From positions 1 to 59,128 of IMG/VR virus record IMGVR_UViG_3300048554_000481: a DNA stretch of 59,128 nucleotides, one strand, 5' to 3'. Shown piece after piece: positions 1-59,128 of the stretch (its first letter is position 1; each line of letters begins with the position of its first letter). Source of the DNA: a virus. Below the pieces are notes generated by a model. It saw nothing but the letters and a program-made list of their open reading frames with translations. It was not told where the DNA came from and ran no database searches. The translations under genes and the position numbers were made by a program.

Positions 1-530
1 CGGAAGTCATCGCAGAAGTCCTGTAGTTGGTCACCGCTTAGATAACGCACTAATTCATCAATTAAAATTTTATGTGGCATACTCGGACATTGTTCTCCAC
101 AGTACTCGTCTTGTAGATCATAAAAGCATTCAGCACTATCACCTACTGCTTCAGATCTCATAGGTCGTTTCATATAAAGATCAGGCTTATCTGGACCTTT
201 AGCAAAACCTGTTTCTGGATCAAAACCTGCACCTAAACTTGGATCTGCATTAGGATCGGCTTTTGCAAAACCTGTTTCTGGATCAAAACCTGCGCCTAAA
301 CTTGGATCCATTTCTGGCTTCGGAGGGAAAGTTCTATATGGACCACGATCTTTTAAGTCTCTTGTGTCTACATAATTTATTCCTTTTTTCATGTAATCAG
401 GTACTTGTTGACCAAGAGCTTTCTGCAGATCTATTTTACCCTTACCTCTGTCTTTAAACCGATCATAGTCTACATAACCGCCAGTTTCTTTTAACCCAGC
501 TAATTTTTTCATTCTATCTAAATCGCTCAT
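1..530 (-). CDS. Hypothetical phage protein, cut off by the left edge
   Basis: A reading frame opens at an ATG at 530 and runs without a stop to the window edge, so about 176 residues of the N-terminal part are visible. The start overlaps the stop of the next gene upstream (TAATG). The middle holds a tandem repeat of about 16 residues beginning DPSLGAGFDPETG, seen twice and mirrored in the DNA as 44-base copies. The last visible part is acidic and contains several cysteines (AECFYD, YCGEQC). I do not recognise a family; the repeat and charge fit a flexible virion or scaffold-type protein, which is a guess. Confidence 0.75.
   Translation of the reverse strand, partial: MSDLDRMKKLAGLKETGGYVDYDRFKDRGKGKIDLQKALGQQVPDYMKKGINYVDTRDLKDRGPYRTFPPKPEMDPSLGAGFDPETGFAKADPNADPSLGAGFDPETGFAKGPDKPDLYMKRPMRSEAVGDSAECFYDLQDEYCGEQCPSMPHKILIDELVRYLSGDQLQDFCDDF
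202..308 (-). repeat. Tandem 44-bp direct repeat inside a coding region
   Basis: Two nearly identical copies at about 202-245 and 265-308 lie 63 bases apart, which is exactly 21 codons, so the duplication keeps the reading frame of the cut-off gene and gives a repeated DPSLGAGFDPETGFAK unit. Only one or two bases differ between copies. Confidence 0.8.
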
Positions 531-1060
531 TATTCAATTCCTAAATCTTGTTTGTCTGGATTCATCTCATTATCATAATCTGAATCGTATGCACCCTCCA
601 CTTCACTCATGTCAATGTCCATACCGTTAATTGTAATTTTATTAGAATCGAATTCATTAACAAACTGTCTTGGCATTTCGATAGTCACTAACCAAATTGG
701 CTTCTTTAAACGTTTTGGTTTGCGTTTACCATTTTCATCTTCTGGCATTAAATCATCAGGACTGGTAATTTTTATAGGTTCTATGAATGTATCTTTACCA
801 TAGAATACTCTGGCACCATGTTTGATCAACCGCATTGCGGCATCAGGGTCTGGCATTAGTTTGTATGGATACATCAGTGTTACTGTTACCCAATATTTTG
901 TAACTTCTGGTCCGGCAATTACTTCGCCATATTCCCAATTCTTGTAACTGTATATGTTGAGATTATCCAATACTTCTTCAAAATCAATCAGCACATTCAA
1001 GTCACTGCTTGAGTCAACTAGATTATCCAGTGTGTCTTTTAATTCTTCGATCTCTTTCAT
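530..1060 (-). CDS. Conserved-looking acidic phage protein, unknown function
   Basis: A 176-residue soluble protein with no membrane segment or signal peptide. The N-terminal 35 residues are likely helical and acidic; the centre holds an aromatic, beta-rich stretch (YWVTVTLMYPYKLMPDP) and the tail is very acidic (YDSDYDNEMNPD). It is coupled to the following gene by TAATG, and a TAAATA late-type motif lies just upstream (1066-1073), so it is probably late and possibly linked to virion assembly. No family was recognised. Confidence 0.7.
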   Translation of the reverse strand: MKEIEELKDTLDNLVDSSSDLNVLIDFEEVLDNLNIYSYKNWEYGEVIAGPEVTKYWVTVTLMYPYKLMPDPDAAMRLIKHGARVFYGKDTFIEPIKITSPDDLMPEDENGKRKPKRLKKPIWLVTIEMPRQFVNEFDSNKITINGMDIDMSEVEGAYDSDYDNEMNPDKQDLGIE

Positions 1061-1065
1061 GCTAG

Positions 1066-1073
1066 TATTTAGT
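1066..1073 (-). promoter_or_regulatory. T4-type late promoter motif
   Basis: Reads ACTAAATA on the minus strand, six bases before the ATG at 1060. It belongs to the (N)ATAAATA family found directly ahead of many genes in this window. Confidence 0.4.
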
Positions 1074-1140
1074 CCTTTCCGATAAGTACTTATGTAGACA
1101 ACGTTGGGCTCGCAGACAACTTAATGGAGTTTACAACCGA

Positions 1141-1863
1141 ATGGCAAAAAGAGCAAGACAAAACAAACCGAAAGGTTCATTTAACGAGATGGTGATTGAA
1201 CTGCAAGATTATCGCAGAAAGAAACTACAAATAATCCCTCGAAACGTGCATCAAGAAGATTATCTTGAAATGCTACAAGATCCCAGCAGACATGTAATAT
1301 TTGCAACCGGCCCAGCTGGTACAGGTAAAACTATGATGGCTGTTCAAATGGGTATCAGAAGTTTAGAGGAAGGTACTGTAGACCGTATCGTAATTACAAG
1401 ACCCGCGGTGAGCGTTGACGAACAACATGGTTTCTTACCCGGTGACCTCAAAGCTAAAATGGCTCCCTGGACACAACCAATATTTGACTTCTTAGAAGAA
1501 CACTATAAACCCAAACAAGTGGAACAAATGATTATTGACAAAACTATTGAAATCAGCCCACTTGCATATATGAGAGGTAGAACATTTAAAAAATCTTGGA
1601 TAATTGCAGATGAAATGCAAAATGCAACACAAGAGCAAACTAAAATGTTACTTACTCGTATTGGCGAAGGTAGTAAAATAGTTGCTACAGGAGACCTTGC
1701 TCAACATGATAGGGGGTATGATAATAACGGGCTAAAAGATTTTTTAGCTAAATTCGCAAATACAGAATACAATACAATAGGACATGTACACTTTAACAAA
1801 AAGGATGTCGAAAGACACCCTGTTGTTATTGATGTATTAAAAATCTACGACGAAGCTAGTTAA
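1141..1863 (+). CDS. phoH: PhoH-like ATPase
   Basis: 240 residues. Walker A GPAGTGKT lies at about residues 57-64 and the Walker B region IADEMQNAT at about 155-163, followed by the sensor-like stretch KIVATGDLAQ; this order and the length match the PhoH P-loop domain (superfamily 1 helicase-like fold). PhoH proteins are cytoplasmic ATPases, common in marine phages and often linked to phosphate stress, though their reaction during infection is not settled. It is a lone plus-strand gene, divergent from the gene ending at 530. A GGAG motif sits 12 bases before the ATG. Its 3' end overlaps the convergent HAD gene by a few bases. Confidence 0.93.
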   Translation: MAKRARQNKPKGSFNEMVIELQDYRRKKLQIIPRNVHQEDYLEMLQDPSRHVIFATGPAGTGKTMMAVQMGIRSLEEGTVDRIVITRPAVSVDEQHGFLPGDLKAKMAPWTQPIFDFLEEHYKPKQVEQMIIDKTIEISPLAYMRGRTFKKSWIIADEMQNATQEQTKMLLTRIGEGSKIVATGDLAQHDRGYDNNGLKDFLAKFANTEYNTIGHVHFNKKDVERHPVVIDVLKIYDEAS

Positions 1864-2431
1864 CGTAATTAACTAATTGAGCCCAGTTGTCTACAACTTT
1901 AACTCTAGCATCGTCAAAATAAGCGTTATGTTGATGCCTTAGCATTATAGCGTTTAATCCGAGATCAGCGCCAAGCTGTGCATTTTCAGGCTTGTCCTCG
2001 ATCCAATACAAATTACTATCTTTGTAAGGTAACAAAGATTGGTCCTTGTCTGCACCCGTATCGATACATTCCACAAACTCAAAAGTACTAGTAGGAAACA
2101 AGTTTGCTAAATTCATTTCTCGCATTTTCTTAGCATAAACATCTTCACTTAAACTGGTAACAGCACCAAACGTATAACCTTTAGCACTAAGTTGTTCCAT
2201 GCCATATACTGCATCTTTGTGTGGACCTAAAAAACCAATCCAAGCACTTTCGTTAAACTCTCTGATTAGTTCTTTAACTTTGGGTTTTTTCATTCCAAAC
2301 CGTTGAGCCATTTCATAACCAAATTCATTTGGATCAGGTTTAAATCCTTTTGTTCCCATCCATTCAATGAATTTGCTTTCCCAATCAAGGAGCACGCCAT
2401 CACAGTCTGTTAGTATTATATTCTTATTCAT
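1856..2431 (-). CDS. HAD-superfamily hydrolase
   Basis: 191 residues. The N-terminus carries the HAD motif I TDCDGVLLDWE (residues 8-18), with the nucleophile Asp followed by Asp two residues on. A threonine/serine motif (AVTSLSED) lies near the middle, and motif III/IV IEDKPENA sits near residue 142, which fits a small phosphatase of the 5'-nucleotidase or phage HAD type. The substrate cannot be read from sequence. It sits behind the sigma70-like promoter at 2463-2491, so probably early, and is convergent with phoH. Confidence 0.75.
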   Translation of the reverse strand: MNKNIILTDCDGVLLDWESKFIEWMGTKGFKPDPNEFGYEMAQRFGMKKPKVKELIREFNESAWIGFLGPHKDAVYGMEQLSAKGYTFGAVTSLSEDVYAKKMREMNLANLFPTSTFEFVECIDTGADKDQSLLPYKDSNLYWIEDKPENAQLGADLGLNAIMLRHQHNAYFDDARVKVVDNWAQLVNYVN

Positions 2432-2462
2432 AGTTTACTTTCTTTTCTTAACTTATACTAGT

Positions 2463-2491
2463 ACTATACTATAAGATGTCTTACTTGTCAA
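2463..2491 (-). promoter_or_regulatory. Early sigma70-type promoter
   Basis: TTGACA, 17 bases, TATAGT on the minus strand, upstream of the HAD gene. The spacer contains AAGACATCTT, part of a palindromic spacer shared by several early promoters here. Confidence 0.75.
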
Positions 2492-2882
2492 GCATTAATT
2501 TCCAATTAGACGGTTCTTTTTCAATGTCTATTTTGGTTACTAGTATCTTTCTTATTTCTTTTAATTGAGCTTCTATCTCTGCAATCCGTTTAGATATAGA
2601 TTGTTTTTTCTTTAAATCCTCACAATTATATGTGGGAGGATTTGTCTGAACCACTGTACCTGGTTTTACATTGGGAGAACAGTTTGGTTCTTTGGGCTCT
2701 ACTACTTTGAAGCATTCTTCTGCACCAATGCCTTTTAAGCATAGATCATATGGCATAGCTAGAATATCACAACGACAAGGAACCTTTGTGCCTTCGGGCC
2801 AAGGTAATTCCAATGGATCCTCATGGGCTTGTGCTGATCCCACAACAAATAATAGCATTAACACTGAAAATAATTTAAGCAT
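2481..2882 (-). CDS. Secreted cysteine-rich protein with coiled-coil tail
   Basis: 133 residues from the ATG at 2882, chosen because GGAG lies 6 bases upstream. The first 20 residues (MLKLFSVLMLLFVVGSAQAH) form a typical signal peptide with an AQA cleavage site. The mature part has paired cysteines (CRCDI, LCLKG, EECFK, NCSP, NCEDL), and then a predicted coiled coil from about residue 95 (SISKRIAEIEAQLKEI). The product is probably periplasmic and disulphide-bonded. The family is not recognised. Confidence 0.65.
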   Translation of the reverse strand: MLKLFSVLMLLFVVGSAQAHEDPLELPWPEGTKVPCRCDILAMPYDLCLKGIGAEECFKVVEPKEPNCSPNVKPGTVVQTNPPTYNCEDLKKKQSISKRIAEIEAQLKEIRKILVTKIDIEKEPSNWKLMLDK

Positions 2883-2895
2883 TTTACTCTCCAAT

Positions 2896-3084
2896 TTAAT
2901 GTAAATTTTTAATTGTTTCTTTACTACTGTTTTTATTAGTGTAATTGTTTAGTTGTCTTAACAAAGATGCAACAACACCGCTCCAATAGTTGTCGCCCCA
3001 ACTGCCAGATTCACATCTGTCTCTAGCAGTCATTGCACTATCAATGCGTTTTTCCATTAGTTCAACTGGATGCATGTTGTCCAT
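2896..3084 (-). CDS. Small hypothetical protein
   Basis: About 59-62 residues; the start may be the ATG at 3084 or the one at 3075, the latter with AGGA at good spacing. It overlaps the end of the upstream gene, so it is probably translated by coupling. One SGSWGDNYWSG stretch is rich in aromatic residues. No function can be assigned. Confidence 0.55.
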   Translation of the reverse strand: MDNMHPVELMEKRIDSAMTARDRCESGSWGDNYWSGVVASLLRQLNNYTNKNSSKETIKNLH

Positions 3085-3316
3085 CCTGTTGCATTTTGTA
3101 ACAGTTATTAATTAACTGCTTTTCATCATCGTTGAAATCTCGTTCCCAACGAGTACCAAATAGTGCATCTAAATCACTGAGCTTGTCAGCTAGACGCATC
3201 AGGCGAACAGCCATGTCATGGTCTTCTTTTATTTTATAAGTTAGGCTCATCATAAACTCAGCTAACGAAGTAGCTTTGTGTTGCTGATCAGTAATTTCAA
3301 AAAAGTTCATAGCCAT
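3062..3316 (-). CDS. Small helical hypothetical protein
   Basis: 84 residues from the ATG at 3316, preceded by CAGGAG. It is mostly helical (LAEFMMSLTYKIKEDHDMAVRLMRLADKLSDLD), soluble, with no motif I recognise. It lies directly behind the early promoter at 3348-3376. Confidence 0.65.
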   Translation of the reverse strand: MAMNFFEITDQQHKATSLAEFMMSLTYKIKEDHDMAVRLMRLADKLSDLDALFGTRWERDFNDDEKQLINNCYKMQQDGQHASS

Positions 3317-3347
3317 TGGCAACTCCTGTTGTTTAATGTTAAGTGTT

Positions 3348-3376
3348 ATAGTAACATAAGATATCTTACTTGTCAA
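3348..3376 (-). promoter_or_regulatory. Early sigma70-type promoter
   Basis: TTGACA, 17 bases, TACTAT on the minus strand. The spacer holds the perfect palindrome AAGATATCTT. It lies inside the 3' end of the small upstream gene. Confidence 0.7.
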
Positions 3377-3536
3377 CCTTTTTATCTATTATAGTTAACA
3401 CATATCTTAATTCACTAATTAGACGCAAGTACCATTCTTTATCCATTTTGTCATGGGCCTTGCGTCTATCTTCAATTAGTTGTTTAATCCTAATTTCAAT
3501 ATACTCACGAGTGTCTGGTTTACGACCTCTTCTCAT
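3366..3536 (-). CDS. Small basic hypothetical protein
   Basis: 56 residues starting MRRGRKPDTREY. The ATG overlaps the stop of the upstream gene as TAATG and the stop lies within the promoter of the next gene. Highly charged and helical, with a basic N-terminus that could bind nucleic acid. Function unknown. Confidence 0.55.
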   Translation of the reverse strand: MRRGRKPDTREYIEIRIKQLIEDRRKAHDKMDKEWYLRLISELRYVLTIIDKKVDK

Positions 3537-3742
3537 TAGTGAATAGTTGCTGAGTCTTCAGTGATATTCATACCATATACTTGAGATAGTATTTGTACGA
3601 TTTCTTCAGGAACAAAACCAAGTTCATTTTCGTCTGCTCCCTCTGGCATATACATGCCTTTTAATTCGCCTTTAGAACTTATAATTAATCCAAAATCTGT
3701 ATCGTCCAGGCTGTCTTCGAAACTTACTTTTTTCTTAGTCAT
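3536..3742 (-). CDS. Small acidic hypothetical protein
   Basis: 68 residues. Basic first five residues, then an acidic body with a beta-rich FGLIISSKGELKGMYMP segment and a helical end (EEIVQILSQVYG). Coupled by TAATG to the following gene. No recognised domain. Confidence 0.6.
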   Translation of the reverse strand: MTKKKVSFEDSLDDTDFGLIISSKGELKGMYMPEGADENELGFVPEEIVQILSQVYGMNITEDSATIH

Positions 3743-3746
3743 TTGA

Positions 3747-4019
3747 TTAACCTTTCTTATTTGGGATTAAATCACTCCATTTTATTAATTTAGATTTTTT
3801 TACACTACTGCGTTTTGTGATGTCGTCCCATGTTAGATAACCATGTTGCACCATCAGATCCAACATGCAATATACGTCTCCTGCTTCTTCAAGCAGTTTG
3901 GCATTCCATTCATCATCAACTTGGGCCTTGCGTAGTATCTTCATGCAAACCTGTACAAGTTCGCCACATTCCTCTGCGGTTATGGCGAACAACTGTTGAT
4001 GGGTATCAAGCGTCTTCAT
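3747..4019 (-). CDS. MazG-like nucleotide pyrophosphohydrolase
   Basis: 90 residues, the size of one MazG/all-alpha NTP pyrophosphatase domain. The metal-binding pattern is visible as AEECGELVQ (residues 15-23) and, about 28 residues on, LLEEAGDVYCMLD (43-55), matching the ExxE...ExxD arrangement. MazG-type enzymes hydrolyse NTPs or dNTPs to monophosphates, and phage versions have been proposed to adjust nucleotide or ppGpp pools. A second, larger MazG-like protein is encoded at 19456-19863. Confidence 0.75.
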   Translation of the reverse strand: MKTLDTHQQLFAITAEECGELVQVCMKILRKAQVDDEWNAKLLEEAGDVYCMLDLMVQHGYLTWDDITKRSSVKKSKLIKWSDLIPNKKG

Positions 4020-4025
4020 AATTAC

Positions 4026-4319
4026 TTATGCCGCCACTTTGCCAATTATCATACTAGCCGGAACTCTGGTAACCGTTCTACCAAATGGTGTAGCACCTGT
4101 GTCCTGAACCTCTACAGTCTTTTGATTCATCTTAACAATAGTACCAACACGAACAACTCCACGTGATTCCCATTCAACGGTATCGCCTTTTTTAAGACCA
4201 CGTTTTGCTTTAGCACCGATATAATTCATTTGCAATTTCCAAACATTTGCCAACTCGTTCAAATCAGCTTGATTATCAATATCTCGCATTGCGGCGATTG
4301 CAGTTTCAAGTTTTGTCAT
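4026..4319 (-). CDS. Hypothetical protein with KOW/SH3-like region
   Basis: 97 residues. The N-terminal third is helical; the second half (LKKGDTVEWESRGVVRVGTI...KTVEVQDTG) is a short beta-barrel-like pattern resembling KOW/SH3-type folds that bind nucleic acid. The resemblance is by eye only. SD-like GGAG precedes the ATG. It stands within a run of early small genes. Confidence 0.6.
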   Translation of the reverse strand: MTKLETAIAAMRDIDNQADLNELANVWKLQMNYIGAKAKRGLKKGDTVEWESRGVVRVGTIVKMNQKTVEVQDTGATPFGRTVTRVPASMIIGKVAA

Positions 4320-4328
4320 ATCAGTCTC

Positions 4329-4535
4329 CTAATTGATTATTTTTTGACTTACTATATCCCAACTCACTTCTTTGGGGGTTCTCTGTGCATGTTGCACAAT
4401 TCTCATCAACAGTTTCATATCCACGGTGGGATGCATACTGTGTATAATTTCTAATTCCTTCGCTCCATATTTGCGATTATTATGGGCGGCTGTCCAAACA
4501 AATTCTGTAATTATATCTGACAGACTTTTAGTCAT
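4329..4535 (-). CDS. Small hypothetical protein
   Basis: 68 residues, helical, with two charged amphipathic segments and no membrane region. It overlaps the following membrane-peptide gene by 4 bases (ATGA). Function unknown. Confidence 0.55.
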   Translation of the reverse strand: MTKSLSDIITEFVWTAAHNNRKYGAKELEIIHSMHPTVDMKLLMRIVQHAQRTPKEVSWDIVSQKIIN

Positions 4536-4657
4536 TGACCTAATCCTGGAATAAACAAATAAACAATAAAATTAAGTGCAAGTGTCGCTCCAAATATAAT
4601 TACCATTCCGAATATTAGTAATACAACTTCTGGGTCGACACCATTGGGCAGTTTCAT
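4532..4657 (-). CDS. Single-span membrane peptide
   Basis: 41 residues from the ATG at 4657, which overlaps the stop of the preceding gene (TAATG). Residues 12-35 (VVLLIFGMVIIFGATLALNF) form one or two tightly packed membrane segments. Possibly a holin-like or membrane-modifying peptide; not recognised. Confidence 0.5.
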   Translation of the reverse strand: MKLPNGVDPEVVLLIFGMVIIFGATLALNFIVYLFIPGLGQ

Positions 4658-4821
4658 TAGTCTGGATCCGATATTGCAGGTAGTGCCCATACCATAAGTG
4701 CGGCGCCCAATGCACCAAAAATAAATGTTAAGTGCCAAGCATTACCTTCGTGTCCTGTAGGGCCGTCAATCGCTCCTACTGCCAAAACCAAACAAACAAG
4801 TCCTAAACAAAATCTAAGCAT
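4657..4821 (-). CDS. Small two-span membrane protein
   Basis: 54 residues from the ATG at 4821, chosen for the GGAG seven bases ahead. Two hydrophobic stretches (residues 2-18 and 31-47) are separated by a polar DGPTGHEGNAW loop. Coupled on both sides with small genes. Function unknown. Confidence 0.55.
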   Translation of the reverse strand: MLRFCLGLVCLVLAVGAIDGPTGHEGNAWHLTFIFGALGAALMVWALPAISDPD

Positions 4822-5026
4822 AATCACTCCAATAATCATTCCACATTTCACCAACACCTTCTTCGATAGTGTCAGTATCCAAGTAGCCAATTAAATTTTC
4901 TCTTTTGAAGATATTAACTGCTTCGCTCATTGCTTCCGAAATATATTCACATTCGCCAATTATGCTAGAGACCTCGTCCCAACATTTTTCTTCTAAATCC
5001 AACATCATATTTTTAACTGCACCCAT
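4814..5026 (-). CDS. Small acidic hypothetical protein
   Basis: 70 residues, strongly acidic, with aromatic residues at the C-terminus (EMWNDYWSDYA) and two cysteines (KCWDE, GECEY). Acidic small proteins of this kind are frequent among phage host-takeover genes, but nothing here identifies a target. Confidence 0.55.
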   Translation of the reverse strand: MGAVKNMMLDLEEKCWDEVSSIIGECEYISEAMSEAVNIFKRENLIGYLDTDTIEEGVGEMWNDYWSDYA

Positions 5027-5040
5027 GTGCTCTACTCCTC

Positions 5041-5241
5041 TTATTTGTAAACTTCAACGCTGACGAACCAGTATGGATCTGCAGGTATAACCCAATCCAT
5101 ATTCTTAAATGTTTCTCGTTCATCTATTAAAGTTGGACCACTTACATAAACATCTGCACTTGGATCTCCGCCTGTACGCATATCAACGAACTCTTGTGCT
5201 TCTGCTTGTGTTGCAAACTGGTAGTTGTTTTTAGTATGCAT
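5041..5241 (-). CDS. Small hypothetical protein behind an early promoter
   Basis: 66 residues beginning MHTKNNYQFATQAEAQEFVD, with a beta-rich C-terminal half (PYWFVSVEVYK). AAGGA sits ahead of the ATG and a near-consensus sigma70-like promoter lies at 5272-5300. Unknown family. Confidence 0.6.
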   Translation of the reverse strand: MHTKNNYQFATQAEAQEFVDMRTGGDPSADVYVSGPTLIDERETFKNMDWVIPADPYWFVSVEVYK

Positions 5242-5271
5242 TGTCTGTCCTTTTTGTTAACTTATACATAT

Positions 5272-5300
5272 ACTATAACACCAAGACGTCATACTGTCAA
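5272..5300 (-). promoter_or_regulatory. Strong early sigma70-type promoter
   Basis: TTGACA, 17 bases, TATAGT on the minus strand with spacer GTATGACGTCTTGGTGT. Nearly identical promoter blocks occur at 5773, 9064, 33099, 53776 and 54085. Confidence 0.8.
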
Positions 5301-5306
5301 CCTTTT

Positions 5307-5399
5307 TTAGAATATTAAAATCAGTACAACAACTGGTGTGATACCTAACATACCAATTATTGCACAATGTATTGTTCTCCACAAAGCTACCTGATTCAT
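5307..5399 (-). CDS. Membrane micropeptide
   Basis: 30 residues (MNQVALWRTIHCAIIGMLGI then TPVVVLILIF). The ATG lies one base after the stop of the upstream gene, so expression by reinitiation is likely. The C-terminal two thirds are one hydrophobic span. Too short for homology by eye; called from position, start context and composition. Confidence 0.4.
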   Translation of the reverse strand: MNQVALWRTIHCAIIGMLGITPVVVLILIF

Positions 5400-5400
5400 G

Positions 5401-5739
5401 TTACACCAAGTAGTGTGGGCCAGTCCAAGCAACACTGAACTCTTCAAAAATGTTGCCTCGAGCTTTGTTAGTAGCTGGAGCATTAAAACCAGCGGCTTTT
5501 AAGATATCACCTTTTTTAAACTTAGGACCATCTTCTTTAACAATAAAGCCCCAAACACCGCCGCCTCGGACCAGTTTGATGTACTTCTTGCCTTCTCTAA
5601 CTTCAAAGCTATCTTCAAAATTAGCAAGCTCATTAGCAAAGTAGCTACCTGCTTCTGGTTCACCACGTCCGCCAGCAGTTGCAAATTTAACATAGTCTGC
5701 TTTGGCTTTTTGAATCAATGTGTCTATCTGTGTCTGCAT
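5401..5739 (-). CDS. Conserved-looking soluble phage protein
   Basis: 112 residues. A helical N-terminus (MQTQIDTLIQKAKADYVKFA) is followed by a glycine-rich stretch (GGRGEPEAGSYF) and a beta-rich region around residues 50-75 (KYIKLVRGGGVWGFIVKEDG). AAAGGAG precedes the start and an early promoter lies at 5773-5801. Function unknown. Confidence 0.65.
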   Translation of the reverse strand: MQTQIDTLIQKAKADYVKFATAGGRGEPEAGSYFANELANFEDSFEVREGKKYIKLVRGGGVWGFIVKEDGPKFKKGDILKAAGFNAPATNKARGNIFEEFSVAWTGPHYLV

Positions 5740-5772
5740 TTTTAACTCCTTTGTTTCTCACTTTATATATAC

Positions 5773-5801
5773 ATATTAGCACCAAGACGTCATACTGTCA
5801 A
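5773..5801 (-). promoter_or_regulatory. Early sigma70-type promoter
   Basis: TTGACA, 17 bases, TAATAT on the minus strand; the spacer GTATGACGTCTTGGTGC repeats that of 5272-5300 almost exactly. Confidence 0.75.
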
Positions 5802-5950
5802 CCTTTTTCTGCATCTTTTTTGTCTTTTTTTGTGGTTAATCTGCTACAAAATAACACACCATGAACTCTTACCAAAAGCTAATTTTCAGCGATTTCTTGT
5901 AAATAACTTTACGGGTGTACTACATCCGTATACAAAAGGAGATTATACAA

Positions 5951-6180
5951 TGGATATAATCAACAAAGTAAAAGGATGGGCCGGTGCTTTAGCTGAAGTA
6001 GGACTAAGTATCGCCGCTCTTATGATCGTAGTAGAAGTACTAGGACTGGGCAACATACCATTCTTTCCAGAAGTGAGTGTCGTAAGTAACGTGAGCGGTA
6101 TGCTCTCAACACTTGGCGCTGAAGGCCTAATGGGCTTGATTGCTATCTGGGTGCTATACGCAATATGGCAAAGAAAGTAA
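5951..6180 (+). CDS. Small two-span membrane protein, possibly holin-like
   Basis: 76 residues from the ATG at 5951, with AAAGGAG 10 bases upstream; an upstream in-frame extension lacks a ribosome site. Two hydrophobic segments (residues 17-31 and 57-72) flank a polar loop with short charged ends (C-terminus WQRK). The topology fits small class II holins, but many phage membrane proteins look alike. It is followed by a hairpin with a T-run at 6193-6230. Confidence 0.6.
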
Positions 6181-6192
6181 TCTAAGGACAAT

Positions 6193-6230
6193 AGGTTGAA
6201 AACCACGCTAGGAAATCAGCCAACCTTTTT
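6193..6230 (+). terminator. Probable rho-independent terminator
   Basis: AGGTTG at 6193-6198 pairs with CAACCT at 6221-6226 and is followed by TTTTTGTT. It closes the plus-strand gene and overlaps the end of the convergent HNH gene. Confidence 0.45.
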
Positions 6231-6671
6231 GTTACTCTTAAAATCCCCCTCAATATAAGTTTTAGCCATATGACACAATACACACAATGTATTGATGTTG
6301 TCTTGTGTGTCTTTGCCACCTTGACTCTTCAAGTGAATATGGTCACCATGCATAACACCTCGCATAGCTCTGTTTCTAATAAACGGATCCTCTACATCAC
6401 CAAATCGCACTTCATCTTTGCGTGGATCATATCCGCATTTACTACAACACCAACCTCTGTAAAATGTGTGCGGACGTTCGGGCTTGCCCATTCCTCCATA
6501 TTCACTACATTCTAATTGGTGTTCTCTACACAATACATTACTGCCCGGGCCGTCAAATACACTTAGCTCGTTGCAACAATCTTCAAGCATACACTGTGGA
6601 GCTCTGCGGTATTGCTCCTTTAATACCGCATTGCTCTTTAGTTTATCCTTATTGGGATCTCTTAGTTTCAT
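6216..6671 (-). CDS. HNH endonuclease
   Basis: 151 residues from the ATG at 6671, which overlaps the stop of the upstream gene (ATGA). The C-terminal region holds an HNH core: GDHIHLKSQGGKDTQDNIN followed by TLCVLCHMAKT (about residues 108-137), with Cys pairs (CSKCGYD, CVLC) that would form the structural zinc site. HNH enzymes cut DNA using a beta-beta-alpha metal fold; phage versions act in packaging, homing or host DNA degradation. Its coupling to the DGQH-motif gene suggests a shared task. Confidence 0.8.
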   Translation of the reverse strand: MKLRDPNKDKLKSNAVLKEQYRRAPQCMLEDCCNELSVFDGPGSNVLCREHQLECSEYGGMGKPERPHTFYRGWCCSKCGYDPRKDEVRFGDVEDPFIRNRAMRGVMHGDHIHLKSQGGKDTQDNINTLCVLCHMAKTYIEGDFKSNKKVG

Positions 6672-7825
6672 TTCCACAAGTCCGATGCAATAACAGTATA
6701 ACCATTATTGGGTGTGTACTTGGGTGTTTTAAGATCAGTACTCTGCTTCATTTGTGCAATCAAAAACGGAATACCTGTACGCATCTCTGTACTAAATCCT
6801 TTAAGCCCAAACTCTTCATAGCTTTCTGGATTAGCATGAGCATACCAACGAGTATAACTTAAACGTACCTTATCCCAGAATGTACCGTTCTCACCAAAGT
6901 TTGCTTCAAAGAAATCTTTAGTAAAGGCTACCATTTTAAGCAAGTATTCGTTGTCTACCTTTATACCTTGCTCATAACACAAGTTAAAGTATTCATACAA
7001 CTGCCTTGCTTCTTTAGCACGAACCGAACGTTCTTCATTTAGGTATACCCAGTACTGTGCAAACATTCTAGTTACTTCTGGGTGCTTACGAGTTTTGAGA
7101 CTTTTACTCATCAATGTGTCAGCCAACAATGTAAATGCACCAGGTTCATCTTCGTCACCAAATTTATTATTGGTAGCAAATAAACCTGCTTGTGCAAAGT
7201 AATCATTTTTCTGTGCAGTGTCTACCCATTCTGGATAATCAGCACCATCTACTTTAACACCATATACCTGTTGCTTGTAGATATCAATAAAGTCTAAACT
7301 TTCTTTTGCATCTCCATTAAGCATAATAAAGTTTCTACGGATTTCCAACTTCTGTTTGGAGTTGTACACAACAATCGGAACTGTTGCTCGTGCAGTACGT
7401 TCACCAAATACTTTTGTTAGAATAATAAACAATGCAATAATAGTGTGTTGTCCGTCCCATGCAATGTACTTGCCCGGACGTTGTGGATCTTCATACACTT
7501 GAATTGCCATTACCATACTTTCACTGAAGTATGTTAAGATTTTTAAAATGTGTCGTATGTTAAGTTCACGTTGCATGGTCTCGTCAATTAAGATAGCATC
7601 CATGCTAGCACTCATACCTTGACACAATTTAATATCTAAAAATTCTTTCCAACCACGTTCTGTGGGAGGACTACAGTTGCGTCGACGAAACTCGTCTACT
7701 ACTGCTTCTAATTGTGCTTTGAATTGAGGGGCTTTTGCGATTGCTTTTTCTAATCGCTCTTGCAGTGTTACAAAGTTACTCGTGTTCACTTCGTAAAGAC
7801 TGTTAATCTTTTGTGCGTAGTTCAT
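6668..7825 (-). CDS. DGQH-motif protein (DGQHR/ParB-like)
   Basis: 385 residues. Around residue 123 it has WDGQHTIIALFII, the central motif of DGQHR-type proteins, which are distantly related to ParB-like nucleotide-binding domains and to DndB of phosphorothioation systems. The rest is helical and soluble. Directly upstream of and translationally coupled to the HNH nuclease gene, it could supply target recognition or regulation for that nuclease. DGQH motifs also occur in uncharacterised phage proteins, so the role is open. AAAAGGAAAT precedes the ATG. Confidence 0.5.
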   Translation of the reverse strand: MNYAQKINSLYEVNTSNFVTLQERLEKAIAKAPQFKAQLEAVVDEFRRRNCSPPTERGWKEFLDIKLCQGMSASMDAILIDETMQRELNIRHILKILTYFSESMVMAIQVYEDPQRPGKYIAWDGQHTIIALFIILTKVFGERTARATVPIVVYNSKQKLEIRRNFIMLNGDAKESLDFIDIYKQQVYGVKVDGADYPEWVDTAQKNDYFAQAGLFATNNKFGDEDEPGAFTLLADTLMSKSLKTRKHPEVTRMFAQYWVYLNEERSVRAKEARQLYEYFNLCYEQGIKVDNEYLLKMVAFTKDFFEANFGENGTFWDKVRLSYTRWYAHANPESYEEFGLKGFSTEMRTGIPFLIAQMKQSTDLKTPKYTPNNGYTVIASDLWK

Positions 7826-7920
7826 TTATATTTCCTTTTTAAGCGGACATCCTGTCCATAAAGTTAACGGTCATACTCGACCAATATAGTTAAAATAACA
7901 TATTTGTAGGATATGTCAAC

Positions 7921-8325
7921 CTAATAATGCAATTCAAAATTACCTAATAGTGATTGCAGAATTTCGTCATCTTTGTCACCAAACACATATGCACAAGTAT
8001 CCAGCGGAATAAAATGTGTGGTGTCACCATCTTGCAGTGGGTAAGTAGGATCATGTACAATGCCACTTATAAAGTCACATTCATATGCAATTTCAACAGC
8101 GGTTCGCATTTGACTTTCTGTTACACCTAATACCAACACAGTGCCAAAGCCTTGTGGTGTTTCATCATTCCATGCATGATATAAGTTATCGTTGTGCGAA
8201 GTCTCATTTATAGCAAAAACTTCAGCTACAAATGCATTGCTGGCATGACTAGCTTGTGCCATAGCTTTACCTGGATTCATACTGTCCAAATCAGTTCGCA
8301 TTAGTATATAAAGTACTGGTGTCAT
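7921..8325 (-). CDS. Pth2-like peptidyl-tRNA hydrolase
   Basis: 134 residues. The N-terminus (LYILMRTDLDSMNPGKAMAQ, then ASHA) matches the Pth2 pattern of a beta strand, RTDL, then GKxxAQxxHA, and the C-terminal part has the expected strand-loop-strand with DPTYPLQDGDTTHFIPLD near where Pth2 has its D-x-G-x-T loop. Pth2 releases peptides from peptidyl-tRNA; it is usual in archaea and eukaryotes and patchy in bacteria. Some catalytic residues may be changed, so activity is uncertain. It would complement the tmRNA and initiation factor encoded further along. Confidence 0.5.
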   Translation of the reverse strand: MTPVLYILMRTDLDSMNPGKAMAQASHASNAFVAEVFAINETSHNDNLYHAWNDETPQGFGTVLVLGVTESQMRTAVEIAYECDFISGIVHDPTYPLQDGDTTHFIPLDTCAYVFGDKDDEILQSLLGNFELHY

Positions 8326-8474
8326 TACATCGCCTTTTTGTAAATCTTATATGCTTGTTCAACTCGCATAATTTCATCCATATGGTTGTCCATAGCATCA
8401 ACTAACCATTCCAATGTTTTGCCGTAAAACTCTGCTCTACGTTCTAAAACTTTAATTGCGGTTTTTAATTGCAT
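8325..8474 (-). CDS. Small helical hypothetical protein
   Basis: 49 residues starting MQLKTAIKVLERRAEFYGKT, almost entirely helical and charged. The start lies inside the end of the SWIM-like gene and its stop overlaps the Pth2-like start (TAATG), so it sits in a tightly coupled trio. Confidence 0.55.
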   Translation of the reverse strand: MQLKTAIKVLERRAEFYGKTLEWLVDAMDNHMDEIMRVEQAYKIYKKAM

Positions 8475-8650
8475 AATTTTTCCTCTACACTCTTTATGTG
8501 TTTACATTTACGATAAGCTGGACAGTCACATTCAAATCCTCGATCTGTCATCTCAACACTATACTCATCGCCTTTACTGCCCACAACGGGCCAAACAATT
8601 CCTACAAAAGGATGATTTTCAGTATTAATTACTTCGCTTGGGAACGCCAT
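8465..8650 (-). CDS. Small SWIM-type zinc-finger protein
   Basis: 61 residues. The C-terminal half contains FECDCPAYRKCKHI, the CxC...CxH arrangement of SWIM zinc fingers, preceded by beta strands (YSVEMTDRG) as in that family. SWIM domains mediate DNA or protein contacts. The ATG overlaps the stop of the upstream gene (TAATG-type). A free-standing SWIM finger is consistent with a small regulator of host factors; the target is unknown. Confidence 0.6.
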   Translation of the reverse strand: MAFPSEVINTENHPFVGIVWPVVGSKGDEYSVEMTDRGFECDCPAYRKCKHIKSVEEKLCN

Positions 8651-9030
8651 TAAGCCGCCTCTAATTCTAACTTACCAGTTTCAGCATTAGGAACAAGTTC
8701 AACTTTAATGCTCTGTTCTTTAGCGGCATCTAGTATAACTTTTTCCATAGCAGGTTCAACAATCTCTTTAATTCGATCCCAATTACCAGGATAGTAACCG
8801 TTGTTTCCATAATACTCTGGAAGTGGGAGGTCATATTTTTTAAGTTTAAGGACTTTCAACTGTTTGCCTCGGTTACCAAGTCCGTTATTGAATATATCAT
8901 GTACAACATTTTGAGCAGTTCTAAATCGTTCTAAACACCTGTTTTTGTTAATGTTTGGAACTGATCCTTGCAACGGGATCATTTCATTTAAAGCGTCTAC
9001 AACTGTCTCTAAATTATTGTTGGTCCACAT
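8650..9030 (-). CDS. Hypothetical phage protein
   Basis: 126 residues from the ATG at 9030 (AAGGAG at good spacing). Helical N-terminus, a basic middle (GKQLKVLKLKKYDLPLPEYY) and a helical C-terminus. No recognised family. Expressed from the early promoter at 9064-9092. Confidence 0.65.
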   Translation of the reverse strand: MWTNNNLETVVDALNEMIPLQGSVPNINKNRCLERFRTAQNVVHDIFNNGLGNRGKQLKVLKLKKYDLPLPEYYGNNGYYPGNWDRIKEIVEPAMEKVILDAAKEQSIKVELVPNAETGKLELEAA

Positions 9031-9063
9031 ACTCAACTCCTTGTTTGTTTAACTTATACATAC

Positions 9064-9092
9064 ACTATAACACCAAGATGTCTTGTTGTCAA
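9064..9092 (-). promoter_or_regulatory. Strong early sigma70-type promoter
   Basis: TTGACA, 17 bases, TATAGT on the minus strand, spacer ACAAGACATCTTGGTGT, the shared spacer type. Confidence 0.8.
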
Positions 9093-9200
9093 CCTTTATT
9101 TGCTTGTTTTTCAATTAAATACTCATTAAATTTTCTACCGATCCGCCATTAAATATGTATAGTACTCTTCATGAGTACGTTTGAGTGAGAGTGAACATAA

Positions 9201-9683
9201 ATGATTGATCCAATATCAGCGGTAGCGACAGCGTCAGCGGCTTTCTCTGTGATTAAAAAAGGTTTCCAAATGGGTCGTGATGTTGAGAGCATGGCGGGCG
9301 ATTTGGGCAGATGGATGGGTGCAGTATCAGATATTAAAAAAGCTGATGAGTATAGTAAAAATCCACCACTGTTTAAAAAACTATTCGCAAGTGGAAGTGT
9401 TGAAGAAGAAGCTATGAACGCCTTTATGGCGAAAAAGAAAGCTGAAGATATGCGAGAGGAACTCCGCAACATCATCAGTTTTACCCGAGGACCTAGTGCT
9501 TGGAATGAACTTCTACAGACAGAAGCTAACATTCGTAAAAAGCGGCAAGAAGCAATATATGCTCAGGAAGAGTATAGAAGAAAAGTTATTGAATGGATTG
9601 CTATAGGTTTTGCAATTTTAACAATATTAGGCATGATAGGTTTCTTTGGATATCTGGCATTATCTCATAGAGGCGTGATATAA
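9201..9683 (+). CDS. Tail-anchored helical protein
   Basis: 160 residues. The N-terminal 110 residues are helical and charged, with a likely coiled coil at about 75-130 (KKKAEDMREELRNIIS); one strong membrane span near the C-terminus (residues 131-153, AIGFAILTILGMIGFFGYLA) leaves a few residues outside. The architecture is a cytoplasmic domain anchored to the inner membrane. First gene of a plus-strand block. Family not recognised. Confidence 0.65.
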   Translation: MIDPISAVATASAAFSVIKKGFQMGRDVESMAGDLGRWMGAVSDIKKADEYSKNPPLFKKLFASGSVEEEAMNAFMAKKKAEDMREELRNIISFTRGPSAWNELLQTEANIRKKRQEAIYAQEEYRRKVIEWIAIGFAILTILGMIGFFGYLALSHRGVI

Positions 9684-9686
9684 AAT

Positions 9687-9890
9687 ATGGGACATGTCTT
9701 CCTACTTGTATTATTAATAGGTGAACAAAAACAACCCAACCCAATGTATTTTGCCAGTATCAATACATGCAACTGGTATGCAAGTAGAATTGTAAAAAGG
9801 TACGGAGGTGTTCCGGCTGAACACAGAGCTACTGCATATTGCAAACCTGTTTATGTAAATAAAGATACTACACTAGTTTATGATTGGTAA
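9687..9890 (+). CDS. Small membrane-anchored two-cysteine protein
   Basis: 67 residues. A short hydrophobic start (GHVFLLVLLIG) is followed by a polar domain with a cysteine pair (INTCNWYASR...AYCKPVYV). The layout resembles the small proteins at 17696, 17959 and 38164: N-terminal anchor or signal, one Cys in a helix, a second Cys in a following strand. A disulphide in the periplasm is likely. Starts three bases after the preceding stop. Confidence 0.55.
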   Translation: MGHVFLLVLLIGEQKQPNPMYFASINTCNWYASRIVKRYGGVPAEHRATAYCKPVYVNKDTTLVYDW

Positions 9891-9895
9891 AGATT

Positions 9896-10162
9896 ATGAG
9901 CCTAAAACACAGGAATACAAGTTTAACTGATACGTTAGATGAAACTAGTCCATTGATACAAGCATGTAATGGTCCACAACTAATGCTTGCTAGGTTTCAT
10001 GGATTTAGTACCTTTTTTAAAAATAAAAAACGAAACAAGCAAGTACAAGACGATTGGATTCGTGCAAATCCTCACAGAGTAAGTAGACCAAGAGCAAATG
10101 GACAAGCTCTTAATACAGAAATGTCAAAAAACGAATACTACGAACAACAAAATAAAAAGTAG
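9896..10162 (+). CDS. Small basic hypothetical protein
   Basis: 88 residues from the ATG at 9896. Basic and polar, with a KNKKRNKQVQDDWIRANPHR segment, no membrane region. It may bind nucleic acid. Unknown family. Confidence 0.5.
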   Translation: MSLKHRNTSLTDTLDETSPLIQACNGPQLMLARFHGFSTFFKNKKRNKQVQDDWIRANPHRVSRPRANGQALNTEMSKNEYYEQQNKK

Positions 10163-10230
10163 TAAATACCCACTTAATTGGCTTTAGAATTTTGTAAATA
10201 GACGTATGCTTTTTGATTGGAGTAAAAAGA

Positions 10231-10374
10231 TTGAATCTCGACGTATTAATGCAGTTATGGCCTATTGCACTTGCTTTTGTTTCTCTTGTAATAGTATTAG
10301 CCAAAATGTATACAAGAATAGATGTTCTCGAAGAGAAGGTTCGCACCCTCTTTGATTTATATAATAAAAGGTAA
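10231..10374 (+). CDS. Single-span membrane protein with short coiled coil
   Basis: 47 residues from a TTG at 10231, selected because GGAG sits 8 bases before it and no ATG in this frame fits. Residues 9-25 (WPIALAFVSLVIVLAKM) span the membrane; the C-terminus (RIDVLEEKVRTLFDLYNK) is an amphipathic coiled-coil segment, an arrangement seen in some spanin or Rz-like and holin-associated proteins. Followed closely by the next membrane gene. Confidence 0.5.
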   Translation: MNLDVLMQLWPIALAFVSLVIVLAKMYTRIDVLEEKVRTLFDLYNKR

Positions 10375-10401
10375 ATATTAGGGACAGAGGAGTACCCCTA
10401 A

Positions 10402-10599
10402 ATGATAAAAAATCTAAAAGACTTAATCATTGTGGTGCTAGTGGCTGGCGTTCTCGCCCTATTAGGTCTCATAATAGTAGGAGATTATTATGTAGCACTA
10501 CAAGAGAACAGACCAGTTGATGAAAGTGTAATTACACTTATGAAGATGGCACTCACCGGACTAATAGGAATTATTGCAGGCTACATTGGATCACGATAG
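10402..10599 (+). CDS. Small two-span membrane protein, possibly holin-like
   Basis: 65 residues. Two hydrophobic segments (about 8-27 and 46-62), with a charged loop (QENRPVDESVITLMK) between them. GGAGT precedes the ATG. Its size and topology fit a holin, as does the neighbouring gene set, but nothing is diagnostic. Confidence 0.55.
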   Translation: MIKNLKDLIIVVLVAGVLALLGLIIVGDYYVALQENRPVDESVITLMKMALTGLIGIIAGYIGSR

Positions 10600-10780
10600 A
10601 TATAAACGTTTATTCGATAAAGTCTATGAGGAAGAATTTGTATGGAAACAAAAACCTCATTGCGATTGGGATAAAACAAAGCTAGCTAAAAGCCTACCGA
10701 TAGATATCTTTTATCAATTATATCCTATCACTGCTACATTGATATGGCGTAACAAACTAGCCACTGTATATAGTGGCTAA
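10586..10780 (+). CDS. Small hypothetical protein, last gene of the plus block
   Basis: About 64 residues if started at the TTG at 10586, overlapping the previous stop by 14 bases; the start is uncertain. It contains several aromatic residues (YEEEFVWKQKPHCDWD) and is soluble. The stop lies inside the hairpin at 10758-10779. Confidence 0.45.
   Translation: MDHDRYKRLFDKVYEEEFVWKQKPHCDWDKTKLAKSLPIDIFYQLYPITATLIWRNKLATVYSG
10758..10779. terminator. Hairpin between convergent genes
   Basis: TAGCCACT and AGTGGCTA form an 8-bp stem around TGTATA. It lies between the plus block and the convergent clamp-loader gene. No strong T-run follows on either strand, so termination is inferred from position. 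Confidence 0.4.
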
Positions 10781-10817
10781 CTTGTAAAAAACTAGCATTA
10801 AATTGCTACATATTGTG

Positions 10818-11732
10818 TTAGATAGTATTTAATTCGATAAGTGTTGCTGAGAGATTTATCTCTGGATCTGCAACTTGTGTATGCTTTACCATACCATTTC
10901 TTATAACAACGATAGCTTCGTCTTGCTTGTCCTCATTGTCACTGAACAGCTCAACATTTTTATACAACCAACGAAACATATCTTCATACTCATCAGTTCT
11001 ACAGTTTGCAATAATTAGTTTTCTTGCTTCACGCACCTGTTTGGCTTTAAACATCTCAACCATTTTAATACGCCAGCCTGTGTCCATATCACTAGATTCT
11101 GGCTGTGCTAGTACACCGTCAACAACTGCCATTTGTATACTGTTAATAGTTTTACGCAAGTCTGGATATGTTGCACGAACAAAACTGTCCAGTGTTTCTA
11201 GTTCAAACTTGACTTGATTTTCAATCAGTATCTCTGCAATCCTAGCAGTAAACTCATTAGTATCCAAACTTGTAATATGAAAGCCTTGACATCTACTGTG
11301 TAGTGCAGGAATAATCTTATTGGGATAGTTACAAGTAAGTATAAAACGCACACTCATATGATACTGTTCCATTACACCACGCAGAGCCGCTTGACCTTCT
11401 GCTGAGATATAATCAGCCTCATCAAGTAGTATTACTTTGTAATCACCCCAAGGCATAGTTTCACTGAAGTTTGTAATCTTTCGTCTAATTAGATCAACAC
11501 CGTTGTCTCGACTAGCATTAATTAATAGTACGTCAGCTTCCTGCACACCCAAATCATTTATCAATACTTTTGCCAGTGTTGTTTTGCCTGTGCCAGCACT
11601 GCCACTGAACAACAAGTGTGGAATGCCTCCATCAGCAATCCAACTTTTTACTTGATGTTTTTGTGCTTCATCTTTGAATACATATTCGTCAACTGTTTTC
11701 GGACGATATTTTTCTACCCAAATGTCTTTCAT
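10818..11732 (-). CDS. 44: Clamp loader large subunit, gp44-like
   Basis: 304 residues, close to T4 gp44 (319). AAA+ motifs in order: box II EKYRPKTVDE (7-16), Walker A SGSAGTGKT (43-51), Walker B LLDEAD (102-107), sensor 1 ILTCNYPNKI (131-140) and the SRC motif HSRCQ (145-149) that marks clamp-loader ATPases. It would load the sliding clamp at primer ends for phage DNA replication. This is one of the clearest T4-superfamily hallmarks in the window. The small subunit gp62 and clamp gp45 are not seen nearby. Confidence 0.93.
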   Translation of the reverse strand: MKDIWVEKYRPKTVDEYVFKDEAQKHQVKSWIADGGIPHLLFSGSAGTGKTTLAKVLINDLGVQEADVLLINASRDNGVDLIRRKITNFSETMPWGDYKVILLDEADYISAEGQAALRGVMEQYHMSVRFILTCNYPNKIIPALHSRCQGFHITSLDTNEFTARIAEILIENQVKFELETLDSFVRATYPDLRKTINSIQMAVVDGVLAQPESSDMDTGWRIKMVEMFKAKQVREARKLIIANCRTDEYEDMFRWLYKNVELFSDNEDKQDEAIVVIRNGMVKHTQVADPEINLSATLIELNTI

Positions 11733-11923
11733 TTTTTGTCCTTCAATTTCATATGTTGTTTAGTGAACCATACAGGAACTTCAGGATTTAAATCAATTAG
11801 TTCTTGCTCTGTATATGTTTCTGGAAGTCTTACACCATGCTTTTTAAATTGTTCATAAAATATATCAGCAATTTCATCTTTGTGTTTATTTCTATATGGA
11901 GAATTTTTAGTCCAGTTTTTCAT
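11729..11923 (-). CDS. Small hypothetical protein next to clamp loader
   Basis: 64 residues, basic, helical; ends HMKLKDKK and overlaps the clamp-loader ATG. T4 encodes gp62 at the equivalent position, but this protein is far too short and shows no resemblance by eye. Function unknown. Confidence 0.5.
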   Translation of the reverse strand: MKNWTKNSPYRNKHKDEIADIFYEQFKKHGVRLPETYTEQELIDLNPEVPVWFTKQHMKLKDKK

Positions 11924-12282
11924 TAGTGCTTCCTCTTGCCATCAAATACGCACACAAAGTAAATGCCTTCGGCACCTGCGTGTACTCGATGAAACCATCC
12001 ATCTGGTATTAGAACGACATCACCTGCTTGAACATCTTTGTCATGATGTTTTCCGTTTAGATCAATCATTTCCATCTTGCCTGTGCCTCTAACAAAGTTA
12101 TAAACTTCTTCTTGTCCAACATGTGCATGTCCACTTGTATGTTTCTCTGCTTTTAAATCTGTTGAACTTACTACTAAGTTGTTTAATGTTGTGTTGTCAA
12201 TTACTGTGTATCTGTCGTCTTGTTTGGCTATTTCGCCGCCTATATCGTATATGCTTAATTTAATATCGATTTTATTCTCCAT
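11923..12282 (-). CDS. Cupin-fold protein
   Basis: 119 residues from the ATG at 12282. Two cupin motifs are visible: SGHAHVGQEEVYNFVRGTG (about 48-66), giving the GxHxHxxxxExxxxLxGxG pattern, and GDVVLIPDGWFHRVHAG (about 87-103), the second motif. Such proteins bind a metal through the His/Glu residues and act as small isomerases, dioxygenases or sugar-binding proteins. The start overlaps the end of the dihydroorotate dehydrogenase-like gene. Confidence 0.7.
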   Translation of the reverse strand: MENKIDIKLSIYDIGGEIAKQDDRYTVIDNTTLNNLVVSSTDLKAEKHTSGHAHVGQEEVYNFVRGTGKMEMIDLNGKHHDKDVQAGDVVLIPDGWFHRVHAGAEGIYFVCVFDGKRKH

Positions 12283-12944
12283 GGTGTGATGCACACTGTA
12301 CCTAAACTAATATGATCGGCTCCAGCATTGAGGTACCTATCAGCACTGGATTTATCCGTAACTCCTCCGCCTGCAATAACTTCAACATGAGGGTGTGTAC
12401 TTTTTATATACTCTAATATTCTCAAAGTATGTGGTACAATTACATCACCACTAAGTCCACCTTTCTCTGTTGGAACAGTATTGCTTGCATGTATTTGATT
12501 ATAGCCTAGTTTAACTATTTTGTCAAGTTGTTTGTTTGTTATATTTGGTGGCACTTTTACAATACACCACTTGCGTTCGTCTTTAGCAAAACTTTTTGTT
12601 AAGTTTGGATGTTCGTCTACATTTGGACAACTTATGTTAAGTTCTAAATTCATATGTTTGGGTACTATCTCATACAGTATCCGCCAGTCATTTGGTTGTA
12701 AACTAGCAATACTCATTACATTGCGTGGTGCAGTATTTTCTATTCCTTCAAATATTCCTGGGTTACGCAAACCCAATTTGTTGCGCCAGCCAGTTTTAGT
12801 ATATCTAAGTGTTTTGATAATTTGTTTTGCTAGTCCAGGACGTGGCTTCACCGTAAATGTTCCAGTAACACTGACTATTGGTTTACCACTTAAAAAATTT
12901 GTATACTGCAAATAATTTCCAAATGGCGCACTAATAAAATACAT
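12255..12944 (-). CDS. Dihydroorotate dehydrogenase-like flavoenzyme
   Basis: 229 residues. C-terminal three quarters of a DHODH-type FMN barrel: LNISCPNVDEHP (about 100-111), the lysine strand IVKVPPN, HASNT (146-150), GGLSG (157-161), phosphate-binding VIAGGGV (185-191) and GADHISLGT (202-210). Family members usually have about 300-340 residues, so the N-terminal part is trimmed. DHODH makes orotate for pyrimidine synthesis, which would feed the OMP decarboxylase at 27664. The catalytic base region (SCPN) is kept. Because it is shortened, activity on dihydroorotate is not assured. Confidence 0.65.
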   Translation of the reverse strand: MYFISAPFGNYLQYTNFLSGKPIVSVTGTFTVKPRPGLAKQIIKTLRYTKTGWRNKLGLRNPGIFEGIENTAPRNVMSIASLQPNDWRILYEIVPKHMNLELNISCPNVDEHPNLTKSFAKDERKWCIVKVPPNITNKQLDKIVKLGYNQIHASNTVPTEKGGLSGDVIVPHTLRILEYIKSTHPHVEVIAGGGVTDKSSADRYLNAGADHISLGTVCITPWRIKSILN

Positions 12945-13465
12945 TAGCCACCGCCTTGAAGGAAATGTGTGTCACGTGGACAGCTACTCACCAGTAAAGC
13001 GAACAACGGATCTGGTGCTTGTTTTGGATCTATGTTTTCTAGTTTTACAAACTTTTCTTGTATCATAAATGCATCTTTTTCTAACTGTCGTCTACATGTA
13101 ACTTCTAAATATGTACCGTCATGGTACTGTAGAAAATGTACCAGTTCATGTACTAGTACTACTTCAAAAAATCTATCTTCAACCATATGCTGTGTTGGTG
13201 TGCTTCGAATGTATATAGTATTAGTATCATCGTTGTAGTAACCTGCTATATCACATTGTGGTCTTGTATCTAAATATACACCCGCACATATTTCTTTTTG
13301 TTCATTGATTATGATGTCGGGATAATCCCATCCTCCATATACATGATCAGTATGCTCTTCTATAAATTCTACCATGCCAGGTACAAGTGCTTGTAGATGA
13401 CTTACTCGTGCATCTGCAAATACCAATGTAGGAAATAAAAGTATAAACAAAAATACTCTAATCAT
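12944..13465 (-). CDS. Secreted zinc metallopeptidase-like protein
   Basis: 173 residues. A signal peptide (MIRVFLFILLFPTLVFADA) is followed by a domain with VLVHELVHFLQYHDG (about 108-122), the HExxH zinc-binding motif of metallopeptidases, and several cysteines (EICAG, PQCDI, VTCRRQ, SSCPRD). It is probably periplasmic. The N-terminal half has a WDYPDIIINEQK stretch typical of small secreted gluzincin-like proteins. The target may be cell-wall or envelope protein; not known. Confidence 0.6.
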   Translation of the reverse strand: MIRVFLFILLFPTLVFADARVSHLQALVPGMVEFIEEHTDHVYGGWDYPDIIINEQKEICAGVYLDTRPQCDIAGYYNDDTNTIYIRSTPTQHMVEDRFFEVVLVHELVHFLQYHDGTYLEVTCRRQLEKDAFMIQEKFVKLENIDPKQAPDPLFALLVSSCPRDTHFLQGGG

Positions 13466-13628
13466 CTAATTCTTTTTCTACCTTAACTGATCCTTTTACA
13501 CCGCATCGAGGACAAAACCAGTGTCCTCTATCGATGCATTCTTTATCGTTCATTGTTGCGTATGTGAAGTAAGCCTTGCACTGAGAACACGTTATGTGAT
13601 AGATGTATTCTAAGTGTGCTTTAAACAT
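13458..13628 (-). CDS. Small zinc-ribbon protein
   Basis: 56 residues from the ATG at 13628, which overlaps the preceding TGA. Two Cys pairs, TCSQCKAYF and WFCPRCGVKG, separated by about 25 residues, form a classic zinc ribbon, with a Lys/Glu-rich tail. Possibly a transcription or nucleic-acid-binding regulator. Confidence 0.6.
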   Translation of the reverse strand: MFKAHLEYIYHITCSQCKAYFTYATMNDKECIDRGHWFCPRCGVKGSVKVEKELDD

Positions 13629-13858
13629 CAGTGAATGGGCTCTACTTCTACGATTTCGCATGTTGGAAATACTTTTTGTATTTTGTTGGTTGCTCCAGTT
13701 TTACCACTCGCTGGTACAACTGCTTCTCCGTGTCCACCTGAAATTGTAACATCAAAATCATCAGTAGGACCTTTATTAATCTTTAATACTTTGCCTGTTG
13801 GCAAATTAAAAAGTACTTTGTACTTTAAGCCAGTAGGAAAGTCTACTACATTACTCAT
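13628..13858 (-). CDS. Small hypothetical protein
   Basis: 76 residues from the ATG at 13858, preferred over one 12 bases upstream because GGAG lies between them. Beta-rich (YKVLFNLPTGKVLKINKG) with a glycine segment ISGGHGEAVVPASGKTG. Soluble, unknown. Confidence 0.55.
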   Translation of the reverse strand: MSNVVDFPTGLKYKVLFNLPTGKVLKINKGPTDDFDVTISGGHGEAVVPASGKTGATNKIQKVFPTCEIVEVEPIH

Positions 13859-13869
13859 AGTTTTCTCCA

Positions 13870-14205
13870 TTAACGTGTTGTATACTCCAACACACTTCTA
13901 TCACCAGTCCATATTCCCATAATGTCCTTGGGATCAAGTGCATAGAGCTTTTTGCCTTGAGGATGATCTACATCAAATCCTCTACTCCAGCGACCATGTG
14001 CAACTGCAACTAGGTCACCTTCTTTGATATCATTTGTAACTTCATTGTCTGAACCTACGCTATGTATCTCAAAGAATCTTGTTTTAATTCCGCTTTGGTC
14101 ACCATCATCATCTAGTGTAATGATACCACCTTTTGTTTTTCCTTCTCCAGGAGGGTTGACAAAAAACCCTAATACACTGTGCTTAACTGCTCTAATGTTT
14201 TTCAT
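13870..14205 (-). CDS. GroES/gp31-like cochaperonin
   Basis: 111 residues, the size of T4 gp31 (111) and a little above GroES (97). The order of features matches GroES: an N-terminal strand (KNIRAVKHSVLGFFV), a mobile-loop-like segment GEGKTKGGIITLDDD, then SVGSDNEVTNDIKEGDLVAV and the C-terminal strand DPKDIMGIW. Such proteins cap the host GroEL chamber to fold the major capsid protein. The assignment rests on pattern and length, not on a fixed motif. It lies immediately after pckA in the same operon. Confidence 0.55.
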   Translation of the reverse strand: MKNIRAVKHSVLGFFVNPPGEGKTKGGIITLDDDGDQSGIKTRFFEIHSVGSDNEVTNDIKEGDLVAVAHGRWSRGFDVDHPQGKKLYALDPKDIMGIWTGDRSVLEYTTR

Positions 14206-14206
14206 A

Positions 14207-15406
14207 CTATACTCCTTCTATGATTTGTTCGAGTGTTTGTAAAACTTGTTCGCTTGTATCTCGCATTGGATACTCTGTGAGTATCGCTTGTTTGATTGTG
14301 TTTCTAGTAAAGTCTAATGCAAAACGTTCTCCTGTTTCTGGATTCATTCCTGTGTTTACTAAAAATACATTACTTCCATGTTGTTCAACTTTGTCCATCA
14401 ACATATCACTATATGTTTGTACACTTCTGGGCATAAACGGTGATCCATAACAAGGACTAAGTGTACGTTTAATTTCTGTTACGCCATCTTCTGTTCCTGG
14501 CATAGTACTGGTATATCCCGTTTCAAAAAAGCGTCTCACTGCATCACCACTTATTCTACTGATAGCTGGAAACACACCTTCTGCGTCCATTGTTAAAAAG
14601 AATATGTTGTCTGCATGACTAAAGTTACTACGTTTGTGATAGGCATTTTCTACGCAACTAATTGGATAACTCAATCTAGCATTTGCCGCATCAGGATTTT
14701 CAATAACCAATGTTTCTCTTCGTCTCGCTTCTTCAACTGCATTAAAAATAGTAGGATGTGTCTCAGGTGTTAAGCCTTCGCTTTTGGCATAGCAACCTGT
14801 TTCGACCATTCTAATACCCATGTTGCTCCATACTACTTCGTCATCACTAATAAGTTTGTATTCGGGATCGCTCGACAATGTTGTTTTGCCTGTGCCACTT
14901 AATCCAAACATTAGGTTGGTTGTTTTACGATATGTAAATGCTCCGCAATGCATTGGCAGTCTATCAAACTTGGGTAATTCAAAACTTACAATACCAAATA
15001 CACCCTTTTTAATTTCACCTAAAAATGTTGTACCTGCAATTAGTAATATCTTCTTATCCAAATGCACATATATTTTAGGTTCCATTTCAATTTCAGTGTT
15101 GTGCCAAATAGTCCAATCACCTTCTTGGTCTTCAGCTGTAACCTTAAACATGTTCCAAACAAATTGTTTGTGACGTGCATCATTTGTGTGTAGTGTAAAA
15201 TTAGTTCCTACTGTTTCAAAGTTCATAGGATCTAAGTAATTCTTTTGACTTTGCAATAGTGCATAAAAATTAGCAAAGTCTTCACCTTTGCCTATCTTGT
15301 TAAACTTAGGTCGTGTCAAATCCAAGTCTTTTGTTTGTTCACCGAAAAAGTATTTTTTATCCGGTGAACGACCAGTGGGGCTGGTCGTTATGCTTATGTT
15401 GGTCAT
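14207..15406 (-). CDS. pckA: ATP-dependent phosphoenolpyruvate carboxykinase, compact
   Basis: 399 residues against about 530 in bacteria. Core motifs are present in order: substrate loop TGRSPDKKYFFG (11-22), GEIKKG (130-135), PMHCGAF with the metal-ligand His (151-157), kinase-1 loop MFGLSGTGKTTLS (166-178), kinase-2 LISDDE (185-190), RLSYPIS (around 244-250) and IFFLTMDAEGVFPAISR, with a short end (MRDTSEQ) reminiscent of the usual nucleotide-contact segment RNTYASPEQ. The enzyme converts oxaloacetate and ATP to PEP, the entry to gluconeogenesis. Internal loops are shortened rather than the active site. Overlaps the neighbouring gene by one base and sits in a metabolic operon; a phage-borne copy is unusual. 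Confidence 0.9.
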   Translation of the reverse strand: MTNISITTSPTGRSPDKKYFFGEQTKDLDLTRPKFNKIGKGEDFANFYALLQSQKNYLDPMNFETVGTNFTLHTNDARHKQFVWNMFKVTAEDQEGDWTIWHNTEIEMEPKIYVHLDKKILLIAGTTFLGEIKKGVFGIVSFELPKFDRLPMHCGAFTYRKTTNLMFGLSGTGKTTLSSDPEYKLISDDEVVWSNMGIRMVETGCYAKSEGLTPETHPTIFNAVEEARRRETLVIENPDAANARLSYPISCVENAYHKRSNFSHADNIFFLTMDAEGVFPAISRISGDAVRRFFETGYTSTMPGTEDGVTEIKRTLSPCYGSPFMPRSVQTYSDMLMDKVEQHGSNVFLVNTGMNPETGERFALDFTRNTIKQAILTEYPMRDTSEQVLQTLEQIIEGV

Positions 15407-15849
15407 TATTCCTCATCAATATTAATTTCGAGCGTTTCAATGCTTCCGTCGTCATATTCGATTTCAACGTATTTGGTTCCATCGTCTCTTGTGCGAGTAA
15501 TTTTACTTATTGCTTCTGGTTCTTCACTAAACTGTTCTTCTAAATTTACCACTTCAGGATCTTTAAAAGATTCAGTTGGTTCCGGAGTACTATCTGGTTT
15601 TACTGCGGTTTGTTTAATTTCTTGTTGAATAGGCTTGGGATCACTAATTGGCTGTTGTACTGGAGGTGTAACTGTGTTCTGATGTGCAACTGCAATATCT
15701 TCTGCCTTCATCTTAACAGATCCATCTTCGTTTAATCTGTCACCTCTTGCATTCATAGGAACATTGCCTACAGCTCTAGTAGTTTCATGTTGTGCCGCCA
15801 GTGCCGCCATATCAATCATGCCGCCTCTTGCTGTTTTGGTATTTCTCAT
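15406..15849 (-). CDS. Disordered acidic phage protein
   Basis: 147 residues. The N-terminus (TARGGMIDMAALAAQHETTR) is helical and the centre is proline/glutamine-rich and probably disordered (TPPVQQPISDPKPIQQEIKQ); the C-terminus is an acidic beta hairpin (KYVEIEYDDGSIETLEINI). It is coupled to both neighbours. Function unknown; such low-complexity proteins may be scaffold or assembly partners. Confidence 0.6.
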   Translation of the reverse strand: MRNTKTARGGMIDMAALAAQHETTRAVGNVPMNARGDRLNEDGSVKMKAEDIAVAHQNTVTPPVQQPISDPKPIQQEIKQTAVKPDSTPEPTESFKDPEVVNLEEQFSEEPEAISKITRTRDDGTKYVEIEYDDGSIETLEINIDEE

Positions 15850-16355
15850 CTTAGAAACTCCTTGTAGTCTAAATTATATTTAATGCTGTCTACTTTGTGT
15901 ACACCTATCAAATATAATATGTAGCTGGATACGCTTGATCCTCTTCCTACACCCCACATGATATTATTACTTTTTAATTCATTTACCATGTATACTAGGA
16001 ATTTTAACATTGGAAACATATCTCGGCTTTCAAATTCTTGGAGTTCTGCAACTACACGTTGATACTGTTCTTCATTTTTTGTTTTACTTAGCAAGTGATC
16101 AATTATATTCAACTGTTTATATTCGTCGGGCATACACCAGTTTTCAGCGTTTTTGTAACTGTACTTATCATTTGAGTCTGCGGGTGTTTCATAATCTATA
16201 ACATCATTAAACTTAAACAAACTGCAAAAATGATTATAAGTATCAATTTTTTCTGTATCTTTAGTAACAATTCTACTAACTGCTTTGCCTTGTAGTAATC
16301 CTTCTACTAGGTCATTTTCATTAACAACCACTTCACTTAATGCTGTCATTTTCAT
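15846..16355 (-). CDS. DnaE-like fragment lacking the polymerase active site
   Basis: About 169 residues (the start is the ATG at 16355 or 16349). The last 75 residues, from RVVAELQEFESRDMFPMLKF through MWGVGRGSSVSSYILYLIGV to NLDYKEFLR, closely follow the DnaE/PolC segment that reads GPGRGSAAGS...LLFERFLN. In the polymerases this piece precedes the catalytic aspartates (PDFDxDF), which are missing because the protein ends here. It could be a replisome-interfering decoy or a nucleotide-binding remnant. The N-terminal 90 residues are not recognised. Overlaps both neighbours. Confidence 0.6.
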   Translation of the reverse strand: MKMTALSEVVVNENDLVEGLLQGKAVSRIVTKDTEKIDTYNHFCSLFKFNDVIDYETPADSNDKYSYKNAENWCMPDEYKQLNIIDHLLSKTKNEEQYQRVVAELQEFESRDMFPMLKFLVYMVNELKSNNIMWGVGRGSSVSSYILYLIGVHKVDSIKYNLDYKEFLR

Positions 16356-16597
16356 CCTATATTTAATACATCATCGTCGGGATCTTTCCCTTCGTCGATT
16401 CTTTTGTCACGTTCTCTTTTTAATGCATCTTGTTCGCTTCTGGCTTTTATTTCGATACTGACCATTTCGATCATATTTTGTATCTGACCAGCTGGTCCTG
16501 ACATTCCCATACTATTAGCTTGTCCCAACTTTTGTCGCAATTCGATTTGCTTTTCCAATAGTTGTTCCATATTTAAATTTTCAATATCTAAAAACAT
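16352..16597 (-). CDS. Small coiled-coil phage protein
   Basis: 81 residues: helical throughout (MEQLLEKQIELRQKLGQANS) with a short glycine/proline break and an acidic end. Preceded by a promoter at 16603-16631. It keeps company with the neighbouring acidic and DnaE-like proteins, suggesting a conserved gene set. Function unknown. Confidence 0.6.
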   Translation of the reverse strand: MFLDIENLNMEQLLEKQIELRQKLGQANSMGMSGPAGQIQNMIEMVSIEIKARSEQDALKRERDKRIDEGKDPDDDVLNIG

Positions 16598-16602
16598 AAC
16601 AC

Positions 16603-16631
16603 ACTATAACACACTTCTTTGGTTGAGTCAA
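16603..16631 (-). promoter_or_regulatory. Sigma70-type promoter
   Basis: TTGACT, 17 bases, TATAGT on the minus strand, ahead of the three-gene set containing the DnaE-like fragment, and possibly pckA downstream. Confidence 0.6.
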
Positions 16632-16644
16632 CAACAAACTCATA

Positions 16645-17604
16645 TTATAATCCGTTGGGGACTATAATATAATGTATAGAAAGTACAACGCCTACTGACG
16701 CACCCAATCCTATCATCATTTTAATAAAGTCTTTGGTAATAAGTGGAAATACAGTTTTGAACTTGTGCTTGCCAGTAACAGTTGCCATAGCAAGTTCTCG
16801 TCCACATAGTAGTCCTACAAATACCCAAGTTGTTGACATTGGTATATCATTTAGTTCCTTAAAGAAGTACAGTATTACAAAATAAACACAATCAATAATT
16901 GTAGCACTACGCACATATCTTGTGTTGTGCTTTTCAATTACAATCTGTTGTATCTTGCCTCCACCTTCTCGAAACATATATCCTAATCCAAATACAAACA
17001 TTGCACTGATTAGAATCATTAGGTCCCATGGTATTTCTCTTGGTAAGAACACAGCAATGTTTGCCATGTCATGTGATAACCAAGTGAACCATAAGAAGCC
17101 TGTTGTAAACCATTGTGCAATACGCCAATAGTTTTTATGTTGTTCTTTAACAGGCTTTGCTTCGTCTAGCAGTTTGCTAACTACTAGCCATATAGCATAT
17201 GCCGCTACAGCCGCAACTGCATATCCCATCATGCTTTTAACAAGCATTTTTTCCAATACAAATGTACTAGCAAATGCACTCAGCACTAAGAAACTTGTGC
17301 TAACTGGTACACCTATTCTTGTTAACAATAACAAGAGTGCAGGTGCCATTGCGTGATACCATTGTATCTCCTGGAATGGTATTTTATTCAAACGTCCGTA
17401 ACTTATGTCACCTCCATTCATATACCAACCATACCACAAAGTATAAAGGAGAACTGCACTTGCCGCTCCCCACATAACTTTCCAATTAAATTTATCGTTG
17501 TTTGATGCAATCCATGTACCTAGTGTTTGTACACTATCGTTTGCTATTACTGAATAACCGGCGAATAAAAATCCGACGAACATCCATAACGTCAATGCGT
17601 CCAT
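16645..17604 (-). CDS. PiT-like inorganic anion permease
   Basis: 319 residues with about nine or ten membrane spans. Two inverted-repeat signature regions are visible: VIANDSVQTLGTWIAS (about 20-35) and LSHDMANIAVFLP (about 177-189), in the places where PiT carriers have their GANDxANxxG signatures; a third family-like segment is GVPVSTSFLVLSAF (98-111). PiT proteins take up phosphate (some sulphate) with Na+ or H+. Phosphate is the likely substrate because PhoH and PsiE-like genes are in the same genome. Its leader holds GATGG/CCATC hairpin and a late-type motif. Confidence 0.6.
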   Translation of the reverse strand: MDALTLWMFVGFLFAGYSVIANDSVQTLGTWIASNNDKFNWKVMWGAASAVLLYTLWYGWYMNGGDISYGRLNKIPFQEIQWYHAMAPALLLLLTRIGVPVSTSFLVLSAFASTFVLEKMLVKSMMGYAVAAVAAYAIWLVVSKLLDEAKPVKEQHKNYWRIAQWFTTGFLWFTWLSHDMANIAVFLPREIPWDLMILISAMFVFGLGYMFREGGGKIQQIVIEKHNTRYVRSATIIDCVYFVILYFFKELNDIPMSTTWVFVGLLCGRELAMATVTGKHKFKTVFPLITKDFIKMMIGLGASVGVVLSIHYIIVPNGL

Positions 17605-17671
17605 ATAATTTCTCCTATGCTTGATGGCTTTACCCCATCGCTCACATGTTGAGTTGTTGTTGACTCATGGT

Positions 17672-17679
17672 TATTTAAC
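17672..17679 (-). promoter_or_regulatory. T4-type late promoter motif
   Basis: GTTAAATA on the minus strand, followed by an 8-codon open frame (MSQQQLNM) and a GATGG-CCATC hairpin in the leader of the permease gene. Confidence 0.35.
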
Positions 17680-17695
17680 TGTTTATATTACTACA

Positions 17696-17956
17696 CTATC
17701 TAAAAGGTGTCAATTCTTTTGGATCAACATCAATAAATCTAACTATACTATTAATGTCGTTGACTTCTACATCTAGTTTTTTACAACTAAGTCTCATCGA
17801 ACCTTCATACGTTTTTTGTGTCGGTGATTTTACATTACGTTCAATTGTACGTTTGGCTTTAAGGCACTCGCTTAAACCATCTCTTACTGTGTATTCTTTT
17901 AGTTCCAATGGACTACCAAAGAACATTAGTAATACGATTGCTCCTTCTACTACCAT
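17696..17956 (-). CDS. Small membrane-anchored two-cysteine protein
   Basis: 86 residues. N-terminal anchor (VVEGAIVLLMFFGSPLE), then a polar domain with SECLKAKRTIERN and RLSCKKLDVEV. It resembles the adjacent gene at 17959 in layout and pattern (C-x-x-KR, later C-x-K-x-x-VEV), so the two are probably tandem duplicates. Likely periplasmic disulphide proteins. No known family recognised. Confidence 0.6.
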   Translation of the reverse strand: MVVEGAIVLLMFFGSPLELKEYTVRDGLSECLKAKRTIERNVKSPTQKTYEGSMRLSCKKLDVEVNDINSIVRFIDVDPKELTPFR

Positions 17957-17958
17957 GA

Positions 17959-18231
17959 CTAACCTCCAAGACTTTCTGTAACGCTACTAGCTTTGACTTG
18001 TGGGGCTTCGTCTGTGTCTAACAAACGAATAATATAGTCATTGCCATCTGCATCCTTACCAACTTCTACAAGTCTCTTTTGACAAGTATATCTGTAAGGT
18101 TCATCACCGTCGTGTGTTTTTTGTGCTATTCTTTTTTCTCTCAAACAATCTGCCATTTTGTGGTATCCAACGTGTGAGGCTACTTCACCGTTCACATACA
18201 ATAACAGTGTGATACATACCATTTCTATCAT
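17959..18231 (-). CDS. Small membrane-anchored two-cysteine protein (paralogue)
   Basis: 90 residues, ending one codon before the neighbouring paralogue begins. It starts with a hydrophobic MIEMVCITLLLYVNG and continues with ADCLREKRIAQKTH and RYTCQKRLVEV, parallel to the paralogue. The C-terminal tail has extra DTDEAPQVKAS. Same inferred periplasmic role. Confidence 0.6.
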   Translation of the reverse strand: MIEMVCITLLLYVNGEVASHVGYHKMADCLREKRIAQKTHDGDEPYRYTCQKRLVEVGKDADGNDYIIRLLDTDEAPQVKASSVTESLGG

Positions 18232-18232
18232 C

Positions 18233-18646
18233 TTAATTTCCGTTCTTTAACTCTAGTTGAGAATCTTTAATTTTCTCAATAGCTTCTTCCAACGAGTTTA
18301 TTCTTTTTTCATAAAACTCCATAGTCAATTTTTGTTGTTGGTCGAAGGGTGCTTGTCCAGTTTCTATCTCGGTAGTGAGTTTTTCAAGTTCGCCGGCAAG
18401 ATGTTCAATTAGCATGAACTGTTCAGAGTCAGCAGGCAAGGAACCCATTTCACCACGAGGCCATTTGATACGAAACTCTGTATTCTGTTCCAAATCACTT
18501 TCCATCATAGTGATACTGGTTTCAATTTGATTTAATCGTTCGATTATTCCGAAGTATGCCCATGTGCCAACCGCCGCGGCGGCTATCATTGATAGTATAT
18601 TACGCAAGGGCAATGATACTTCAGTATTCTCTGAGATCTTTGCCAT
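18233..18646 (-). CDS. Membrane-anchored coiled-coil protein
   Basis: 137 residues. A membrane span lies near the N-terminus (residues 14-33, PLRNILSMIAAAAVGTWAYF), then long helices with coiled-coil heptads (IERLNQIETSITMMESDLEQ and EFYEKRINSLEEAIEKIKDS). Bitopic inner-membrane protein with a periplasmic or cytoplasmic coiled coil. AAAAGG precedes the start and a late motif lies at 18678-18685. Confidence 0.65.
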   Translation of the reverse strand: MAKISENTEVSLPLRNILSMIAAAAVGTWAYFGIIERLNQIETSITMMESDLEQNTEFRIKWPRGEMGSLPADSEQFMLIEHLAGELEKLTTEIETGQAPFDQQQKLTMEFYEKRINSLEEAIEKIKDSQLELKNGN

Positions 18647-18677
18647 CCTTTTACATCTTTCTGCTGTCTGTTCGTAG

Positions 18678-18685
18678 TATTTATG
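18678..18685 (-). promoter_or_regulatory. T4-type late promoter motif
   Basis: CATAAATA on the minus strand, 32 bases before the gene start at 18646. Confidence 0.5.
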
Positions 18686-18708
18686 TTACATTTTAATAAA
18701 ATGCCTAT

Positions 18709-18768
18709 CCGTCAAAGTTTTGACCGGTGAATCAATTTGACGGACAGAAATCGACGGAATTTTGACGG
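18709..18768. repeat. Cluster of TTTGACGG repeats
   Basis: CCGTCAAA at 18709-18716 is the inverse of TTTGACGG at 18736-18743 and 18761-18768; TCGACGG at 18751-18757 is a degenerate copy. The cluster fills the gap between two genes that are read one after the other on the minus strand. It could be an operator or a terminator stem. Confidence 0.6.
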
Positions 18769-18769
18769 A

Positions 18770-19456
18770 TTATTCTCTATTTCCAAGCAACATCAGTAGC
18801 ATTTGGAACAAGTTAATAAAGTTTAAGTACAAGCTAATTGCAAACTTAACTCCGTAACGTTCGTCTCTTGTTTCGATAAAGATCTGCTTTGCAGTCTGTG
18901 TATCATATGCAGTTAGTCCGGTAAAGATTAGTACACCAATAATACTAATAGCAAACATCAACGCACTGCTAGCCATAAAGATGTTTACAATACTTGCAAC
19001 AATGATACCAATTAATCCAATAAACAAAAAACTTCCCCATGAGGTTAAATCTCTATTGGTTGTGTATCCATATAAACTAGCACCTGCAAATGTAGCACTG
19101 GTTATAAAGAACACTTGTGTAATACTCATTGCTGTATACACTGCAAAAATGGTACTCAAGCTCACACCCATAAGTGTGACAAAAGCATAATAAAATAGTG
19201 TTAGTTTTTTAATATCCCAATTTTGTCCTGTAAAACTATACCAAAAAATCATTCCCAATGGTGCGAACATTGCTACATAAAGCAAACTGCCCATGGAGTA
19301 TAGTAGTCCACTGCTATAGGTTAACCATGCAACTGCACCACTTAGTGCTAGTCCGCTAGCAGTATGGTTGTACATTGACAACATCAGTTGCCTCAATCCC
19401 TGATCAAATTCAGCGTCTTGTCTTGCACCTAGTACAGCTCTTTCAAGTTGATTCAT
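18770..19456 (-). CDS. Bax inhibitor-1 / YccA-family membrane protein
   Basis: 228 residues with seven likely membrane spans, the UPF0005/BI-1 topology. Family signs: cytoplasmic N-terminus, then ITSATFAGASLYGYTT (about 117-132) corresponding to the family region after the third span, and GLTAYDTQTAKQIF (about 183-196) near the C-terminus, with the pair of Asp residues typical of the pH-sensing di-aspartyl site (D...D) only partly visible. Bacterial members such as YccA modulate FtsH, and others form Ca2+ leaks. A phage copy may protect the membrane or block FtsH. The gene starts at an ATG overlapping the MazG-like stop. Confidence 0.8.
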   Translation of the reverse strand: MNQLERAVLGARQDAEFDQGLRQLMLSMYNHTASGLALSGAVAWLTYSSGLLYSMGSLLYVAMFAPLGMIFWYSFTGQNWDIKKLTLFYYAFVTLMGVSLSTIFAVYTAMSITQVFFITSATFAGASLYGYTTNRDLTSWGSFLFIGLIGIIVASIVNIFMASSALMFAISIIGVLIFTGLTAYDTQTAKQIFIETRDERYGVKFAISLYLNFINLFQMLLMLLGNRE

Positions 19457-19863
19457 TATAAATCTCCTTCTTTTCTATTTTCACTATAATGCACATCAAA
19501 CTCTCCTCCTGGATAACGTGCTTTTAGTTTATTTACATTTTCAGCAATAACATCATTTGGGTCAATGCCTAATGCACGACAACTGTTCATCCAGTACCAC
19601 ATGATATCACCCAGTTCACGTTTAGCATGAAACTGTGTATCAGCATCCAATGGCTTGCCTTGGAATATGCACTTCTTTACAATTTCCATAAACTCTCCGC
19701 CTTCGGCACTGATGCCTACTGCACCAGTTAATAGCAGTGCCATGTTAACACCACTTTGTTCTAAACTTTGTAGTTGGTTACACAGTTGTTCAGTTTGATT
19801 ACTCTGATCACTGGTTACGCCTTCCACAAATTCTTTGTACTTGTTTAAGTCTACATTATTCAT
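19456..19863 (-). CDS. mazG: MazG-like nucleotide pyrophosphohydrolase
   Basis: 135 residues from the ATG at 19863 (GAGG seven bases before). The all-alpha core shows GISAEGGEFMEIVKK (about 55-69) and RELGDIMWYWMNSCRALG (about 85-102), the Exx(x)E...ExxD metal-binding pattern, and VIAENVNKLKARYPGGEFD (112-130) as expected for longer phage MazG proteins. It cleaves NTPs or dNTPs. Second MazG-like protein in the window. Confidence 0.8.
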   Translation of the reverse strand: MNNVDLNKYKEFVEGVTSDQSNQTEQLCNQLQSLEQSGVNMALLLTGAVGISAEGGEFMEIVKKCIFQGKPLDADTQFHAKRELGDIMWYWMNSCRALGIDPNDVIAENVNKLKARYPGGEFDVHYSENRKEGDL

Positions 19864-19885
19864 AATTACCTCTTTCATTTTACTA

Positions 19886-19914
19886 ATAATAAACTAGATT
19901 GTATTGTCTGTCAA
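19886..19914 (-). promoter_or_regulatory. Sigma70-type promoter
   Basis: TTGACA, 17 bases, TATTAT on the minus strand, inside the end of the SPASM-like gene and ahead of mazG. Confidence 0.55.
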
Positions 19915-20241
19915 ATCTAATTTTCTAAAAACATTTCTTTTAGAATTTCCATAGTAAGTCCAACTGTCTTTACTACATTCTTTCCTACATGTGGGTGTAT
20001 CAAAACTTTTTTGAAACTCTGTCATGAATTCGCTTTGTGTAATTTCTTTTGATGTATGCAATTTTAAATTTATACTATCCATCGAAAATCCATTACGACT
20101 CGCCCAATCATGCAAATCTTTTCTTCTTTCATATAACCAACAACAAGGCCACATTTCACCTGTAGCACTTATGTAGGCTTTACCTGCTGTTTGTAAACAT
20201 TTAGGAGACATTCCAGTCAATGCTTTTCCTTTCTTGTTCAT
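19894..20241 (-). CDS. SPASM-like C-terminal part of a radical SAM protein (separate frame)
   Basis: About 115 residues if the ATG at 20241 is used; the open frame continues upstream to 20334. The N-terminal part (PKCLQTAGKAYISATGEMW then PCCW) is a SPASM-type cysteine cluster that normally follows a radical SAM barrel in the same protein, and later cysteines (PTCRKECSKDSW) complete it. Here it lies in a different frame from the barrel encoded just upstream, overlapping by 40 bases. Either two proteins assemble, or a frameshift joins them. AAGGA is not seen before the ATG. Confidence 0.55.
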   Translation of the reverse strand: MNKKGKALTGMSPKCLQTAGKAYISATGEMWPCCWLYERRKDLHDWASRNGFSMDSINLKLHTSKEITQSEFMTEFQKSFDTPTCRKECSKDSWTYYGNSKRNVFRKLDLTDNTI

Positions 20242-20830
20242 TATCAAACCATGTCTGACCGTAGTTACGCAGACTTTTACTAGAATGAAATTCGTCAAAC
20301 CCAAGCTGTTTACTGAGTGTTTGAGCTTCTTCAACCTGATGTTCGTTGTATGGAAAGATCAACATTTGCCAAATCAATTTAGGTCTTTGTTTTGCATTTA
20401 CTAGTGTTTCAATGCCTTGCACAATATCTTTCCATCTTGAATTCTTTCTATAAATGTGATTTGTATCTTCTAATCCATCTATACTAAAATTAAAAGAAAT
20501 ATTATCTGTCCAAGGCAACTTGCTGAGTTGTTCCCACCACTTACGCTTTCTAAAACTTCCATTTGTTTCAACTTTAATTCTTTTGTTGAATTTGGTCGCT
20601 CTCTCCATTATTTCAATAAAGTCCGGATGATAAATTGGATCTCCATAAGCACCAGCAAATATTAGTTTGTGATAATCATTGGATTCGATTTGATCAAATA
20701 CAAACTGTTTATCTATGTGACCATAATCCCAAGTTGTATCATTTTCTTTCTTTTTATATGTCCTTGGGCAACCCGGACATTCAATGGTACACTTTGTTGT
20801 AAGTTCAATTTGCAGTAACAGTTCATTCAT
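20201..20830 (-). CDS. Radical SAM enzyme, barrel domain
   Basis: 209 residues from the ATG at 20830 (overlapping the methyltransferase stop). CTIECPGCPRTYKK (about 14-27) is the CxxxCxxC 4Fe-4S/SAM motif; AGAYGDPIYHPDF (about 61-73) is the glycine-rich SAM strand, and VETNGSF and NFSIDGL follow. It generates a 5'-deoxyadenosyl radical; the substrate is unknown but SPASM members modify peptides. The frame ends after KSIDWNVS and the likely C-terminal part continues in another frame (19894-20241). Confidence 0.8.
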   Translation of the reverse strand: MNELLLQIELTTKCTIECPGCPRTYKKKENDTTWDYGHIDKQFVFDQIESNDYHKLIFAGAYGDPIYHPDFIEIMERATKFNKRIKVETNGSFRKRKWWEQLSKLPWTDNISFNFSIDGLEDTNHIYRKNSRWKDIVQGIETLVNAKQRPKLIWQMLIFPYNEHQVEEAQTLSKQLGFDEFHSSKSLRNYGQTWFDNEQERKSIDWNVS

Positions 20831-21518
20831 CCGATTCCCAATTCTCAAGTTTAGGAAGCTCCTGTATTTCTTTAAGATATATATCTTGGGGTGAATTCGG
20901 ACTGCCACATATTTCGTCTATTTTAACATCGCCAAATCCTGGTTTTGTTATAACTGTAATGCCACAATTACGTTCATTTGTTCCATAAGGGTAATCACTA
21001 ATATCTATACTACCATTATTTTTCTGTCGTAAATCTGCAATAAATTCTCTACAGCCATCTATTACTGCGGTATCATGAAATGCAACAATACCATTGGGAT
21101 TCATAAAAGGCCATACATTAAAGAAATCATTTTTAATTCCATCATAACTATGACAGCCGTCTATAAATGCAAAATCAATACCAAGTGTGAAACGAGTTTC
21201 TAGTTCTTTTCTAAATGTGTCTTGGTCTTTTTGTGTATTGATTCTTACAAGTGCAAAACGTTCTCCTATAACGGATAATTTTTCTTGTACATGTTCTAGT
21301 GACCCCATTTGTGCAAATTGACCATGTACACCATGTGTGTCCCACATATCAAATCCTGTGTACCAAGATTCAATACCTGTGTCTTGTGTGTTTTCATTTA
21401 ATGCACTGTATATTGCACAAGCCATACCGCCTCGAGCAACTCCTATTTCTACTGCTATTCTAGGACGTTGTAATTTAATTAAGCCGTTTATGAATGACCA
21501 TTCTTGTTTAGTACTCAT
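20823..21518 (-). CDS. Class I SAM-dependent methyltransferase
   Basis: 231 residues. Motif I AVEIGVARGGMACAIYSAL (about 22-40), motif II region WYTGFDMWD, post-I IDFAFIDGCHSYDGIKNDF (about 113-131) and GIVAFHDTAV (143-152) match the Methyltransf_24/cephalosporin-hydroxylase-like class. These often methylate small molecules or sugars. Coupled with the radical SAM genes and the two small genes upstream, suggesting one pathway. Substrate unknown. Confidence 0.75.
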   Translation of the reverse strand: MSTKQEWSFINGLIKLQRPRIAVEIGVARGGMACAIYSALNENTQDTGIESWYTGFDMWDTHGVHGQFAQMGSLEHVQEKLSVIGERFALVRINTQKDQDTFRKELETRFTLGIDFAFIDGCHSYDGIKNDFFNVWPFMNPNGIVAFHDTAVIDGCREFIADLRQKNNGSIDISDYPYGTNERNCGITVITKPGFGDVKIDEICGSPNSPQDIYLKEIQELPKLENWESDE

Positions 21519-21787
21519 TTCACTTCAATATCCAAGTGTTTACCAATCTCTGCTTGAGCGTGTAATACTTGTGCATTCCTAGTATAAATTGATAGTGCTT
21601 CTAGTCTTGCATAATATGCTTCCAGCATTAGTTTGTCTAGTATTACTTTTTTATTATAGTGTTCTTGTGTACGATTCTTTTTATTATTAAAGGCTTCTAG
21701 TTTTTCCTGCGCCATTCTAGCATCAGCATTAAATGGCTGATGCATACTAGTACTTTGTAACATGGGTTGGTTGACTATTTCCGTCAT
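21515..21787 (-). CDS. Small coiled-coil hypothetical protein
   Basis: 90 residues, polar N-terminus then a long helix (LEAFNNKKNRTQEHYNKK and ILDKLMLEAYYARLEALSIY). Overlaps both neighbours by 4 bases. Unknown. Confidence 0.55.
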   Translation of the reverse strand: MTEIVNQPMLQSTSMHQPFNADARMAQEKLEAFNNKKNRTQEHYNKKVILDKLMLEAYYARLEALSIYTRNAQVLHAQAEIGKHLDIEVK

Positions 21788-21990
21788 ACATAGATATCCA
21801 TTTTACTGCCTCTGCGCCATTCACCTTCACTTGATCGCATTTGTGTTCTATGTTCATCCACTATCTCTTTAACAGGTTTAACAGCATCTGGTAGTTCGTT
21901 ACGTCCTACTGGAATTTCTTGGTACACTGTTCTATCCACAGGCGGAACATAATAGTGTTGATAAAAACTAAGTGGACTTATAGCTGTCAT
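21784..21990 (-). CDS. Small hypothetical protein
   Basis: 68 residues with an aromatic/proline-rich start (SPLSFYQHYYVPPVDRT) and a charged helical end. Coupled by ATGA overlap to the next gene. No family recognised. Confidence 0.5.
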   Translation of the reverse strand: MTAISPLSFYQHYYVPPVDRTVYQEIPVGRNELPDAVKPVKEIVDEHRTQMRSSEGEWRRGSKMDIYV

Positions 21991-21991
21991 A

Positions 21992-22795
21992 TTAACCTCT
22001 CATACTTGCCTCTACGATATTACTTATGTTACTAGCAATTTGGGTTTCGAAGTAGGGGTCTTCATCAGCATAACATAATCCTTCACTCAATGCTCTGCTG
22101 AAACTGGCTTGCATATTTTTGTTAAGTGATAAACGCAGACATGCTTGTTCTAAACTATATCCACCGCTGAGTCCAACAATTCGCTTTACTTTATTATCTT
22201 CAAAGTCATTCAGTTCTAAATATGTATTGGGCGTATCAGGAAGTGTTAATTTTAATATACAAGAACCATTGAATCTATGCAAATGCCATACTAAATCTTT
22301 TGCCAATTGATCTTCAATAATTTGTTTATTCATACTGTTAATAGGAATTTCCGGCTCAACTATAGGCATCAAACCTGTTAACGAAATTTCCTCTGCTAGC
22401 TTAAATTGCTGTGTTAATACATCTTTAATTGTCTCTGTAGTATACACAATACTACGCATCTTAGTTCCATAACACTTGTTGGCTATTGCATACTCAATCA
22501 TTTCTTGAACGTCAAATTCTTTGAGCAATCCAGTATCTTCTGTACCGCTGTCTATTTTTAAAATAGCATTAATACTTTTCTTTTTAAGTTCCGGTACTGC
22601 GCCTCGCTCTACACTATCTCTGTACAGTATAGCGGCATCAATATTTCTAGAATTAAATGCTTCACTATTGATCATACGCATACGAAACGCATGGATTTTT
22701 TCCATTTTATCTTCTTCAGTCCATGGCTGTCCATAAGTGTCTAGTACACCTCCAGCACTGCCTCCACTGTTATCCATTGCGGCTATAAAAGTCAT
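21992..22795 (-). CDS. fda: Class I fructose-bisphosphate aldolase
   Basis: 267 residues from the ATG at 22795. The reading resembles bacterial class I aldolases of the Fda type throughout: MDNSGGSAGGVLDTYG (7-22), AILYRDSVERG (55-65), ILKIDSG (78-84), GTKMRSIV (110-117), PIVEPEIPIN (144-153), LKLTLPDTPN with Lys182 as the likely Schiff-base lysine (181-190), VGLSGGYS (207-214) and SFSRALSEGL (231-240). It interconverts fructose-1,6-bisphosphate with DHAP and glyceraldehyde-3-phosphate. Paired with gap, two bases apart, so both are expressed together; with pckA it points to gluconeogenic flow. Confidence 0.88.
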   Translation of the reverse strand: MTFIAAMDNSGGSAGGVLDTYGQPWTEEDKMEKIHAFRMRMINSEAFNSRNIDAAILYRDSVERGAVPELKKKSINAILKIDSGTEDTGLLKEFDVQEMIEYAIANKCYGTKMRSIVYTTETIKDVLTQQFKLAEEISLTGLMPIVEPEIPINSMNKQIIEDQLAKDLVWHLHRFNGSCILKLTLPDTPNTYLELNDFEDNKVKRIVGLSGGYSLEQACLRLSLNKNMQASFSRALSEGLCYADEDPYFETQIASNISNIVEASMRG

Positions 22796-22797
22796 GT

Positions 22798-23760
22798 TCA
22801 ATTTACTCCTATTTTTATAAGTTGATGTGATGTGTCTACCAACCGGCATGAAAAACTCCATTCATTATCATACCATGCTAACACACGAACACAGGTTTTG
22901 TCAACCACTCTTGTTTGTTCGCTAGCAAAGATACAACTTTGTTTAGTGTGATTAAAATCTACACTTACTAATCTCTCCTGAGAGTATTTTATAATACCTT
23001 CCATCTCGTGTCTTGAAGAATTCCATATACTAAGGTTTACCATACTTTCATCTACTTCACGTTCTACATTTAATGTAAGGTCAACTGCACTTACATTGGG
23101 TGTTGGTACTCTGATTGCACTGCCTCGTATTTTTCCTTGCATCTCAGGTATTACTAATCCAAGTGCATCTGCGGCTCCTGTGCTAGTGGGTATCATACTC
23201 ATAGCCCCTGCTCTAGCTCTATACAAGTCTTTGTGCCGTCTATCAACTGTTCCTTGGTCACCAGTATAACTGTGTATTGTAGTCATTTGTCCGTTGATAA
23301 TTTTAAGTTTATCATTTAATACTTTGACCAATGGTGCTAAACAATTTGTTGTACAACTGGCGTTACTAATAATACTATCGCTAGGCAAGATGTCTTGGTG
23401 ATTAACTCCATATACAACTGTTCTATCTACATTTTTTGCAGGAGCACTTATAACAACTTTTTTTGCTCCATTTTCAATATGCTTGTATGCTTTTTTACCG
23501 TCATTGAATGCACCAGTACATTCTAATACAACGTCACAACCAGTCCAATCAAGTTGATCTATATCTCTAGTGTGACTCCAATCGCAGTCTAAATCACCTT
23601 TCCAGCGACCATGTACACTATCATACTTTAGCAAGTGCATGTTTGTGTCCACATCACCACTTGCATTTATTTTAACTATTTCTATATCAGGTCTGTCTTC
23701 AATTATATGTCTTGTAACACATCTTCCTATTCTACCAAAACCGTTAATCCCTACCTTCAT
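22798..23760 (-). CDS. gap: Glyceraldehyde-3-phosphate dehydrogenase
   Basis: 320 residues. NAD-binding GINGFGRIGR (4-13), catalytic ISNASCTTNCLAP with Cys136 (131-143), His163 in MTTIHSYTGDQ, GAADALGLVIPEMQGKI, IRVPTPNVSAVDLT and the C-terminal WYDNEWSFSCRLVD give a complete type I GAPDH. Slightly shorter than the usual 330-335 at the N-terminal half. It reversibly oxidises glyceraldehyde-3-phosphate with NAD(P) and phosphate; with the aldolase gene it would serve lower gluconeogenesis or glycolysis. The start overlaps the PsiE-like gene. Confidence 0.95.
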   Translation of the reverse strand: MKVGINGFGRIGRCVTRHIIEDRPDIEIVKINASGDVDTNMHLLKYDSVHGRWKGDLDCDWSHTRDIDQLDWTGCDVVLECTGAFNDGKKAYKHIENGAKKVVISAPAKNVDRTVVYGVNHQDILPSDSIISNASCTTNCLAPLVKVLNDKLKIINGQMTTIHSYTGDQGTVDRRHKDLYRARAGAMSMIPTSTGAADALGLVIPEMQGKIRGSAIRVPTPNVSAVDLTLNVEREVDESMVNLSIWNSSRHEMEGIIKYSQERLVSVDFNHTKQSCIFASEQTRVVDKTCVRVLAWYDNEWSFSCRLVDTSHQLIKIGVN

Positions 23761-24157
23761 CTCTAATTCTCTTTTTCTCTAAGCTGAGTTTTTCTTTAGC
23801 ACTCATTGCATATGCGGCTCCTGCCAAGAGAACAATAGCACCTGCTTCCGCTAAGAGTGTTAGTGGTTCTCCGTCTTTACTGTGTAGAATAATCAATCTA
23901 CATAACGCTGTCATTGCAATAATGATTGGCAGTGTAACTGGTATTCTGTTGCTGATATAGTAGGCACCCACCATGCCTACAATTTCTGTGTAAATGAATA
24001 ACAAAAATAAGTCTGCTAGTTCAATGTTTCGTAGTAACCACATATCCCATACTTCACAAGCGGCGGCTAGCACAGTTAGCCCGCCAATGCCGCCTAGCAT
24101 TAGTTTTTCGGTAATTGTTGTGGTCCAGTGTAATCTTTCGTTTAACTTATCTTTCAT
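23744..24157 (-). CDS. psiE: PsiE-like phosphate-starvation membrane protein
   Basis: 137 residues with four membrane spans. The central LFIYTEIVGMVGAYYISNRI (about 53-72) and PVTLPIIIAMTALCRLIIL are typical of the PsiE family (phosphate-starvation-inducible E). The biochemical role of PsiE is not established; the name reflects Pho control in E. coli. Overlaps gap at one end and the SGNH gene at the other, so it is co-transcribed with carbon genes. Confidence 0.65.
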   Translation of the reverse strand: MKDKLNERLHWTTTITEKLMLGGIGGLTVLAAACEVWDMWLLRNIELADLFLLFIYTEIVGMVGAYYISNRIPVTLPIIIAMTALCRLIILHSKDGEPLTLLAEAGAIVLLAGAAYAMSAKEKLSLEKKRIRDEGRD

Positions 24158-24926
24158 CTTGTTCTTTCAAATAAGGTATATAGTTTTTTGCAATTTTGTA
24201 ATGAAAATCATAATTATAATGCTCTTCATCAATTTTATATTCTTGTATAGTATTTGAGAACCATTGCTCTACATGCATTTTATTATCACTTTTGTAATTT
24301 GTCAATGGACCAAAGTAATCAAAATTTTCTGGTATAAAAACTCTATCATTCATACTAAACAAATACCAGGGTATGTTTCGTTGTTGACATAATCTATCTA
24401 TTATAAAAAGATCACTGCACACTTGTCTATATTTTAAATGTGTTAGTTGATTATGCCATAAGTTTGTGTAATAGAAATTTTCATTTTCTTCCGGGCCTCC
24501 CATTGTCCTACCTTTAAAAGGTTCATAGTGTTCTGTTTTAACATGCATATTGTATTCTGTATATAATGCATCAGTTTCAATGATAGTATCGTCCGTCCAC
24601 CTATCAGTTAAACTATACCTATTAGGACCAATGGCAAAATGATTTGTTTGTAAACCATTAATAAACCAATCTTCAGAAACATTTGTGGCTAGCAAGTATC
24701 TGGTCCAATATGTAAATTGAATAAAAACTTCGTCAACATCATCATAATAATCTAACAGTGTTTTTATAAAGGTAACATATTTTTGATTACTGCAACCAGG
24801 CATTGCGTATATTGCTACCGGTTTTTGATTTAGTTCGCTGTATATTTCAGCATAGTTGTTGGATTGCCAAAACTGTTTGTTGTCATAACCACATGTATGA
24901 CTATCTCCAACAAAAATACTTCTCAT
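24147..24926 (-). CDS. SGNH-hydrolase-like protein
   Basis: 259 residues from the ATG at 24926 (overlapping the HAD stop). The N-terminus IFVGDSHTCGYD (about 4-15) is block I of the GDS(L)/SGNH fold, but blocks II-V are not clear; a possible His-containing C-terminal block is near FHYKIAKN. Such proteins are esterases or acetylxylan-type deacetylases. Catalysis is uncertain. Lies within the prs-gap operon. Confidence 0.5.
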   Translation of the reverse strand: MRSIFVGDSHTCGYDNKQFWQSNNYAEIYSELNQKPVAIYAMPGCSNQKYVTFIKTLLDYYDDVDEVFIQFTYWTRYLLATNVSEDWFINGLQTNHFAIGPNRYSLTDRWTDDTIIETDALYTEYNMHVKTEHYEPFKGRTMGGPEENENFYYTNLWHNQLTHLKYRQVCSDLFIIDRLCQQRNIPWYLFSMNDRVFIPENFDYFGPLTNYKSDNKMHVEQWFSNTIQEYKIDEEHYNYDFHYKIAKNYIPYLKEQDER

Positions 24927-25255
24927 TCGTAAGTTTCGCCTGTACTTCGAAAGAAGTTTTCGCTCCAAAATGCTTTGTCATCAATCCAAACATCGTAATG
25001 TTCTTTTTTACCAACACTAAGTTCATGATGCTTTGCACCCCAACTGTCTAGTTGACTTTTAGTAAGGTCATAGTAGTCTACCATACTTACTGCGCCTCTG
25101 GCTGTCATATACTTGATTGTATGCCCTGCATCATATAGTGCATTTACTTTGGCAATACGATCCATCATAGGTTCATGTAGTGCATAATTTTTCTTACCAT
25201 CTGGTTCGAATACCTCGTTACAAATGGTTCCGTCAATGTCTATAATATATCTCAT
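24923..25255 (-). CDS. Small HAD-family phosphatase
   Basis: 110 residues. MRYIIDIDGTICNEV gives the DxDGT nucleophile motif (residues 6-10), MTARGA is the Thr motif (about 50-55), and VWIDDKAFW near residue 90 is the acidic motif. Short cap-less HAD proteins act on small phosphates. Directly downstream of prs, with a four-base overlap. Substrate unknown. Confidence 0.7.
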   Translation of the reverse strand: MRYIIDIDGTICNEVFEPDGKKNYALHEPMMDRIAKVNALYDAGHTIKYMTARGAVSMVDYYDLTKSQLDSWGAKHHELSVGKKEHYDVWIDDKAFWSENFFRSTGETYE

Positions 25256-26181
25256 TTGAATAAACTGCTTACACTTTCTTCGTTTGTGATTCTTCGCATA
25301 GCTTCTCCGAAAAGCTCTGCAACTGTTACTTGTCTAATTTTTTTACTTGTATTCTGCATAGGAATACTATCACTAATTACTAACTCTTCTAGCACACTAT
25401 TGTCAACCTTTTTAGTTGCACCATTACTAAGTACGCCATGTGTAATGTATGCTCTAACACTAAGAGCACCTGCATCCATAATTGCTTTAGCGGCATTACA
25501 CAATGTACCGCCACTGTCTACAATATCGTCTACTAGTATTGCATGTTTATCTTTAACTTCGCCAATTAGGTTCATAACTTCTGCTACACCTGCTTTGGGT
25601 CTACGTTTATCAACAATAGCAACATCACCATAAAACATTTCTGCAAACTTTCTTGCACGAACAACACCGCCAGCATCTGGGCTAACAAACACTGTGCCTT
25701 CTGTACAGTTTACGTTTCGTTTGATATCTTTGGCAAAGACCACCCTGCTGGTAAGATCATCCACAGGAATATCAAAGAAACCTTGTATCTGACCAGCATG
25801 AAGATCCATAGTCAAAACTCTATCTGCACCTGCTTTGGTAAGCAAATCTGCAACTAGTTTTGCAGTAATAGGAGTACGACTTGCACTTTTCCTATCCTGT
25901 CTTGCATATCCATAGTATGGCATAACTGCTGATATACGTTGGGCACTGCTACGTTTTGCAGTATCTATCATAACCAGCAACTCCATTAAACTTTCGTTTA
26001 CAGGCATGCATGTACTATTCACTAAAAAAACATCCTTGCCCCGGATGTTCTCTTTTATTTCTACTAATATTTCACCGTCACTAAATCGTGTGACATCTGT
26101 GGGAACTAATTCTGTAAAGCAGTGTTCGGCAACCTTTTGAGCAAACGTAGGGTTGCTACCGCCACTAATGATTTTCATCAT
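25252..26181 (-). CDS. prs: Ribose-phosphate pyrophosphokinase (PRPP synthetase)
   Basis: 309 residues, full length for class I PRPP synthetase. Catalytic-flexible loop region PYYGYARQDRKSASRTPITA (about 88-107), metal-binding MDLHAGQIQGFF (145-156), catalytic KRRP (190-193) and the PRPP-binding signature AILVDDIVDSGGTL (214-227). It makes PRPP from ribose-5-phosphate and ATP, the common precursor for purine, pyrimidine and histidine synthesis. It lies in one operon with purC, pyrF, gap and the aldolase, which strengthens the reading of a nucleotide-supply pathway. The start is the ATG at 26181 or the next codon. Confidence 0.96.
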   Translation of the reverse strand: MMKIISGGSNPTFAQKVAEHCFTELVPTDVTRFSDGEILVEIKENIRGKDVFLVNSTCMPVNESLMELLVMIDTAKRSSAQRISAVMPYYGYARQDRKSASRTPITAKLVADLLTKAGADRVLTMDLHAGQIQGFFDIPVDDLTSRVVFAKDIKRNVNCTEGTVFVSPDAGGVVRARKFAEMFYGDVAIVDKRRPKAGVAEVMNLIGEVKDKHAILVDDIVDSGGTLCNAAKAIMDAGALSVRAYITHGVLSNGATKKVDNSVLEELVISDSIPMQNTSKKIRQVTVAELFGEAMRRITNEESVSSLFK

Positions 26182-26193
26182 AAGACCTCTCTT

Positions 26194-26505
26194 TTAGACG
26201 TTAAAACTTTCGCCACAGCCACATGAGGCTGTCGCGTTTGGATTTTTGACAACTAGATAGTTGCCGCCAAGTTCTCTTATATAATCAACTGTACAACCGA
26301 AAACAAACATTTCGCTCATTGGGTCAAGTTCTAGAATATCGTCTATTACTTTTCCTTCTGGCTCATCTGTAAAGTCCCAATCATACTTAAATCCACTACA
26401 ACCACCACCTTGTACTGCTAATCTTACATATTGCTTTTTGTGTTGTAGTAACATTTCTTGCAAGTAACTTTTAGCTGATTCGGTAACTGTTAATGGTATC
26501 TGCAT
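26194..26505 (-). CDS. A-type iron-sulphur carrier (ErpA/IscA-like)
   Basis: 103 residues. The three conserved cysteines of A-type carriers are in place: GGCSGFKY (Cys36 region) and the C-terminal SCGCGESF. LTVTESAKSYLQEML at the start also matches the family. These proteins carry 2Fe-2S or 4Fe-4S clusters to apo-enzymes. The same operon encodes a MIP18/SufT-like protein and a ferredoxin, which is a small Fe-S set. Confidence 0.85.
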   Translation of the reverse strand: MQIPLTVTESAKSYLQEMLLQHKKQYVRLAVQGGGCSGFKYDWDFTDEPEGKVIDDILELDPMSEMFVFGCTVDYIRELGGNYLVVKNPNATASCGCGESFNV

Positions 26506-26506
26506 T

Positions 26507-26950
26507 TTACTTCTCTATTGGTTCTGGTACAATACCACGCTCTGTTAGCATTGCTCTGTTATTTAAGTGTGCTTGTGCAATATCATCTTTTGACTGTCCA
26601 TGATATGCTGTTGCATGTCCTTCACTAATCATTTGTTCATTAATATTTGTACCGTCTACTAGTACTGTTCCTAGTATGCGTCCGAACTTGCCTTTTTCAT
26701 TATCAACTACAGTTTGCACAATAATCTCTTCACCTTTAATGTGTTTATATAGCCAATCTTTTGCAAGCAAGCCATATGCTTTTTCTTCTAAATCTCTTGT
26801 ACGGCTCTCTGGTGTATCTATTCCTAGCATACGCACTCTGCCTTCCAGCAGTACATCGAATCCTAAGTCCAGTATACAGTCAAATGTGTCTCCGTCAACC
26901 ACTTTTGTTATTTGTTTAACCCGAAAGTTATATAGTTCTACTTCACTCAT
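26507..26950 (-). CDS. Staphylococcal-nuclease-like (thermonuclease) protein
   Basis: 147 residues. SNase pattern: VDGDTFDCILDLGF (about 18-31), RMLGIDTPESRTR with the catalytic Arg, Asp and Glu (about 39-51) and GKFGRILG (about 87-94) with the second catalytic Arg. It would hydrolyse single-stranded DNA or RNA with Ca2+. A paralogue at 50990 has altered catalytic residues. TATTTATG late motif at 26971 precedes it. Confidence 0.75.
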   Translation of the reverse strand: MSEVELYNFRVKQITKVVDGDTFDCILDLGFDVLLEGRVRMLGIDTPESRTRDLEEKAYGLLAKDWLYKHIKGEEIIVQTVVDNEKGKFGRILGTVLVDGTNINEQMISEGHATAYHGQSKDDIAQAHLNNRAMLTERGIVPEPIEK

Positions 26951-26962
26951 TGCTCACTCCTC

Positions 26963-27667
26963 TTACAGAGTATTTATGAGTAACTCCTCTACTTTTCGGT
27001 ATCCAGCTAACAAGTCTCCCGTGTCGTTTCGAAATAGATCTTTGTCAAAACTTTCATTTTGTTTATTCCACAAACGCATTGTGTCAGGACAAATCTCATC
27101 TGCAAGTAACAGTCTTCCTTCCTTGTCTAATCCGTATTCTAATTTAAAATCTACCAGTTGTAGTTCTACCCTACGAAACAACTGTGTTAGTATATTATTA
27201 ATTTTCAAAGTGGTGTTTCGAATCTCAGACAATGTTACAGTATCTGTAATACCCAATGCTACAATAGCATCATCACATATAGGCGGATCAGCTAGTGCAT
27301 CATCTTTTACACACCATTCAACAATTACATTTTTTAGACTAGTGCCAACTTCTACACCATACCTTTTACAAAATGTTCCTGCCGCTCTATTGCGTACAAC
27401 AACTTCAATTGGAATGATATCCAACTTATGACAACGGTGTTCTCTTTTTCCATTTAATTCAATAAAATGTGTTTCAATTCCGTGTGTATGTAAATGACCT
27501 AATAATTTTGCACTAATACTTGCATTCAATACACCTTTACCTTGAAACACTGCTTCTTTAGCTCTGTTGCCTGCTGTAGCATCATCTTTAAAATACATCA
27601 TTACAGTATCTTGTGTATGCTTAAATACCTTTTTGGCTTTACCTTCGTAGAGTAATAAGTTATTCAT
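26963..27667 (-). CDS. purC: Phosphoribosylaminoimidazole-succinocarboxamide synthase
   Basis: 234 residues, full length. LLYEGKAKKVF (4-14) is the N-terminal SAICAR synthetase motif, DDATAGNRAKE (28-38), VVVRNRAAGTFCKRYGV (about 89-105), LVDFKLEYGLDKEGRLLLAD (169-188), EICPDTMRLW (189-198). It joins aspartate to CAIR using ATP in de novo purine synthesis. Coupled to pyrF by a 4-base overlap. Confidence 0.93.
   Translation of the reverse strand: MNNLLLYEGKAKKVFKHTQDTVMMYFKDDATAGNRAKEAVFQGKGVLNASISAKLLGHLHTHGIETHFIELNGKREHRCHKLDIIPIEVVVRNRAAGTFCKRYGVEVGTSLKNVIVEWCVKDDALADPPICDDAIVALGITDTVTLSEIRNTTLKINNILTQLFRRVELQLVDFKLEYGLDKEGRLLLADEICPDTMRLWNKQNESFDKDLFRNDTGDLLAGYRKVEELLINTL
26971..26978 (-). 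promoter_or_regulatory. T4-type late promoter motif
   Basis: CATAAATA on the minus strand, within the end of purC and 21 bases before the SNase-like start. Confidence 0.45.
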
Positions 27668-28314
27668 ATGCTTTCCCTAATTTGTTCAATAGTCTTAATA
27701 GGATCGTCACTTTCTGTAATAGTTCTACCAATAACTAGATAGTCGGCACCCATACTAATTGCTTGTTTAGGTGACACCGTTCTTATCTGTCCTTTGTTTG
27801 TTCCTATCCCAGGACAAACTTTTATCATATTTTGTGTGTAAGGCTTTACCACTGCCAAGTCTGCAGGGCTACATATCATACCACTAAAGCCGTACTTTTG
27901 TACTCGTTCAATGTTGTCTCTCCACATTGCGTCTGCACCCTTGGGCAAATAGTGCAATATGTTTAACAAGTCACTGCCACTCCAACTGGTGAGGTATGTA
28001 ACGCCTAGTAGTTTAATTTGATTTGAGAATTGTTCAAGTTCTTCAAATACTGCTTCATTATTGTGTGTGCATATAGTTGTCATTGTAGCGCCTTTGTCTA
28101 CAATTTTCTGTACAACTTGCTTTACAGTATTTGGTGTGTCCCACAGTTTACAGTCAACAAATAGTTCTTTGCCTTCTGTGTAATCTTTAATGTAAACACT
28201 TTGACTCCACAGTGTGTGATTAGTTTTAAATCCGTCTACGTGGTGTCTTAATTTTGCCGCCATTTCCAATGCATCCAGTGGATTAGTATAATCTAATGCG
28301 ACAATGATTTTCAT
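27664..28314 (-). CDS. pyrF: Orotidine-5'-phosphate decarboxylase
   Basis: 216 residues. [17 protein letters not shown] (3-19) is the N-terminal signature; [11 protein letters not shown] (about 53-63) is the catalytic DxKxxD-type stretch with [21 protein letters not shown] (about 168-185) and [14 protein letters not shown] (about 193-206) are the phosphate-binding end. Decarboxylates OMP to UMP. With the DHODH-like protein it covers two pyrimidine steps; the transferase PyrE is not seen here. Confidence 0.92.
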
Positions 28315-28652
28315 TCTTCCGGTCCTGGTTCTCTACTTACTAGTTCTGCTTTACCTTCTTTGCCGTTCCAGTCATCTGCATTTGGCAAGGGATCTATTTG
28401 TTCTGTTATGTTAGGCCATATCTCTGACATCTCTGTATTAAACTGTAACCACTTTGCGAGATCAGGTGTCATATCAGTATCCGGTACAATAGCATCTGCA
28501 GGACATTCTGGTTCACAAACACCACAGTCTATACATTCGTCTGGGTGTATAACAATCGTATTCTCGCCAATGTAGAAGCAATCCACAGGACATACTTCTA
28601 CACAATCTGTAAACCTACAATTTACACATTTTTCATTTACTATATACGTCAC
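28311..28652 (-). CDS. fdxA: FdxA-type ferredoxin (7Fe)
   Basis: 113 residues. [18 protein letters not shown] (9-26) and [17 protein letters not shown] (39-55) are the two cluster motifs of alphaproteobacterial-type FdxA with a 3Fe/4Fe arrangement, followed by the long C-terminal extension typical of FdxA ([16 protein letters not shown]). Transfers electrons; the closeness to host alphaproteobacterial sequences is part of the host inference. Overlaps pyrF and the next gene by 4 bases. Confidence 0.93.
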
Positions 28653-28927
28653 TGAGCATCAATAATTTCTATAATAAGTTCTTCTTTTTTCTTTCTTCTA
28701 TCTAGCTCTAACCCAAATTCACTTTTTGCTAATTCCTCTAACTGTACTTTAGTTTTTTTAGACAAGGTATTTTTTGTGTATGTTTTATGCTCACTTGAGT
28801 TTTGTATACTGCCTGTAATAACTAGTTCTTTTGTAGGAGTAGCATCAGTAAACCTAATGTCATTTGGCACATGCCATTCATCATCTGGTTTAATACCAAA
28901 TATTTGTTTAATCCATTTCATTCCCAT
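28649..28927 (-). CDS. Small SAP/Rho-N-like protein
   Basis: 92 residues starting [11 protein letters not shown]; the alternative ATG at 28921 is equally possible. The C-terminal 35 residues ([20 protein letters not shown] then [11 protein letters not shown]) resemble a SAP/Rho-N helix-extended-helix, a small nucleic-acid-binding motif. Otherwise unknown. Confidence 0.55.
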
Positions 28928-29232
28928 ATTCCTAATATCATCTTAGTTTCTTCGCTCATCATGTCAGGACCAAATGGCGGAGTAAAAGTTGTTATAATAT
29001 CTACTGCACTAACTCCGTCTACTCTAATTGTGGCTCCTTCAATGTCTGCAATTATTTGATCTGCAAATGGACAGAAAGCACTGGTTAATGTATGTGTGAC
29101 GGATACTTTAGGCAAGTGTTCTAAGTCAATATCATAAATTAATCCCAAGTCATAAACATTTATGTCAATCTCAGGATCATATACAGTTCTTAGGTTCTCG
29201 ACTATTTCTCCGCCAATTGCTTCTTTATCCAT
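28918..29232 (-). CDS. MIP18/PaaD-SufT-like Fe-S assembly protein (DUF59)
   Basis: 104 residues. VYDPEIDINVYDLGLIYDI (17-35) is the DUF59 signature, followed by THTLTSAFCPFADQII (about 46-61) with the family cysteine and TFTPPFGPDMMS at the end, usual for SufT/PaaD-like proteins. They take part in maturation of Fe-S proteins. Close neighbour of the ferredoxin and ErpA-like genes in the same operon. Confidence 0.8.
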   Translation of the reverse strand: MDKEAIGGEIVENLRTVYDPEIDINVYDLGLIYDIDLEHLPKVSVTHTLTSAFCPFADQIIADIEGATIRVDGVSAVDIITTFTPPFGPDMMSEETKMILGIWE

Positions 29233-29449
29233 TGGTGTTTGCCATTAGTTTAAGTGTTAACATATCTTCTTTTTTACGAAACCAAACTTCGTATCCGTGT
29301 TGCGACTTTCGAAACCCTCCATACTTTGTACCAAACATGTTTTCTAATAGACTATGAAAACCTTTTGATCCTTTGGAGCTTCTGTTAAAGATAGAACAAT
29401 AGTATCTATCTTCCATTTGCCAATTTGCACACCATTCTAAATCTTGCAT
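29225..29449 (-). CDS. Small hypothetical protein
   Basis: 74 residues from the ATG at 29449 (AAGG five bases upstream, one base after the QueD-like stop). Contains aromatic and basic residues (NMFGTKYGGFRKSQHGYEVW); soluble, unknown. Overlaps the DUF59 gene. Confidence 0.55.
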   Translation of the reverse strand: MQDLEWCANWQMEDRYYCSIFNRSSKGSKGFHSLLENMFGTKYGGFRKSQHGYEVWFRKKEDMLTLKLMANTNG

Positions 29450-29450
29450 C

Positions 29451-29900
29451 TTAACCTTCATATATTGCTGAGTTAGCACCATGTTCTGCACATTCACAAC
29501 TTACAACCCAGCAACGTCCATCACTCATCTCATTAACAATTTCTTGTGCTTTGTTGTATGCATGTTCTGCAAACTTTTCTACACCAACACCATCTAAGAT
29601 GTTTAGCTCTGCAAGTCCTGCATCTTCTAAGGCACGAAAGTTATCCAATGCCCAATCTTTACTGTCCAGTACAACTTTATGATCAAAGTTATCTTCTAAC
29701 CACTTCTTGAGTGGTTTCAATCCGCCAAAGTCAACAACCCAATTTTTGTTGTCTAATTCGTTACAACTGAATGTAAATTTAAATTGCAAACTGTAACCGT
29801 GTAAGAAACGACAGTGTGAATGATCTGCATGTGGTTGTCTAAAACAAGCACTCAACCCAATGTTATGCCCGTATGTTTTTGTACTAAAATATTTTCCCAT
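29451..29900 (-). CDS. queD: 6-pyruvoyl-tetrahydropterin / 6-carboxytetrahydropterin synthase-like protein
   Basis: 149 residues. Zinc-ligand histidines are visible as SACFRQPHADHSHC and FLHGYSLQ (about 17-38), the DFGGLKPLKKWLEDNFDHKV stretch (57-76) matches the family, and CECAEHGANSAIY (about 134-146) is the C-terminal catalytic part. QueD starts 7-deazaguanine (queuosine/preQ0) synthesis, which phages use to modify DNA or tRNA. No queC, queE or queF was seen nearby, so the product would have to be completed by host or other phage genes. Confidence 0.75.
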   Translation of the reverse strand: MGKYFSTKTYGHNIGLSACFRQPHADHSHCRFLHGYSLQFKFTFSCNELDNKNWVVDFGGLKPLKKWLEDNFDHKVVLDSKDWALDNFRALEDAGLAELNILDGVGVEKFAEHAYNKAQEIVNEMSDGRCWVVSCECAEHGANSAIYEG

Positions 29901-29909
29901 ATTGTTCTC

Positions 29910-30500
29910 CTATGTAATATGAGCGGCAGAATTAGAAGGGTTGACGCTAAGTCCTTGTGTATTATTTATATTAGCATATAATTTAGAATATGCAACCTGA
30001 ATTGCTTTGGCTTGATAGTAACTATCCTTGAGTGCATTGTGCAAATCTGTTTGCATATCTTTCCTTGGATCTCTTGGAAGTAAACTGATAAGTGTTCTAC
30101 CATCTCTCACTTGCCAAAAGTTCCAAGGGATTGGTAAGGACATTTGACGATACAGTGTTTCCACTATTGTAACATCAAAACCATATCCATGACCCCAAAG
30201 TACATCAACACCTACCATCCATTTGGTCATATGGTTTAGAAAGTGTACCAGCCCGACTCTGTCATCTTCTCCAAAGGCTTCTTCCATTATTGCGGGGTCT
30301 TGTTTAGTCCACCAATCTATAGTTCCTTGGTCTTGTGATCTACCAAGACGATCTTGTTCATCTACATCCAATCGATAATAGAAATCACTATGTGGCTCAC
30401 TGTTGTTATCTGGATTAAACTTTACGCCACCTATAGTTAATATAGTTGCGTATGGATCAGTTGCCAGTGTTTCTAAATCTATCATTGCATGAATAGCCAT
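29910..30500 (-). CDS. RNase-H-like 3'-5' exonuclease (DexA/DnaQ type)
   Basis: 196 residues. IDLETLATDP (7-16) supplies the exonuclease I motif (DxE), WGHGYGFDVTIVETL (about 102-116) exo II with Asp, and LHNALKDSYYQAKAI (153-167) the HxxxxD exo III motif. These are DEDDh-type 3'-5' exonucleases acting on DNA or RNA; a T4 dexA-like role is possible. Separate from any polymerase. Confidence 0.75.
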   Translation of the reverse strand: MAIHAMIDLETLATDPYATILTIGGVKFNPDNNSEPHSDFYYRLDVDEQDRLGRSQDQGTIDWWTKQDPAIMEEAFGEDDRVGLVHFLNHMTKWMVGVDVLWGHGYGFDVTIVETLYRQMSLPIPWNFWQVRDGRTLISLLPRDPRKDMQTDLHNALKDSYYQAKAIQVAYSKLYANINNTQGLSVNPSNSAAHIT

Positions 30501-30503
30501 ATG

Positions 30504-30878
30504 TTATCGCCTCATACTTGCAATATCTTTTGCATCTTCTTTCTTGTCTGCAAATATGGGTACCATATTGCTCTTGTGCATTGTAGCAATACCTAGTAGC
30601 TGACGTTCGCCACTGTATGTCATACTTTCTTTTGCAGGTCCATGTCCACAAATGTTGTCACTAGTAGGCAAGCCTCTAGCACCTTCTCTATAATCTGGAA
30701 TTGAATTGACCGATTTACCAGCATGTTTCTTTGCCGCAAGTTGATCAGGGTGAACACCTTTCTTACGCAACCATTTTTCATGCTCTGCATTTGCTTTTGC
30801 TTGCTTTGCGTTGGGCTTTTTCTTTTTACGATTGTACTGAGTAGTGGTCATATACGGACCAACCAAGTGCATACTCAT
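30504..30878 (-). CDS. Basic phage protein, unknown
   Basis: 124 residues. N-terminal lysine-rich segment (NRKKKKPNAKQAKANAEHEK), then a glycine/proline part and acidic end. Probably nucleic-acid or virion-related. No domain recognised. Confidence 0.6.
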   Translation of the reverse strand: MSMHLVGPYMTTTQYNRKKKKPNAKQAKANAEHEKWLRKKGVHPDQLAAKKHAGKSVNSIPDYREGARGLPTSDNICGHGPAKESMTYSGERQLLGIATMHKSNMVPIFADKKEDAKDIASMRR

Positions 30879-30880
30879 AC

Positions 30881-31111
30881 TTAACTCCTCGAATATTTTA
30901 CAGACTCTTTAGGGCCTGTAGTTGTGAATTCCATACCATGCATATTGCCAACATAAACTCTGCCATTCCATTTCATAGGAATCTTTTGTTTTGCTACAAA
31001 TGCATCCAAGTGTTTCTCAAATCTAAAGTTGTCTATTTCGGCAAGAACTTCTGTGCCTGTATTTGTGCTGGTAACGACAGCTTCTTCAGCATACACTACT
31101 TTGTTGTTCAT
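30881..31111 (-). CDS. Small hypothetical protein
   Basis: 76 residues from the ATG at 31111 (GGAG seven bases upstream), beta-rich with KWNGRVYVGNMHGMEFTTTG. Soluble. Unknown family. Confidence 0.55.
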   Translation of the reverse strand: MNNKVVYAEEAVVTSTNTGTEVLAEIDNFRFEKHLDAFVAKQKIPMKWNGRVYVGNMHGMEFTTTGPKESVKYSRS

Positions 31112-31123
31112 TGTCAACTCCAA

Positions 31124-31657
31124 TTAGTTTAATAATTGATATCTTATACGAAATCTAACTTGTTGTCCTCTCCATGCATTAGCACCTTGTGCTTTGTTTA
31201 CTCGCATAGTTAGGATAGTTCCGTTTACATTATAACTTATATCGTATTCATTTACAACTGTTCTTGTTGAGCTTCTATATTCTGTATGACACTGTGTAGC
31301 ATTTTGGTACCCAACAATATTTCGAGTTTGTTGTCCAGTTTGAGAACCTTTAACAGCACCAATAGCGGCACCAATACCAGTCATTGCTTGTTTGCCACTG
31401 CCACTACCAAATTGGTTGCCAATTACACCGCCAATGATAGCACCAAGTACTGCATTACCATTATTGTTGCTTTGCCCACTATTGCCATAAATTGGAACTT
31501 GAACTTGTTTACATACATCTTTTGGTATTTGAGATGTCACTTGTGTATGCACTGGCTTTACTTGTGTTATAGTACCAAATACTATTTCACTGGTTGCATG
31601 TGCAGGCGCACACATTGCGGTTGTTAAAATTCCTATTAATACAAATAACTTTTTCAT
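31124..31657 (-). CDS. Outer-membrane glycine-zipper protein (SlyB/17 kDa-antigen-like)
   Basis: 177 residues. Signal peptide MKKLFVLIGILTTAMCAPAHA; AMC suggests either a normal or a lipoprotein-type cleavage. The centre, AVLGAIIGGVIGNQFGSGSG and AMTGIGAAIGAVKGSQTG, is a double glycine zipper as in the Rick_17kDa_Anti/SlyB class. Probably in the outer membrane, where it may change the envelope during infection. A host-like gene. Confidence 0.75.
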   Translation of the reverse strand: MKKLFVLIGILTTAMCAPAHATSEIVFGTITQVKPVHTQVTSQIPKDVCKQVQVPIYGNSGQSNNNGNAVLGAIIGGVIGNQFGSGSGKQAMTGIGAAIGAVKGSQTGQQTRNIVGYQNATQCHTEYRSSTRTVVNEYDISYNVNGTILTMRVNKAQGANAWRGQQVRFRIRYQLLN

Positions 31658-31842
31658 AAGTCTTGACTCCGTTCAGGGATTTCTTCATACATATGGACAT
31701 TACCCTTGTTAATCCATACCTCAAAAAACTCTCTCGGCTTTAGAGCTTTATCATTATAGTGAAATCGTTCGTCTCTGTTTTCCCAGTAAGCATGCCAAAA
31801 CTCTGTAGTTTTTTTAGCTTTCTCAAAAGACATAACATTCAA
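31654..31842 (-). CDS. Small hypothetical protein
   Basis: About 59-62 residues, ATG at 31842 or 31833; GGAG favours the second. Charged, aromatic-rich (TEFWHAYWENRDERFHYND). Unknown. Expressed from the promoter at 31860-31887. Confidence 0.5.
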   Translation of the reverse strand: MNVMSFEKAKKTTEFWHAYWENRDERFHYNDKALKPREFFEVWINKGNVHMYEEIPERSQDL

Positions 31843-31859
31843 CTCCTTGATTTACTATT

Positions 31860-31887
31860 AGTATAGCACTATTTACTATGATGTCAA
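31860..31887 (-). promoter_or_regulatory. Sigma70-type promoter
   Basis: TTGACA, 16 bases, TATACT on the minus strand; the spacer contains TAAATAG. Confidence 0.5.
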
Positions 31888-31958
31888 CCTAATATATTGG
31901 TGGCAGACACCACATAATTTAGTGCTATAACCCAAATAACAAGTTCTACAATAAACAT
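31884..31958 (-). CDS. Membrane micropeptide
   Basis: 24 residues (MFIVELVIWVIALNYVVSAT then NILG), one membrane span. The ATG overlaps the stop of the ligase gene (TAATG), a frequent coupling in this genome. Low certainty because of length. Confidence 0.35.
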   Translation of the reverse strand: MFIVELVIWVIALNYVVSATNILG

Positions 31959-33073
31959 TAATCTGATCTTTCTCCAACACCATAATCTATTGTTACAGGA
32001 AATCTAGGGATACCATCATTGCTCAATTCAAAGTATCTGCAAGTTGCCCAGTCTATATTTGGGTTTTCCAACAGTGTCTTTAACTGTGCTTGCGAACCTC
32101 TTAGTCCACTACTAAATGTTGTACCATCTTTCATTTTAAGAGTAAGTCTTTTAGCATATCCTGTCCAGGCACCTTGCCCTTCATGTACTTCAACTACTTC
32201 GTACTCTTCAGTAACAAACTCTTTTCTTTTAAGTAGACTCTTGCTACGTTTACACTGGTAAGGAGCATCCTGTCGTACCATCTGTCCTTCGTAACCAGCT
32301 TCTGTATACTCGCCATACAGCCTATCAATATCTGCACTGTTGTTTGCAACGTCTGTGTGTACAAGCACAATCATATTGCCCGACACATTATTAGCTAACC
32401 ATACCGAACGATCCATAAACAGTTTATCAGGATCATTTTTATCATACATATCGTAGATATGATATTCAACTAGTTCTGCACTTTCTGCAATCTCTTCTGG
32501 TCTGCACTTTACTTTACGAACCAAGCTAACAATCTTTTGAAAGTCTGCTTTAAGTTCATGATTGTAAAGTTCACCATCTAATACAACATTTGGGTTAGCT
32601 TCAATGATATGCTTTACACTTTCCCAAATATGTGGGCAACTGTTAATAGGCTTACCGCCTCTGGTGTGCATACCATGCTTGTCAATTACACAACGGATAC
32701 CATCTAATTTGGGTTGTGTAAATCCATCCTCAACTGGAGTTTTTGTAAAGTCGTGTGCTAACATAGGCTTGAACAGTTCGTAACTGTCAATATCATCTAT
32801 GTTTGCAAAATACTCTTTGTCAGCTTTTTTAGTCCATTCAGCTTGTGCTTCGAACTCAGCTTGACCTTTAGCAGTAGTAGCATTGCTTCTACCCACATTC
32901 TTTGCTATGCTCATATTCCAAACACTGGTGATCTTCTCACCATCAACTAGACCACTAATGCTACGGATACCAGCCATATCTTCATTGTCAAATCCAACTT
33001 CAACAGTCCATATTCTAACTTTACCTTTTGAATCTCTTTTGTAAAGTGGATCTAAACTAACTATATTCTGCAT
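31958..33073 (-). CDS. ATP-dependent DNA ligase
   Basis: 371 residues. Motif I FTQPKLDGIRCVID with the adenylated lysine (about 119-132), RGGKPI (139-144) motif Ib, motif III LDGELYNHE (about 163-171), motif IV EGQMVRQ (about 258-264) and motif V LLKRKEF (about 277-283) define a nucleotidyltransferase-type ligase. The C-terminal OB-like part is present (LTLKMKDGTTFSSGLRG). The N-terminal 100 residues look like an accessory DNA-binding segment as in T7-like ligases. Seals nicks in phage replication. Confidence 0.87.
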   Translation of the reverse strand: MQNIVSLDPLYKRDSKGKVRIWTVEVGFDNEDMAGIRSISGLVDGEKITSVWNMSIAKNVGRSNATTAKGQAEFEAQAEWTKKADKEYFANIDDIDSYELFKPMLAHDFTKTPVEDGFTQPKLDGIRCVIDKHGMHTRGGKPINSCPHIWESVKHIIEANPNVVLDGELYNHELKADFQKIVSLVRKVKCRPEEIAESAELVEYHIYDMYDKNDPDKLFMDRSVWLANNVSGNMIVLVHTDVANNSADIDRLYGEYTEAGYEGQMVRQDAPYQCKRSKSLLKRKEFVTEEYEVVEVHEGQGAWTGYAKRLTLKMKDGTTFSSGLRGSQAQLKTLLENPNIDWATCRYFELSNDGIPRFPVTIDYGVGERSD

Positions 33074-33098
33074 ATATCACTCCTTAATTGTTATATAC

Positions 33099-33127
33099 AG
33101 TATAGCACCAAGATGTCTTGTTGTCAA
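33099..33127 (-). promoter_or_regulatory. Early sigma70-type promoter
   Basis: TTGACA, 17 bases, TATACT on the minus strand with the shared spacer ACAAGACATCTTGGTGC. Drives the ligase gene. Confidence 0.75.
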
Positions 33128-33213
33128 GCTCTTTTTGCTAATAAAAAGTTTATTTTTGCATTACGGATTTGTCTGATGGCACGTTTAAAGCACCAGAGCG
33201 TGTAATTGTTCAT
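33124..33213 (-). CDS. Basic micropeptide below a structured leader
   Basis: 29 residues (MNNYTLWCFKRAIRQIRNAK then INFLLAKRA). GGGAG lies 7 bases before the ATG at the end of a folded leader (33214-33298). The peptide is highly basic with a Cys and a Trp. The stop codon lies within the -35 of the ligase promoter. Short length makes the call provisional, but the ribosome site is strong. Confidence 0.45.
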   Translation of the reverse strand: MNNYTLWCFKRAIRQIRNAKINFLLAKRA

Positions 33214-33298
33214 AACACTTCTCCCTTTCGGTTAAAGTGCGTTCCTTCGCTAGTGCTACTTCCGTCCCTTACGGGATGAACGATTTACTTAAAAATAT
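33214..33298 (-). ncRNA. Structured leader RNA candidate
   Basis: On the minus strand several hairpins follow each other: TCCC-GTAA-GGGA, GCG-AAGGAA-CGC, and CACTT...CC-GAAA-GG...AAGTG, with GNRA-type loops (GTAA, GAAA) in two. The last hairpin encloses the ribosome site GGGAG of the micropeptide at 33213. It is richer in G+C than its surroundings. Its class is not known to me. Confidence 0.4.
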
Positions 33299-33451
33299 TT
33301 ATAACTGATGTACAAGATAGACTAATAACCAAATCAACAAACCTAGTGCGACACCTTTAGCCCAAGCTATCCAGGCTACTCCATACCAACTGATGTTTAA
33401 TGCTTCCTTGCCTCGTACTGTTTGTCTTTTATGCCACTCAATGAGCTTCAT
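33299..33451 (-). CDS. Small single-span membrane protein
   Basis: 50 residues starting MKLIEWHKRQTVRGKEALNI, basic outside and with one hydrophobic span (ALGLLIWLLVYLVHQL). The start overlaps the stop of the gene at 33453 (TGATATG) with GGAG ahead. Function unknown. Confidence 0.5.
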   Translation of the reverse strand: MKLIEWHKRQTVRGKEALNISWYGVAWIAWAKGVALGLLIWLLVYLVHQL

Positions 33452-33452
33452 A

Positions 33453-33683
33453 TCATACTCCTATGTCTGGATCCCTACCAAATCCCGGTCTTTTTGTGTT
33501 GGTTTGCTCTACTTCTATATGACAGTTTACATTACTAGTAGTATCTTTTAAAAAGTCAATAACAAGCCAACAGTCTTCTACACTTGGGAGACCGCCTTCT
33601 AATACATGGCCATTATCGTCAACTACATAAAACTTGTAGACTTTGCCGGGCCATGGTTTATGCTGGTCGATTGGAATTCTCAT
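33453..33683 (-). CDS. Small hypothetical protein
   Basis: 76 residues from the ATG at 33683, which overlaps the stop of the upstream micropeptide (ATGA). Basic N-terminus and beta-rich centre (KVYKFYVVDDNGHVLEGG). Unknown. Confidence 0.55.
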   Translation of the reverse strand: MRIPIDQHKPWPGKVYKFYVVDDNGHVLEGGLPSVEDCWLVIDFLKDTTSNVNCHIEVEQTNTKRPGFGRDPDIGV

Positions 33684-33766
33684 TTCATTAATCCTATCCA
33701 ATGTGTACAGTCGTCACAGGGATCATCATATTGATAAGAACGCCAATCTTCATTGGGATCTTCCAT
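33680..33766 (-). CDS. Micropeptide with CxxC motif
   Basis: 28 residues (MEDPNEDWRSYQYDDPCDDC then THWIGLMK), acidic with a CDDC motif that might bind a metal or join a partner. Coupled to the next gene by ATGA, and a TATTTATG late motif sits at 33774-33781. Confidence 0.4.
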   Translation of the reverse strand: MEDPNEDWRSYQYDDPCDDCTHWIGLMK

Positions 33767-33773
33767 GGTTATG

Positions 33774-33781
33774 TATTTATG
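33774..33781 (-). promoter_or_regulatory. T4-type late promoter motif
   Basis: CATAAATA on the minus strand, eight bases before the micropeptide start. Confidence 0.45.
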
Positions 33782-33861
33782 GCTAAATATCGCAATAGAT
33801 AAGTACACATATAACAGTCAAGTACAGAAAGTGCTGACGTCAAACTCACAAGGAGAACGAC

Positions 33862-34065
33862 ATGTCCAAAGAAGATAACACTGGTAAAATGGAAGTAGCA
33901 GTAAGAATATTAGGCAACGAGTTAGTTGCACTAAAAATGGTAGTAGACGATTTTAAGATAAAATGGTTAATTTATGGTGTAGTAACTATTGTGGCACTAG
34001 GTTGGGCCGCTAGTAGTTTTGGACCAGCATTATTTGATATGGTAGGAACAGGAACCAATGGGTAA
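33862..34065 (+). CDS. Single-span membrane protein
   Basis: 67 residues; helical start (EVAVRILGNELVALKMVVDD) then a membrane span (about 34-56, WLIYGVVTIVALGWAASSFG). AAGGAGAACGAC precedes the ATG. First gene of a three-gene plus-strand block. Function unknown. Confidence 0.6.
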   Translation: MSKEDNTGKMEVAVRILGNELVALKMVVDDFKIKWLIYGVVTIVALGWAASSFGPALFDMVGTGTNG

Positions 34066-34297
34066 GAAAAAATCAAGAGCAACTCAAACAAGTAAAGGTG
34101 AAGTTGGATCACCTATGAAAACTAAATTAAGATCTAGCGATGAAGGCTATGCTTCACAACGTATGATGAATCAGCTGAACGCATTTAACAAGGGAAAACG
34201 TGTTATGGTAACTATTAAGAATCCAAACGGAGCAGAAACTAATAAACCATATATTCGTGTACCTGCTAAGGATGTATGGAAAAGTAGTAGGAGATGA
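34058..34297 (+). CDS. Small basic hypothetical protein
   Basis: 79 residues, strongly basic (KKKSRATQTSKGEVGSPMKT). The start overlaps the previous stop by 8 bases. Unknown; possibly DNA-binding. Confidence 0.55.
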   Translation: MGKKKSRATQTSKGEVGSPMKTKLRSSDEGYASQRMMNQLNAFNKGKRVMVTIKNPNGAETNKPYIRVPAKDVWKSSRR

Positions 34298-34656
34298 GTA
34301 CATTATTCTTATTTTTATTGTTAATCAAACACAGTATATGCGACTTAGCACTACAAAGTAGATTTGTTAACAAACACGGTGATAAGAAAAATCTTACAGA
34401 CCTTAAAGGTTATCTACATGCAGGTGACCACGCAATGGGAACATTTTTAGTAGCTCTACTCTTTGTAGGTATTTTGCCTGCATTGGGTGTTGCTATTGCA
34501 GACTTTGTACTGCATTTTATAATTGATTATACTAAACGCAGATACACACTTGCGAAAAACATTAAACAAAGTAATCGTAAATTTTGGTACATACAAAGTA
34601 TTGACCAAATGGCACACTATGGTTGCTATTTTATTTTTGTAATAATTCTTATATAG
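34294..34656 (+). CDS. DUF3307-like membrane protein
   Basis: 120 residues with three or four membrane segments. HAGDHAMGTFLVALLFVG, FVLHFIIDYTKRRY and SIDQMAHYGCYFIFV follow the DUF3307 pattern, in which conserved His/Asp residues (H...HAGDH, HFIIDY, DQMAH) sit at the membrane edge. Function of the family is not known. Overlaps the convergent radical SAM gene by a few bases. Confidence 0.6.
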   Translation: MSTLFLFLLLIKHSICDLALQSRFVNKHGDKKNLTDLKGYLHAGDHAMGTFLVALLFVGILPALGVAIADFVLHFIIDYTKRRYTLAKNIKQSNRKFWYIQSIDQMAHYGCYFIFVIILI

Positions 34657-35815
34657 ATTCCAAATACTCTAAGGTCATCGGACCTATAACATCGACTGCT
34701 TTCATTTTACGCTGTGCAAGATAAAATTTAGTGTCATTTGCAATGTCTACCAAATCACGTTTAACACTTTTATTCATTCTTATTGAAGTCAACGTCGACG
34801 ATGTGTCAGGATTCTTTAATTGTCCGTGAACCTTATCGATTAACCAATTTGGTAAGTTCATACAGTTTAGTACACTATTGTCTGGTTTGATACCAAAAGT
34901 TAACATATATTTCCATTTTTTCTTATGAAAAAATTCTTCAATCTGAGGCAAATACTCGAAGTTGTACAAGTTTACTAGTAAGCTAATTTTTACATCCAAT
35001 ACTTTACTTCGGTGTGAAAATATAAAGTCTAAATTTTCTTCCATTTTCTTCCAAGTATGAGGCCAGCGTATGAATTCATAATTTTTATGTATTCCGTCTG
35101 TACTGATCCTAATTCTAGCCTGTTTGGTTTTAGATAATCTACGAATAATTTCATCATTCATTACGGTTCCGTTTGTAGTAATTTGTAATTCTAGTTGAGA
35201 ACAATCAATTTCATCTAATACTTTTTCAATGGGTTTCCAATTCTCTATTAACAAAGGTTCACCACCTTTTATATGAATGCTTTTTACCTTATAGTTTCTG
35301 AGAATATCAGCTGTAAGATTTGTTATATCTGCGTTTTTTGGTTGCTTGTCAATGTAGGTGTTCCAATGTTCAGGTAACTCTGCTTTTTGATACTTTGCTG
35401 ATACAGTTTCTATCAGACTACTCGTATTACCGTTACAAAACACACAAGCAAGATTGCATACATTACTTAAATCTAAATCTAGTCTTAGGAAATCAAAATC
35501 TGTTTTGTCATCTTTGCTTTGTCGGTTTATCACAGTTCTAGGACTGTCTACCATTGCCTTTTCTAAATTAGTGCAATTTATACATGAAGGATGTAAGTGT
35601 GAAGGATTTTCTTTAAACCATTTTTGATAATATTCTCTAGTAGGATGTTTTAAAATGCTTTGTACATCTACTTTGATATGCTTATATTGATCTTGTGGAA
35701 TCAGAGCCTTATGTGTATTACAACAAGGTCGGACATTAGTTAACAATTGATTATTTTGGTCAGGGTGAAAAGTAAGTCTGAGACCTTTATCAACATAGGC
35801 GCAGTAGTTATTCAT
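34649..35815 (-). CDS. Radical SAM enzyme with SPASM/twitch-like cysteines
   Basis: 388 residues. CNLACVFCNGNTSS (about 115-128, following DLDLSN) is the CxxxCxxC motif. Upstream cysteines (NVRPCCNTHKA; PSCINCTNLEKA) resemble the SPASM/twitch auxiliary region placed at the N-terminus. SIHIKGGEPLLIENW holds the GGE motif, and TTNGT and RISTDGI follow. It is intact, unlike the split protein at 20201. A peptide or small-molecule modifying role is likely; substrate unknown. Confidence 0.85.
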   Translation of the reverse strand: MNNYCAYVDKGLRLTFHPDQNNQLLTNVRPCCNTHKALIPQDQYKHIKVDVQSILKHPTREYYQKWFKENPSHLHPSCINCTNLEKAMVDSPRTVINRQSKDDKTDFDFLRLDLDLSNVCNLACVFCNGNTSSLIETVSAKYQKAELPEHWNTYIDKQPKNADITNLTADILRNYKVKSIHIKGGEPLLIENWKPIEKVLDEIDCSQLELQITTNGTVMNDEIIRRLSKTKQARIRISTDGIHKNYEFIRWPHTWKKMEENLDFIFSHRSKVLDVKISLLVNLYNFEYLPQIEEFFHKKKWKYMLTFGIKPDNSVLNCMNLPNWLIDKVHGQLKNPDTSSTLTSIRMNKSVKRDLVDIANDTKFYLAQRKMKAVDVIGPMTLEYLESI

Positions 35816-36012
35816 ATAGATTCTAATTTTTGCTTTATCTTGTGTGCAAATGTAGGAGCATTTCCTTTATCATCGGGATCATCTCCTATTAATTTTTTCA
35901 TAAGCCAGATGCGTGATTTTACATTTTCTACTTTACGGTCATGGTCATCGGCTCTGATATCCATAAAGCTATTGTGTAACTGTTGAATTTTATTTTGTAA
36001 GTCCATATGCAT
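35812..36012 (-). CDS. Small helical hypothetical protein
   Basis: About 64-66 residues (ATG at 36012 or 36006), helical and charged (NKIQQLHNSFMDIRADDHDR). Overlaps the radical SAM gene by 4 bases. A late motif lies at 36012-36019. Confidence 0.55.
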   Translation of the reverse strand: MHMDLQNKIQQLHNSFMDIRADDHDRKVENVKSRIWLMKKLIGDDPDDKGNAPTFAHKIKQKLESI

Positions 36013-36019
36013 ATTTATG
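36012..36019 (-). promoter_or_regulatory. T4-type late promoter motif
   Basis: CATAAATA on the minus strand; it touches the start of the small gene and reads into the radical SAM gene. Confidence 0.4.
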
Positions 36020-36033
36020 GCTTACTCATGACA

Positions 36034-36056
36034 ACACCTCCGCAATGCAGAGGTGT
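36034..36056. terminator. Hairpin in intergenic region
   Basis: ACACCTC at 36034-36040 pairs with GAGGTGT at 36050-36056. No clear T-run on the minus side; a T-rich stretch follows on the plus side, where no gene is known. Role uncertain. Confidence 0.3.
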
Positions 36057-36124
36057 GCCTAATTATTTCTTTTTCTTATTTTCTATCTTGTGTTCTTATC
36101 CATTCCTATCGTTTTGTTGTTATG

Positions 36125-36307
36125 TTAGTTTTGGTTAAGTTCGGATCCAGCAACTATCTCACCATTTGGTTTGACTCGTAAAAGTTTCATTGTAATCATA
36201 CCCTCAAGTGCTTTTTCAATTCCTTGACGTTTTCCTTGTGTATAACCTAACCATGTGCAAAATAAACAAATGACAACGGCTATATATGATTCATATCCTA
36301 CAAACAT
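36125..36307 (-). CDS. Small single-span membrane protein
   Basis: 60 residues. Membrane span at about 7-22 (YIAVVICLFCTWLGYTQG), then basic residues and a short C-terminal domain (MKLLRVKPNGEIVAGSE). Behind a sigma70-type promoter at 36337-36365. Confidence 0.6.
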   Translation of the reverse strand: MFVGYESYIAVVICLFCTWLGYTQGKRQGIEKALEGMITMKLLRVKPNGEIVAGSELNQN

Positions 36308-36336
36308 TGCTGACTCCTTTTTTTCGTTATATACTT

Positions 36337-36365
36337 AATATAGTATACTTATAGTAAAAAGTCAA
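36337..36365 (-). promoter_or_regulatory. Sigma70-type promoter
   Basis: TTGACT, 17 bases, TATATT on the minus strand. Confidence 0.55.
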
Positions 36366-36369
36366 GAGC

Positions 36370-37155
36370 TTAGAAGCTAAAACTTGCTCCAACTGCTGGT
36401 TTAATTTCTTCACTATCTAGATTGTATGCGCCTTCAGCAAATAGTGTTAAACCATTTACGTCTCTCTTCCAACCAAGACCAATGTTTTGTAATGCATCAT
36501 CTGCATCGCCATTGGTAAACGCTGTCATACCATTCATAGAAACATTTGCTTCGTATGCAACATCATCGCCATAGGTCATTACACCGCCAACTGCTACATC
36601 ACCCAAAGTATATCCACCGGCTACGCCAAATGTTGTGTCTTCTGAGTCTAAGTTAAAATCAATCACTGGATTGATAGAAGCTCCTGCTACTTCCATTGCA
36701 TAACCAACCTGTACATTGCTTAGGTCTGTGACATCATCTGTCATGTCAGTAAAGCCTAAATGTAGAGATAAGTCATTAGATGCAAATCGGATACTATCGT
36801 TGTCTGCTGGATCAGCAAGTGTGTCATCGCCAACTACTTCTAGTCCTGCTCCTGGAAAGATATCTCCTTGGTCACCAACAGAAACAGTACTTGCTCCCAT
36901 TGCCATTCCAAGCGTCCATCCATCAATGGCTAATCCGCCTTCGTTTGTGCTCAATAAGTTGATTGAAGCTGAAGCATTTCCTGCTACAGAAGCACCGAGG
37001 CTTAGTTCTGTTTTAGCACCAAAATCGCCGTCTGTTTGTTCAGTTACTTCAATACCAACACCGCCGGTAATTGCAACTGTAGGGGCTGAGTCTTGAGCAA
37101 AAACTGCGGTTGACATAGCTACTAGAGCTGTTGTCATTGCTAGTAAATTTTTCAT
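36370..37155 (-). CDS. Outer-membrane porin-like beta-barrel protein
   Basis: 261 residues from the ATG at 37155 (AAGGAAAAGA upstream). A clear signal peptide (MKNLLAMTTALVAMSTAVFA) precedes alternating hydrophobic/polar strands with many Gly and Asp (TELSLGASVAGNASASINLL; FGVAGGYTLGDVAVGGV; GLTLFAEGAYNL) and a C-terminal aromatic strand ending SFSF, the usual signal for outer-membrane insertion. Size fits small alphaproteobacterial porins. Phage-borne porins are rare; it could replace a receptor or alter uptake. Weakly acidic mature protein. Confidence 0.72.
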   Translation of the reverse strand: MKNLLAMTTALVAMSTAVFAQDSAPTVAITGGVGIEVTEQTDGDFGAKTELSLGASVAGNASASINLLSTNEGGLAIDGWTLGMAMGASTVSVGDQGDIFPGAGLEVVGDDTLADPADNDSIRFASNDLSLHLGFTDMTDDVTDLSNVQVGYAMEVAGASINPVIDFNLDSEDTTFGVAGGYTLGDVAVGGVMTYGDDVAYEANVSMNGMTAFTNGDADDALQNIGLGWKRDVNGLTLFAEGAYNLDSEEIKPAVGASFSF

Positions 37156-37245
37156 TATTCTTTTCCTTAAGGTTAAAAAAAAGACGTAAGAAAGCAAATA
37201 TTGTTGCTCTTCTTCGTCCAGTTATATTTAACTGTTTAAAATAAA

Positions 37246-37277
37246 AACCACAGTTAATAATACAATTAACTGCGGTT
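37246..37277 (-). terminator. Rho-independent terminator
   Basis: AACCGCAGTTAAT/ATTAACTGTGGTT stem of 13 base pairs with one wobble, loop TGTATT, followed on the minus strand by TTTTTATTTT. It ends the membrane-protein gene at 37309. Confidence 0.75.
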
Positions 37278-37308
37278 GTTATGTTATCTTTGTGGTTTTT
37301 ATGTTACA

Positions 37309-37752
37309 CTATTCATGCTCTCCGCCATTGCCTCTGCCATTGCGACTTTGGAAGGCGGCAAACACATGTGGCTTACGTTTGGCTGTTTCAAATGTTGCTA
37401 CAGTAATTACAATGGCGGCAATCAACATAACGTGAGCCATTGCACTAATAGCAAATACAGTCCAACTGCCAACTAGCATAGCGAATGTGATACACCACAT
37501 CCATGCTAGCACTTGCATAAGCAAGTGTCTTACTTGTAAGTCCGGAATGTTTTTAAGTGGACTAACATCGCTGTTCATAACACTGTTCCAGCTGTTTACT
37601 ACAAATGTTCTCATTGGTGCGTATCCTTTTTCAAATATTACTCTAAGTGGGTAGTGTGCATCAGCATCATCACGAAATTCGATTGCGTCATTTACGTCAT
37701 CAAACAACTTAGATACTTTGTGCGTTTTAAAGAAAGCAGTTACTCTGTACAT
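37309..37752 (-). CDS. Two-span membrane protein, unknown
   Basis: 147 residues. The first 80 residues are polar and possibly cytoplasmic (FDDVNDAIEFRDDADAHYPL); two hydrophobic spans follow (about 80-103 and 104-125, WMWCITFAMLVGSWTVFAIS). Basic tail. It begins 22 bases after the tmRNA terminator, with AAGGGATAGAAT before the ATG. Unknown family. Confidence 0.6.
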   Translation of the reverse strand: MYRVTAFFKTHKVSKLFDDVNDAIEFRDDADAHYPLRVIFEKGYAPMRTFVVNSWNSVMNSDVSPLKNIPDLQVRHLLMQVLAWMWCITFAMLVGSWTVFAISAMAHVMLIAAIVITVATFETAKRKPHVFAAFQSRNGRGNGGEHE

Positions 37753-37774
37753 ATTCTATCCCTTAGTTTACAAT

Positions 37775-37797
37775 TAAAAACGCAACTATTCTGTTGC
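37775..37797 (-). terminator. Rho-independent terminator of the tmRNA
   Basis: GCAAC and GTTGC pair around AGAATA on the minus strand, followed by GTTTTTA. It lies just beyond the coding piece of the tmRNA. Confidence 0.6.
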
Positions 37798-38131
37798 CAG
37801 GTCAGTTGCCAACCCCGGAAACCTAATTAGGCTGCCATTGCCATTTCTGGCGCATAATTGTCATTTGCAATTATAGTTTTTGATCATTTTCGGAATCACC
37901 CGGCAAACTCCACTCAATTTTCATATCTGTCGATCCTAGTTCAGCCCCATCAAAAGCACACTGTATATTTTCAGCCACACGTTTATTTCTTGTTATAATC
38001 AGGATTTGTTGTTTTTCCCTAATGTATACCAAATGTCTAACTTGTGCCAACTGCCTCTCAATGTGTTTATGGTGGAGCTGTGGGGTACTGCCCCCCAGTC
38101 CAGTCTACTTCCACGTTGCTTCAACGTTTAC
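37798..38131 (-). ncRNA. ssrA: Circularly permuted (two-piece) tmRNA
   Basis: Reading the minus strand, an acceptor piece ends CAGCTCCACCA with CCA at 38072-38070, then an intervening stretch of 121 bases, then a coding piece starting at 37948 with GGGGCTGAACTAGGATCGAC, which matches the start of bacterial tmRNA. GGGGCTG pairs with CAGCTCC in all seven positions and places a G-U at the third pair, the alanyl-tRNA synthetase signal. A tag frame starts 80 bases into the coding piece. The order acceptor-then-coding is the permuted gene form known from alphaproteobacteria. The T-arm (TGGGG-GGCAGTA-CCCCA) lacks the usual TTCRA loop. It would rescue stalled ribosomes and tag their peptides. Confidence 0.88.
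37827..37868 (-). other. tmRNA proteolysis-tag reading frame
   Basis: Resume codon GCA at 37868, then codons giving ANDNYAPEMAMAA and a TAA stop at 37829-37827. Bacterial tags commonly begin AND/ANDN and end ALAA or AVAA, so the MAMAA end is a variant but keeps the double alanine read by ClpXP and ClpAP. Leading TATAATT before GCA is like other tmRNAs. Confidence 0.88.
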
Positions 38132-38136
38132 AAGTA

Positions 38137-38167
38137 TATTTATATACTATGTTTTAGGTATTGTCAA
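38137..38167 (-). promoter_or_regulatory. Dual early/late promoter of the tmRNA
   Basis: TTGACA (38167-38162), 17 bases, TATAAA (38144-38139) forms a sigma70-type promoter; the last eight bases also read TATAAATA (38144-38137), the perfect T4 late promoter core. The tmRNA could thus be transcribed at all times of infection. Confidence 0.6.
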
Positions 38168-38352
38168 GTCTCAATGGCATCTTTTAATACACATTTATAT
38201 TCAACGGTATCCCATTTGCCATCTGGTGGTATTAGTTGGTATATTGGAAGCATGTCATGACATTCTTTCTTAGTATCAAACCACTGCACATCTTGTGTTA
38301 AACAAGATCCGTTCAAACATACTGTTAGCAATATATGCCATATTACTTCCAT
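38164..38352 (-). CDS. Small two-cysteine secreted-type protein
   Basis: 62 residues. Short hydrophobic start (IWHILLTVCLNGSC) with two cysteines, then TKKECHDMLPIY and EYKCVLKDAIE, the Cys-helix...Cys-strand layout shared with the genes at 9687, 17696 and 17959. Overlaps the micropeptide at 38438 by TAATG. Its stop touches the tmRNA promoter. Confidence 0.55.
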   Translation of the reverse strand: MEVIWHILLTVCLNGSCLTQDVQWFDTKKECHDMLPIYQLIPPDGKWDTVEYKCVLKDAIET

Positions 38353-38438
38353 TAGTTACGACCCATGTGTTTAGGGCCAACGTCTCTTGCTATCCAGTCT
38401 AGTAGTTTAAACCAACGCTTGCTGATACGGATCAACAT
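38352..38438 (-). CDS. Basic micropeptide (provisional)
   Basis: 28 residues (MLIRISKRWFKLLDWIARDV then GPKHMGRN), nested in another frame over the end of the oxygenase-like gene with GGGGGA 10 bases upstream and a TAATG overlap downstream. Amphipathic and basic. Provisional because of size. Confidence 0.35.
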   Translation of the reverse strand: MLIRISKRWFKLLDWIARDVGPKHMGRN

Positions 38439-39495
38439 CTAAGTACTTCCCCCATTCGGTATAATAGTGACGCATACCAACTTCGTCGTGTATTGTTGAG
38501 TTTTCATGTCTACCATGCAGTATATGTCTATTCTCAGTACCCGGTGCCATTGATGCTCCTTGTCCTGTTACACCTAATAGATCTTCATGTAGATTACGTC
38601 CAAAAGGTCCCCAAATAGTATTGTGATGTTTGATACGAGTTTGTCTTTCTTCTGGTGTATCTTTGCGTAGTCCGTAGCCCCTAAATTCAATTAGCACACT
38701 ATTAGGCCCTAGTGGAGTAACACTATCACTACGATAAGCACTGCCACGCAAGTTAAAGTTAAAGCCCGGAAACAAGTCTACCATATACCATTGGTTAGGA
38801 GGTAGATTAGGAAAACTAAGTTCGCCTCTATCACCGTCTTTATCAAACTCAGTATAGTTAACTGTGAAGCTACTTACATTAACATGCCCATTGTCAAAAG
38901 GAACATTCTTTCTTGCAAAGTATTCGTCGTTAAATCCTGTTACACGATTGAAGTAGTGCATGAAGTCGTGATAGAATTCACTGTTGGTATCATGCCATAG
39001 TTTATAGTTGGTAGGAATAATTGCTTTATGGTAATGAAATATTTCTAGTTCTTCAGTATCGATAGCATCTGCAATACAATCAAATGCACCCGCTGTCCAT
39101 TCTTCTACACTTTGAGTTGGATTAGGATCAAGTGTTACCCATACCATACCTCCATGCTTTACTTCACAATGTAGTTGTGGTTCAACTGTTACAATAGGTG
39201 CTTGTAGTTTACCTGCTGGTGCCCACCTATCAAAGATGGTTGAGCAACTATCATAGTTACGATATGCTCGTACACCATCTCCGGTATTGTACATAATAAT
39301 ATTATATCCAGCAATTTGTGATGTACGATAATCTAGTTCATTATACATCTCACTAATATGGCATACTGGTACCCATACTTTGCTAAAGATACTTTCAATT
39401 TCTTCGTCAAATATCTTTTGACTAGAATATATCTCGCTACTAACTGATTCTACTTTTGGTTTTGCTAACCAATTTTTATGATTGCGTGGTGGCAT
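38407..39495 (-). CDS. Rieske-oxygenase-like protein without Rieske ligands
   Basis: 362 residues. The N-terminal region (SSEIYSSQKIFDEEIESIFS then KVWVPVCHISEM) and the C-terminal catalytic part (NYKLWHDTNSEFYHDFMHYF near residues 163-182, LHEDLLGVTGQG near 312-323) follow ring-hydroxylating oxygenase alpha subunits. The Rieske 2Fe-2S motif CxH...CxxH is absent: where it should be, the protein reads RAYRNYDSCSTIFDRWAPAG, with the loop deleted. The mononuclear iron site His residues look preserved. Electrons would need another route, or the protein has a different job. ATG with GGAGAGC upstream. Confidence 0.7.
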   Translation of the reverse strand: MPPRNHKNWLAKPKVESVSSEIYSSQKIFDEEIESIFSKVWVPVCHISEMYNELDYRTSQIAGYNIIMYNTGDGVRAYRNYDSCSTIFDRWAPAGKLQAPIVTVEPQLHCEVKHGGMVWVTLDPNPTQSVEEWTAGAFDCIADAIDTEELEIFHYHKAIIPTNYKLWHDTNSEFYHDFMHYFNRVTGFNDEYFARKNVPFDNGHVNVSSFTVNYTEFDKDGDRGELSFPNLPPNQWYMVDLFPGFNFNLRGSAYRSDSVTPLGPNSVLIEFRGYGLRKDTPEERQTRIKHHNTIWGPFGRNLHEDLLGVTGQGASMAPGTENRHILHGRHENSTIHDEVGMRHYYTEWGKYLDVDPYQQALV

Positions 39496-39575
39496 AATAA
39501 TGCTCTCCTTATGCTATATTTAATTTATTATAGCATAATAAAATGGTACAATCTAATACAAAGATAGTATTAACA

Positions 39576-39592
39576 AATAGGCAGTGCCTATT
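39576..39592 (-). terminator. Hairpin terminator candidate
   Basis: AATAGGC/GCCTATT, a 7-bp stem with a 3-base loop, at the end of the gene at 39591 and followed on the minus strand by TGTTAAT. Weak T-run. Confidence 0.4.
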
Positions 39593-39833
39593 AACGTTTT
39601 CTCAATACACCGTCGACTTTTATAAATGCGCCTTCCGGGCTATGAACAGCGGCTAACAATTCATCCCACTGCTTATGACTTATTCTAATATTTTGTTCTT
39701 CATCCATAATACTGCAATATTGTGAGATAAAAACGCCCTCGTCTTCTAGTTCAACTTTGAGATCTTCTTCTACACCTGTGTCGTCTAGTACTACTATTTC
39801 TATAACATCATCTTCAAATTCAACTGTATACAT
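39591..39833 (-). CDS. Small acidic hypothetical protein
   Basis: 80 residues, very acidic in the first half (EFEDDVIEIVVLDDTGVEED), with a beta-helical end. Unknown. It lies just downstream of tRNA-Trp and may share its transcript. Confidence 0.6.
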   Translation of the reverse strand: MYTVEFEDDVIEIVVLDDTGVEEDLKVELEDEGVFISQYCSIMDEEQNIRISHKQWDELLAAVHSPEGAFIKVDGVLRKR

Positions 39834-39847
39834 TTACATTTCCTAAT

Positions 39848-39922
39848 TGGCACCGGTTGGAGGAATCGAACCCCCGCCTTCAGTTTTGGAGACTGCCGTG
39901 CTACCACTAACACCAAACCGAT
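39848..39922 (-). tRNA. trnW: tRNA-Trp (anticodon CCA)
   Basis: 75 bases including an encoded CCA. Acceptor stem ATCGGTT/AACCGGT (one wobble), D-arm with GTTAGTGGTAG-type loop, anticodon loop CTCCAAA with anticodon CCA, and T-arm GGGGG-TTCGATT-CCTCC. One mismatched pair at the base of the anticodon stem (G-A). It overlaps the stop of the YqgE-like gene by one base. Confidence 0.93.
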
Positions 39923-40485
39923 TAAAAATTTAAATAGCTAGCAGTTTTTAATGTAGCTACTTTTTCAACTCCAGAGTCCCATTGATGAACAGGAGCCGTG
40001 TCCCACATCAATTCTCTACTATAAGGCAATATATTCCACATACTTAAACCATCTGTTCTACTACCTAACAATTCGCCTTCTAACTGTCCTGGTCCCCATG
40101 TACAATTACCTATCATAACTCTCCAATAGTTTGGAAACTCGTTATTGTTAAGCATCTGTATCATCTTCTTATCTCTAGTCATACACAAGTTATCATTTAA
40201 CTGAATAGTACTGTCTACTATTTGTACCTCAGAACTGTGTAGAACATATACCTGTGTCACATTTACAGGACCTCCGTAGTATATTGGACATACAACTCCT
40301 AATTGAATACTCTTTCTTAACTTTACTGCTACTCTCTGTTCCAGCTCTTTGTTTACTATCCAACCTTTAGCACCATCACCGTTTTGTTCGTGAATGTAAA
40401 CTACACTGCTACGAAAGTTTGTGTCGTGCATACTAGGTAAACTTAATAAAAAATTGTCATTAGCATTAAGTTCTGGGTTTTCCAA
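39922..40485 (-). CDS. YqgE/AlgH-family protein (UPF0301)
   Basis: 187 residues. FLLSLPSMHDTNFRSSVVYI (12-31) then HEQNGDGAKGWIVNKELE (32-49) is the start of YqgE/AlgH proteins; PIYYGGPVNVTQVYVLHS (67-84) and WRVMIGNCTWGPGQLEGELL (122-141) with WGPGQLE are the family core. Function is unknown in bacteria; AlgH is a putative regulator. A phage copy is unusual. Confidence 0.82.
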   Translation of the reverse strand: MENPELNANDNFLLSLPSMHDTNFRSSVVYIHEQNGDGAKGWIVNKELEQRVAVKLRKSIQLGVVCPIYYGGPVNVTQVYVLHSSEVQIVDSTIQLNDNLCMTRDKKMIQMLNNNEFPNYWRVMIGNCTWGPGQLEGELLGSRTDGLSMWNILPYSRELMWDTAPVHQWDSGVEKVATLKTASYLNF

Positions 40486-40669
40486 AGTCTCTATCCATAT
40501 CTATTTCTGACATTCTAACTAAGTCTGCCAGATATTTTATATCATCTACTAGTGCTTGGCATTTATGTTTATCATAACCGCCCGTTGTCTTATACCGCTC
40601 TCTATGTAATTCAAGAGCTCTTGAATGCAATACTTCTATCTTACGATAATAATCTTCTACACTGTGCAT
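40466..40669 (-). CDS. Small helical hypothetical protein
   Basis: 67 residues, helical and charged (VEDYYRKIEVLHSRALELHR). Behind a perfect sigma70-type promoter. Overlaps the YqgE-like gene by 20 bases. Confidence 0.6.
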   Translation of the reverse strand: MHSVEDYYRKIEVLHSRALELHRERYKTTGGYDKHKCQALVDDIKYLADLVRMSEIDMDRDFGKPRT

Positions 40670-40693
40670 TGATCTAACCTATTTACTTTTTGT

Positions 40694-40722
40694 ATTATAC
40701 ACATATTTAACCTGTTTGTCAA
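40694..40722 (-). promoter_or_regulatory. Perfect consensus sigma70-type promoter
   Basis: TTGACA, 17 bases, TATAAT on the minus strand, ahead of the gene at 40669. It faces the plus-strand late motif at 40721-40728. Confidence 0.8.
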
Positions 40723-40728
40723 TAAATA
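40721..40728 (+). promoter_or_regulatory. T4-type late promoter motif
   Basis: AATAAATA on the plus strand, 15 bases before the MscS-like ATG. Confidence 0.45.
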
Positions 40729-40743
40729 GTATTGGAGAAAGAC

Positions 40744-41208
40744 ATGGACGCAGAAATAATGAGTGCCGGAGGTGTAGGCTTAGAAATCACCAACTTATTA
40801 ATGCCTTTTGTAAGTGCATTAATGTTATTAGTAATCACACTATGGTTCAAAGACTTTGCTACTAAGATAGCAAAAGGTATGGCTTTTAAAATGAACAAAA
40901 GTTTTAACGAAGGCGATAACGTAATACTCGACGGCTCAGATGCACTAATTGTAAAAATAGGATTAAGTGAAACTGTATTTGGTGTATACAGCGACAAGGG
41001 ATATACTTGGCGCTTTGTACCTAATGAGCGTATTCCCATGTTGAAACTAGAAAAAGTTATTAACAAAGATCTCCACCTAGATACTGAAGCTGAGAAAGCA
41101 GAGAAACTACAAGCGATGATTGATCGTACTCAAGATTCTCAAATCGGTGCAAACAGAAATGCTATTGAGGAGATCAAAAATGGCGTCAAACGACCTACAA
41201 AAGTTTAG
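40744..41208 (+). CDS. Truncated MscS-like membrane protein
   Basis: 154 residues from the ATG at 40744 (GGAG upstream). One or two membrane spans in the first 40 residues (LLMPFVSALMLLVITLWFKD), then a beta domain FNEGDNVILDGSDALIVKIG and TWRFVPNERI that follows the MscS pattern (F..GD.V.l.G..G.V..I and iPN..i). Full MscS has three N-terminal spans and a C-terminal vestibule; both are reduced here. It could be an osmotic channel or a decoy. Followed by the lipase gene with a 29-base overlap. Confidence 0.55.
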   Translation: MDAEIMSAGGVGLEITNLLMPFVSALMLLVITLWFKDFATKIAKGMAFKMNKSFNEGDNVILDGSDALIVKIGLSETVFGVYSDKGYTWRFVPNERIPMLKLEKVINKDLHLDTEAEKAEKLQAMIDRTQDSQIGANRNAIEEIKNGVKRPTKV

Positions 41209-41959
41209 TTATGCTAGTGCATTACATTTCGCTGAACTAGCTAATCTTGCATACCAAGAAGAAAAACAATTTAAAAAAACTGCCTCTGCTATGGGATATA
41301 AGAGTGTCAAATACTTTGATGTAGACGGTGCCCAAGCATATGGTATGGCAAAAGAAGATTACATAGTGTTGGCATTTAGGGGTACGGAACCAACACAGTT
41401 CAACGATATAAAAGCAGACTTAAACGCACTACATGTACGCAACGAATTAGGAGCAGGTCGTGTACACAAAGGCTTTAAACGTGAAGTAGATGATATTTGG
41501 GAACAGATAGAAACTTGGTTAGCAAAACGCAAATACACACAAGCATATACTTGTGGACACAGTTTAGGTGGTGCTATGAGTACTATTGCATGTAGTAGAT
41601 TAGAAGAAGGTTCTATTTGTTATAGCTTTGGTTCACCAAGAGTTGGAACACCAGGTTGGGTTAGAGAGTTTGATAATAAATTTATACTACATAGATTTGT
41701 AAACAATAATGACATAGTGCCAAGAGTTCCATTTGCTATTATGTGGTATAAACATGCAGGGCATCTTAACTATATCAATACTTACGGCAACATCAGAAGT
41801 GCTACACTATGGCAAAGATTTAAAGATAGATTTAGAGGTTATCGGAGTGCATGGAAGAAACGCATGTGGTTTGATAGCATTTATGATCATTCAATGCCTA
41901 AGTATGTTAAACGTATTCATGATTTTGCTTACTATGATGACAAAATGAAATCCAAATAA
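41180..41959 (+). CDS. Class 3 lipase-like alpha/beta hydrolase
   Basis: 259 residues from the ATG at 41180 (GAGGAG at -12). AFRGTEP (about 70-76) oxyanion loop, CGHSLGGAMST (about 125-135) with the catalytic serine in GHSLG, YSFGSPRVG (about 150-158), NNDIVPRVPF (about 176-185) with the catalytic Asp, and a downstream His (KHAGHLNY) for the triad: the fungal class 3 lipase family. No signal peptide. May act on membrane lipids during lysis or assembly. Paired with the MscS-like gene in an operon. Confidence 0.8.
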   Translation: MASNDLQKFSYASALHFAELANLAYQEEKQFKKTASAMGYKSVKYFDVDGAQAYGMAKEDYIVLAFRGTEPTQFNDIKADLNALHVRNELGAGRVHKGFKREVDDIWEQIETWLAKRKYTQAYTCGHSLGGAMSTIACSRLEEGSICYSFGSPRVGTPGWVREFDNKFILHRFVNNNDIVPRVPFAIMWYKHAGHLNYINTYGNIRSATLWQRFKDRFRGYRSAWKKRMWFDSIYDHSMPKYVKRIHDFAYYDDKMKSK

Positions 41960-41963
41960 TTAA

Positions 41964-42062
41964 CTATAAACCTAAACTCCACATCCATATAGGTATAATT
42001 ATAAAATGTAAAAGCAAACAGATACCAAGCATTAGGTAAACTGTTCGCTTTTGTGGGTTCAT
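41964..42062 (-). CDS. Membrane micropeptide at the end of the electron-carrier operon
   Basis: 32 residues (MNPQKRTVYLMLGICLLLHF then IIIPIWMWSLGL), one span. The ATG overlaps the stop of the gene at 42059 (ATGA). Oxidase-associated micropeptides look like this, but homology cannot be shown by eye. Confidence 0.45.
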   Translation of the reverse strand: MNPQKRTVYLMLGICLLLHFIIIPIWMWSLGL

Positions 42063-42274
42063 TTGTTTACATTCAAGTTGCTTGGATTGTACTGCTCACC
42101 GTTATACTGTGAACCTGTTTTACCAGCGTCAGTTTCAACTCCAAAGTTACAACTAGCCACTGCTAATAAAAAAGCAAGAGAAGCATAAACTCCATACTTA
42201 CTGTATTTTATAAATGCTCCAAATGTACGTTCTGCTTCTTCCTGTGCGGCTTGCCTTACGTCTAACTCCCCCAT
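42059..42274 (-). CDS. aa3-type cytochrome oxidase subunit IV-like protein
   Basis: 71 residues from the ATG at 42274. AERTFGAFIKYSKYGVYASL (about 13-32) and a following hydrophobic span resemble the small alphaproteobacterial aa3-oxidase subunit IV (E-x-TF-x-GF-x-K...). It may alter or attach to the host terminal oxidase. The first 12 residues (GELDVRQAAQEE) are polar. Assigned from a short pattern only. Downstream of pseudoazurin and DoxX genes. Confidence 0.5.
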   Translation of the reverse strand: MGELDVRQAAQEEAERTFGAFIKYSKYGVYASLAFLLAVASCNFGVETDAGKTGSQYNGEQYNPSNLNVNK

Positions 42275-42447
42275 CCAGCAAACTCCTCTTTGTTTTGCAT
42301 TCTGACGTGACGAGTAGGCAAATAGTTTTCTGTAGGGCCTAAACACTCCCAACCTGTTTCAGCTAACCATTCCACTAACTGAGTTTTACTACCAAACCTC
42401 ATTGATGAAGTTTCTCCTGTTCGTGCATTGAGTATTGTATAATTCAT
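42262..42447 (-). CDS. Small hypothetical protein in the electron-carrier operon
   Basis: 61 residues from the ATG at 42447. Beta-rich start (MNYTILNARTGETSSMRFG) and a helical end. Overlaps the stop of the upstream gene and the start of the next. Unknown. Confidence 0.55.
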   Translation of the reverse strand: MNYTILNARTGETSSMRFGSKTQLVEWLAETGWECLGPTENYLPTRHVRMQNKEEFAGWGS

Positions 42448-42614
42448 CCGTTTGCTCCAAAACAAGGTAACAATGGAGTCATGTTACAATAACGTGCATA
42501 GTCTTCCGGCCCTACCATTGCATAAGTTGTAGCAATTGGTACTCCTGCCATTACGAATAGAATTATAAGAAAGGCCCAGCCTAGTCCTTTAGTTGTACAA
42601 TAGTTTTCACTCAT
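42444..42614 (-). CDS. Small membrane protein in the electron-carrier operon
   Basis: 56 residues from the ATG at 42614 (overlapping the DoxX stop). One span (GLGWAFLIILFVMAGVPIAT), then YARYCNMTPLLPCFG with two cysteines that might face the periplasm. Unknown. Confidence 0.55.
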   Translation of the reverse strand: MSENYCTTKGLGWAFLIILFVMAGVPIATTYAMVGPEDYARYCNMTPLLPCFGANG

Positions 42615-43015
42615 GTGCGATTTCCTCTTAGTGCAAAAAATAATCCACCTACCCATAACAGTACATGGAAGTTATCGTATAGTATGACATCCCAAAAACT
42701 TTCTGGTTGACCTACCCAAATAACACCTGTCATAATACTACAAATTGTAATACCACAAAAACGTGTTAGTACATCACCATAGTCTCTGAGCCATGCCCAA
42801 CTTGCTAATAGACCAGCCACAAGTAAACCTACGCCTGCTCCTAATTCTCCATATGCAACAACCCACCATACCAAGTATGGAAGTTCAAATGATTCAGCAT
42901 CTTCTAGTGTTACTGGAAATTTACTCAAACCCTGTTGTATGAACACAATAGCCAGCGGTATTCGCAGTAGCCAATGGCTCATACAGAACTCAGGTATACG
43001 CTTTACAAAACTCAT
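42611..43015 (-). CDS. DoxX-family membrane protein
   Basis: 134 residues with four spans. LLRIPLAIVFIQQGLSKFP (about 17-35) is the DoxX N-terminal pattern with the G-x-x-K, and VVAYGELGAGVGLLVAGLLA (about 52-71) the second. DoxX proteins associate with quinol oxidases or other electron carriers. Coupled by 4 bases to the pseudoazurin gene, which supports an electron-transfer role. Confidence 0.7.
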   Translation of the reverse strand: MSFVKRIPEFCMSHWLLRIPLAIVFIQQGLSKFPVTLEDAESFELPYLVWWVVAYGELGAGVGLLVAGLLASWAWLRDYGDVLTRFCGITICSIMTGVIWVGQPESFWDVILYDNFHVLLWVGGLFFALRGNRT

Positions 43016-43437
43016 AGATCAGCTAACAATGCCTTTAGTTTTTTCTTGCTTTTGCCACGCACTTTAGCTTTGGATATATCGTTATCACCATCACCCACAA
43101 CTACAAGAGCAATCATACCCATTGAAGCATGTGGTGTACACTGATATAGATATACGCCTGGTGTATCAAATGTAATAGCAACTTCTTTACCATTCTTTGA
43201 TTTCTTGGGTGCATCCCATCCATCTGGACCTGCAATGAATTCTACATTGTGACCTTTTGAAGTTGGTACCCAAGTAATTGTATCGCCTACGTCAATACGA
43301 GCAATGTCTTCTGAGTAAACCATTTTGGCTCCGTCATCACGCTTGTTTAACATATCGATAGTTAAGTCTTCTCCAAATGCTGGAGTTAATGCAAACACTG
43401 CAAAAAACAGTGTGAGATATGATGTCAATACTTTCAT
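43012..43437 (-). CDS. Pseudoazurin (type 1 copper protein)
   Basis: 141 residues. A signal peptide (MKVLTSYLTLFFAVFALTPA) precedes a cupredoxin: DTITWVPTSKGHNVEFIAG with the N-terminal copper His (about 52-70, His63) and PGVYLYQCTPHASMGMIALV with Cys100, His103 and Met108 in the C-terminal copper loop. This is the H...CxxHxxxxM pattern of pseudoazurins. It shuttles electrons in the periplasm to reductases or oxidases. A phage pseudoazurin is not something I know of. First gene of a five- or six-gene operon. Confidence 0.88.
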   Translation of the reverse strand: MKVLTSYLTLFFAVFALTPAFGEDLTIDMLNKRDDGAKMVYSEDIARIDVGDTITWVPTSKGHNVEFIAGPDGWDAPKKSKNGKEVAITFDTPGVYLYQCTPHASMGMIALVVVGDGDNDISKAKVRGKSKKKLKALLADL

Positions 43438-43470
43438 TTAAGTTTCCCTTTTAATATGTTTGTATAATAC

Positions 43471-43499
43471 TATATAGTACAGGTTGACCCGAAAATCAA
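43471..43499 (-). promoter_or_regulatory. Sigma70-like promoter with palindrome
   Basis: TTGATT, 17 bases, TATATA on the minus strand. The -35 and spacer also form CAGGTTGA-TTTTCGGG-TCAACCTG, an 8-bp inverted repeat that could act as an operator for the pseudoazurin operon or a terminator for the DUF1127 cluster. A similar GGTTGACTTTTGGGT element lies at 47917. Confidence 0.55.
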
Positions 43500-43524
43500 C
43501 CTGTATTTGCACTTTATAAGTGTG

Positions 43525-43584
43525 TTATTTTGTAGCAGGCTTAGGGTTTAAAAAGTCTGCTTCTTCATCTGTATAGGGCCACAT
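43525..43584 (-). CDS. Micropeptide downstream of DUF1127 genes
   Basis: 19 residues (MWPYTDEEADFLNPKPATK). The ATG overlaps the stop of the previous micropeptide (TAATG). Acidic with proline. Provisional. Confidence 0.35.
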   Translation of the reverse strand: MWPYTDEEADFLNPKPATK

Positions 43585-43628
43585 TATTTTCCTACCCTTT
43601 TTCTATATGAATGATCTGGATCTAACAT
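43584..43628 (-). CDS. Micropeptide downstream of DUF1127 genes
   Basis: 14 residues (MLDPDHSYRKRVGK). The ATG overlaps the stop of the DUF1127-like gene (TAATG) and its stop overlaps the next ATG. Chain of coupled starts. Provisional. Confidence 0.35.
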   Translation of the reverse strand: MLDPDHSYRKRVGK

Positions 43629-43816
43629 TATTTTTCGCCTCTGATTTCTTTAACTTCCATCATTAACTTTCTTGCTTCTTTGTGCATACCCATTCTAGTT
43701 AATTCTGCCGCGGCTCTTGATCTACCCGCAACTTCAAAAAATGTTCTAAATCCATTTAAGAAGTTCATTAGTAAGTCTCCTGTAGTTGCTGTGTATTCCA
43801 TTAGTAGTGTAGTCAT
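43628..43816 (-). CDS. DUF1127-related small protein
   Basis: 62 residues from the ATG at 43816 (TAATG overlap). The C-terminal FFEVAGRSRAAAELTRMGMH and KEARKLMMEV follow the short Arg-rich helix-turn-helix pattern typical of alphaproteobacterial DUF1127-type relatives. Such proteins are small RNA-binding or stress-related factors in alphaproteobacteria. Confidence 0.55.
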   Translation of the reverse strand: MTTLLMEYTATTGDLLMNFLNGFRTFFEVAGRSRAAAELTRMGMHKEARKLMMEVKEIRGEK

Positions 43817-44082
43817 TACACCCATCCTCTCAAGTTATCGTTAGCTTGTGTTTTAGTGTTCATTCCGTCTCTTCTCCAGTTACCTCTTGCAATACTTTCG
43901 ATATCACTACGACCAATTCCTAAGTCTTTTAGTTCATAGTCTGTAAGTTGTGAAAGTTCGTTTCTTGTTTGTCTAACCAGTTGTCTGTGTCTTGCTTTTG
44001 CTTTCATATCATGTACAAGTTCAAATAGTCCTTGAAATGCTTCTGAAAAAATGTTACCTACTGTTAAAATTGCTTGTGTCAT
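43816..44082 (-). CDS. DUF1127-domain protein
   Basis: 88 residues. RNELSQLTDYELKDLGIGRS (about 40-59) and DIESIARG form the DUF1127 core (L..L.d.eL.DiGi.R.dI...a). These small proteins are abundant in alphaproteobacteria, where some bind RNA and adjust metabolism or stress. A phage copy suggests takeover of host RNA control. TAATG coupled on both sides. Confidence 0.8.
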   Translation of the reverse strand: MTQAILTVGNIFSEAFQGLFELVHDMKAKARHRQLVRQTRNELSQLTDYELKDLGIGRSDIESIARGNWRRDGMNTKTQANDNLRGWV

Positions 44083-44249
44083 TAGTTGTGTACTCCCATT
44101 CTTGGGCCTTTGCCCGTTGCTTTAATATGTTCATATGCGAATTTCCAATCTTTCCCATATTCTGTTCTTGCCCATGTGTGTATGTCGTTATCTTTGAGTG
44201 TCTTACGCTCAAACATGCTCACAAGGCTTCCTAATAGCTTTCTTGCCAT
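44082..44249 (-). CDS. Small hypothetical protein, first gene of the DUF1127 cluster
   Basis: 55 residues starting MARKLLGSLVSMFERKTLKD, with DNDIHTWARTEYGKDWKFAY, ending GKGPRMGVHN. Basic and soluble. AAAGGAG at good spacing. Its stop overlaps the DUF1127 start. Unknown. Confidence 0.6.
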   Translation of the reverse strand: MARKLLGSLVSMFERKTLKDNDIHTWARTEYGKDWKFAYEHIKATGKGPRMGVHN

Positions 44250-44402
44250 TTTAGTCTCCTTTAAGTTTTATGATGCTTGAGGGAAGCAATACCCCGGTCT
44301 GTTTCCGGCGTCACTTGTCTTTCCAAGTGCCACTCATTTTTTCTGAGCTGAGGTCGCTCGTAACATAAACACAGTTGTATTTTTATTACAACTATATTTA
44401 TA
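44250..44402 (-). ncRNA. Structured leader of the DUF1127 cluster
   Basis: Between the late promoter at 44395-44402 and the first gene, the minus strand folds into several hairpins: AGTTGTA/TACAACT near the start, GCACTTG/CAAGTG(A) around the middle, and CCGG...CCGG further on. G+C is higher than the surroundings. It may be a regulatory leader or an sRNA. Confidence 0.4.
44395..44402 (-). promoter_or_regulatory. Perfect T4 late promoter
   Basis: TATAAATA on the minus strand, 146 bases ahead of the first DUF1127-cluster gene. Confidence 0.6.
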
Positions 44403-44431
44403 TTATAGTACAGTCATTCTGTCCTATTTAC

Positions 44432-44470
44432 TACTGCTTATGCAGTATACTCGTCATGCACTGAGTGCAT
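44432..44470. terminator. Pair of hairpins after the nuclease-like gene
   Basis: TACTGC/GCAGTA at 44432-44447 and ATGCAC/GTGCAT at 44456-44470 lie between the gene ending at 44476 and the late promoter. Either could end transcription; neither has a strong T-run. Confidence 0.35.
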
Positions 44471-44475
44471 AGCTT

Positions 44476-45531
44476 TTATTTACGGGTTGGATTTGGTTGG
44501 AAAAATACTTCCGGTGCTTGTGATGGTATCAAACTAGGAATGCCCGAATACAATGCACCTGACTTTCTAAGTTGATTTAAATTTTTACCATTAGAGCAAG
44601 TAATCATTGATGCGGCACCAATAGCTAAACTACACATTATTTCCCATTGACCGCCCATGTCTGGATTAGCTTTATACCAATCAAAATTAGCGGCAATATA
44701 TGCATCTAATACTGCATCAGGATTTGCATTAGGATTATCAAATGCTTGTACAATAGGACCTGCCATCTTATCAAATACTTGACCAAATATTGCATCACCT
44801 ACTGCTTTTCTTCTGCCTTGTCCGAATTCTATTTTGTTACACATATCAACAAACAATTTAAGATTCATAGTTTTCTTGCCACTGCCAAAGTAACCTTCTA
44901 GTGGTTGTTGAAATTCTGGGAACTTATTGAGTACAGCTAATACTCTTTCTTTGCTTACTCCGCCTTCACCCATTCGACCACTACCAGCTCCAACTTTAGC
45001 ACTGCTGGCAACTTTAAGTTCAACTGCTTTTCCCATTACATCGATATCACCTGTGCCTTTTTGCGAAATATCAGTACTAAGTATTGCTAGTGCATGTTCG
45101 CCTTTACCTGCACGTTGTTGTCCTGCTCCGAAGTCCATAAACTCCAAAAACATTTGTTCTACAAGCGGTCCGTTAAATATATCACTAATACTGTAATGTC
45201 CATCAGTTAAAAATGTACGAGTATTAACACATTTATTTGCTTGTAGTAAATCTAAGAACTCATTCTTTTGTTGTATATTAAGTCTATCACTAGCAACAAT
45301 CTTTTCAGCTATTGTTTTAATAGCGGCATCATTATATTCGCCTTGTAGTTTACTACTTACTACAGGTAAAAATCTATCAACTACACCGTTCTTTTGAACA
45401 ATGCTGTAGACTCTGTCAATTAGCTTTGCTTGTTCTTCGTCATTAGGATCGTAACTACCAACAGTTGCTAAGATTTCCTGTTTGGCTTGATTCGGATCTT
45501 CATACTCATTTAAAAATTGTGTTGCTCTCAT
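44476..45531 (-). CDS. Large phage protein with PD-(D/E)xK-like motif
   Basis: 351 residues, helical. Around residues 160-172 it reads GTGDIDVMGKAVELKVASS, giving D...ExK, the catalytic signature of PD-(D/E)xK nucleases, followed by a Gly-rich loop (GAGSGRMGEGG). No other nuclease motif is clear. The first 110 residues look like an alpha-helical domain. A late-type motif precedes the ATG. Possibly a virion-associated nuclease; unproven. Confidence 0.55.
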   Translation of the reverse strand: MRATQFLNEYEDPNQAKQEILATVGSYDPNDEEQAKLIDRVYSIVQKNGVVDRFLPVVSSKLQGEYNDAAIKTIAEKIVASDRLNIQQKNEFLDLLQANKCVNTRTFLTDGHYSISDIFNGPLVEQMFLEFMDFGAGQQRAGKGEHALAILSTDISQKGTGDIDVMGKAVELKVASSAKVGAGSGRMGEGGVSKERVLAVLNKFPEFQQPLEGYFGSGKKTMNLKLFVDMCNKIEFGQGRRKAVGDAIFGQVFDKMAGPIVQAFDNPNANPDAVLDAYIAANFDWYKANPDMGGQWEIMCSLAIGAASMITCSNGKNLNQLRKSGALYSGIPSLIPSQAPEVFFQPNPTRK

Positions 45532-45536
45532 GTAAT

Positions 45537-45544
45537 TATTTATC
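45537..45544 (-). promoter_or_regulatory. T4-type late promoter motif
   Basis: GATAAATA on the minus strand, five bases ahead of the ATG at 45531. Confidence 0.4.
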
Positions 45545-46670
45545 AGTTACCTGTGGTGGTCGCTTCGTAGGTTTTGTTGAACTGATTGTTTACTTTGATA
45601 AATGTTGTACACTTGGCTAATTGTTTTAGTTTAATAGCACCCACATATGTGAGTGTACTGCGAACACCTCCTAGTACGTCTTGGAGTGTTACTGCAACAG
45701 GACCTCTGTAAGGAACAAGTACTGTACGTCCTTCACTGCTACGATAGTCTTTGAGCCCATCAAAATGTTTGTCATTTGCAGTTGTACTACTCATACCATA
45801 GAACTGTACAAACTGTTTCTCTTCAAATACTCTACTACCAGCACGGTCACATTCATTTGTCATATACTTTTTAGTAATTACTTCGCCGCCACCTTCATCG
45901 TGTCCGGCAAGCATACCACCCAGCATTACAAAATCGGCGCCGCCAGCGAAAGCCTTAGCCACATCACCAGGACAAGTACAGCCACCGTCAGCGATAATAT
46001 GTCCGCCAAGTCCATGCGCCGCATCGGCGCACTCAATAACTGCACTAAGTTGGGGATAGCCCACCCCAGTTTGTATGCGAGTCGTACAAACCGACCCTGG
46101 TCCAATTCCGACTTTGACGATGTCTGCTCCATTTAGTATTAACTCCTGTGTTTGATCTGCGGTAACTACATTACCTGCAATAATTACCAAGTTAGGATAA
46201 TTTTGTCTAAAGTCTCTAACATATTCAATAAAACGTTGACTGTATCCATTTGCAACATCAATACAAACATACTTTAGTTTATCGCCTACTTGTTCGTATA
46301 CATTTCTAAACTTTTGTTCATCTTCTTCTTTTACACCAATACTCATAGCTACATGTTCTTTACGCCAAGCGGGTGCATCCTGTTTATCAAAATAATCTAC
46401 TAGTTCGCCTACACTATATGTTTTAACTAAGCAAGTGAAAATACTTTTCTCACCTAGTGTGTCAGCCATTTCGAATGTACCAACACCATCCATGTTGCTA
46501 GCCATAATCGGAATGCCTTCATAATGGCAATCATCTTTTAAAGGAATATTGTAATGTCTAAATTCAAATTTGCGGTCCATCCGCACTTGTTTACGACTAC
46601 CTAGTGTGCTTCGCTTGGGTCTAATCAAGACATCACTGTAGTCAAGTTTAACTTCGTCTTCTATTCTCAT
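45543..46670 (-). CDS. guaC: GMP reductase (IMPDH/GMPR family)
   Basis: 375 residues. LDYSDVLIRPKRSTL (9-23), KYVCIDVANGYSQRF (about 133-147), VKVGIGPGSVCTTRIQTGVG (186-205) with catalytic Cys195, IIADGGCTCPGDVAKAFAGG (about 225-244) and the C-terminal YGMSSTTANDKHFDGLKDYR, GRTVLVPYRGPV and LGGVRSTLTYVGA. Absence of CBS domains and the GMSS... stretch favour GuaC over GuaB. It returns GMP to IMP and would recycle host guanine nucleotides. Start at an ATG with GAGGTTCCA upstream. Confidence 0.88.
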   Translation of the reverse strand: MRIEDEVKLDYSDVLIRPKRSTLGSRKQVRMDRKFEFRHYNIPLKDDCHYEGIPIMASNMDGVGTFEMADTLGEKSIFTCLVKTYSVGELVDYFDKQDAPAWRKEHVAMSIGVKEEDEQKFRNVYEQVGDKLKYVCIDVANGYSQRFIEYVRDFRQNYPNLVIIAGNVVTADQTQELILNGADIVKVGIGPGSVCTTRIQTGVGYPQLSAVIECADAAHGLGGHIIADGGCTCPGDVAKAFAGGADFVMLGGMLAGHDEGGGEVITKKYMTNECDRAGSRVFEEKQFVQFYGMSSTTANDKHFDGLKDYRSSEGRTVLVPYRGPVAVTLQDVLGGVRSTLTYVGAIKLKQLAKCTTFIKVNNQFNKTYEATTTGN

Positions 46671-46686
46671 TGGAACCTCTATATGT

Positions 46687-46989
46687 TTATAGTTCTTCTA
46701 AATCTAAAGCCAGTGGGTACCCCGCACTGCGACTTATTGAAACGCTTTCAGCTATTTTTTGTTCTGCTATTTCGTAATAATATACACCAGCGACACCTTT
46801 ACCGTCGTTGTGTATTTTTAATGTAATTTCACTTGAAGTATCTTGAGTATGTCCAAAGATAGTAATTAACAGTTCTATCACAAATTCCATTGGTGTACTG
46901 TCATCATTATATAGAATGACGCTATACTTCTTTGGCTTTGCCACATCAAGTCGTTCAGTTGATTCGATATCTGTTTCAGTTGCTTCCAT
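46687..46989 (-). CDS. clpS: ClpS adaptor protein
   Basis: 100 residues. KKYSVILYNDDSTPMEFVIE (20-39) is the hallmark ClpS sequence (YxVxLxNDDxTPMxxVv), then a helical core and a C-terminal strand (ESVSISRSAGYPLALDLEEL). ClpS binds ClpA and presents N-degron substrates to ClpAP. In an alphaproteobacterial host it might redirect ClpAP. Single gene behind a late-type motif and ahead of guaC. Confidence 0.92.
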   Translation of the reverse strand: MEATETDIESTERLDVAKPKKYSVILYNDDSTPMEFVIELLITIFGHTQDTSSEITLKIHNDGKGVAGVYYYEIAEQKIAESVSISRSAGYPLALDLEEL

Positions 46990-46995
46990 AGTAGT

Positions 46996-47003
46996 ATTTA
47001 CCC
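46996..47003 (-). promoter_or_regulatory. T4-type late promoter motif
   Basis: GGTAAATA on the minus strand directly before clpS. Confidence 0.4.
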
Positions 47004-47012
47004 AAATAAGAG

Positions 47013-47030
47013 GGGGGAATTATCCCCCCA
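47013..47030 (-). terminator. Rho-independent terminator after hsp20
   Basis: GGGGGG/CCCCCC stem with an ATAATT loop, then TCTTATTTG on the minus strand. Separates hsp20 from clpS. Confidence 0.6.
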
Positions 47031-47036
47031 CTATTG

Positions 47037-47471
47037 TTATTTGATAGCGATTGTTTTAGGTTTCTTTTCCTCTGGAATGATTCGCTCTAGTTCAATATAA
47101 AGCATACCGTTTTCCATTCTAGAACCTTGCACTACAATATCGTCTGTAAGTGTGAAGTTACGTTTGAAAGTTCTTTGGGCAATGCCTTTGTGTAGCCATT
47201 CCCATCCTTTAGGCTCTACTTCGCCTTCTGGTTTGTGTTCAATAGTAAGTACACCTTCCGCGACTGTGATAGTCAAATCCTCTTTTGCAACGCCTGCTAG
47301 GGCAATCTCAATTTGGAATTTTTCACCGTCTTTTACAATGTTGTAGGGAGGGTATCCGCCTGTGCTATTTTGATTGTGTTCGATGTAGTTAAACATGTTG
47401 TCAAATACTCTATCGAAGCCTACTGCATAAGGCGTTAGTTTATTAATGTCGAGGGTTGTTAATCTATTCAT
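47037..47471 (-). CDS. Small heat-shock protein (Hsp20)
   Basis: 144 residues. The alpha-crystallin domain spans about residues 38-140: PPYNIVKDGEKFQIEIALAG (41-60), VAEGVLTIEHKPEG (70-83) with the G-x-L motif, AQRTFKRNFTLTDDIVV (about 94-110) and MLYIELERIIPEE (about 120-133) with the final I-x-P-like element. ATP-independent holdase. AAAGGAG lies upstream, after a long leader. Confidence 0.9.
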   Translation of the reverse strand: MNRLTTLDINKLTPYAVGFDRVFDNMFNYIEHNQNSTGGYPPYNIVKDGEKFQIEIALAGVAKEDLTITVAEGVLTIEHKPEGEVEPKGWEWLHKGIAQRTFKRNFTLTDDIVVQGSRMENGMLYIELERIIPEEKKPKTIAIK

Positions 47472-47765
47472 TTGCTATCTCCTTTATTAAGCAAGATTAT
47501 AAATGTAGACCCATCATTGGCATCTACATGTTTATTTATTAAACTAGGAACTAACCATGGTTCCTAACGAGCTTATTAAGTAGCTACCCTTTCTTATCTA
47601 TGTACTTGTATTTCTTCTAACGTCTTGTTCTTATCTGTTTCGCTCTGACTGTAATCCTATTACTGTCAAGTTATTAAGTGATAGGAGGGACTACTGATTA
47701 CCCTCAACCCCAAGTCCAGATCAGCTCTGTGTTACCCAGGGAGCCTAGCATAGGATAGTTAGTTC

Positions 47766-47843
47766 CTAAATCTGCATCTTCCTGTCTCCAGGCTCATGCA
47801 GTGCCACTATAGCTACTAGCCAAGTTAATGCCTCTGTAAGCAT
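47766..47843 (-). CDS. Membrane micropeptide in the leader (provisional)
   Basis: 25 residues (MLTEALTWLVAIVALHEPGD then RKMQI). AAGGAAACG ahead of the ATG is a good ribosome site. One short hydrophobic stretch. May be a leader peptide or chance. Confidence 0.35.
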   Translation of the reverse strand: MLTEALTWLVAIVALHEPGDRKMQI

Positions 47844-47893
47844 CGTTTCCTTGCACTATCTAGTAAAGACCGCTAAATCTTTGCTATGTACTT

Positions 47894-47922
47894 AATATAG
47901 TATAGGTCAACCCAAAAGTCAA
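47894..47922 (-). promoter_or_regulatory. Sigma70-type promoter with repeat
   Basis: TTGACT, 17 bases, TATATT on the minus strand; the spacer carries GGGTTGACC so that GGTTGAC is repeated 12 bases apart, like the element at 43471. Confidence 0.55.
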
Positions 47923-47929
47923 CCTTTTT

Positions 47930-48172
47930 TTACAAATTATCTTTATTCTTTTCTTGCTCTTTGATCCAACGTTTACGAGCTTGCTGTTTTTCTCTACGTT
48001 TAATTGCACTTGGTTTTTCATAGAATTCGTGTTTACGCATGTCTTTAATCATACCTTCACTATTCATTAATTTTTTTAATCTTCTAAGTGCTCGAGTAAC
48101 ATCATTGTTGCGTACTTCAACATACAATCCATGCCTATCGTTAATATCAGAGCTTACTTTGTTTCTCTTCAT
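47930..48172 (-). CDS. rpsU: Ribosomal protein bS21
   Basis: 80 residues from the ATG at 48172 (GAGGAAAGA upstream; overlaps the infC stop). LYVEVRNNDVTRALRRLKKL (about 16-35) and EFYEKPSAIKRREKQQARKR (about 48-67) are clear bS21. It sits on the 30S platform near the Shine-Dalgarno helix, so a phage copy can bias initiation. Found in several marine and large phages. Coupled directly to infC. Confidence 0.9.
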   Translation of the reverse strand: MKRNKVSSDINDRHGLYVEVRNNDVTRALRRLKKLMNSEGMIKDMRKHEFYEKPSAIKRREKQQARKRWIKEQEKNKDNL

Positions 48173-48702
48173 TCTTTCCTCATCAATACACCGATCATAC
48201 GGTTTCCATTTATTGTAGGTTTGGTTTCCCAAATGCCAAAGCTAATATACTCAACTAGTCGATCCATTATATCAAAGCCAACTTGTTTGTTAGCATTTTC
48301 TCTGCCTTTATAACGTATCACACATTTTACTTTATTATTCTTTTCTAAAAATTTAATAATGCTTTTGCATTTAGTTTCGAAATCATGTACGTCTATTCCA
48401 AGTCTAAATTGTACTTCTTTGACTACTATCTGATTTTCTCTTTGTTTTTTAGCTGTCTCTTTTTGTTTGCGTTTTTGTTCGTAAAAATATTTATTAGCAT
48501 CTAATATTTTAGCAATGGGAGGTTCAGCATCCGCATTTATTACTACTAAATCTTTTTCTTCTTCTGTCGCAATAGCTAAAGCGTCATTCTTATTCATAAC
48601 GCCAAGTTGTCCAGATTCACTAACTACTCTAAGTTGATGAAATCTTATAGCATCATTGATCTGTCGATCATCTGATTGCCTTTTGTGTCTAAACTGTTTC
48701 AA
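48169..48702 (-). CDS. infC: Translation initiation factor IF-3
   Basis: 177 residues, full length. N-domain: RQINDAIRFHQLRVVSESGQ (9-28) and LGVMNKNDALAIATEEEKDL (33-52); linker: PPIAKILDANKYFYEQKRKQ (61-80); C-domain: VKEVQFRLGIDVHDFETKCK (about 94-113), KNNKVKCVIRYKGRENANK and MDRLVEYI. The frame has no ATG before the conserved N-domain; the start is most likely TTG at 48702 (or ATA). E. coli infC also uses a non-AUG start (AUU) for autoregulation. IF-3 screens start codons and dissociates subunits. Confidence 0.9.
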   Translation of the reverse strand: MKQFRHKRQSDDRQINDAIRFHQLRVVSESGQLGVMNKNDALAIATEEEKDLVVINADAEPPIAKILDANKYFYEQKRKQKETAKKQRENQIVVKEVQFRLGIDVHDFETKCKSIIKFLEKNNKVKCVIRYKGRENANKQVGFDIMDRLVEYISFGIWETKPTINGNRMIGVLMRKE

Positions 48703-49114
48703 GACTATCCAACATTATATCTGAGTAATCTTCGACACTTTCGTATATATTATATTTTCTCATCGTATTCAAAAGTTTTCGCATACCTTTCCTTTTATTT
48801 GTATTGCTAATTATAACAAAATTATCTGACTCTTGTGTTAATACACACGCAATACCTAGTTCAGTTATGTTATCTAAATCTACATAGACTGTATCACTGA
48901 ATCTCATCATACTTACGGTCCAAGCACAATTCTCATCAACGATATTACCATCTGTATGACATAATGTAATTGGAACTGTTTTAAATAAATTTTCATACAT
49001 TAATTCAACGTCATGTAGAAAGTTACTATCACTACTTAGCACAGATATAATTGGGCCAAATTCTGGCAACAGCATATCCGGCGGCGTCACTGTGTAGATT
49101 GGGTTTTCCCTCAT
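48689..49114 (-). CDS. Hypothetical protein upstream of infC
   Basis: 141 residues, mixed alpha/beta (ELGIACVLTQESDNFVIISN, then a Lys-rich NKRKGMRKLLNTMRK). The end overlaps the infC start by 14 bases. Not recognised. Confidence 0.6.
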   Translation of the reverse strand: MRENPIYTVTPPDMLLPEFGPIISVLSSDSNFLHDVELMYENLFKTVPITLCHTDGNIVDENCAWTVSMMRFSDTVYVDLDNITELGIACVLTQESDNFVIISNTNKRKGMRKLLNTMRKYNIYESVEDYSDIMLDSLETV

Positions 49115-49120
49115 TTGGGT

Positions 49121-50989
49121 TTACTCGTCCTCTTTTGTTTCAATTTTTTTTATTTTTATACTTTTAATAGTTTTTGGCATCGCCGCTAATTTACCATCTG
49201 GCGAATATAATTTTCTATTCTGTCTTTCAGCTAGTTCGCTATCAGTAAGTTCCTCATCAGTTCTAGTATCATTATATGGGTTATAAGGTTCATTGTCAAG
49301 TTCTTTTGCAACTTCTTCTAATACCTCAGGATCTGCTTTTTCTAATAGTTCTTCTAACATTGCATCTACTTCAGCAGTTTTTAATAAATGCGGACCTTTT
49401 ACTCCATCATCATCCGATATGTATTCTTCCTCGAGCACTTGGTCATCGACATCTTCGAACTTTTCTCCGTCGAGTGCTTCTTCCATTTGAACATCAGGAT
49501 CTTTGGTATCTTCTTCAATAGGCTTTGGATCATTTGGTTCGGCTTTTTCTTTATCATGTCTTCTCCATTCAAATGTGTACTGACTTGCAATTAGCAATAG
49601 TACTGCTAGTGGATCAAATACAAATATAATTGTAATAATAACCCAACGTACTGCCTGTTCAAGTATATCTCTATCTGCTTCTTCATATATAAATTCTGCA
49701 ATATATTTGATAGGACCTACTTCAGCTTCCAGCTTTCTATACTCTGCTTCAATACTATACTTTTCTTCTGTGAGTGTGTCAATCTCTGTGTTAGCAGTTT
49801 TAATTCTAGCATTCTGTTCATCAATAATTGTATCTACGTCTGCACCGCCATCAACTTTAATTTTCTCTCTTAACTGTTGAATAAGTGTTTGACTTGCTTT
49901 TACATTATCATCAGCACTCTTTCTAATACGGCTTATTTCATCTCTAGCAGTAGTTACAATAGGAGACTCAGCTGAACGTACTGTGTCTATCTTTTCTAAC
50001 ATTTGCACTTCTCTAGTTTTAAGTGCTGGTATTTGATTACTTCTAATGTCTTTTACAACACCGCTAAGTCTTGTTCTTTCTTCATCAACTGTGGTTTTTG
50101 CTTCTGCTCTAAGTTGACTTATTTGGTCATTGATTCCGTTTATAACTAATTTCTGTTGTTCAATCCATGCATTAGCACTGGCTCTTGTTCTTGGACCTAC
50201 ACTGCCATCTGCCACACTTCCTATTGTTGTTTGTGCTTGTTTTACTTGTTCACGTTCACCGCTTGCAATCTGACCTTCAACTTTAACTATAGTTGCTTGT
50301 ATATTAGAAACTTGATCCAACAGTGGTTGTACTGCACTGTTGTCTACTTTGAGTCCAGCTATTTTCTCTTCGTATTCTTTTGCACTTGTTTCTAATCTAA
50401 CTATCTCATCTTTAATGTTCGTTAGCTGGTCTTCGTAAGGCTTAGTTCTATCACTGTCTACACTTCTTGCATCAGCTATAATTTTTTGTTGTTCATCTAT
50501 TGCAGGCTGTATTCTAGTATAGGCTGTGTCAATACGAGCTTGTTCTTTTTCTATTTGTGCATTTATATCATCATTACGATTGCCTGTACTTGTTTCAGCT
50601 TTTACAATCTTTTCTTCTGCACGAACAATTTGTGATTCTAGTCGTGCTATCTCAGTTTCAATTCTACCTAAGTTTTCTACACTTTCAATACTAGCACTGG
50701 TCTGTTCAATGTGTGCTTTACTAAGGAAGCCAAATATACCCATGCTTGTAATAAACATTAATACTAGCACAGCCACACTCAGGTAGTATCTCAACCACCA
50801 AGCGGCTCGCTTCCAATGCTTGTGTAACCATACTGCGGTTACCAACTTGCCTATTTCTAATGCACCACCCATAACCATAATAGGTATGGCGGCGGCGGCA
50901 AAAATCGCCACAAGTCCAGCGATACTATAATATATTGCTACTGCTGAAATTGATAAGGCTGTTATAAAAACTAAGAAACCTAAAAACAT
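49121..50989 (-). CDS. Large coiled-coil membrane protein
   Basis: 622 residues. Four hydrophobic segments in the first 95 residues, then about 340 residues of coiled coil (IETEIARLESQIVRAEEKIV ... ISQLRAEAKTTVDEERTRLS), a C-terminal membrane span near 435-455 (AVRWVIITIIFVFDPLAVLL) and a very acidic cytoplasmic tail (PIEEDTKDPDVQMEEALDGE). It resembles large membrane proteins seen in T4-like marine phages. Possible role in envelope remodelling or superinfection control. Behind no obvious promoter of its own. Confidence 0.65.
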   Translation of the reverse strand: MFLGFLVFITALSISAVAIYYSIAGLVAIFAAAAIPIMVMGGALEIGKLVTAVWLHKHWKRAAWWLRYYLSVAVLVLMFITSMGIFGFLSKAHIEQTSASIESVENLGRIETEIARLESQIVRAEEKIVKAETSTGNRNDDINAQIEKEQARIDTAYTRIQPAIDEQQKIIADARSVDSDRTKPYEDQLTNIKDEIVRLETSAKEYEEKIAGLKVDNSAVQPLLDQVSNIQATIVKVEGQIASGEREQVKQAQTTIGSVADGSVGPRTRASANAWIEQQKLVINGINDQISQLRAEAKTTVDEERTRLSGVVKDIRSNQIPALKTREVQMLEKIDTVRSAESPIVTTARDEISRIRKSADDNVKASQTLIQQLREKIKVDGGADVDTIIDEQNARIKTANTEIDTLTEEKYSIEAEYRKLEAEVGPIKYIAEFIYEEADRDILEQAVRWVIITIIFVFDPLAVLLLIASQYTFEWRRHDKEKAEPNDPKPIEEDTKDPDVQMEEALDGEKFEDVDDQVLEEEYISDDDGVKGPHLLKTAEVDAMLEELLEKADPEVLEEVAKELDNEPYNPYNDTRTDEELTDSELAERQNRKLYSPDGKLAAMPKTIKSIKIKKIETKEDE

Positions 50990-51340
50990 TTATTCTCCAA
51001 AACGTTCAGCAAATCCAAGATCGATCAGTTGCTGATTGATATCGACTTTGCCATTCTGGTTATCGATAGTTAATTTACCCATAACTCTTCCCGCTTTGCC
51101 TCTTTTGTTTACTATTGTTTCACACACAAATTCATTACCTAATAGCTCAGTTAATTTTGTTTTACTCGCTATGGCTTGTTGTCTTACTGATTCTTCATTA
51201 CTTCGGATATCTTGTACATTAACACCATACAATTTTATCCGTTGTCTTATAGTCACATTGAAACCCAAATCAATTATGGCGTCAACTGTGTTTCCATCTA
51301 TCACTCTTAATGTATTGCATTGATATGTATACATATACAA
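50990..51340 (-). CDS. SNase-fold protein with altered active site
   Basis: 116 residues. VIDGNTVDAIIDLGFNVTI (13-31), RQRIKLYGVNVQDIR (32-46) and NKRGKAGRVMGKLTI (78-92) match staphylococcal nuclease. At the active site the usual VDTPE reads VNVQD, so the metal Asp and the general-base Glu are both changed, though the Arg pair remains. Probably a binding protein rather than a nuclease. Confidence 0.65.
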   Translation of the reverse strand: MYMYTYQCNTLRVIDGNTVDAIIDLGFNVTIRQRIKLYGVNVQDIRSNEESVRQQAIASKTKLTELLGNEFVCETIVNKRGKAGRVMGKLTIDNQNGKVDINQQLIDLGFAERFGE

Positions 51341-51358
51341 AATCCTTTATTGTTTATA

Positions 51359-52075
51359 CTATTTATCGGATTTTGCCCTGGACTGTTGCTGTTTTGCAAG
51401 CCAGTCTTTTGCTATACGACTACTAGGTGCTTGATTTGCGAAAGCTCTAATGGCTTTTTCTACATAATCAAAGTTTTCTTTGCGTTCTGGATCTTCTAAT
51501 CCACCGCTATTATCTATTACATGAAAGTTGCCTGCTCCAAATATTTGTTGGAACTTCATAATATTTGCTTGTACTTGAGCCCACATTTTACTAACAACTT
51601 TACTTGGTAGTTGTCTAGCTCTTTTTTTATTACGTTCTTGTGCTACATCTTCATTTGTATTTACAAACAACATCATTGTGTCATAACCTAAACTTTTTAA
51701 GTTATCACTTTGCTTTTTTACTTTTGCTGGGTCTTTGCCTGTGCCATCTATAATAACACCAAGTCTACCATCCAAGTGACTTGCTTCTTTACTCATAGTA
51801 ACTGCTTTGGCACGATTACGAATCTCTTGTCCTCTGTCACTGTACACTTGGTCAGGATCTTTTAGGTCAAGTTCTGGTTCTGCTTTTTTGGCTAGGTATT
51901 CATAAATGTCATCACTGTTGATCATTTTTAGACCATACTGTGATCCACCCAAAAGTGTGCGGGCCACATAGCTTTTTCCACTACCTGGACCGCCAGCAAG
52001 AAATATTGCTTTAAAAATTTGAGGATCATTAGGACCCTCATTTATATTAGATTGAATTACTTCATGTATTAACAT
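51359..52075 (-). CDS. Zeta-toxin-like P-loop kinase
   Basis: 238 residues from the ATG at 52075 (the reading frame could also begin upstream at 52120). Walker A FLAGGPGSGKSYVAR (about 25-39), then INSDDIYEYLA and a long lid; VIIDGTGKDP (about 106-115) and a basic RNKKRARQLP stretch follow. These P-loop kinases include zeta toxins, which phosphorylate sugar nucleotides of the cell wall, but many phage relatives act as RNA or nucleotide kinases. No antitoxin neighbour visible. Confidence 0.65.
   Translation of the reverse strand: MLIHEVIQSNINEGPNDPQIFKAIFLAGGPGSGKSYVARTLLGGSQYGLKMINSDDIYEYLAKKAEPELDLKDPDQVYSDRGQEIRNRAKAVTMSKEASHLDGRLGVIIDGTGKDPAKVKKQSDNLKSLGYDTMMLFVNTNEDVAQERNKKRARQLPSKVVSKMWAQVQANIMKFQQIFGAGNFHVIDNSGGLEDPERKENFDYVEKAIRAFANQAPSSRIAKDWLAKQQQSRAKSDK
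51360..51367 (-). promoter_or_regulatory. T4-type late promoter motif
   Basis: GATAAATA on the minus strand, inside the end of the kinase gene and ahead of the SNase-fold gene. Confidence 0.4.
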
Positions 52076-52080
52076 GCATA

Positions 52081-52088
52081 TATTTATG
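52081..52088 (-). promoter_or_regulatory. T4-type late promoter motif
   Basis: CATAAATA on the minus strand, six bases ahead of the kinase ATG. Confidence 0.45.
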
Positions 52089-52736
52089 CTAATCCCATCT
52101 GTAAAAGATATGTGCTCCAATACGACCTATATGGTTCATTCCTCTGTCATTGGCCCATCGTGGCTTAACATATGTAGCATGATAGTGTGTTGCACCTTCT
52201 GTAATACCTCTATACTTGTCACTGTACAATATAGCACCAGCTACATATTGTGCTTGCACCCATCCTGTTTCATCTCTGGGATCGTCACTTTTACCATCAC
52301 AAAACCAGCTGAATTGACACTTGTGCCTAATAGGATTAAAGACCCGATCTTCGTCAGGTAACTCTGGATCCTGTTTTGTTTTCCAACTTTCTTTTGTAGG
52401 ACCTTCTTTGATTACTTCACATACTGTGTTAGGATATCTATCATCATGTACTCTATTCAACACTACATCTGCAACTGCATATTGTCCTGCTAGATTATCA
52501 CTACGACTTTCGTAATAGATATTCAGTGCCATGCACATTGCTTGTTCATCGTTGCCTATTAATTTTGGTTGTAAAGTTTCCATGTCTTGATTTATGTCTT
52601 GGAAACTAACTAGTGTTTCGGCGCCTGCCATGTTTCCTGCTTTACCGGGTTCGATTAGCGAAAACATAAAGAAAGCAAAAAACCCCACCATAAGTCCATT
52701 CAGGCTTATTGCCATTATCTTAAAAACTCTATACAT
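52089..52736 (-). CDS. SleB-type cell-wall hydrolase (lysin)
   Basis: 215 residues. A signal-anchor segment at 5-28 (FKIMAISLNGLMVGFFAFFM) is followed by a Hydrolase_2 (SleB) domain: MALNIYYESRSDNLAGQYAV (about 69-88) with the catalytic Glu, ADVVLNRVHDDRYPNTVCEV (about 89-108), CQFSWFCDG (about 139-147) and THYHATYVKPRWA (about 183-195). SleB domains are lytic transglycosylases. It is a likely lysin held at the membrane before lysis (SAR-like). GAGGCAGATAT precedes the ATG. Confidence 0.8.
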   Translation of the reverse strand: MYRVFKIMAISLNGLMVGFFAFFMFSLIEPGKAGNMAGAETLVSFQDINQDMETLQPKLIGNDEQAMCMALNIYYESRSDNLAGQYAVADVVLNRVHDDRYPNTVCEVIKEGPTKESWKTKQDPELPDEDRVFNPIRHKCQFSWFCDGKSDDPRDETGWVQAQYVAGAILYSDKYRGITEGATHYHATYVKPRWANDRGMNHIGRIGAHIFYRWD

Positions 52737-52760
52737 ATATCTGCCTCACTTACTCATTAT

Positions 52761-52768
52761 TATTTAAG
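52761..52768 (-). promoter_or_regulatory. T4-type late promoter motif
   Basis: CTTAAATA on the minus strand, 24 bases before the lysin start. Confidence 0.35.
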
Positions 52769-52993
52769 TTAAAGTTCGCCAAAAATGATTCGTTCCTTTA
52801 CTTTACCTGCATCGTCTACGAAGTCAATGGAACCATCTTTAACATCTCCACGTTGCTTCAAACCATGTTTATTTTTTGTTAATTGTTTCATGTGTTTGAC
52901 AGCTTTATTTTTATCACCAAAGAGATCACAACTCTTGGATTTTATACCTCCGTAATTATTATAATAAACTGATTCAATTTCATATGTAGCCAT
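52769..52993 (-). CDS. Small basic hypothetical protein
   Basis: 74 residues with paired tyrosines at the start (YEIESVYYNNYGGIKSKSCD) and a Lys-rich helix. Behind the promoter at 53019. Unknown. Confidence 0.6.
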   Translation of the reverse strand: MATYEIESVYYNNYGGIKSKSCDLFGDKNKAVKHMKQLTKNKHGLKQRGDVKDGSIDFVDDAGKVKERIIFGEL

Positions 52994-53018
52994 AATATAT
53001 ACCTCATCCTTTGTATAT

Positions 53019-53047
53019 AATATAATACTTCAACTACTATATGTCAA
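53019..53047 (-). promoter_or_regulatory. Sigma70-type promoter
   Basis: TTGACA, 17 bases, TATATT on the minus strand. Confidence 0.6.
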
Positions 53048-53222
53048 GTTCAAATTGATAGTCTGGAGCATTTTCTGCTTCAAACTGTTCTACGATTGCC
53101 TTTTTCTGAGCAATCATATTCTCCAGCGAATAAACTGCCATTCGCTTCTCATCACTTGCACCTTCTGTCAAGTTAATAATTGCACCTTCAAGTATTTCGA
53201 TATCTTGGATAAGATCGTTCAT
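53037..53222 (-). CDS. Small helical acidic protein
   Basis: 61 residues, helical (LIQDIEILEGAIINLTEGAS; EKRMAVYSLENMIAQKK), acidic. Starts with AGGAGG upstream. Unknown. Confidence 0.55.
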   Translation of the reverse strand: MNDLIQDIEILEGAIINLTEGASDEKRMAVYSLENMIAQKKAIVEQFEAENAPDYQFELDI

Positions 53223-53232
53223 AGTAGACCTC

Positions 53233-53430
53233 CTAGTCTAAATCACATTGCCAATAAGTGCCGTCATACCAAGCACGGAGACCACCCAGTGGATAATCTT
53301 TATGCTCAAAGAATATATACGGACGACCATTGGTGTCCAGTTTTGTTTCTATAATACTGGCTTCATTTAAAGGTATTAAACGTTCTGCACCAGTTTCTGC
53401 ATAGTACGCACTGTTAAAAATTCTAAGCAT
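53233..53430 (-). CDS. Small beta-rich hypothetical protein
   Basis: 65 residues (IIETKLDTNGRPYIFFEHKD; GGLRAWYDGTYWQCDLD), mostly beta. Start overlaps the stop of the upstream gene by one base. Unknown. Confidence 0.55.
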   Translation of the reverse strand: MLRIFNSAYYAETGAERLIPLNEASIIETKLDTNGRPYIFFEHKDYPLGGLRAWYDGTYWQCDLD

Positions 53431-53750
53431 TAAGATACCTCTTCAAAGCCGCACATTGCAACTTCGTAAGTTTTACCATCAACTATCATTTGGTCACCCA
53501 TTGAAGTAGATCGAAGTCCCATACCATTTTTTAACGGAGCAAGTGTAGTAACAAAAGGATTGTAATCGCCGTTTTCCATACCGTCTTCAAAAGTTTTCTC
53601 AGGTCGGCTCCAACTGCCCATTACATTGTTAGTCCAACGATAAGCATACTCAAGTGCTTCTTCAACTACATTAAGAGTTGTTTCAACTTCTGCTACTGTA
53701 ACTGGTGCATCTTCAAATGCTTTGTGGATAACTGTTACATTCATTCCCAT
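53430..53750 (-). CDS. Hypothetical early protein
   Basis: About 104-106 residues (ATG at 53750 or 53744). Helical N-terminus (VTVAEVETTLNVVEEALEYA) and beta-rich C-terminus (GKTYEVAMCGFEEVS). Expressed from the early promoter at 53776. Confidence 0.6.
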   Translation of the reverse strand: MGMNVTVIHKAFEDAPVTVAEVETTLNVVEEALEYAYRWTNNVMGSWSRPEKTFEDGMENGDYNPFVTTLAPLKNGMGLRSTSMGDQMIVDGKTYEVAMCGFEEVS

Positions 53751-53775
53751 GTCTATCTCCTTATTAACTACTTAC

Positions 53776-53804
53776 AGTATACATTCAAGACGTCTTACTG
53801 TCAA
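53776..53804 (-). promoter_or_regulatory. Early sigma70-type promoter
   Basis: TTGACA, 17 bases, TATACT on the minus strand; the spacer has the perfect palindrome AAGACGTCTT. Confidence 0.75.
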
Positions 53805-54055
53805 CCTTTTTCTACTATATCCATTGCCCATTGATCCCAGGGCTCATTTTTTGTAGCTTTCAATAAGTTAAAATCAACGTCAAAGCCATCTGCTAAAACA
53901 TCTTCTAGCATTGCATCTTTAATAACATTTAGGTTAGCTTTGTCGTTTGTATCAATCCAAAGTGTTCCATACTCCCAAAACATATTTGGAGCAGATGCAC
54001 CTAATTCTGCAAACTGTTTTTCAATAGCGGTGATTGATTTTGATTCTAAACCCAT
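53801..54055 (-). CDS. Hypothetical early protein
   Basis: 84 residues from the ATG at 54055 (AAAGGAG upstream). Acidic alpha/beta (EYGTLWIDTNDKANLNVIKD). Its stop lies in the promoter of the next gene. Unknown. Confidence 0.6.
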   Translation of the reverse strand: MGLESKSITAIEKQFAELGASAPNMFWEYGTLWIDTNDKANLNVIKDAMLEDVLADGFDVDFNLLKATKNEPWDQWAMDIVEKG

Positions 54056-54084
54056 TACAAGCTCCTTTGTTAACTTATACATAC

Positions 54085-54113
54085 ACTATAACACCAAGAT
54101 GTCATACTGTCAA
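54085..54113 (-). promoter_or_regulatory. Strong early sigma70-type promoter
   Basis: TTGACA, 17 bases, TATAGT on the minus strand with spacer GTATGACATCTTGGTGT. Confidence 0.8.
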
Positions 54114-54448
54114 GTGTTTTTTGGAGGTTTTGTTGTAAAATCTAAATTAAAATCATCGCCAGCTATTAGATCATCTACACTATATTCTACTGTATATGTT
54201 TTAGTAGTATCTAAATTTTTAATGTCCGCGAACAGTCTATCCAACGCTTCATCTGTCCAATTACTACCAGTATCTACATCAGTGTATATAACATTTTGGA
54301 ACTTTTTCCATTCATAATAGTTCTGAATATCAATTGGATCGCAAGGATCATATCCTTCGGCTACCATATCTTCTAATAGTGCAGTATCGTGTAATCCACT
54401 TTTACGTTTAGCTCGTTCTACATCAAAATTAAATATTTCTGCCGTCAT
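54110..54448 (-). CDS. Hypothetical acidic protein
   Basis: 112 residues, acidic (LLEDMVAEGYDPCDPIDIQN; VEYSVDDLIAGDDFNLDFTT). Coupled by TAATG to the upstream gene. Unknown. Confidence 0.6.
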   Translation of the reverse strand: MTAEIFNFDVERAKRKSGLHDTALLEDMVAEGYDPCDPIDIQNYYEWKKFQNVIYTDVDTGSNWTDEALDRLFADIKNLDTTKTYTVEYSVDDLIAGDDFNLDFTTKPPKNT

Positions 54449-54738
54449 TAGTCACACTCCGGAAACTTTTTTCTTACCAGTTGATGAATTGGTTCAAAAT
54501 GCCCATTCATGTTTTCAGCTACATATGTTTTTGGTTCTTGTGTACCCCATTTAAATATAGCAATTTTTGCCATATTAAATATCTCTCGCTTGTTAGCATT
54601 TATTAGTGTATCAGCTGGGTTGTCATCATCTATTTCATCTAGATAACGTAAAGCGAATGTCGCTATATCTTCTACACTTAGTGGGACCTCTACTTTTGCC
54701 AAGATCTTTCTACCATCGCCAGTGTCTTTTGACCTCAT
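54448..54738 (-). CDS. Hypothetical protein
   Basis: 96 residues, helical middle (VEDIATFALRYLDEIDDDNP; REIFNMAKIAIFKWGTQ), soluble. First gene behind the promoter at 54814. Unknown. Confidence 0.6.
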   Translation of the reverse strand: MRSKDTGDGRKILAKVEVPLSVEDIATFALRYLDEIDDDNPADTLINANKREIFNMAKIAIFKWGTQEPKTYVAENMNGHFEPIHQLVRKKFPECD

Positions 54739-54813
54739 TGTTTTGCCTTTCTTTTGCCTATGTTAGTATTCGATGTGCCATGACATCTCTCCATTCATTC
54801 TTACTATAGTAAG

Positions 54814-54842
54814 AGTTTATGGCAAGATGACTCGATTGTCAA
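54814..54842 (-). promoter_or_regulatory. Sigma70-type promoter
   Basis: TTGACA, 17 bases, TAAACT on the minus strand. Confidence 0.55.
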
Positions 54843-54882
54843 GCGAAAAAGACAAAAAAGATTATCTTTCTTCTTGACACAG

Positions 54883-54890
54883 TATTTATG
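54883..54890 (-). promoter_or_regulatory. T4-type late promoter motif
   Basis: CATAAATA on the minus strand at the end of the large structural gene; it would read into the gap before 54738, or be a chance match. Confidence 0.3.
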
Positions 54891-57426
54891 CTTCAATAAA
54901 TGAGATTGCGGAACTCCAAGTAACACTTTTGCCTGTAGAACCTTTTGCTCTTACACGGAATTGGTTACCAATAATTTCTGCATTTACATTCCAACCTGTA
55001 TATGATACAGTCCAATCACTGTTTTGATCTGGACTTAATGCGCCGCCTGATATTGCTGTATTAGCTGTATAAGTGTTTAGTTCGTATTCAACTAGATCAC
55101 CTGAAAGATAACTAGCCATTGGATCCCAAACGTCTACGCCTAAATCTGATGTGCCGCCTCTTTGATAATCTATTTTAATAGGAGTACCAACTAGACTTAA
55201 ATTACCACTAGTGTTTGTTACTAGCCCTTCTACTTTAAAGGCTTGCTTTTCGCCACTAGCCGCAATTCCCAATGCTCTTACTTCAAAGAACCAAGTCTTA
55301 TCGCTAGCTGGTTCTGGTGTGCCACCATTAAATTGTAATACAGTTGCAGTACCATCTGTTGTGTTAAGAGGATCACTTGGTATGCCTCCCATGCTTGATA
55401 CATCTACAGTTGTTGCTGTTTGTGTTATTAATACTGTACCATCTGTACTTGTTAGACTTTTAAATTTAAAATTATCTGCTGTTCTAGCATCAAATAATCC
55501 AGTGCCACTACCAACATTACTCACAGTAATTGAGTCTGATAGTGTAAGTTCGTCTGTACCTTGTGCTACAGTAATACCTGCTCCGCCAACAACACTTCTA
55601 AATCTAAGATCTGGACCGCTTACATCTTTAAATACTTCGCTACCAGATCCTAAGTTTGTGGCTCCGTTAATACCTGTTTGACTAGAAGTTGTTAACAAAC
55701 TCTTCCAAGTAGTTGTGTCTCCAAAGTATCCTTCTATGCTATGATTATCTGAATTATATCTAATCTCACCTATTTCAGTATTTGGTCGCTGTGCAGTTGT
55801 ACCAACCGGAATTTTTATTGCGGCTGTGCCTGGTATTCTCGTATTTTCTTCTAGTTCAATTTTAATGTCGCCGCCAATGCCATCTGCATTAGTAACTTTA
55901 ATTTGACCAGCAGTTTGTTCAACTTTTCTTGCTCTACTTACTCCAGCACTTTTAACTACGAGACCGCTACCTTGCTCTTCGTTCAAACTGTTTATAAACT
56001 CTAGTGCAGTGAAACTTGCTTGTTCAAAGTCAGCTATTGTACCTGTGTCACTAACACCCGGATCTTTTCTAACAAAAATTGTTAAAATATCTGATCTAAC
56101 AACAATATCATTAGCATTGGCTGATATTGCATTTTGACCTGCTTCACTGCTAACAACAAATAGTGTATTTGAACCACCATTGAAGTTTTGAATTATAGTT
56201 GTTCCTGTAACAGATGTGCCAGTTCCTGCAATGTTACTAACGTCTGTTGTAAATCCGCCAGCATTATGTCCTGGTCTATCTGTCGGGACAACAGGTGTTG
56301 ACCCATCGCTTGTTTCTTGTTCTCTTTGTTGATGATTTTGAGTAAACCCAATTACATTGCCACAGTAATCATATACTGGTGTTTGACTATCAACATTAGG
56401 TTGTGGATCATCATCTCTTTGTAGTAAATCTAATAGCTCTTGATCCAATAATAGATGAAAAATATTAGGATATTCAATTACTTCACCTTGTAATACACGG
56501 TTTCCATTTGAATCATACTGGTGTCCAACATTTGTTTGACCTGTGCTAGAACCTTTGGAATACTGTACTGGATACCCGCCTAATCTGTCATAAAGTGATT
56601 TAAGCTGACTTGTAAGTCTTGCATTACCTGAAATGCCGCCACTGTTACTATTATGTAATACTCCAATTTGTGCATTACAACCAGGATCAGGAGTTGCAAA
56701 TTGACTACCGCCTTGACTATAACTTCCACCAATGGTATTTTCAAAATTAATTAGTCCTGTTATTTGATCACCGATACTCTTAATATCTTGTGTAATAGCA
56801 TCTAATTCAGACTGTACTAGTGTTCCACTTGTAATCTTACCAATGTTACTTGCTAAATTTCCTAGTACTCCGCCGTTAAAAATATTAGTATTGAAGCCGC
56901 CATCTGCACTAATACAAGCACACATATCAGCATCTGCAATAGCACCAATGCCGTCTGTGATTGCTTTACCTGCTCCTAAGAAACTGCCCATTGCACGTTC
57001 TAACATGTTGGGAATAGCAATAGGATCTACTGGAGCACTACAGAAGTTTATCATGTTAGCAACATTTTGTGCTTCTGCTAACACACCATTGAGTCTGCCT
57101 AGTACTTCGTCAAACTTTGTATGATCCATAAAACTTTCTAAGCTACCTTGTAGCTCGTTTAATGCATCGTTGAGTTCACCTTGTATATTTGGAATACCTA
57201 ATAGTGCGGCAATATTTGTATGCAAGCACAGTTGTACGTTGGGTAATTTTAGACCATTACCCGCTAGTAAGCCGCACAGTAGTTCTCTGAGTGTAAAACT
57301 ATATTCAGCACTAACAACACCGCGTAGTGCATCAGTACCAAGTCCTTGTGTACCACTTAGATGATGTCTAGTATCTAAATAATCGTTTGCACTAGACAAA
57401 CCATTTGTAAAATCTTTGTAACTCAT
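54886..57426 (-). CDS. Large virion structural protein with fibre-like C-terminus
   Basis: 846 residues. The N-terminal 330 residues contain amphipathic helices and several Cys (CGLLAGNGLKLPNVQLCLHT; ADADMCACISADG), the middle (VVSSEAGQNAISANANDIVV) and end are beta-rich repeats with Ser/Thr/Gly, and NTEIGEIRYNSDNHSIEGYF (about residues 560-580) is a motif common in phage tail fibres and receptor-binding proteins. Sits directly downstream of the PAAR-like gene behind a late promoter. Probably a baseplate or fibre component. Confidence 0.65.
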   Translation of the reverse strand: MSYKDFTNGLSSANDYLDTRHHLSGTQGLGTDALRGVVSAEYSFTLRELLCGLLAGNGLKLPNVQLCLHTNIAALLGIPNIQGELNDALNELQGSLESFMDHTKFDEVLGRLNGVLAEAQNVANMINFCSAPVDPIAIPNMLERAMGSFLGAGKAITDGIGAIADADMCACISADGGFNTNIFNGGVLGNLASNIGKITSGTLVQSELDAITQDIKSIGDQITGLINFENTIGGSYSQGGSQFATPDPGCNAQIGVLHNSNSGGISGNARLTSQLKSLYDRLGGYPVQYSKGSSTGQTNVGHQYDSNGNRVLQGEVIEYPNIFHLLLDQELLDLLQRDDDPQPNVDSQTPVYDYCGNVIGFTQNHQQREQETSDGSTPVVPTDRPGHNAGGFTTDVSNIAGTGTSVTGTTIIQNFNGGSNTLFVVSSEAGQNAISANANDIVVRSDILTIFVRKDPGVSDTGTIADFEQASFTALEFINSLNEEQGSGLVVKSAGVSRARKVEQTAGQIKVTNADGIGGDIKIELEENTRIPGTAAIKIPVGTTAQRPNTEIGEIRYNSDNHSIEGYFGDTTTWKSLLTTSSQTGINGATNLGSGSEVFKDVSGPDLRFRSVVGGAGITVAQGTDELTLSDSITVSNVGSGTGLFDARTADNFKFKSLTSTDGTVLITQTATTVDVSSMGGIPSDPLNTTDGTATVLQFNGGTPEPASDKTWFFEVRALGIAASGEKQAFKVEGLVTNTSGNLSLVGTPIKIDYQRGGTSDLGVDVWDPMASYLSGDLVEYELNTYTANTAISGGALSPDQNSDWTVSYTGWNVNAEIIGNQFRVRAKGSTGKSVTWSSAISFIEA

Positions 57427-57728
57427 TGTACTGTTTGACCCCCACCTGCTCTAACATTTGGACTAGCACTACTAGCATTTGGTCCACAATGAGGTGGTAT
57501 AGGACATAAACCATCTGGGCCAGCAGGATCTCCATTGAGTATAACTGCACGATTTTCAACTCTAACTTTACCAACAGTGTCGGTTGCTTTTAATGGTCCA
57601 CCACCATGAGTGTTTGGATCAGCGTCTATACTGACAAATCTGCTGTTTGCTCTTACTGTATTTTGTTGAGCGACAGTTGTTGCACCGCAAATTCTACTAT
57701 CACCTTGTCTATGAACATATCTTGCCAT
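57423..57728 (-). CDS. PAAR-like spike-tip protein
   Basis: 101 residues. Contains the pattern RQGDSRICGATTVAQQN, NTHGGGPLKATDTVG, RAVILNGDPAG and CPIPPHCGPNASSASPN, typical of phage PAAR-repeat proteins, with His and Cys residues that may bind a metal at the spike tip. PAAR proteins sharpen the tail spike. Perfect late promoter at 57734-57741. Confidence 0.7.
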   Translation of the reverse strand: MARYVHRQGDSRICGATTVAQQNTVRANSRFVSIDADPNTHGGGPLKATDTVGKVRVENRAVILNGDPAGPDGLCPIPPHCGPNASSASPNVRAGGGQTVQ

Positions 57729-57733
57729 GCAAG

Positions 57734-57741
57734 TATTTATA
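57734..57741 (-). promoter_or_regulatory. Perfect T4 late promoter
   Basis: TATAAATA on the minus strand, six bases before the ATG of the PAAR-like gene at 57728. Confidence 0.6.
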
Positions 57742-58087
57742 AAAGTCCTGTGAGCTTTTCTGTATCTGACCTATCTGGTAACTTAATACCACTTGAACCT
57801 TGCAGATAAACACTTGCAATACCTTGTGATGGCGTATACATTGCAACAATCTGATCCTGACTAACTGTTACTGGGTCACTTTTATGAACATCTAAACTCA
57901 TTAGCCAAGGAATAAGCATTGCTTGTCCGTTTTGTGGGTTTAGTGTTAGTACAGTTGGCTTTACAATATGTAGTGTTTTTTGCTTAGTTGCTGAATCAAA
58001 CTTTTCAAATCTTGCTACTACTTCTTCACCTGTACTTAATTTAATGCCTATAATATCATTCTTTTTATAATTGGATGTCACCAACAT
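57737..58087 (-). CDS. Small beta-rich phage protein, possibly Sm-like
   Basis: About 114-116 residues; the ATG at 58087 or a GTG at 58081, overlapping the glutaredoxin gene. KKNDIIGIKLSTGEEVVARF (about 8-27) resembles the start of small barrels (Sm/LSm-like), followed by further strands. Unknown; assigned only by shape. Confidence 0.5.
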   Translation of the reverse strand: MLVTSNYKKNDIIGIKLSTGEEVVARFEKFDSATKQKTLHIVKPTVLTLNPQNGQAMLIPWLMSLDVHKSDPVTVSQDQIVAMYTPSQGIASVYLQGSSGIKLPDRSDTEKLTGLL

Positions 58088-58340
58088 CTATAACTTCTCC
58101 TATGAGTTTTCTTACCATGTCTGGATTCATACGAACAAGTGCTTGCCCTCCTCCTGCTACTAGTAGTTTTCCATTGTTGTAAATTTGAGGCATAGTTCTA
58201 TGCCCCTCACTTATCAAAAACTCTCTAGCTTCAGGATTGGTATCCACTCTGATTTCTTCGTATTCAAATCCGTTTGTATCTAAGTATTGTTTAGCCATTG
58301 TGCAATAATGACACAATGGCTTACTATATACCGTAATCAC
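58065..58340 (-). CDS. Glutaredoxin
   Basis: 91 residues. MITVYSKPLCHYCTMAKQYL has the active-site CHYC, then RTMPQIYNNGKLL with the cis-proline and AGGGQALVRM. It reduces ribonucleotide reductase and thus belongs with nrdB, whose stop overlaps its start by 4 bases. Confidence 0.9.
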   Translation of the reverse strand: MITVYSKPLCHYCTMAKQYLDTNGFEYEEIRVDTNPEAREFLISEGHRTMPQIYNNGKLLVAGGGQALVRMNPDMVRKLIGEVIDVGDIQL

Positions 58341-59128
58341 AATTTCATCCCTTGGAATGTGCTACCGTTAACATCTTGCTTAGTGCCTCCGATAACGTAA
58401 CTACTAATCTCAGTTTCTTGTGGCGCAACTTGCACTTCTGCACCTGCAATCCACTTTTGTGTCCAAGGTAAAGGATTACTTACACCTTTGTATGGGCTTT
58501 CAAGTCCAACTGCCGTCATACGTTTATTAGCAGTCCATTCAACATATTCACCCAATAGTTGTGCATTTAGTCCAATCATTGATCCGTCCTTGAACAAATA
58601 GTCTGCCCAGGCTTTCTCTTGGTCTACTGCATCAATAAACAGTTGAACCATTTCGTCCCGAGTTTCTTCTTGGATACGAGCAAAGTCGGGATCATCTTTG
58701 GGCATCAGTTTTAGTAATGTTTGGGTACTACCCAAATGTACATTCTCATCTCTACAAATAAGTTTAATAATCTTAGCATTGCCTTCCATCTTCTTAAGTT
58801 CAGCAAATGCCCAGCTACATGCAAACGATACATAAAAGCGAACACCTTCAAGAATGTTTACACTCATCATAGCTTTCCATATTAACTTTTTCAATTCGTA
58901 TTTGTCAACTACAATCTTCTTACCGTTGACAGTGTGTGTACCTTCACCTAGTAAATTGTACCATTGACCCATTTCAATTAGGTCATCATAGTGCTTGCTG
59001 ATATCACTTGCACAATCCATAATAGGTGCAATCTCCATCATCTCGTCAAATACAATACTTGGGTTTGAATACACATTTCTAATAATATGTGTGTAACTGC
59101 GACTGTGGATAGTTTCGTTAAACGTCCA
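58337..59128 (-). CDS. nrdB: Ribonucleotide reductase class I beta subunit, cut off by the right edge
   Basis: About 264 residues are visible as the C-terminal part; the frame continues past the window. WTFNETIHSRSYTHIIRNVY at the upstream edge, VRFYVSFACSWAFAELK, IKLICRDENVHLGSTQTLL (metal-ligand Glu and His) and the C-terminal tail match class Ia/Ic NrdB. It makes the tyrosyl or metal radical used by NrdA to produce deoxynucleotides. Paired with glutaredoxin. Confidence 0.93.
   Translation of the reverse strand, partial: WTFNETIHSRSYTHIIRNVYSNPSIVFDEMMEIAPIMDCASDISKHYDDLIEMGQWYNLLGEGTHTVNGKKIVVDKYELKKLIWKAMMSVNILEGVRFYVSFACSWAFAELKKMEGNAKIIKLICRDENVHLGSTQTLLKLMPKDDPDFARIQEETRDEMVQLFIDAVDQEKAWADYLFKDGSMIGLNAQLLGEYVEWTANKRMTAVGLESPYKGVSNPLPWTQKWIAGAEVQVAPQETEISSYVIGGTKQDVNGSTFQGMKL

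Follow-up and report, generated by a model that had tools for sequence, protein, structure and literature searches.

Two-piece tmRNAs are already known from phages: 53 were suggested among 133 unique tmRNA structures from 402 phages, and 50 of these 53 came from marine or aquatic samples (PMC9004378). Phage Melnitz has a tmRNA of the alphaproteobacterial type and yet a gammaproteobacterial host (PMC9004378), so a phage tmRNA of this type need not mean an alphaproteobacterial host. The gene is annotated in the roseophage DSS3_MAL1, whereas in the roseophages MD18, V10 and RcXuper and in the Sinorhizobium phage Phosso it is present yet unannotated. In DSS3_MAL1, MD18 and V10 (L026, L349 and L350 among the phage loci compared here) the permuted tmRNA is closely preceded by a GOLLD RNA. 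The DNA analysed in this work, referred to as the window, comprises the 59,128 nucleotides of IMG/VR record IMGVR_UViG_3300048554_000481 and is a fragment of a T4-like phage. It holds a permuted alpha-type tmRNA like those of the four roseophages and Phosso, with a tag different from theirs. As phage two-piece tmRNAs have been published, including that of Melnitz (PMC9004378), and annotated in DSS3_MAL1, the window copy alone is of an already known kind, with an enlarged spacer in which no gene is proven.

The bacterial genes of Rfam families RF01849 and RF04321, for example that of Caulobacter, share with the window gene the order of the pieces, the acceptor stem, the T-arm with its loop, the layout of the tag and the conserved TAGGNTCGAC and CAACAGAA blocks. 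They differ in the spacer, which measures 5-58 nt in 29 bacterial genes and 121 nt in the window and which carries protein genes in the phage relatives of the window. Phage Melnitz (L025) resembles the window in its permuted alpha-type tmRNA, its related tag (ANDNYVPVDYALAA), its TTGACA-17-TATAAATA promoter and a homologous small ORF directly upstream. The Melnitz-type setting of a phage without an SmpB gene of its own is also found within the 59-kb fragment. No near DNA match to Melnitz or to any other phage record was obtained for positions 36300-59128 of the window.

The two phages also differ in the placement of a glutamine riboswitch, which in Melnitz comes directly after the tmRNA, on its downstream side. 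The RNA-model scan of the window located it 4.5 kb away from the tmRNA (33236-33284, minus strand), and reading of the sequence added a basic ORF of 29 aa (MNNYTLWCFKRA...) after it, the two together spanning 33124-33284 on the minus strand and being followed by a DNA ligase gene. A similar small basic ORF comes after the riboswitch in Melnitz (MTLYQQWCYLKA...), in L196 and, more loosely, in L195. Given this recurrence and the 4.5 kb to the window tmRNA, the riboswitch and the small ORF can be regarded as a separable unit. Control of the tmRNA by the riboswitch, as proposed for Melnitz, is not supported here, and the probable target of the riboswitch is the small peptide.

Anatomy and surroundings of the window gene

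A preliminary description of this DNA had placed a two-piece permuted tmRNA with its own tag on the minus strand, and both its coordinates and its statements on the sequence were right, the Rfam models matching over their full length. The gene (38131-37779, minus strand, as are all its elements given below) scored 128.6 bits with RF01849 (alpha_tmRNA; E 8.7e-35, positions 1-355) and 115.3 bits with RF04321 (tmRNA_permuted). The covariance-model check proposed in that description thus gave scores above both gathering thresholds, 50 and 47 bits respectively. ARAGORN reported only a tRNA-Trp in the window and missed the tmRNA. Both matches are in the permuted order that had been read as the alphaproteobacterial form, with the acceptor piece followed by the spacer and then by the mRNA-like piece.

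Piece 1 (38070..38131), as delimited by the alignments to RF04321 and RF01849, contains the T-arm and the acceptor 3' strand with an encoded CCACCA end. The T-arm UGGGG-GGCAGUA-CCCCA (38081..38097) is 100% paired in 12 aligned sequences and three of its five pairs covary. Its loop had been taken for unusual, reflecting divergence or altered processing. This reading is wrong, because GGC(A/G)GUA is the consensus loop of alpha_tmRNA (GGCgGUA in Rfam) and is shared by the relatives. A local pattern search gave 50 phage T-arms, all with a loop of this form; the pattern itself fixed most of the loop letters, and the Rfam consensus is the independent evidence. The acceptor 3' strand, CAGCTCC with the encoded ACCA (CAGCTCCACCA; 38070..38080), forms seven of seven pairs with 37948-37942. 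Three of these pairs covary and the U70-G3 pair is invariant in the alignment, in agreement with the 7-bp stem and G-U pair first described. The intervening 121 nt (37949..38069), likewise noted before, have ends that pair with each other.

Piece 2, the mRNA-like part, runs from GGGGCTG through the stop codon of the tag (37827..37948), where the RF04321 alignment ends (37827). It opens with GGGGCTGAACTAGGATCGAC at 37948, the acceptor 5' strand being GGGGCTG (37942..37948), and a cut by RNase P is predicted before 37948. Pseudoknot PK1 (37881..37902) consists of CGG/CCG and TGAT/ATCA. The latter helix is 100% kept with two covarying pairs, and CGG/CCG is weaker, being paired in 69% of cells. 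The tag frame reads ANDNYAPEMAMAA-stop from the resume codon GCA (37827..37868), as originally translated, and the tag of L149 is identical. The 3' part of piece 2 (37779..37826), included in the RF01849 alignment, has the conserved ACCTGGCAACAGAA, in which AACAGAA is invariant in the 12 genes. Folding of the precursor, which had also been suggested, gave a structure better than 100 of 100 shuffles (z -3.2). The acceptor stem is present in the minimum-energy structure and is lengthened there by pairing of the spacer ends.

A sigma-70 promoter-like sequence precedes the gene, with a -35 element TTGACA (38162..38167) that is invariant in the 12 aligned phage genes and, 17 nt past it, a nearly invariant -10 region TATAAATA (38137..38144), which also fits the T4-type late motif. 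The complete TTGACA-17-TATAAATA arrangement stands upstream of nearly all 12 genes, that of the distant Melnitz included. The terminator scan found the hairpin GCAAC-AGAATA-GTTGC followed by GTTTTT at 37782..37797. Directly upstream of the tmRNA lies an ORF of 62 aa (MEVIWHILLTVC...; 38164..38352, minus strand) whose stop overlaps the -35 element. It is 57% identical by tblastn to an ORF inside the spacer of the sister phage L160, so that homologues of this ORF are found within a tmRNA spacer in L160 and upstream of the tmRNA in Melnitz. On the downstream side a membrane-type protein of 147 aa is encoded (37309..37752, minus strand), without a Pfam or PHROG match. It is very common in marine viral contigs, with at least 596 related stretches in viral contigs, and is also present in the tmRNA-holding locus L002. 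Positions 36370-37197 (minus strand) encode a signal-peptide-bearing, porin-like protein, possibly from a host, for which Pfam and PHROG likewise gave no match.

The clamp loader of the window is 59-93% identical to those of IMG/VR contigs of up to 172 kb, and among large phages the nearest are PA5oct-like (56%), Phosso (47%) and Atu_ph07 (45%). In contigs carrying an AlgH-like gene the tmRNA adjoins it. In a phylogenetic tree that included 12 sampled alpha genes of bacteria, the phage tmRNAs separated from these (support 95/75), with the window in a clade of 11 (support 98/91). A host search by DNA similarity and tag pattern in 385 genomes, from the class of an alphaproteobacterial MAG, returned short matches or unrelated tags only. 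The window also encodes a translation initiation factor IF-3-like protein (48169-48702, minus strand; PHROG 9787, E 1.8e-44) and a glyceraldehyde-3-phosphate dehydrogenase-like protein (22798-23760, minus strand), a record matching the latter being annotated as such. PurC, PRPP synthase, QueD, Hsp20 and plastocyanin-like genes are present in addition.

Selection on the gene and its probable function

The 12 aligned genes came from the window and its closest relatives, from Melnitz and from two sisters that have spacer genes, and pairs in four named helices were counted against shuffles and against a slid partner strand. In these helices 95.2% of the cells are paired and nine pairs have changed on both sides. 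Cells changed on both sides numbered 31 compared with 9.0 after shuffling, and covariation was 0.394 compared with at most 0.043 for the slid partner. The acceptor stem occurs as GGGGCTG/CAGCTCC, GGGCGAG/CTCGTCC, GGGGGCG/CGCCTCC, GGGGATG/CATCTCC and GGGGTCG/CGACTCC, the G3-U70 pair, which is the alanine identity pair, being constant in all. In PK1, the TGAC/GUCA helix has changed to TGAT/AUCA (window) and to TAAC/GUUA (L341). The compensatory changes of the acceptor stem, T-stem and pseudoknot among these 12 relatives, while G3-U70 stays, indicate a gene under selection. Together with the conserved promoter and the downstream hairpin and T-run, the paired-change counts give the tmRNA the appearance of an independent transcription unit on which selection acts.

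The same features extend to the 118 phage loci listed with at least six acceptor pairs, of which 117 have all seven. Position 3 is G opposite U70 in all 118, where U70 was fixed by the search pattern and G3 was free. At least 14 different acceptor stems occur among the phage loci listed, and AA, usually as LAA, is the end of 69 of their 71 distinct tags. The phage tmRNAs of L002-L024, L211 and L217 have tags that are very short (ANANYSLAA, ANANIALAA, ANFALAA).

On this evidence the phage gene of the window specifies, with a probability of about 0.9, a functional two-piece tmRNA of alphaproteobacterial type. Most likely it would be processed and charged with alanine by host enzymes and, joined by host SmpB, would rescue ribosomes in infection. 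Host RNase P would cut before GGGG, 3' processing would leave the encoded CCA, and host alanyl-tRNA synthetase would charge the molecule through G3-U70. No SmpB gene was found in the 59-kb fragment or in seven other phage records (eight searched; 10 of 14 control genomes were positive), and for this reason the SmpB of the host is the likely partner. It would carry the tmRNA to ribosomes stalled on broken mRNA. Translation would then restart at GCA and add ANDNYAPEMAMAA, by which the ribosome would be freed and the peptide marked for ClpXP-type proteolysis. Overall, ribosomes would stay available while host mRNA is destroyed.

A captured bacterial fragment or decaying passenger, brought in for example by imprecise prophage excision and functionless in the phage, has to be considered, as tmRNA genes are common integration sites and the phage genes score lower than bacterial ones. 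The RF01849 score of the window is 128.6 bits compared with 143-313 bits for the genes of 52 bacterial genomes, and some loss of tmRNA function may be reflected in this. A passenger is nevertheless highly improbable, because acceptor stem, T-stem and PK1 show compensatory changes, the promoter and tag are conserved, the position next to the AlgH-like gene is the same in relatives and the phage tmRNAs group separately in the tree. It is also very unlikely that the RNA mainly competes with or modulates host trans-translation instead of tagging. Phage RNAs of that sort exist, as reported for the tag-less tmRNA-like RNA of phage DS6A (cited in PMC11915505). In the window, however, the tag frame is complete and has the usual AA end, as it does in relatives whose tags otherwise vary, and PK1 ahead of the resume codon is kept with covariation.

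A functional tagging tmRNA could also use its different tag to redirect proteolysis, sparing or destroying chosen peptides, instead of adding rescue capacity. The wide variation of phage tags, some as short as ANANYSLAA and ANFALAA, speaks for this, but nothing links the variation to a function and the tag ANDNYAPEMAMAA keeps the ANDN start and the hydrophobic-Ala-Ala end (ANDN...AA) of bacterial tags. Redirected proteolysis therefore seems to us an unlikely, if conceivable, role. Because the ordinary alphaproteobacterial layout is retained, ordinary ribosome rescue is the simpler reading compared with special tagging or the feeding of proteolysis.

Small protein genes in the spacers of phage tmRNAs

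Bacterial spacers range from 5 to 58 nt with a median of 34 (29 genes, a sample of one class) and phage spacers from 8 to 247 nt with a median of 78 (118 phage loci listed). Spacers of up to 277 nt occur in further viral contigs, and the cultured phage Phosso (L347, PV764938.1, about 349.5-350.2 kb) has one of 410 nt; its permuted tmRNA is unannotated, with the tag ANDNVSTKVALAA, and no clear ORF was seen in the spacer. An ATG ORF of 30 codons or more is closed within 13 of 110 unique spacers listed, compared with 2.5 expected from shuffled spacers, and in 10 of the 13 a purine-rich, ribosome-binding-like motif stands just upstream. When loci were picked purely by a spacer of 222-252 nt, all 26 had a spacer ORF (63-73 codons in 23 and 43 in three), several of these loci being near-identical.

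Substitutions in the spacer ORFs point to constraint on the encoded proteins. The pN/pS values were 0.16 for L071/L072, 0.14 for L213/L236, 0.21 for L195/L271, 0.22 for L172/L185, 0.10-0.17 for L319/L329/L341, 0.05 for L333/L339 and 0.07 for L227/L335, each of the seven comparisons having P of 0.002 or less against shuffled columns. Pfam matches above the curated cut-off were obtained for the spacer proteins of L341 (DUF6356) and L332 (PGDYG). Two families of nested small proteins were compared with annotated phage records and gave no match. Genes nested in the spacer are found in L071, L072, L160, L195, L213, L227, L319, L326, L329, L332, L333, L339, L341 and L343; the tmRNA around the spacer genes is complete by Rfam in the scanned loci, and the tag could be read in most. 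Predicted genes for small proteins, complete and under purifying selection (pN/pS 0.05-0.4), are thus frequent in phage spacers. In L213, L236 and L287 the membrane-protein ORF of the spacer is overlapped in another frame by a further small ORF (MVIEMLGDSDEEPSSKKNIGGNV-like), as read by eye.

Within the clade of the window a spacer ORF occurs in four of 11 tmRNAs (L154, L160, L332 and L341), and the substitution test is positive for the L341 family. The spacer of the window itself contains an ORF of 59 codons with a TTG start that runs into piece 2 and is open in L049 too, but its substitutions show no protein constraint. The comparison with L049 gave a pN/pS of 0.65 (P 0.51) from only seven substitutions. 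On account of this negative test no gene is claimed there, and a spacer gene under purifying selection is supported in the relatives but not in the window.

Several spacer proteins are also encoded by free-standing genes, upstream or downstream of a tmRNA or in loci without an observed tmRNA, and spacer genes have therefore entered or left the loop. The ends of the spacers pair, with a mean longest helix of 10.6 compared with 6.6 for swapped partners (98 spacers), so that the spacer can be viewed as a hairpin loop extending the acceptor stem. In the phage lineage of the window this loop would tolerate, and often carry, small protein genes.

It seems probable to us that in tailed phages with an alpha-type split tmRNA the spacer is a site at which small protein genes dock. 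A single promoter would drive a precursor, and host RNase P together with 3' processing would free from it both tmRNA pieces and a short mRNA, unless the precursor is translated first. The small protein would in this way be coupled to ribosome rescue; the route of translation, from the precursor or from the excised RNA, we infer. Unrelated genes, for PGDYG, DUF6356 and small membrane proteins, would have entered the loop independently, and the window would belong to this lineage, its spacer being enlarged and the gene in it absent, lost or unrecognised. Protein genes within the spacers of phage split tmRNAs appear not to have been described before, a limited search of the open-access literature having returned no description of this kind.

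It is unusual for a protein gene to sit within the spacer of an RNA gene that is split, processed and structured. This arrangement makes testable the idea that one transcript is both the precursor of a rescue RNA and an mRNA, and it would explain why phage spacers exceed bacterial ones in length. The spacers are also a place for annotators to look, as both parts escape gene finders and tmRNA finders. Moreover, more than 100 phage two-piece tmRNAs, with divergent yet paired acceptor stems and varied tags, may allow comparative tests of what phages need from trans-translation.
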